From an uncultured Faecalibacterium sp. (lineage in GTDB: Bacteria; Bacillota; Clostridia; Oscillospirales; Ruminococcaceae): a stretch of DNA of 15,911 nt. The notes under the pieces were generated by a model, which did not search any database, was not told the origin of the DNA, and saw nothing but the letters and a program-made list of their open reading frames with translations. The stretch spans positions 1 to 15,911 of the forward strand of contig CAKTGS010000045.1 of NCBI GenBank assembly GCA_934561485.1, written 5' to 3'. Made by a program: the position numbers and the translations under genes. Within the stretch, counting starts at the first letter, position 1; each line of letters starts with the position of its first letter. Shown piece after piece: positions 1 through 15,911 of the stretch.

Positions 1-155
1 ATGATGCCCTGCTTGGCCAGCATGGCGGCGTGCACGCCGCTGCCGCGCATATCCTGCGCGATCATGCGCTGGTCGAAGCGGATGGAAGAATTGAAGTCGT
101 TGACGCGGGAGTCCACCGCCTTGGAAAACCGACCCTTCCAGAGTTGTTCTGCCAT
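1..155 (-). CDS. argH: Argininosuccinate lyase, N-terminal part (runs off the left edge)
   Basis: Argininosuccinate lyase splits argininosuccinate into arginine and fumarate, the last step of arginine synthesis, in the cytoplasm. Only the first 51 codons are in the window. They begin MAEQLWKGRF and contain SSIRFDQRMIAQDMRGSGVH, the conserved N-terminal signature of the fumarase/aspartase-superfamily lyase ArgH (LWxGRF, then SixFDxRLxxxDixGSxAH). The start at 155 is preceded by AAGGAG at 162-167 with good spacing, which fixes it. The gene lies downstream of argG on the same strand, 313 bases away. A terminator (345-398) and a repeat element (193-321) fill the gap, so argH may depend on read-through or on a promoter I could not find. 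The rest of the gene, including the catalytic SSxMPxKxNP loop, is outside the window. Confidence 0.93.
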   Translation of the reverse strand, partial: MAEQLWKGRFSKAVDSRVNDFNSSIRFDQRMIAQDMRGSGVHAAMLAKQGI

Positions 156-192
156 AATAAGCTCCTTAACCGTAAACAGGCAGCTATCCCGC

Positions 193-321
193 GCCCTCAT
201 CAGTCACCTTCGGTGACAGCTTCCCCCGACCGGGGGAAGCCTTCAAGGCACTGCCGTATCGAAAGCCTTCCCCCAGACGGGGGAAGGTGGCATGACGCGG
301 AGCGGCATGACGGATGAGGGT
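193..321. repeat. Hairpin-rich intergenic repeat, copy A (MITE/REP-like)
   Basis: A non-coding block of about 130 bases has imperfect terminal inverted repeats: GCCCTCATCAGTCA at 193 and TGACGGATGAGGG ending at 320. A perfect small hairpin GTCACC-TTC-GGTGAC (204-218) follows the left end. Two internal hairpins pair CTTCCCCC with GGGGGAAG. The architecture (terminal CCCTC.TC-GTCA, small hairpin, then CAGCTTCCCC-type arms) is shared with copies at 5186-5300 and 6110-6250, although the base sequence has diverged. It has no coding capacity and looks like a non-autonomous dispersed repeat. It sits in the argG-argH gap. Confidence 0.7.
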
Positions 322-344
322 GCAATTTCTGCCGATAAAATATT

Positions 345-398
345 TCTTATAAAAACGGCAAAGCCGCCGCAGGGGAAAACGCTCCTGCGGCGGTGCCG
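345..398 (-). terminator. Intrinsic terminator after argG
   Basis: The inner stem pairs 364-373 with 384-393 (CCGCCGCAGG, perfect 10 bp). It is extended by CGGCA (356-360) pairing with TGCCG (394-398) across a three-base bulge. On the minus strand it is followed directly by TTTTTATAAG. It lies about 70 bases past the argG stop and points toward argH. Confidence 0.75.
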
Positions 399-468
399 CC
401 GGCAACGATGCCGGTGTGAGAACCCGCGTGTGAAAGTGTGAAAACACACGCAGTCGAAAATGTTGCGA

Positions 469-1701
469 TTACTTGACCTCCGGCCAGTTCTTGGACAGCT
501 TTGCGCGCTCCTTGATGGACAGGCCGAACAGGTTGATGAAGCCGGTGGCATCGGACTGGTCGTAGTCCTTATCGACGCCGAAGGAAGCGGTCTGCTCATC
601 GTACAGGGTGTACGGAGAGGTGACACCGGCGTTGACCATGTTGCCCTTGTAAAGCTTCAGCTTCACATCGCCGGTCACGGTCTTTTCCAGACTGTCGGCA
701 AAGGCATCCAGAGCCTCACGCAGCGGGGTGAACCACTGGCCGTTGTACACGATGTCGGCGTACTTCTGGGCCAGCTGAGCCTTGAAGTGAGCGCTTTCCT
801 TGTCCAGCGTGATGGTCTCCAGCACATCGATGGCCTTGTACAGGATGGCGCCGCCGGGAGTCTCGTACACGCCGCGGCTCTTCATGCCCACCAGACGGTT
901 CTCCACGATGTCCAGCAGACCGATGCCGTTGGCGCCGCCCAGCTTGTTCAGGTATTCCACCAGCTCCACAGCGCCCATTTCCTTGCCGTCCACGGCGGTA
1001 GGGATGCCCTTTTCAAAGTGGATGGTCACATAAGTCGGGGTGTCGGGAGCCTGCTCCGGGCTGACACCCAGCTCCAGGAAGCCGGGCTTGTTGTACTGCG
1101 GCTCGTTGGCGGGGCTTTCCAGATCCAGACCCTCGTGGCTCAAATGCCACAGGTTCTTGTCCTTGGAGTAGTTGGTCTCGCGGTTGATCTTCAGGGGAAT
1201 GTGGTGTGCCTCGGCGTAGTCGATCTCCTCGTCACGGCTCTTGATGTCCCACTCACGCCACGGAGCAATGATGGCCATATCGGGGCAGAAAGCCTTGAGG
1301 GTCAGCTCAAAACGCACCTGGTCGTTGCCCTTGCCGGTGCAGCCATGGCAGATGGCGTCAGCGCCTTCCTTGATGGCGATGTCTGCCAGTGCCTTGGCGA
1401 TGCACGGACGTGCAAAGCTGGTACCCAGCAGGTAGTCCTCGTACTTTGCGCCGAACTTCAGGGTGGGGAAGATGTAGTTCTCCACAAAGTCCTTCTTCAG
1501 GTCCAGCACATACAGCTTGGATGCGCCGGTAGCCTTGGCCTTTTCCTCCAGGCCGTCCAGCTCGGTGCCCTGGCCCACATCACCGGAAACGGCAATGACT
1601 TCGCAGTTGTTGTAGTTTTCCTTCAGCCAGGGAATGATGATGGAGGTATCCAGACCGCCGGAGTAAGCCAGAACGACTTTTTTGATGTCTTCCTTTTTCA
1701 T
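469..1701 (-). CDS. argG: Argininosuccinate synthase
   Basis: ArgG joins citrulline and aspartate using ATP to give argininosuccinate, the penultimate step of arginine synthesis (cytosolic homotetramer). The 410-residue protein is the usual family length. Residues 12-20 are the [11 protein letters not shown]-loop that binds [16 protein letters not shown] (about 92-104) and [14 protein letters not shown] (about 119-132) are the conserved substrate-binding blocks. I chose the ATG at 1701 because AAGGAG sits at 1710-1715 and the family N-terminus starts just before [10 protein letters not shown]. The longer frame to 1749 has no ribosome site. A promoter is visible at 1792-1819, giving a leader of about 85 bases. 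argH lies downstream past a terminator and a repeat. The paired AT-rich palindromes at 1886-1928 lie upstream and could in principle serve this gene too. Confidence 0.97.
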
Positions 1702-1791
1702 GATGATTGCTCCTTTTAAAAATACACTTTTGTTCTCTGATGCAAGCATCCCTCTTGCACCCTCTCGCGTCTTGCTGTTTGCTATGCTTTT

Positions 1792-1819
1792 ATTATACGC
1801 GGCGCGGTTTTTGCGTCAA
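1792..1819 (-). promoter_or_regulatory. argG promoter
   Basis: On the minus strand the -35 hexamer is TTGACG (1814-1819), followed by a 16-base spacer and a perfect TATAAT -10 (1792-1797). The predicted transcription start is near 1785. It stands out as AT-rich among GC-rich sequence. Confidence 0.8.
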
Positions 1820-1885
1820 TGCCGAAAACCGCCAAACCTTGGCCGCTTTTGCAGTGCGTTTTGGTTTATTTTGTATCTTTATGCA

Positions 1886-1928
1886 TTATTTGAATCATAT
1901 ATTCAAATAATATACATTTCAAATGTAT
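1886..1928. promoter_or_regulatory. Two adjacent AT-rich palindromes over a plus-strand promoter
   Basis: The first palindrome (1886-1910) has perfect 10-base arms, TTATTTGAAT and ATTCAAATAA, around CATAT. The second (1912-1928) is ATACATTT-C-AAATGTAT, perfect 8-base arms. Their centres are 22 bases apart, about two helical turns. A plausible plus-strand promoter overlaps both: TTGAAT (1890-1895), 17-base spacer, TACATT (1913-1918). The layout fits a repressor-controlled promoter for the small gene at 1979. The first palindrome has TGAAT/ATTCA half-sites like an ARG box, but its centre is one base longer than the usual four. Confidence 0.6.
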
Positions 1929-1978
1929 TTTTACAGGGGCGGCCGGCCGGGGCAGGCAGCCGTAAGGAGGGTATTTTT

Positions 1979-2175
1979 ATGAAGTTAAGGCTGCTCAGCG
2001 GCGTTCTTGCGGCAAGCATGGTGCTGAGCCTGTGCCCCGTTTCTGCATTCGCAGAATATACAGGAGGGGTATATCTCATGACGCGGTAACGGCGCAGGAG
2101 CCGGATGCAGATATGACCCTGCAGGTGCAGGTGATCAAGGCGTGGAACGCCGCCCAGAAGCTCAAGAACAACTGA
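1979..2175 (+). pseudogene. Small secreted protein gene with a frameshift in a G run
   Basis: No family recognised. The ATG at 1979 follows AAGGAGG (1963-1969). The first 25 codons encode a clear signal peptide: MKLRL, then a hydrophobic core, then VSAFA before EYTGG. The frame stops at 2087-2089 after only 36 codons. The minus-one frame from about 2068 stays open to the TGA at 2173-2175 and encodes SHDAVTAQEPDADMTLQVQ and then VIKAWNAAQKLKNN. Its codons have the G/C-ending bias of local genes and it ends right before a terminator. One extra G in the GGGG run at 2066-2069 would join both parts into a 65-residue exported protein. I therefore read it as one gene broken by a one-base deletion, a variable G tract, or a sequencing error. 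A stand-alone 36-residue product is possible but less likely. Confidence 0.6.
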
Positions 2176-2203
2176 TGCTCTGCGTTTTTTCAAAAGACCG
2201 CAA

Positions 2204-2240
2204 AGGAGCCGCCCGGCTCGGCCGGGCGGCTCCTGTTTGT
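2204..2240. terminator. Bidirectional intrinsic terminator
   Basis: A perfect 14-bp stem (2204-2217 with 2221-2234, AGGAGCCGCCCGGC) has a TCG loop. It is followed on the plus strand by TGTTTGTTGTT and on the minus strand by TTTGCGGTCTTTTG. It lies between convergent genes: the small secreted gene on the plus strand and the GIY-YIG gene on the minus strand. Confidence 0.85.
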
Positions 2241-2243
2241 TGT

Positions 2244-2561
2244 TCAGTGATTTTGTTTTTCCACCCCAAACGGGCACCCGGCGGTCTGCCATGCGGCACA
2301 GAGAAGTTCCTTTTGGGCCTTGGGCAGCTTTTTCAGGGCGGCTTCCCGGCGCAGGGCGGCCGATTTATCCGCGCAGCGCTCCACATAGGCAAAGCCCACT
2401 GCGCCCCTGGCGCGGGTATAGCGGGCGCCCCGGCCGCTTTGGTGGGCTTTCAGGCGAGCGGCCGGGTCGTTGGTCCAGCCGGTGTAAAGCTGGCCGCCGG
2501 TGCAGCGCACCATATACACAAACGCGGCTTTGGGCCGCGCCGGGCGGTCAGATGCGGCCAT
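2244..2561 (-). CDS. GIY-YIG nuclease-superfamily protein (UPF0213/YhbQ-like)
   Basis: This is a 105-residue single-domain GIY-YIG protein. The motif appears as FVYMVRC (14-20) and LYTGWTND (25-32). Next come R36 in ARLKAH, the family block GARYTRARGAVGFAYVE (45-61), and E73 in ALRREAALKKL, at the usual place for the catalytic glutamate. Such stand-alone proteins are common in bacteria. E. coli YhbQ is the reference and has been reported to have DNase activity, but the cellular role is unclear. The start overlaps the end of the upstream MYG1-like gene by 14 bases (ATG at 2561, upstream stop at 2548), so the two are probably translationally coupled. A terminator lies just past its stop. Confidence 0.9.
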   Translation of the reverse strand: MAASDRPARPKAAFVYMVRCTGGQLYTGWTNDPAARLKAHQSGRGARYTRARGAVGFAYVERCADKSAALRREAALKKLPKAQKELLCAAWQTAGCPFGVEKQNH

Positions 2562-3375
2562 TGTTTTTCAGCACCTGACGGCAGGCGGCCAGCGCGGTCT
2601 CCTTGTCCTTGGCGGTAATGAGGAAGCGGCTGGCATGGCAGAAGCTGATGCCCGGGATGCCGCTCTTCTGCTCAATGACTTCCTGCGGCTGACCCGCCCA
2701 GCTCTGGGGGAAGGGCAGCTTGGGGCGCTTGGTCTTGTGGTCGGTCACGCACTGGGCGCTCCACCCGCCGCGCTGGCTGGGGTACACCACAAACAGGGCG
2801 TCCGTCTTGTACAGGCCGTTTTTCCAGGGCAGGTAGCAGGGCAGTACCACAATGCCGTCCCGGGAGTTCTGATACGCCTGCTGCACTTTTTCGTCTGCGC
2901 GGTTCACGGCGTTGGCGCTGTCGATCTGATGTTCCAGGATCTGTTTTGCCACCGCCACCGCTTGAAAGAAGCAGGCATCCTGATCTTCCTTGGAGTCCCA
3001 CACCGGGTTGAAAAAACCAATGGCATCGCACAGGCTGTTCTGCTCGCCGGTGTTGTCGTTCAGGTCCAGCGGCTGGATGAAGTTTTCATCGATCAGCCGC
3101 GCCTGGCGCTCGCCCACAAGGCCGGGGCCGAGCACCCGCCACAGCAGGCCGAAGGCTGCATAGGGCACGCCGTTGGGGCGGCACTCCCGGGGTTCCTGGT
3201 GGTGGTCGAACATGCCAAAGCCAATGTCATACACAATGCCGTCAAAGTCATCGGGCACCGCAAAACCGCGGGTGATCTTGATATCCGGCCGCAGGATCTG
3301 CAGCAGGGCCGTGGCAAACACATCGTCTGCATGGAATTTGCCGGCATGGGTAAAGCCGTTTGCGGGAATTTTCAT
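2548..3375 (-). CDS. MYG1/UPF0160-family metal-dependent hydrolase (DHH-like)
   Basis: The 275-residue protein begins with FTHAGKFHADDVFATALL, whose H15-A-D17-D18 is the first metal-binding motif of the MYG1 family. VYDIGFGMFDHHQ follows, with D57-H58-H59 giving the DHH-type second motif. Eukaryotic MYG1 is a 3'-5' RNA exonuclease. The bacterial proteins are annotated as metal-dependent hydrolases with no settled role, so RNA or nucleotide phosphodiester hydrolysis is an inference. I chose the ATG at 3375 because GAGG lies 8 bases upstream. An in-frame ATG at 3393 (MNEVPFM) would leave almost no leader after the promoter at 3408-3436 and has no ribosome site. It is the first gene of a two-gene operon with the overlapping GIY-YIG gene. 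Confidence 0.88.
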   Translation of the reverse strand: MKIPANGFTHAGKFHADDVFATALLQILRPDIKITRGFAVPDDFDGIVYDIGFGMFDHHQEPRECRPNGVPYAAFGLLWRVLGPGLVGERQARLIDENFIQPLDLNDNTGEQNSLCDAIGFFNPVWDSKEDQDACFFQAVAVAKQILEHQIDSANAVNRADEKVQQAYQNSRDGIVVLPCYLPWKNGLYKTDALFVVYPSQRGGWSAQCVTDHKTKRPKLPFPQSWAGQPQEVIEQKSGIPGISFCHASRFLITAKDKETALAACRQVLKNNGRI

Positions 3376-3407
3376 GAAAGGTACCTCATTCATCCATATT
3401 TGATACC

Positions 3408-3436
3408 AGTATAGCACACTTTGCGGCGGGGGACAA
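3408..3436 (-). promoter_or_regulatory. Promoter of the MYG1-like/GIY-YIG operon
   Basis: On the minus strand the -35 is TTGTCC (3431-3436), followed by a 17-base spacer and TATACT (3408-3413). The predicted start is near 3402, giving a leader of about 27 bases ahead of the ATG at 3375. Confidence 0.7.
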
Positions 3437-3450
3437 ACACCACCACCAAA

Positions 3451-3486
3451 AAAGAAACAGCATCCCGCCGGAAAACGGGATGCTGT
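3451..3486 (-). terminator. Left-end terminator of the antisense/small-ORF module
   Basis: A perfect 11-bp stem (3457-3467 with 3476-3486, ACAGCATCCCG) has an 8-base loop. On the minus strand it is followed by TTTCTTTTTTGG; on the plus strand there is no T run. It therefore stops minus-strand transcripts coming from 3500-3800. No protein gene on that strand needs it, which supports a minus-strand RNA there. It also insulates the next operon's promoter. Confidence 0.8.
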
Positions 3487-3500
3487 GCTGTCGAAATGCC

Positions 3501-3529
3501 TTGCCTTTTGGCATATCCTGTGTTATTTT
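3501..3529 (+). promoter_or_regulatory. Probable promoter of the 27-codon ORF
   Basis: TTGCCT (3501-3506), a 17-base spacer, then TATTTT (3524-3529) directly preceded by TGT, an extended -10. The start would be near 3535, exactly at a 6-bp hairpin (TGCCGC 3535-3540 with GCGGCA 3552-3557), so the transcript would begin with a 5' stem-loop. Confidence 0.5.
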
Positions 3530-3587
3530 ATAAGTGCCGCTCTTTTCAAGCGCGGCAGGGACACTGCATACAACGGCAGGCGGTTGG

Positions 3588-3613
3588 CTCCCACTTCCGA
3601 AAGGAGGTGAGAG
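3588..3613 (+). promoter_or_regulatory. Hairpin hiding the ribosome binding site of the 27-codon ORF
   Basis: CACTTCC (3592-3598) pairs with GGAGGTG (3603-3609) across a GAAA tetraloop (one G-U pair). After one mismatch the stem continues with CTC (3588-3590) and GAG (3611-3613). The buried GGAGGTGAG is an almost ideal Shine-Dalgarno, seven bases before the ATG. In the folded RNA, initiation would be strongly reduced, as in many type I toxin mRNAs. Confidence 0.65.
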
Positions 3614-3615
3614 AG

Positions 3616-3699
3616 ATGCCCATTACTTTGACGTTCCATATTTTTGGACTTGTTTTCACAATCAAGGTAAAAAGCGAAAACCGCCACCGGGCAGGGTGA
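3616..3699 (+). CDS. 27-residue hydrophobic, basic-tailed peptide (possible type I toxin or regulated small protein)
   Basis: The peptide is MPITLTFHIFGLVFTIKVK followed by SENRHRAG. Residues 3-18 are almost all hydrophobic or threonine, a pattern fitting a short membrane segment or an amphipathic beta strand. The last nine residues are polar and basic. Evidence for translation is the near-perfect GGAGGTGAGAGAG leader at 3603-3615. The last eight codons and the stop form a terminator-type hairpin (3676-3707), so peptide and RNA structure share the same bases. A near-consensus promoter on the opposite strand (3767-3795) would make an antisense RNA over this end. I do not recognise a named family. 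I have an impression that short ORFs ending in ENRH occur in other gut Firmicutes, but cannot verify it. The toxin role is inferred from architecture only; a regulatory leader peptide or small membrane protein are alternatives. Confidence 0.6.
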   Translation: MPITLTFHIFGLVFTIKVKSENRHRAG

Positions 3700-3760
3700 C
3701 GGTTTTCTTTGAAAATCCAAACTCTGTAAGGGACTAACCGCTTGTCGCAGTGTCCTTTCT
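3668..3760 (-). ncRNA. Predicted antisense RNA to the 27-codon ORF
   Basis: Starting about seven bases past the -10 at 3767-3772, a minus-strand RNA would run from near 3760. It meets the hairpin 3676-3707, followed on that strand by GCTTTTTACC, giving an RNA of about 90 bases complementary to the last codons and 3' untranslated part of the ORF mRNA. Incomplete termination would give a product of about 305 bases ending at the 3451-3486 terminator and covering the whole mRNA. No credible ORF was found on this strand. The prediction rests on promoter and terminator geometry only. Confidence 0.5.
3676..3707. terminator. Terminator-like hairpin overlapping the ORF stop codon
   Basis: Bases 3676-3688 pair with 3695-3707 (12 pairs, one mismatch) around a 6-base loop. 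On the minus strand a GCTTTTTACC tract follows, a good terminator. On the plus strand only TTTG follows, so termination there should be weak. The TGA stop (3697-3699) is inside the right arm. Confidence 0.7.
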
Positions 3761-3766
3761 GTTTGT

Positions 3767-3795
3767 ATTATAACAATCCCCTCTGCCGCTGTCAA
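3767..3795 (-). promoter_or_regulatory. Near-consensus antisense promoter
   Basis: On the minus strand, TTGACA (3790-3795), a 17-base spacer, then TATAAT (3767-3772): a perfect sigma-A consensus with ideal spacing. No protein gene begins downstream of it on that strand before the terminators at 3676 and 3451, so it most likely makes a non-coding RNA. It is one of the best promoter matches in the window. Confidence 0.85.
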
Positions 3796-3819
3796 GCCTG
3801 CAGAGGGGATCCTTTTTTA
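3776..3819 (+). terminator. Right-end terminator of the small-ORF module
   Basis: A perfect 11-bp stem (3776-3786 with 3800-3810, ATCCCCTCTGC) is followed by CCTTTTTTA. It would end the plus-strand mRNA of the 27-codon ORF. Its loop and left arm contain the -35 and spacer of the antisense promoter, so the two signals are interleaved. On the minus strand the tail is poor, though it may still mark the end of the ATP-grasp transcript. Confidence 0.8.
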
Positions 3820-3834
3820 TTTCGGTTCGCAGTT

Positions 3835-5145
3835 TTATTTCCGTGCTTTGCGGGCCGGTTTCTTGGCCGGGGCGGGGACCGTTTCCGGCTCGCCCAGGGC
3901 CAACACCTGGGTCAGTTCTGCCTGCACCTTTGCGTTGGCGGCATCGGTCACGGCCAGCACATCGGAGTAGAACTGCTCCATGCCCTCACGGGTGGAGAAG
4001 TTTGCCACATACATCTGGTTGCCCATGGCACCGGACAGCGCCTCCGGGATGCGGTCCACCATGCGCATATTTTCCTGGTACTTCTGCATGATCTGCTCGT
4101 GGCTGTACACAAAGTGCTTGCCATCGCGGCGGCCGGCAAAGGCACAGTAGAAGTGCTCGCCCACCGGCATATCGGTGCCGCCAAAGGCGATCATATCGGC
4201 CCAGATTTTGTACACGTTGGTGGAGCGGGCAAAGTTGATCATATCCGGGGTAAAGCCGCCGCAGGGACGCATGTTGACTTCCAGTGCCACGATCTGACCC
4301 TTTTTGCCCATGCTGGCCTGATCCTCGGTCATGCGGAAGAACTCAAAGTGGATGAAGCGGCTCTTGACGCCAAAGCTCTTGACGGCGGCACGGCCTGCGG
4401 CGCGGGTGTCCTCGGGCAGGTCCTTGATGATGTAATAGATGGAGTTGTCGTTGTCGTTCACAATGTCCATGATGGACACGGGGCTGACGTTGCCGGCCTC
4501 AAAAATGGGGTTGCCGTTGGCGTCAATGATGGCATCGTAGCTGTTCACCTCTGCCCGGACGAACTCCTCCATGATGTACTCCACATCCGGGTGATGGGCC
4601 GTCTTTTGGACGAGGAACTTTTTCAGGTCCTCATCGCTGGACAGCTTGTGGGTATCGGATGCGCCCACGCCGTTGTCCGGCTTGACCACCACCGGGTAGC
4701 CCACCTCATCAATGAACTTTTTGCAGCCGTCAAAATCGTCCACCATGTGGTAGCGGGCGGTGGCGATGCCGGCCTTCTGATAATACTCCTTCATCTTGCT
4801 CTTGTACTTGATGCGGAGCATGTCGGAAGTCTGGAAGCCACTGGTGATGTGGAAATCGGTGCGCAGGGCAGCGTCCCGCTCCAGCCAGTATTCATTGTTG
4901 GACTCCAGCCAGTCAATGCGGCCGTGCTTGAAGGTGAGGAAGGCCACAGCGCGGTAGACCTCATCGTAGTTTTCCAGGCTGTTCACCTTGTAGTATTCGT
5001 TCAGGCTTTCCTTCAGCTCCGGCTTCAGCTCATCGTAGGGCTGGTCGCCGATGCCCAGCACATTCATGCCGTTGTTTTTCAGTTCCCGGCAGAACTGCCA
5101 GTAGTTGGTGGGAAAGTTGGGCGAAATAAAAATGAAATTCTGCAT
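3835..5145 (-). CDS. ATP-grasp superfamily ligase (carboxylate-amine ligase-like)
   Basis: The 436-residue protein belongs to the ATP-grasp superfamily, which activates a carboxylate as acyl-phosphate and couples it to an amine or thiol. The nucleotide-binding strand with the ATP lysine is YPVVVKPDNGVGAS (150-163). EEFVRAEVNSYDAI (193-206) follows, with HFEFFR (266-271). EVNMRPCGG (289-297) carries the metal-binding Glu and Asn and the phosphate-contacting Arg. The N-terminal 90 residues look like a pre-ATP-grasp domain. The tail is Pro/Ala and Lys/Arg rich (PAPAKKPARKARK). The substrate is not recognisable. I chose the ATG at 5145: GAGG sits about 12 bases upstream, and the longer frame simply reads through a repeat element. 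Two esterase genes lie upstream on the same strand, suggesting a shared pathway such as making and trimming an amide- or ester-linked compound. Confidence is high for the fold, low for function. Confidence 0.85.
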   Translation of the reverse strand: MQNFIFISPNFPTNYWQFCRELKNNGMNVLGIGDQPYDELKPELKESLNEYYKVNSLENYDEVYRAVAFLTFKHGRIDWLESNNEYWLERDAALRTDFHITSGFQTSDMLRIKYKSKMKEYYQKAGIATARYHMVDDFDGCKKFIDEVGYPVVVKPDNGVGASDTHKLSSDEDLKKFLVQKTAHHPDVEYIMEEFVRAEVNSYDAIIDANGNPIFEAGNVSPVSIMDIVNDNDNSIYYIIKDLPEDTRAAGRAAVKSFGVKSRFIHFEFFRMTEDQASMGKKGQIVALEVNMRPCGGFTPDMINFARSTNVYKIWADMIAFGGTDMPVGEHFYCAFAGRRDGKHFVYSHEQIMQKYQENMRMVDRIPEALSGAMGNQMYVANFSTREGMEQFYSDVLAVTDAANAKVQAELTQVLALGEPETVPAPAKKPARKARK

Positions 5146-5185
5146 GGTTTTATGATTCCTCTTTCCTCTATAAACCTCTATAAAA

Positions 5186-5300
5186 ACTCCCTCCGTCACG
5201 GCTTCGCCGTGCCAGTTCCCTCTGGGGGAGCCTTTTTCGTTGCGGAGAACTTTTGCAAGGCCCCTTGCCATGAGGGGGCTGTCTACGAAACCGGGGGAGT
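5186..5300. repeat. Hairpin-rich intergenic repeat, copy B
   Basis: This copy fills almost the whole gap between the first esterase and the ATP-grasp gene. It begins CTCCCTCCGTCA, carries a perfect small hairpin CACGGC-TTC-GCCGTG (5197-5211), then CCAGTTCCCTCTGGGGGAGCC, and ends CCGGGGGAG. It has the same order of parts as the copies at 193-321 and 6110-6250. No coding evidence. Confidence 0.7.
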
Positions 5301-5307
5301 CCCCTGT

Positions 5308-6066
5308 TTACTGCTGTCCCAGAATATACGGCATGTAATACGCAGTCTGTTTATACCACCAGTTCCAGTCGTGGTTGACATCGTGGCCCCACAGGTCCAC
5401 CCAGACGGGGATGTGCTTGGCCTCGAAAATGCGCTTCAGGAACCATGTGGTGTCCGGCCGCTCCCAGTCGCCCTGACCGCAGCAGATGACCGCCTTCTGG
5501 CTGCGGTACAGCTGCATGTAGGGGTGGTCCTCCGGGAAGTTCTTCATGTAATCCACAGGGGAGTTCATGTACACCAGCTCGTCCATATAGTCGCCGAAAC
5601 CGTAGTGGGCAGTGTAGATGCCGCTGAGAGCCAGGCACCCGCAGAACACGTCCGGGCGGCGCAGATACAGGTTCACCGCGTGGGTAGCACCCAGGCTGCA
5701 GCCAAAGGCAATGACGCCGGGCAGGTCGGCCCAGCCGTTGCGCTCTTTGGCCATGTACTGGATCTTGGGCACGGCTTCGTCCACAATGTAATGCAGCCAC
5801 TGCTCATACCGGCGGATGCGCCAGTAGGGGTTGCCCTGGGAGTCCGACCAGGTCTCCTGGTCCAGCGTGTCGATGGAGATCACCATGATCTGGCCGGACT
5901 CGATCCAGGGTGCCAGGGTATCGTTCATGTGAAAATTTTCAAAGTCGTAAAAGTGGCCGTCCTGGCAGGGGATGTACAGCATCGGGCGGCCGGCATGACC
6001 GTAGATCTTGCACTCCATATCCCGGCCAAGGGCAGGGCTGTAATCCTTGAAATACTGCATTTCCAT
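5308..6066 (-). CDS. Esterase-D-like alpha/beta hydrolase
   Basis: The 252-residue cytoplasmic protein has an alpha/beta-hydrolase fold of the putative-esterase family (PF00756 type). The nucleophile elbow is FGCSLGATHA (121-130) with Ser124. D200 or D205 in GQGDWERPDT and H228 or H232 in WGHDVNHDWNWW are in the right order to complete the triad. There is no signal peptide. I chose the ATG at 6066 because AAGGAGG lies at 6074-6080. The longer frame has no ribosome site. Family members hydrolyse small esters, S-formylglutathione, mycolyl or feruloyl esters and siderophore esters; the substrate here is unknown. The neighbour upstream (6265-7035) is a second, clearly different member, and the ATP-grasp ligase is downstream. 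A possible promoter (TTGACT 6118-6123, TAAAAA 6096-6101) borrows its -35 from the end of repeat copy C. Confidence 0.87.
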   Translation of the reverse strand: MEMQYFKDYSPALGRDMECKIYGHAGRPMLYIPCQDGHFYDFENFHMNDTLAPWIESGQIMVISIDTLDQETWSDSQGNPYWRIRRYEQWLHYIVDEAVPKIQYMAKERNGWADLPGVIAFGCSLGATHAVNLYLRRPDVFCGCLALSGIYTAHYGFGDYMDELVYMNSPVDYMKNFPEDHPYMQLYRSQKAVICCGQGDWERPDTTWFLKRIFEAKHIPVWVDLWGHDVNHDWNWWYKQTAYYMPYILGQQ

Positions 6067-6095
6067 GGTGGTTCCTCCTTTGTTGACGATGGTCA

Positions 6096-6123
6096 TTTTT
6101 AGCATGCTTGCCCTCTCAGTCAA
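6096..6123 (-). promoter_or_regulatory. Possible promoter using the end of repeat copy C
   Basis: On the minus strand, TTGACT (6118-6123, inside the repeat terminus), a 16-base spacer, then TAAAAA (6096-6101, outside it). It would drive the esterase starting at 6066. The -10 is weak, so this is tentative. Confidence 0.35.
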
Positions 6124-6250
6124 AGCCTGTCGGCTTTGCCAGCTCCCCCAAAGTGGGAGCCCTTGGCAGTCCACAAAAACTTCATCTCTTTGCCAAGGCC
6201 TCTCCCTTTGGGAGAGGTGGATGCGACCAACGGGAGCAGACGGAGAGGGC
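6110..6250. repeat. Hairpin-rich intergenic repeat, copy C
   Basis: About 140 bases have terminal inverted repeats GCCCTCTCAGTC (6110-6121) and GACGGAGAGGGC (6239-6250), 11 of 12 matching. Near the left end is a hairpin AAAGCC-TGTC-GGCTTT (6122-6137), then CCAGCTCCCCC. CTCTCCC/GGGAGAG arms occupy the right half. It has the same plan as copies A and B. It lies between the two esterase genes. Confidence 0.75.
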
Positions 6251-6264
6251 TAGGCTGCTGCCCG

Positions 6265-7035
6265 TTACTCCTCCACCTCATACATCAATGTGTGGAACAC
6301 AAAAGGCAGCTGCTTTTCCCAGCTGGCTTCACTGTGGGTGCCGCCGGGCACAATGCGGCTGGTCAGGTGGATGCCGCGGGTCATCACCTTGCCGCACATG
6401 TCGGCAAAGCCGCGGCGCATCCCGTCATGGTTGCCCATCTCGCGGGAGCCGTAATCCATGTACAGCACGGTGCCGGGTTCCAGCTTGGCCCGGCTCACAA
6501 GGCCCGAGAGCTTTTCCGGCGAGACCCAGAGGGAGGGCGACAGGGCCGCTGCCCGGCTGAAGGTATCGTTGTACTGCAGCAGGGCGTACAGGCTCATCAG
6601 GCCGCCCATGCTGCTGCCGCCGATGAAGGTGTGTGCCCGGTCCGGCAGGGTGCGGAAGCTGCGGTCGATGAAGGGCTTGAACCGGTGGATGTACCAGCTC
6701 ATGGTGGCCTGACCCTTGCCGTCAAAGTGGCCGAACTGCGGGTCATCGAAGCGGTAGGGCGAATACTCCATCAGCCGCTCGTTGTTGGCCCCGGCGTTGC
6801 ACTCCACGGCCGCCACGATCAGCGGAGTGTCGGTATAATCCAGATAATCCGCCACGCCCCAGCTCTTGCCGTAGGTGGCGTCCTCGTCAAAGAACACGTT
6901 CTGGCCGTCAAACATATACAGCACCGGGTACCGGCGCTCCGGCTCGGCTTCGTACATGGTGGGCAGATAAACATACACTCTGCGCTGCTCGGTGCCATTT
7001 ACGGCAGGGTAGCTCACGCTCCATTTTTTGATCAT
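6265..7035 (-). CDS. Second esterase-D-like alpha/beta hydrolase
   Basis: The 256-residue protein is of the PF00756 esterase family. RRVYVYLPTMYEAEPERRYP and VLYMFDGQNVFFDE (about 19-51) form the typical N-terminal strands and the LPxxYxxxxxYPVLYMxDG motif. The nucleophile elbow is FIGGSSMGGLMS (137-148), Ser142. D194 in YMDYGSRE and H234 in PGGTHSEASW fit the triad. There is no signal peptide, so it acts in the cytoplasm. I chose the ATG at 7035: GAGAGGAAAA lies just upstream, and the longer frame starts without one. It is closest in style to esterases that cut siderophores or acyl sugars, but the substrate cannot be read from sequence. It is probably the first gene of a minus-strand set with the esterase at 5308 and the ATP-grasp ligase. 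Confidence 0.88.
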   Translation of the reverse strand: MIKKWSVSYPAVNGTEQRRVYVYLPTMYEAEPERRYPVLYMFDGQNVFFDEDATYGKSWGVADYLDYTDTPLIVAAVECNAGANNERLMEYSPYRFDDPQFGHFDGKGQATMSWYIHRFKPFIDRSFRTLPDRAHTFIGGSSMGGLMSLYALLQYNDTFSRAAALSPSLWVSPEKLSGLVSRAKLEPGTVLYMDYGSREMGNHDGMRRGFADMCGKVMTRGIHLTSRIVPGGTHSEASWEKQLPFVFHTLMYEVEE

Positions 7036-7101
7036 GGTGGTTTTTCCTCTCAATCTTTCCTGCGCGCAGCCTGCCGCCATGCAGGCCGCGGTTCTGGATT
7101 C

Positions 7102-7130
7102 AGTTTAGCACCGCCGCAGAAAGATTGCAA
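7102..7130 (-). promoter_or_regulatory. Promoter of the esterase/ATP-grasp gene set
   Basis: On the minus strand, TTGCAA (7125-7130), a 17-base spacer, then TAAACT (7102-7107). It starts transcription about 60 bases ahead of the ATG at 7035 and immediately after the ilvE terminator. Confidence 0.55.
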
Positions 7131-7138
7131 GATATGGC

Positions 7139-7171
7139 AAACGCCGCCGAGCGGTGAGCCTGGCGGCGTTT
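7139..7171 (-). terminator. Terminator after ilvE
   Basis: A perfect 10-bp stem (7139-7148 with 7162-7171, AAACGCCGCC) has a 13-base loop. The run of Ts is short on both strands, so termination may be partial. It lies about 45 bases past the ilvE stop. Confidence 0.65.
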
Positions 7172-7214
7172 ATCCTAATTCTGAATAAAAAGGTTCTCTC
7201 CGGAGAATCTCGGG

Positions 7215-8291
7215 TCAGTTCTTTTTCTCCACCGGAACGATCCAGCCCTTGGTATCGGGGATCTTGCCCCACTGCATACCGGTCATGGTATCGTACAGCT
7301 TCTGGGTGACAGGGCCGATCTTGCCATCGCCGATGTAGGCGTGCTCGCCCTTCCACACCAGCTCCTTGACGGGGGACACAACGGCAGCGGTACCGGTGCC
7401 GAACACCTCTTCCAGCTTGCCTTCGCGGGCAGCAGCCATGATGTCGGCAATGGCGATCTTGCCCTCAACGACCTCGTAGCCCCAGTCCTTCAGCAGCTCA
7501 ATGCAGCTGCGGCGGGTAACGCCGGGCAGAACGGTGCCCACGGTGGCGGCGGTGTACACCTTGCCATCGATCTTGAACATGATGTTCATGCTGCCGACTT
7601 CTTCCACGTACTTCTTTTCCACGCCGTCCAGCCACAGCACCTGGGCATAGCCCTGCTCCTCGGCCAGCTCGCCGGCCTTGATGGAAGCTGCATAGTTGCC
7701 GCCGCACTTGGTAAAGCCGGTCAGGCCGGGAGCGGCACGGATGTACTCATCCTCAACATAGATGCGCACGGGGTTGATGCCCTCGGCATAGTAAGCGCCC
7801 GAGGGAGCCGCAATGATGCAGAAAATGTAGTGCTTGGAAGCATGGACGCCCAGGCCCACATCGTTTGCAAACACGAAGGGACGGATGTACAGGGAAGCAC
7901 CATCGGCATGGGGCACCCAGTCACGGTCCACATCCACCAGGGTCTCAACCGCCTGGATGTAGTCCTCCACGGGGATCTTGGGGATGCACAGACGGTCGGC
8001 AGAATCCTGGAAGCGCTTTGCGTTGCAGTCCGGGCGGAACAGCTGCACGGTGTCGTCTGCGGCGCGGTAGGCCTTCATGCCCTCAAAGATCTCCTGAGCA
8101 TAGTGGAACACAACGGTTGCCGGGTCCAGCTCAAAGGGACCGTAGGGGACGATGCGGGCATCGTGCCAGCCTTCGCCCTCAGTGTAGTCCATCACGAACA
8201 TATGGTCGGTGAACTTTTTGCCAAAGCCCAGATTGTTCTCGTCAGGCTTCTCTTTGGGAGAAGTGGTGCGAGTGATCTTGATATCCAACAT
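7215..8291 (-). CDS. ilvE: Branched-chain-amino-acid aminotransferase
   Basis: A PLP enzyme that moves the amino group between glutamate and the 2-oxo acids of leucine, isoleucine and valine, the last step of their synthesis and the first of their breakdown. The 358-residue protein matches the long type of bacterial BCAT. FEGMKAYR (69-76) and LFRPDCNAKRF (84-94) are the N-terminal signatures. FTKCGGNYAAS (193-203) holds the PLP-binding Lys195. VEEVGSMNIMF (229-239) and FGTGTAAVVSPV (297-308) are the cofactor-phosphate and substrate loops. I chose the ATG at 8291 with AGAGGGA upstream; the longer frame lacks a ribosome site. It has its own promoter (8363-8390) and a terminator, so it is probably a single-gene unit. 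I saw no T-box in its short leader. Confidence 0.96.
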   Translation of the reverse strand: MLDIKITRTTSPKEKPDENNLGFGKKFTDHMFVMDYTEGEGWHDARIVPYGPFELDPATVVFHYAQEIFEGMKAYRAADDTVQLFRPDCNAKRFQDSADRLCIPKIPVEDYIQAVETLVDVDRDWVPHADGASLYIRPFVFANDVGLGVHASKHYIFCIIAAPSGAYYAEGINPVRIYVEDEYIRAAPGLTGFTKCGGNYAASIKAGELAEEQGYAQVLWLDGVEKKYVEEVGSMNIMFKIDGKVYTAATVGTVLPGVTRRSCIELLKDWGYEVVEGKIAIADIMAAAREGKLEEVFGTGTAAVVSPVKELVWKGEHAYIGDGKIGPVTQKLYDTMTGMQWGKIPDTKGWIVPVEKKN

Positions 8292-8362
8292 GATAAATTT
8301 CCCTCTTTCCTGAATCGCGGGCGCACACAAGCCTGCACCCAAAACGCCGAATGCTGTTTTCT

Positions 8363-8390
8363 ATTATAATATCATGCGCCGCATTTGCAA
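8363..8390 (-). promoter_or_regulatory. ilvE promoter
   Basis: On the minus strand, TTGCAA (8385-8390), a 16-base spacer, then perfect TATAAT (8363-8368). The predicted start is near 8356, giving a leader of about 65 bases. Confidence 0.7.
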
Positions 8391-8451
8391 GGAATCGCAA
8401 AATGTTTCATCTTTCGCCCCGGTAAGTTGCGCCAAATTATGAGCAGACCGC

Positions 8452-8480
8452 TGTGCAAACTGCCAAAAACATGATACAAT
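8452..8480 (+). promoter_or_regulatory. Promoter of the HAD phosphatase gene
   Basis: TACAAT (8475-8480) is preceded by TGA, an extended -10. The -35 at 17 bases is a weak TGTGCA (8452-8457). The start would be near 8487, about 30 bases ahead of the ATG. Confidence 0.55.
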
Positions 8481-8516
8481 AGAGCCGAACGGGCACCCGC
8501 CCGGAAGGGAGTTTTT

Positions 8517-9170
8517 ATGATTCAAGGTGTGATTTTTGATATGGACGGCCTGATGTTCGACACCGAGCGCATCTGGGCCACCTTATGGAAGCCTGCACTG
8601 GCCGCTCTCGGCCTGCCTTACAAGGAAGGGCTGGACACTGCAGCCCGCGGCGCGGCAGGCGACTCCATGCGGGCGGTCCTGCGCCGCTTCTATGGGCCGG
8701 ACTGCGATGCCGATGGCATCATCGCCGCACTGCATGCCGAGGCCGAAAAAGCATTTCAGGCCCCGCCGCCCAAAAAGCCGGGGCTGGATGAGCTCCTGGC
8801 CTGGCTGGACGCACGTCAGATCCCCATGGCAGTGGCCTCTTCCAGCCGGATGGCCTCCATCCTGCACCACCTGAACGGCTGGGATATGACGCACTATTTC
8901 AAGGCCGTTGTCAGCGGCGAGCAGTTCACCAGTTCCAAGCCGGACCCGGAGATCTTTTATAAAGCTGCCGAGGCGCTGGGCACAACGCCGGCGCACACCC
9001 TGGTGCTGGAGGACAGCTACAACGGTGTGCGGGCCGGTGCTGCCGGCGGCTTTGTGACCGTAATGGTGCCGGACCTTTCGCCCGTTACCGAGGAGATGCG
9101 CCGCCTGTATACGGCCGAGTGCCCCGACCTGCACGCGGTGCGCGCAAAACTGGAAGCAGGCGCATTCTGA
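8517..9170 (+). CDS. HAD-superfamily phosphatase (beta-phosphoglucomutase-like subfamily)
   Basis: The 217-residue protein has all four HAD motifs: FDMDGLMFDTE (7-17; Asp8 nucleophile, Asp10 acid/base), VASSSR (106-111) as motif II, Lys141 in SSKPDPEIF as motif III, and LEDSYNGVRAG (164-174; Glu165, Asp166 bind Mg) as motif IV. A helical cap domain lies between motifs I and II, as in the beta-phosphoglucomutase/phosphoglycolate phosphatase group. It probably dephosphorylates a sugar phosphate or similar small metabolite in the cytoplasm; the exact substrate is not predictable, and a phosphoglucomutase role cannot be excluded. The ATG at 8517 follows GGAAGGGAG. It is transcribed alone, divergent from ilvE, and ends in a strong terminator. 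Confidence 0.92.
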   Translation: MIQGVIFDMDGLMFDTERIWATLWKPALAALGLPYKEGLDTAARGAAGDSMRAVLRRFYGPDCDADGIIAALHAEAEKAFQAPPPKKPGLDELLAWLDARQIPMAVASSSRMASILHHLNGWDMTHYFKAVVSGEQFTSSKPDPEIFYKAAEALGTTPAHTLVLEDSYNGVRAGAAGGFVTVMVPDLSPVTEEMRRLYTAECPDLHAVRAKLEAGAF

Positions 9171-9231
9171 CACGGCAGCGGGGAAGGTACCAGGCCCCTG
9201 CCGCCGGGCGCCGCACGGCCTGCCCGGAACC

Positions 9232-9278
9232 GCCTGCCTGCGGCTGCCAAAACGCCGCAGGCAGGCATTTTTTCTTTC
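9232..9278 (+). terminator. Strong terminator after the HAD gene
   Basis: A perfect 13-bp stem (9232-9244 with 9254-9266, GCCTGCCTGCGGC) is followed by ATTTTTTCTTTC. It isolates the HAD gene from the strong promoter just downstream. Confidence 0.9.
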
Positions 9279-9302
9279 TGCTGAAAAAAGGAAGATTTTC
9301 CC

Positions 9303-9332
9303 TTGACAAGCAGAATGCTCTTCCGTTATAAT
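9303..9332 (+). promoter_or_regulatory. Strong promoter of the Tp47-like gene
   Basis: TTGACA (9303-9308), an 18-base spacer, then TATAAT (9327-9332): both hexamers perfect. The predicted start is near 9339, giving a leader of about 185 bases. Confidence 0.85.
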
Positions 9333-9338
9333 ACGCAT

Positions 9339-9525
9339 GTCGGTTAGTGATTACGAACAATGGCCGGTGTTCCTTTTCTCGGTGGGAGAAAAGGACTCTT
9401 CTTTGTGCAAGAAGTTAGTGTACGCAAACTTTTCGCCCCCGTTTTTTGCGATCTTTCGCAAATTCGGACGCCCGTAAAGTTAGATCGCGCTAACAACCGG
9501 CCCTAAAAAAGAAAGGAGTGTTTTC
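9339..9525 (+). promoter_or_regulatory. Long structured 5' leader with three GTTAG-type palindromes
   Basis: No ORF is seen here. Three 16-base imperfect palindromes of the form GTTAG-N6-CNAAC occur: GTTAGTGATTACGAAC (9343-9358), GTTAGTGTACGCAAAC (9414-9429) and GTTAGATCGCGCTAAC (9479-9494, perfect arms). A 10-bp hairpin TCCTTTTCTC (9371-9380) pairs with GAGAAAAGGA (9386-9395). A second, TTGCGA with TCGCAA, lies near 9455. It does not match a riboswitch class I know by eye. It may be a regulator binding region or an mRNA-stabilising leader. Confidence 0.5.
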
Positions 9526-10845
9526 ATGAAACCGAAGAAAATGCTTTCTCTGCTGCTTTCTCTGGCAATGATCCTGAGCCTGGTCTCTGTCACTGCTTTT
9601 GCAGCAAGCCCTGACGCTTCCGAGAACGGCTTCAGCTTTGCTTCCCTGTTCTCCAAGAAGTACACCTACCTGTACGCTGCCCTGGATTGGGACGAATACT
9701 GGGCAAACGAGGGTGTGTACGCCGCTGGCAGCACCGCCGCCAACGATCAGCTGGACAGCCACGATGAGCACGACAAGGGTGCTTTCGATGCTGTTTCCCG
9801 CGCAACTGCCAACCACGGCCTGCACCGCGGCAGCTTCCAGCAGGTCGCTACCATCTACGCAGCCGATGGCTCCAGCTACACTGTTTCTCACTGGTCTGAG
9901 GACGGCAAGACCTTCTACACCACCGATGGCACCGCTTACGGCTGGAACCGCGGCACTGTGACCAAGCCCGATGGCACCACCGTGAAGATGGACCACTACG
10001 AGATCAGCGGCACCAAGTACGTGCCTGTGCGCGTTGCCACCTCTGACCTGAACGACTTCTGCTCCAAGTACGCCACCGTGAAGAACGGCGAAAAGCTGGC
10101 GGGCGGCTACAGCGAAAACAAGCTGGCTGCCTACGAGGCAATTGCCGAAGTGGACGCCAACACCAATGGCCTGAAGTACGCCGCCAAGAGCGGTGACGGC
10201 TACACCTTCTCTGCTGCTCACACCGGCACCGGTTCCGGCATCCAGGGCGAGGCGCAGAAAACCGCCAGTGACCTGATCGTGACCGTGCGCAGCGGCAGCG
10301 ATGTAGGCAGCTTCGGCGAGACCATCCGTGTGGACCTGACCGGCAACTACGGCGAGCTGGGTTCCCGTATGCAGTCCGTTGTGTGGACCTACTACGGCGA
10401 TGACAGCACCTACACCAACGCAAAGGCTGCCTACGGCACCAAGTTTGCTGCCGACAACTGGATGCACAAGTCCATGGGCATTCAGCTGGGCCTGACCGAC
10501 TCCCTGCGTGCACAGTTCCCGGAAGGCACCGATGGCACCGGTTACTGGACCATTACCGTCCGCGCACTGGGTTATGCCGACACCGTGATCCGCATCCAGG
10601 TCACCGGCGACAACATTGCAAAGCAGGAGCTGGCTGACGAGGCCGACCGCGCTGCTCTGCAGGCTGTGGTGGACCAGGCCAATGCCAAGAACAAGGCACA
10701 GTACACTGCTGCAAGCTGGGCAAACCTGGAGACCGAGCTGGACGAGAGCGTTGAGCTGCTGGCAAAGCCCACCCTGTACAAGGCTTCTACTCTGGAGCAG
10801 GTCACCCACCTGTCCGAGGCTCTGGCAAACCTGCAGGCTCAGTAA
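9526..10845 (+). CDS. Secreted Tp47-family protein (Treponema pallidum Tp0574 homologue)
   Basis: The 439-residue exported protein begins with a Sec signal peptide (MKPKK, hydrophobic core, TAFA cut after about residue 26). There is no lipobox cysteine, unlike the Treponema lipoprotein, so it should be released or held by other contacts. It matches Tp47 from memory in several blocks in order: YLYAALDWDEYWANEG, FDAVSRATANHG, DHYEISGTKYVPVRV, NTNGLKYAAKSG, YYGDDSTYTNAKAAYGTKFA, and GYWTITVRALGYADTVI. The last 50 or so residues are a helical addition (ALQAVVDQANAKNKAQYTAA). Tp47 was reported as a penicillin-binding protein/carboxypeptidase with unusual beta-lactamase activity; its true role is debated. 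Here it precedes FMN-binding and iron-sulfur genes, hinting at extracytoplasmic redox work. Codon use (CTG, GGC, AAG, AAC) and a consensus promoter suggest high expression. The ATG follows GAAAGGAGTG. A terminator separates it from the next gene. Confidence 0.82.
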   Translation: MKPKKMLSLLLSLAMILSLVSVTAFAASPDASENGFSFASLFSKKYTYLYAALDWDEYWANEGVYAAGSTAANDQLDSHDEHDKGAFDAVSRATANHGLHRGSFQQVATIYAADGSSYTVSHWSEDGKTFYTTDGTAYGWNRGTVTKPDGTTVKMDHYEISGTKYVPVRVATSDLNDFCSKYATVKNGEKLAGGYSENKLAAYEAIAEVDANTNGLKYAAKSGDGYTFSAAHTGTGSGIQGEAQKTASDLIVTVRSGSDVGSFGETIRVDLTGNYGELGSRMQSVVWTYYGDDSTYTNAKAAYGTKFAADNWMHKSMGIQLGLTDSLRAQFPEGTDGTGYWTITVRALGYADTVIRIQVTGDNIAKQELADEADRAALQAVVDQANAKNKAQYTAASWANLETELDESVELLAKPTLYKASTLEQVTHLSEALANLQAQ

Positions 10846-10886
10846 GCTGTTCCGTGCAGGCTTGCGCAATTCCTGAATAAACCCAA

Positions 10887-10924
10887 AAACAAGGTCGCCC
10901 CTGCAGCGGGGTGACCTTGTTTTC
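10887..10924 (+). terminator. Terminator between the Tp47-like gene and the flavoprotein genes
   Basis: A 15-pair stem (10887-10901 with 10908-10922, AAACAAGGTC-arm, one G-T pair) has a six-base loop. The T run (TTGTTTTCC) is partly inside the stem. It should end most Tp47 transcripts. No clear new promoter is seen before 10949, so the downstream genes may be expressed by read-through at a lower level. Confidence 0.75.
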
Positions 10925-10948
10925 CATGTCAGAGGAGGGGAAACCCCT

Positions 10949-12259
10949 ATGGAGCAACTCAAAGCGCTGCGCCCGCTGGTGCAGCTGATCCCGGCGGTGG
11001 CGGTGGCAGCGGCCGTGGCAGTCACGCTGCCGCATACCCAGCCGGTGCTGGCCGACATTCCGGAACGGCTGAGCGCAGTTGTGGAAGCGCCCGCCGACTC
11101 CGCAGAACCGGAACCCGCCGAAGAACCCGAGGACGCCCTGCCCACGCTGCCCTATGCTGACGGCGTGTACACCGGCTCCTCCCGGGGCTACGGCGGGCAG
11201 GTGAAGGTGCAGGTGACCATGGAGGGCGGCCACATCACCGCCCTGGAAATTCTGGACGCCTCCCACGAGACCGCCGCCTTTCTCAAGCGCGCATCCAAAC
11301 GGCTGACCAGCACTGTGCTGGAAGCCCAGACCTGGGAGGTGGATGCCGTTTCGGAGGCCACTTACACCTCCCGCGGCATTCTGGGTGCGATCCGCAACGC
11401 CCTGACCGGCGAGGTGGTCAACAACCCGCTGCCGCCTCAGCCCAAACCCGCTGAGCCGGTGGTGGTGGAAGCGTTCACCACCCCGTCCGCATACCGTGAC
11501 GGCGTGTACACCGCTTCGGCCGATGGCTTCGGCGGCCCCATCACCGTGCAGGTGACCGTGGAAAGCGATGCCATTACCGACATCACGATTCTGGACCATG
11601 CAGGGGAGACTGCCTCCTACTTCTCCCGTGCCCGCCGCGTGGTGTCCGAGATCCTCACCACCGGCACCCCGGAGGGCGTGGACGCTGTTTCCGGTGCCAC
11701 CTATTCTTCCACCGGCATCCTGAACGCCGTCAAGCAGGCGCTGTCCAAGGCTGCCAACGAGACGGAATCCACCACCGAAGCCCCCTCCGAAGAGCAGCCC
11801 GTCCAGGAGACGGAGACCACTCCGGACAAGCCCCTTTACCCAGACGGCGTGTACACCGTGCCCGGCCAGACCGCCGAGGGCGCTGTGACCGTGACCGTGA
11901 CCGTAACGGACGGCCAGGTGGCCAGTGTGGATGTACAGGCGGCCGCCCGGGAGCAGGAAAGCACTGCCGCCGCGCGCATCCGCGCCGCACTGAAGGCCCT
12001 GTTCTCCGGCCAAAAGCCGCAGGCGTCCGCCGGGGCATCTTACAGCACCCGCTACACCGCGGACAATGTGCCGGAAGCGCTGGCCCAGGCCGTGCAGGAT
12101 GCCCTGCAGCAGGCTATGGCCGCCGCACCGGCCCAGACGCCGGATGAACCGGCAGCTTCTTCTGCGCCGGAAGCTGCGCAGGAACCGGAAGCATCCTCTG
12201 CAGCCCCGGCAGAGCCTGCCCCGGAGCCGGAGCAGCCGGAGGAAGGAGCCAACGGATGA
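10949..12259 (+). CDS. Exported protein with three FMN_bind domains
   Basis: The 436-residue protein has a hydrophobic N-terminal segment (about 8-36, a signal anchor or signal peptide). An acidic Pro/Glu linker and three repeated FMN_bind domains follow (about 69-155, 182-265, 297-385), each opening with DGVYT. FMN_bind domains carry FMN joined to a threonine by ApbE at Dxx(S/T)GAT, outside the cytoplasm. Only the middle domain has the full motif (DAVSGAT, 245-251, Thr251). The first reads DAVSEAT (132-138, Gly to Glu). The third reads ASAGAS (359-364), without the Asp and with Ser for Thr. The tail is Pro/Ala/Glu-rich (about 390-436). ATG at 10949 after GAGGAGG. An AGGGG-AAA-CCCCT hairpin (10936-10948) overlaps the ribosome site. 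The stop overlaps the next start (ATGA). Likely an extracytoplasmic electron carrier. Confidence 0.9.
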   Translation: MEQLKALRPLVQLIPAVAVAAAVAVTLPHTQPVLADIPERLSAVVEAPADSAEPEPAEEPEDALPTLPYADGVYTGSSRGYGGQVKVQVTMEGGHITALEILDASHETAAFLKRASKRLTSTVLEAQTWEVDAVSEATYTSRGILGAIRNALTGEVVNNPLPPQPKPAEPVVVEAFTTPSAYRDGVYTASADGFGGPITVQVTVESDAITDITILDHAGETASYFSRARRVVSEILTTGTPEGVDAVSGATYSSTGILNAVKQALSKAANETESTTEAPSEEQPVQETETTPDKPLYPDGVYTVPGQTAEGAVTVTVTVTDGQVASVDVQAAAREQESTAAARIRAALKALFSGQKPQASAGASYSTRYTADNVPEALAQAVQDALQQAMAAAPAQTPDEPAASSAPEAAQEPEASSAAPAEPAPEPEQPEEGANG

Positions 12260-12723
12260 AAAAGTATTTGAATTTTGCCCTGCGGGCCGTCAACCTGCTG
12301 CTGATCCTGGGCATTCTGTGGCAGTACCAGCGGGCCGCCGTGGTGCGGGCCGCCGCCGTTTCGGAGCGGCAGCAGCAGATCGCGGAGGTGGAAGCCTACA
12401 ACACCTCCATCCTGCAGCAGCAAGCCCAGGAACAGGAGCAGGAAGAAGAAACCGGCCTGCGCAGCGGCACCTATGAAGGCTCCGCCTTCGGCTTTGGTGA
12501 TATGATCACCGTGCAGGTCACCATTCAGGACGGCAGGATCACCGATATTTCGGTGCTGGATGCCAGCGGCGAGGACCGGCCCTACTACAACCAGTCCCTG
12601 CCGGTGCTGGATCAGATCCTGTCCACACAATACACCGAGGTGGACACCGTTTCCGGTGCCACCCTTACCTCCGCCGGCCTGATCAATGCCGTGGCGGATG
12701 CGATCGGAAAGGCGGCGGCATGA
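12256..12723 (+). CDS. Membrane-anchored single FMN_bind protein (flavinylated carrier)
   Basis: The 155-residue protein has one N-terminal membrane segment (about 8-22, ALRAVNLLLILGILW). A Gln/Glu-rich, probably coiled-coil stalk follows (about 37-64, QQQAQEQEQEEE). The FMN_bind domain (about 68-155) starts SGTYEGSAFGFGD. DTVSGATLTS (130-139) is a canonical flavinylation motif, so FMN is expected on Thr136, attached by an ApbE flavin transferase that is not in this window. The topology, short cytoplasmic N-terminus with the domain outside, resembles NqrC and RnfG and suits passing electrons from the membrane protein encoded next to the three-domain carrier encoded before. It is joined to both neighbours by ATGA overlaps (12256-12259 and 12720-12723), so the three are translated together. 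Confidence 0.9.
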   Translation: MKKYLNFALRAVNLLLILGILWQYQRAAVVRAAAVSERQQQIAEVEAYNTSILQQQAQEQEQEEETGLRSGTYEGSAFGFGDMITVQVTIQDGRITDISVLDASGEDRPYYNQSLPVLDQILSTQYTEVDTVSGATLTSAGLINAVADAIGKAAA

Positions 12724-13619
12724 TGGAAACAACGGAAAAAAAGCCGCTGACGGCGGCACAGCAGCGCCAGCGCAGCCAGAAGCTGCGAGCCGGGCTGCGG
12801 GCAGCGGTGCAGGCGGTGTTCTTTGTGGCCATGCCGGGTGCTTTTGTGGCCGGTTTTAACGGCGCAAAGCAGCTGTTCCTGCGCATTGGTACCGGGCAGG
12901 TGCTGCAGCTGGACAGCTTTGTGCTCTCGCTGGTGGGCCTGTGCGGCTTCACGATTTTATTCGGGCGCTTTTTCTGCGGCTTTGTGTGCGCCTTTGGCAG
13001 CCTGGGCGACTTTGTTTATTGGCTGTCCGGCCTGGTGCAGAAAAAGCTGCTGCACCGCAACCAGGTGTTCCGCCTGCCGGAAAAGACGGTGAAGTACGGC
13101 CAGGCCGTGAAGTACCTTGTGCTGGCCGGCATTCTGGCCCTGTGCGCCGCCAACCGGTACAGCAAACTGTCCGGCACCAATCCCTGGGAGGTGTTCTCCC
13201 GCCTGACCGCTCTGCGGCTGCCGCCGCAGGGCTGCGGCGCGGGCATCGTGCTATTTGTGCTCATTCTGGTGGGCATGGCCCTGCAGCCCCGCTTCTTCTG
13301 CCAGTTTTTGTGCCCCATGGGTGCCATTTTCTCACTGCTGCCGGTGTTGCCCTTTGCGCAGCTGCACCGGGAAAGCAGCCAGTGCATTCCCGGGTGCAGT
13401 GCCTGCGCCAGGCGCTGCCCGGTGAACCTGAAGCTGGACGAGCAGAGCCTGCGCAGCGGCGAGTGCATTGCCTGCGAAGCCTGTGTGGGCACCTGCCCGC
13501 GCAGCAGCATCGGCCGGTGGGATCTGCGCCTGAGCAAGAACTTCTGGCTGCCGATGCTGGGCAAGGCCGTGCTCTTCTTTATCATGGGCGTCTGCCTGGG
13601 CTTCTGCCGTTTCTTCTGA
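12720..13619 (+). CDS. NapH/NosR-like polytopic [4Fe-4S] membrane protein
   Basis: The 299-residue inner-membrane protein has about five or six hydrophobic segments. Two membrane cysteine motifs of the NapH/NosR/RdxA type are present: FFCGFVCAFG (C86, C90) and FFCQFLCPMG (C194, C198-Pro). Two ferredoxin-type clusters follow: CIPGCSACARRCP (C222, C226, C229, C233; first gap three residues instead of two) and CIACEACVGTCP (C249, C252, C255, C259). Homologues take electrons from quinol or a cytoplasmic donor and pass them to partners outside. With two FMN_bind proteins upstream, it is probably the membrane entry point of this electron chain. The start at 12720 overlaps the previous stop (ATGA); a second ATG at 12723 is an alternative. 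The final segment (about 276-299) is hydrophobic and ends CRFF. The electron donor and final acceptor cannot be read from the sequence. Confidence 0.92.
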   Translation: MMETTEKKPLTAAQQRQRSQKLRAGLRAAVQAVFFVAMPGAFVAGFNGAKQLFLRIGTGQVLQLDSFVLSLVGLCGFTILFGRFFCGFVCAFGSLGDFVYWLSGLVQKKLLHRNQVFRLPEKTVKYGQAVKYLVLAGILALCAANRYSKLSGTNPWEVFSRLTALRLPPQGCGAGIVLFVLILVGMALQPRFFCQFLCPMGAIFSLLPVLPFAQLHRESSQCIPGCSACARRCPVNLKLDEQSLRSGECIACEACVGTCPRSSIGRWDLRLSKNFWLPMLGKAVLFFIMGVCLGFCRFF

Positions 13620-13740
13620 GCAGTCCCTCTCTCCATTCCCAAAACACAAGGTGCCCCGGGCATCGGTCTGTTTCGGCAGGCCGGGGCCAGGCGACCCGGA
13701 GATGAAGGCCAAACTCCGCTTAGCCCTGCTCACCTGATGC

Positions 13741-13777
13741 AAAAAAGGGCACTGATTGCAATGCAATACAGCGCCCT
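13741..13777 (-). terminator. Minus-strand intrinsic terminator
   Basis: The stem AGGGCACTG (13746-13754) pairs with CAGCGCCCT (13769-13777) with one mismatch. The loop is itself palindromic (ATTGCA-A-TGCAAT). On the minus strand it is followed by TTTTTTGC. It stops leftward transcription toward the flavoprotein operon. The stretch 13620-13740 ahead of it holds only a GC-rich hairpin (GCCCCGG 13653 with CCGGGGC 13681) without a T run, and I see no gene there. Confidence 0.6.
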
Positions 13778-13802
13778 ACATAAACGGACATGGAAAACAC
13801 CC

Positions 13803-13832
13803 ACCGTGCAAAAACCGTGCAGAAACCGTGCA
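13803..13832. repeat. Three ACCGTGCA direct repeats, 11-base period
   Basis: ACCGTGCA occurs at 13803, 13814 and 13825, each separated by three A-rich bases, so all face the same side of the helix. Related CCGTGC/GCACGG motifs recur at 14195, 14221, 14288 and 14302. The rest of 13833-13920 holds no ORF and no clear promoter. A regulator or recombinase binding array is possible. Confidence 0.55.
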
Positions 13833-13933
13833 CTTACTCCCGGACAAACCAAAAACCACTTCATCCGACAACGACTTGACGGCATTGGTTCGAGTGACCG
13901 CACAGCAAAAATCAAGTCTTGGAGGATACGACT

Positions 13934-14203
13934 ATGACGAAATTGCTTTCCTGCCGCTACAGCATGGACACCAACCGGATGGAAGCCCGGTTCGAGGATG
14001 GCTCTATTCTTGCCATCGACTGCATCGCCATCGAGGACGAGTACGGCAACACCCCGGCGCAGCGGGCAGAACTGGACTGGCTGCTCTACAACAAGCCCTT
14101 GGAGTATACGCAGATGGTGCTGAAAGGGGAGATGGAGCATTATTTATCGCTGGGCTGCGACCACGGCAGACTGGAAGATCGATCTACGAGATCGCACGGT
14201 TGA
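13934..14203 (+). CDS. Small DUF6061-like protein, function unknown
   Basis: This 89-residue acidic protein is probably cytoplasmic, with no signal or membrane segment. The order MTKLLSCRYSMDTNRMEARF, EDGSILAIDCIAIED, AQRAELDWLLYNKPLEYTQM is what I recall for the DUF6061 family, common in gut Firmicutes and uncharacterised. The ATG at 13934 follows TTGGAGG (13919-13925) at eight bases. The last residues (RSTRSHG) are read from the left arm of a terminator hairpin (14190-14234), so the family-like part probably ends near residue 82 and the C-terminus is atypical. It faces the minus-strand AlbA_2 gene and is bordered by CCGTGC repeats on both sides. Such small genes often travel with accessory DNA, but nothing here proves mobility. 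Confidence 0.72.
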   Translation: MTKLLSCRYSMDTNRMEARFEDGSILAIDCIAIEDEYGNTPAQRAELDWLLYNKPLEYTQMVLKGEMEHYLSLGCDHGRLEDRSTRSHG

Positions 14204-14234
14204 TTGCACGCGTGCATTCGCCGTGCGATCTTTT
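14190..14234 (+). terminator. Terminator overlapping the end of the DUF6061-like gene
   Basis: A perfect 10-bp outer stem (14190-14199 with 14221-14230, GATCGCACGG) encloses a perfect inner palindrome TGCACGCGTGCA (14205-14216). TTTT follows on the plus strand. The gene's stop codon lies in the left half. Confidence 0.7.
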
Positions 14235-14287
14235 CAGCGTAAATTTCATAGAACACACGTTTTATCGTGACTTTGTAAACACATTTT

Positions 14288-14306
14288 CCGTGCAATCAAT
14301 CGCACG
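14288..14306. repeat. Inverted CCGTGC repeat near the AlbA_2 gene stop
   Basis: CCGTGCAAT (14288-14296) is followed by ATCGCACGG (14298-14306). Bases 14289-14306 match 14194-14211 in inverted orientation at 15 of 18 positions. It may be a weak terminator for the minus-strand gene or half of an inverted repeat pair framing 14190-14306. Confidence 0.45.
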
Positions 14307-14315
14307 GCGTGCATT

Positions 14316-15911
14316 TCAGCATTCTTTCTTCTCTTTCAAATAATACTTTCTTGCACAGCCTTGTTTTTGGCCTTCGATTATTTCTTCACTGGAAAGCTTC
14401 TGAAGAATACGATACGCTTGTCCCCTCGTAAAGCCGCACAGCTCTTGCACCTTTTGGTTGGTGATCCACGGCTTATGCTGCAGATACTCCATGATCCGGC
14501 TTTTTGCCTGAATCTGGCTGACTGTCTTATCCTGCACATAGGCCACATCGGTTTTCACCGTTTCGTAAACCTTGAGAGACAGCATATAGGTCTTGCCGTT
14601 GAGTTCCAGAAGCCCCTCGTCCCGGAGGCTGTTCAGAACCTTGTGGGCATTGTCGTCAGTTTCCTGAATCGTCTTTGCCGCCTGCTTCAGGGTAATTTTC
14701 TGATGTTCCCGGAGATAGTGCAGAATCATCAGTTCCGACAGCGTGAACATCTTGGAACGCCTGTCCTGCGTCTCCGCGATAAAATGCACGAAGTTCTGAT
14801 TTTCCATCGTGCTGCGAAGGGTCAGCCGCACAGAGTTGGGCGTGCTGGCGTACTCCGGGTAGGGTTTGCCCTCGGTGAGCATACTCTGGAACATGATGTC
14901 CACACCCTGCCCGGAACGCTGCACATACTTCAGGTGCTGAAGGGTCATGGCGATCAGCTTATTCCGGGGAATGGACTGGTGGGTGATGATGTTGCTTTCG
15001 TTGATGTCCCCCGGAAAGCCGCCGGGGTTCTCAATCACGATCTTTGTGGGGTAGTGCTTGACGTAGATTGGTGCCATGTCCTCATAGGAGCGGTGCGCCA
15101 GCGCATTCAGCAGAGCCTCCTGAAAAACCGCTTCGGAGAAATCGTACACCTCCAGCCGGAACAGCCCCACCTGCACATTGGTCAGGCGGTTATAGGTACG
15201 GATGCGCTCGGTCAGCTTATCCAGAATCGAGATCACCGGCTCCTGCATATCCATGCGGTTGTCGTATTCCGTCTGCGCTTCGTCGCTGTAATGGAGGTAG
15301 ATCACCTCTGCCTGCGGCAGCAGCCGTGCAATAGACGCCGCCTTGCCCACAAACAGCAGCCCTGCCACCGTCACACGCACTTCTTCCTTGTCCATGCGGA
15401 TCAGGTTCAGGTTGTCCAGAAAGGTGGTATCTGCCAAGTCCGGCAGGGCAGAGCCTGCATCCCGAATCCGCAGCTTCTCTTTCAGGCGGTACACTTCCAG
15501 CAGGTCAATGTCGCTTTCGGTTGCGCCCTCCACGATCTTTGCCGAAAAGTCCGGGTTATCGGCAGGGGAGTACACATCGTTTGCCGGGTAGTAAGGCTTT
15601 GTCACGTTCCCCAGCCGTCTGTAATAGATGCCGCCGGTGGTGGCAACATGAGAATTGGATTTCTCCACCGATACCACCAGCACCACGCCGTCAGAGGTTT
15701 CCACCGGCTCTATTTCGGTAAACAGGCTGGGCCGGGTCATATCGTAGATGGCTTCCATCAGTGCCTGCGGATCGCTCTTGGGGCAGCCCGTAATGGTGCC
15801 GTCATCTTCCACGCCAAACAGCAGAACGCCGCCCTTTGTATTTGCCAGCGCAACCGCACTTTTCACCGCAAGGTCTTTCCGCTGCCGGTAGTCCTTGCAC
15901 TTCACCCACGA
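14316..15911 (-). CDS. Schlafen/AlbA_2-domain putative regulator or helicase-like protein (N-terminus outside the window)
   Basis: 531 codons are visible and the frame is open to the right edge, so the start is missing, probably by about 10-30 residues. The N-terminal AlbA_2 (Schlafen) domain shows AVKSAVALANTKGGVLLFGV followed by EDDGTITG. The middle has the GHKL-ATPase-like region of this family, with FQEALLNALAHRSYE, KIVIENPGGFPG and QRSGQGVDIMFQSM. The C-terminal 180 residues contain winged-helix-like segments (LSELMILHYLREHQKITLKQ; ITNQKVQELCGFTRGQAYRI). Such proteins are annotated as transcriptional regulators or ATP-dependent DNA helicase-like and are frequent in accessory DNA; some Schlafen-domain proteins are linked to phage defence. 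Two helix-turn-helix segments suggest DNA binding. No partner gene is visible in the window, so defence is only a possibility. It ends at the TGA at 14318-14316. Confidence 0.88.
   Translation of the reverse strand, partial: SWVKCKDYRQRKDLAVKSAVALANTKGGVLLFGVEDDGTITGCPKSDPQALMEAIYDMTRPSLFTEIEPVETSDGVVLVVSVEKSNSHVATTGGIYYRRLGNVTKPYYPANDVYSPADNPDFSAKIVEGATESDIDLLEVYRLKEKLRIRDAGSALPDLADTTFLDNLNLIRMDKEEVRVTVAGLLFVGKAASIARLLPQAEVIYLHYSDEAQTEYDNRMDMQEPVISILDKLTERIRTYNRLTNVQVGLFRLEVYDFSEAVFQEALLNALAHRSYEDMAPIYVKHYPTKIVIENPGGFPGDINESNIITHQSIPRNKLIAMTLQHLKYVQRSGQGVDIMFQSMLTEGKPYPEYASTPNSVRLTLRSTMENQNFVHFIAETQDRRSKMFTLSELMILHYLREHQKITLKQAAKTIQETDDNAHKVLNSLRDEGLLELNGKTYMLSLKVYETVKTDVAYVQDKTVSQIQAKSRIMEYLQHKPWITNQKVQELCGFTRGQAYRILQKLSSEEIIEGQKQGCARKYYLKEKKEC

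Follow-up and report, generated by a model that had tools for sequence, protein, structure and literature searches.

A putative chromosomal type I toxin-antitoxin module of Faecalibacterium with a predicted 5'-3' clamp in the toxin mRNA

The 15,911-nucleotide stretch of Faecalibacterium DNA analysed here, referred to as the window, carries a small convergent locus that is best read as a chromosomal type I toxin-antitoxin module working like BsrG/SR4 of Bacillus, a reading to which we assign a probability of roughly 0.77. A preliminary description of the same DNA had proposed a type I-like pair of a small ORF and a converging antisense RNA, and all parts named in it were located in the sequence. 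The proposal is borne out by the signature of coding selection on the ORF, by an antisense promoter that comes close to the consensus in 136 of 143 modules, by covarying hairpins and by relatives in which holin-like toxin peptides lie opposite the same RNA device. Since the module is conserved in 13 full relatives, a chance origin is unlikely. That the peptide is toxic and that the antisense RNA neutralises it is inferred. Two features were absent from the preliminary description, namely a leader segment (3559–3585) complementary to 3736–3755 and the dispensability of the last seven ORF codons.

On either side of the ORF is a minus-strand gene, one belonging to the MYG1 family and the other encoding an ATP-grasp protein. 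Outward terminators had been proposed at either end of the module and both are present. On the MYG1 side, a minus-strand terminator (3486–3457), consisting of a 13-pair stem followed by TTCTTTTTTG, marks the boundary. The other end is formed by an outer terminator on the plus strand (3776–3818; stem 3776–3786/3800–3810, T tract 3813–3818; −24.8 kcal/mol), which probably constitutes the 3' end of a long toxin mRNA, recurs in the predicted mRNA fold of 3532–3818 and, as the preliminary description had it, is interleaved with the opposite promoter, namely with the antisense −35 element; a simple terminator scan with loops of up to 8 nucleotides did not list it. The best relatives of the ATP-grasp gene are 93–94% identical and come from Faecalibacterium, and none of 80 ATP-grasp loci compared by blastn contains the module. 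The MYG1 gene is also found in 8 of the 23 ATP-grasp loci whose neighbours were listed. The interval between the two genes (window 3376–3837) is very variable in Faecalibacterium, ranging from about 130 nt in locus L009 to 3 kb in locus L006. Elsewhere in the window, the protein encoded at 14316–15905 on the minus strand gave partial PADLOC matches to argonaute-associated and Fic models, the best with an E-value of 2.3e-15; they probably reflect domains in common.

The ORF on the plus strand runs from an ATG at 3616–3618 to a TGA at 3697–3699 and encodes the probable toxin, a peptide of 27 residues (MPITLTFHIFGLVFTIKVKSENRHRAG), as had been described. Its core, MPITLTFHxFG, is found in 12 of the 13 full Faecalibacterium relatives, the remaining one (L103) carrying the related MRITFHIGEFTITIIVKKR. 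Eight of these peptides have 20 residues, one has 19 and four have 27, so that the last seven residues, whose codons form part of the terminator hairpin, are optional. Values of pN/pS are 0.28 for 18 MPITLTFH-type sequences and 0.18 for 27 MRITxHIG-type sequences, and in the former set 17 of 18 third codon positions vary, compared with 11 first and 5 second positions. Judged from this substitution pattern, the ORF peptide is under purifying selection, and its 27 residues are below the limit of 60 for type I toxins.

Structural information comes from an AlphaFold model of the peptide of relative L217 (30 residues, 33 homologues), the window peptide being too short to fold alone. The model is a β-hairpin with strands at residues 2–7 and 10–15, with a mean pLDDT of 92 for the first block of ten residues and 82 for the second, and a pTM of 0.29. 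The β moment exceeds the α moment in 50 of 50 peptides of this β-type and in 15 of 79 others, the latter including a few spurious ORFs. The mean hydrophobicity of the best 17-residue stretch is 1.18 for β-type peptides versus 2.32 for the others. Membrane-acting type I toxins are described as α-helical in the review PMC8309996, and cytosolic type I toxins exist as well. By these predictions, the β-type peptide is different from the known helical type I toxins and has no α-helical transmembrane segment. The window peptide is probably an amphipathic cationic β-hairpin toxin; as β-type peptides are far less hydrophobic than the others, an action on the membrane is only a guess. The window peptide has no match in Pfam, including Hol_Tox (PF16935), and the β-hairpin type as such matches no Pfam or NCBIfam family. 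Searches of the PDB and PADLOC returned no match for the peptide, and a scan of 33 of the 34 peptide members against PHROGs gave a best E-value of only 0.013. Set A5 comprises 34 of the 49 listed peptides and set A6 comprises 57 of the 60 available β-type rows.

Upstream of the ORF, a probable sense promoter (TTGCCT-17-TATTTT with an extended −10 TG, 3501–3529, plus strand) matches the consensus at 8 of 12 positions by eye and lies in a region that was aligned in the 13 Faecalibacterium relatives. The predicted transcript starts with a 5'-end hairpin (3535–3557), and a GAAA-capped hairpin (3588–3613) sequesters the ribosome site GGAGGTG. Both had been pointed out in the preliminary description and both appear in the minimum free energy (MFE) fold of 3535–3719, which has a z-score of −3.67 and was equalled in stability by none of 200 shuffled sequences. 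The full predicted mRNA (3532–3818) has a folding energy of −123.4 kcal/mol; shuffled sequences average −82.7 kcal/mol, which gives a z-score of −7.83. Among relatives, the stem sequence of the 5'-end hairpin differs while, by eye, its pairing is mostly kept; L097 has no such hairpin. An RNAalifold consensus of leader and ORF alone yielded little covariation (1 of 24 pairs). When the region complementary to the antisense RNA is covered, the predicted ribosome-site hairpin grows from 6.42 to 8.98 pairs on average; among 145 modules, 102 gain one or more pairs and 5 lose one or more. The corresponding hairpin of the window has 7.7 predicted pairs when the mRNA is free and 10.9 with the antisense region covered.

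The putative antitoxin is an antisense RNA of about 92 nt on the minus strand (3760–3669), which begins with a 5' hairpin (GGACACUGCGACAAGCGGUUAGUCC) and, being one of the 17 Faecalibacterium antisense RNAs from which model R1 was built, scores 82.8 bits with that model. A weak match to R1 at 2154–2241 on the plus strand of the window (21.6 bits, E 0.0088) is probably due to chance. Upstream of the antisense RNA lies the perfect promoter of the preliminary description, TTGACA-17-TATAAT (3767–3795, minus strand), which matches the consensus at 12 of 12 positions and has a TG before the −10 element. Antisense promoters match at a mean of 11.41 of 12 positions, compared with 7.30 after shuffling, and reach at least 10 in the 136 modules mentioned above. 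The mean for sense promoters is 9.59, with at least 10 matches in 79 modules, and in the window the sense promoter is the weaker of the two by sequence. The minus strand from 3760 to 3655 folds with a z-score of −3.92, and double changes occur in 4 of 20 pairs of the antisense 5' hairpin and terminator among 17 sequences. By sequence, the predicted antisense RNA overlaps the toxin mRNA and possesses a promoter and a terminator of its own, the arrangement by which type I systems are recognised. In Rfam, it has no match at the gathering cut-off, a match to psRNA2 lying far below it.

The antisense terminator is a hairpin over the ORF end and the stop codon (3707–3676, minus strand) with a U tail at 3673–3669, in agreement with the preliminary description, which had in addition pointed to the shared terminator region of type I loci such as par/Fst. 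A U-tract test was applied to 146 modules, 64 of which have no stem by the rule used, leaving 82. With maximal stems, 52 of these 82 modules show a U tract for the antisense direction and 15 for the sense direction; with stems shortened to 7 pairs, the counts rise to 77 and 59, and the window hairpin then counts for both directions. By this comparison, the stop-codon hairpin favours termination of the antisense RNA over that of the mRNA, for which it is possibly a weaker terminator. Since U tracts flank the window hairpin on both sides under the looser rule, part of the toxin mRNAs may terminate at it. An outer terminator in the sense direction was detected in only 41 of 145 modules, with 15.2 expected from simple shuffles.

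The leader segment between the two hairpins, X (3559–3585, plus strand), consists of GGACACTGC (3559–3567) and GGCAGGCGGTT (3575–3585). Its counterpart X' (3736–3755, plus strand) consists of AACCGCTTGTC (3736–3746) and GCAGTGTCC (3747–3755), is situated just inside the antisense start and is the complement of the 5' part of the antisense RNA. Pairing of X with X' would clamp the 5' and 3' parts of the toxin mRNA together, and in the predicted window mRNA this clamp is present in both the MFE and the centroid structure. X pairs with the X' of its own module at −43.5 kcal/mol on average and with foreign X' at −32.6 kcal/mol, own pairing being better in 74 of 76 modules and matched by none of 5000 permutations. 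In a second set of 74 modules the values are −41.0 and −29.5 kcal/mol, with own pairing better in 69 and again 0 of 5000 permutations; this set consists of best-scoring loci, still holds two spurious ones (L252 and L256) and is biased because order and class loci are mixed in it with viral contigs found by peptide patterns. For 70 of 142 modules, drawn at random, the clamp residual is −11.42, compared with +0.36 to −1.40 for control region pairs. Two of the control signals are small but non-zero, 2 of 2000 permutations being as low for leader/3' flank and 7 of 2000 for 5' flank/X'.

In an alignment of 57 β-type modules, helix 1 of the clamp is 91.9% paired with double changes in 8 of 8 pairs, and helix 2 is 96.0% paired and has double changes at 5 of its 11 pairs. 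Pairing in the same alignment is only 69.1% for the ribosome-site helix as drawn and 90.1% for the terminator. Over the whole structure, 139 double-change cells are found versus 41 after shuffling. Departures of X from the complement of X' are of GU-type and AC-type in a ratio of 218:93, counted after masking of a conserved motif, compared with 872:686 in the cross control. This bias for GU over AC argues for selection on a sense-strand RNA that holds both X and X', and the covariation between X and X' implies that at least some mRNAs should read through the stop-codon hairpin. A pairing in trans of the two RNA 5' ends was set aside, since leader and antisense 5' end show little co-variation; their residual is −0.65, a value reached or undercut by 142 of 5000 permutations, whereas the cis residual is −10.76. 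The clamp was also considered as an opener of the ribosome site and rejected in this role, the site being predicted to stay closed with or without X' (0.20 unpaired in the window in both cases). Some ribosome-site values near 0.80 in this comparison are an artefact, caused by the motif GGAAG being picked first.

Taken as a BsrG/SR4-like system, the module would operate as follows. A toxin mRNA of about 285 nt (about 3532–3818) would fold shut; a shorter version, terminated at the hairpin over the stop codon, may occur as well. The antisense RNA of about 92 nt, present in excess, would pair with the 3' part of the mRNA comprising the ORF end, the hairpin and X'. This pairing would free the leader, allow the ribosome-site hairpin to grow from about 8 to 11 pairs and mark the duplex for RNase III-type decay. 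Once the antisense RNA is exhausted, the short cationic β-hairpin peptide would be made and would probably damage the membrane.

The layout resembles that of BsrG/SR4 and TxpA/RatA of Bacillus subtilis, where a toxin mRNA (294 nt) and an antisense RNA likewise converge and overlap at their 3' ends. In the former system, SR4 is reported to lengthen the short ribosome-site hairpin of bsrG from 4 to 8 bp (PMC7430163), which parallels the antisense-driven lengthening predicted here for 102 of 145 modules. A 5'-3' pairing is also predicted for the bsrG mRNA of phage SPBc2 (L287 12627–12914) in MFE and centroid structures. Its duplex energy, obtained with the best 3' window picked, is −41.5 versus a shuffled mean of −23.0, the minimum of the shuffles, reached by at least 1 of 300, being −43.0. 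In contrast to BsrG/SR4, the antisense RNA of the window has about half the length of the 180-nt SR4, and the encoded peptide belongs to the β-type. The Rfam model of BsrG (RF01412) does not match the window module; conversely, the wider antisense model R3 misses the bsrG locus in L287, where RF01412 matches bsrG and the sole R3 match (15.3 bits) lies elsewhere. Long-distance 5'-3' interactions in the full-length mRNA together with local ribosome-site hairpins have been described for aapA/IsoA of Helicobacter pylori and for hok/Sok (PMC6733600). The module shares this interaction, here deduced from covariation in a predicted mRNA, and differs in that 3' trimming opens the ribosome site of those systems, whereas the site is predicted here to remain closed; by the family scans made, the peptides are unrelated. 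Convergent overlapping RNAs encoding small peptides, several of them on prophages, are likewise found in CD2517.1-RCd8, CD2907.1-RCd9 and other type I systems of Clostridioides difficile, whose toxins, by description, differ in having 34–53 residues and a predicted transmembrane N-terminus (PMC6563280 and PMC7699646).

Ten genomes and then 31 genomes of the genus were searched for relatives. The 13 full relatives come from 10 of the 31 genomes, with one or two full copies of the window type in each, and one further genome contains the antisense half only. None of five tested neighbour proteins of the window occurs in the 3-kb loci around the 13 full relatives. Among the pairs compared, the sites of L081/L082/L096, of L083/L098/L105 and of L102/L106 are shared. 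Several additional copies lack the toxin half. L086 is identical to L083 on both flanks and is shorter by about 194 nt, the toxin half. Both flanks of L081 recur in L090 and L089, where about 200 nt of other sequence occupy the place of the toxin half. The two sites involved point to perhaps two loss events. Hairpins kept in homologous loci without the ORF had been named in the preliminary description as a pattern that would speak against it, and these three antisense-only loci represent this pattern in part. As the ORF is under purifying selection where present, we read them as toxin loss with retention of the putative antitoxin. Of 25 matches to R1 with at least 60 bits, 6 are without an intact toxin (L117, L168, L115 at 1187, L169, L171 and L173). 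Of 25 matches to R2, the model of the toxin half, 2 are without an antisense match: L146, which has no antisense half and a toxin ORF broken by a stop, and L148, in which the antisense half is gone and the toxin ORF apparently intact. This direction of loss is consistent with an antitoxin that has to persist longer than its toxin, but few cases are involved and L148 is a genuine exception. In the Faecalibacterium genome G001, a module at C11:239850 is accompanied by three weaker R3 matches of 37–39 bits on contigs C66 and C11, which are perhaps modules with other peptides.

Beyond the genus, R1 matched 89 of 247 genomes of the family at E ≤0.01, many of them so weakly that chance may account for the match, and R2 matched 13 of the 247. 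With R3, matches at E ≤1e-4 were obtained in 156 of 394 genomes of the order to which Faecalibacterium belongs and in 94 of 391 genomes of the class, the E-values of the antisense models being rough and some genomes belonging to both samples. Reading the strand opposite to 103 antisense matches gave 76 modules with an ORF, 18 matches having none by rule and 9 ORFs being spurious or frame-broken by eye. For 77 order and class matches (79 minus two reverse-strand overlaps), 57 ORFs are plausible, 17 matches have none and 3 are spurious. By a rough motif rule, in which the labels Ibs-like and holin-like were coined here, the 146 distinct modules comprise 62 with β-type peptides, 66 with holin-like basic-tailed peptides, 11 with Ibs-like peptides and 7 with others. 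Ten peptides of relatives were scanned with Hol_Tox: one holin-like peptide barely passed the cut-off (23.5 versus 23.3 bits) and four matched below it. The same holin-like peptide weakly resembles the type I toxin PepG1 (20.1 bits, cut-off 70). In relatives, peptides resembling Hol_Tox take the place of the toxin in this RNA device; the window peptide does not match this family.

Arrays of modules were observed in L179 (four copies), L271, L242 and L118/L119, with differing peptide types within about 0.3–0.8 kb in L242 and L118/L119. Two peptide patterns retrieved 22 viral contigs, in most of which R3 matches the strand opposite to the ORF. In L218, a β-type module (5201–5293) is situated within a cluster of phage tail genes, between minor-tail (PF10145) and tail-tube (PF06488) genes. 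The module of L220 (2354–2562) adjoins the gene of an MmeI-type restriction-modification enzyme (2611–5364, minus strand). The phage collection gave weak matches only, among which that to the human-fecal phage record MT835905.1 is a real module, and the plasmid collection gave no match. Searches of CC-licensed literature listed no paper on this family.

The comparison drawn in the preliminary description was with par/Fst, in which one bidirectional terminator serves both RNAs and pairing proceeds through 5' repeats and terminator. This model holds for the convergent layout, the hairpin over the stop codon, possibly used by both RNAs, and the resemblance between elements close to the 5' ends of the two RNAs. 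By a generous rule, 56 of 82 modules could have a terminator that works in both directions, and par also has a ribosome-site hairpin. The model fails for the repeats, which are inverted in the DNA here and direct (DRa/DRb) in par (locus layout after PMC8167048). Moreover, co-variation in trans is almost lacking, whereas pairing in cis beyond the hairpin covaries, the peptide is unrelated, and none of the module peptides scanned matched Fst in Pfam or NCBIfam. A par/Fst-type locus is accordingly an improbable reading, and because of the 5'-3' pairing of the mRNA, BsrG/SR4 is the closer model.

Hardly more probable is a small protein under antisense control whose function is an ordinary one without toxicity, such as that of a signal or a membrane regulator. 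Conservation and selection alone do not imply toxicity, and the β-type peptide is only moderately hydrophobic; yet patchy presence, tandem arrays, carriage by phages, loss of the ORF with the antisense RNA kept, and the use of the same RNA device opposite holin-like toxin peptides all speak against it. A repetitive mobile element of MITE-like, inverted-repeat type with an incidental ORF would explain X and X' as well as the occurrence at several different sites. It is very improbable, given the purifying selection on the ORF, the G-U over A-C bias, which points to RNA pairing and not to DNA repeats, the one or two full copies per genome and the sites common to several genomes.

With the type I reading preferred, the module looks like one member of a large unnamed family of a known kind of toxin-antitoxin system, its RNA device being present in numerous Clostridia and in certain phages. 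Odds are about even that a single inherited RNA control chassis, made up of the 5'-3' clamped mRNA and the X-hairpin antisense RNA, is combined in this family with interchangeable peptides, among them an amphipathic cationic β-hairpin of about 20 residues unlike the α-helical membrane toxins. If true, Clostridia and their phages would harbour a large, apparently unnamed type I toxin-antitoxin family, a β-hairpin class would be added to membrane toxins described as helical, and the natural toxin swaps under one RNA controller would allow tests of antisense control and of self-closure of the mRNA.
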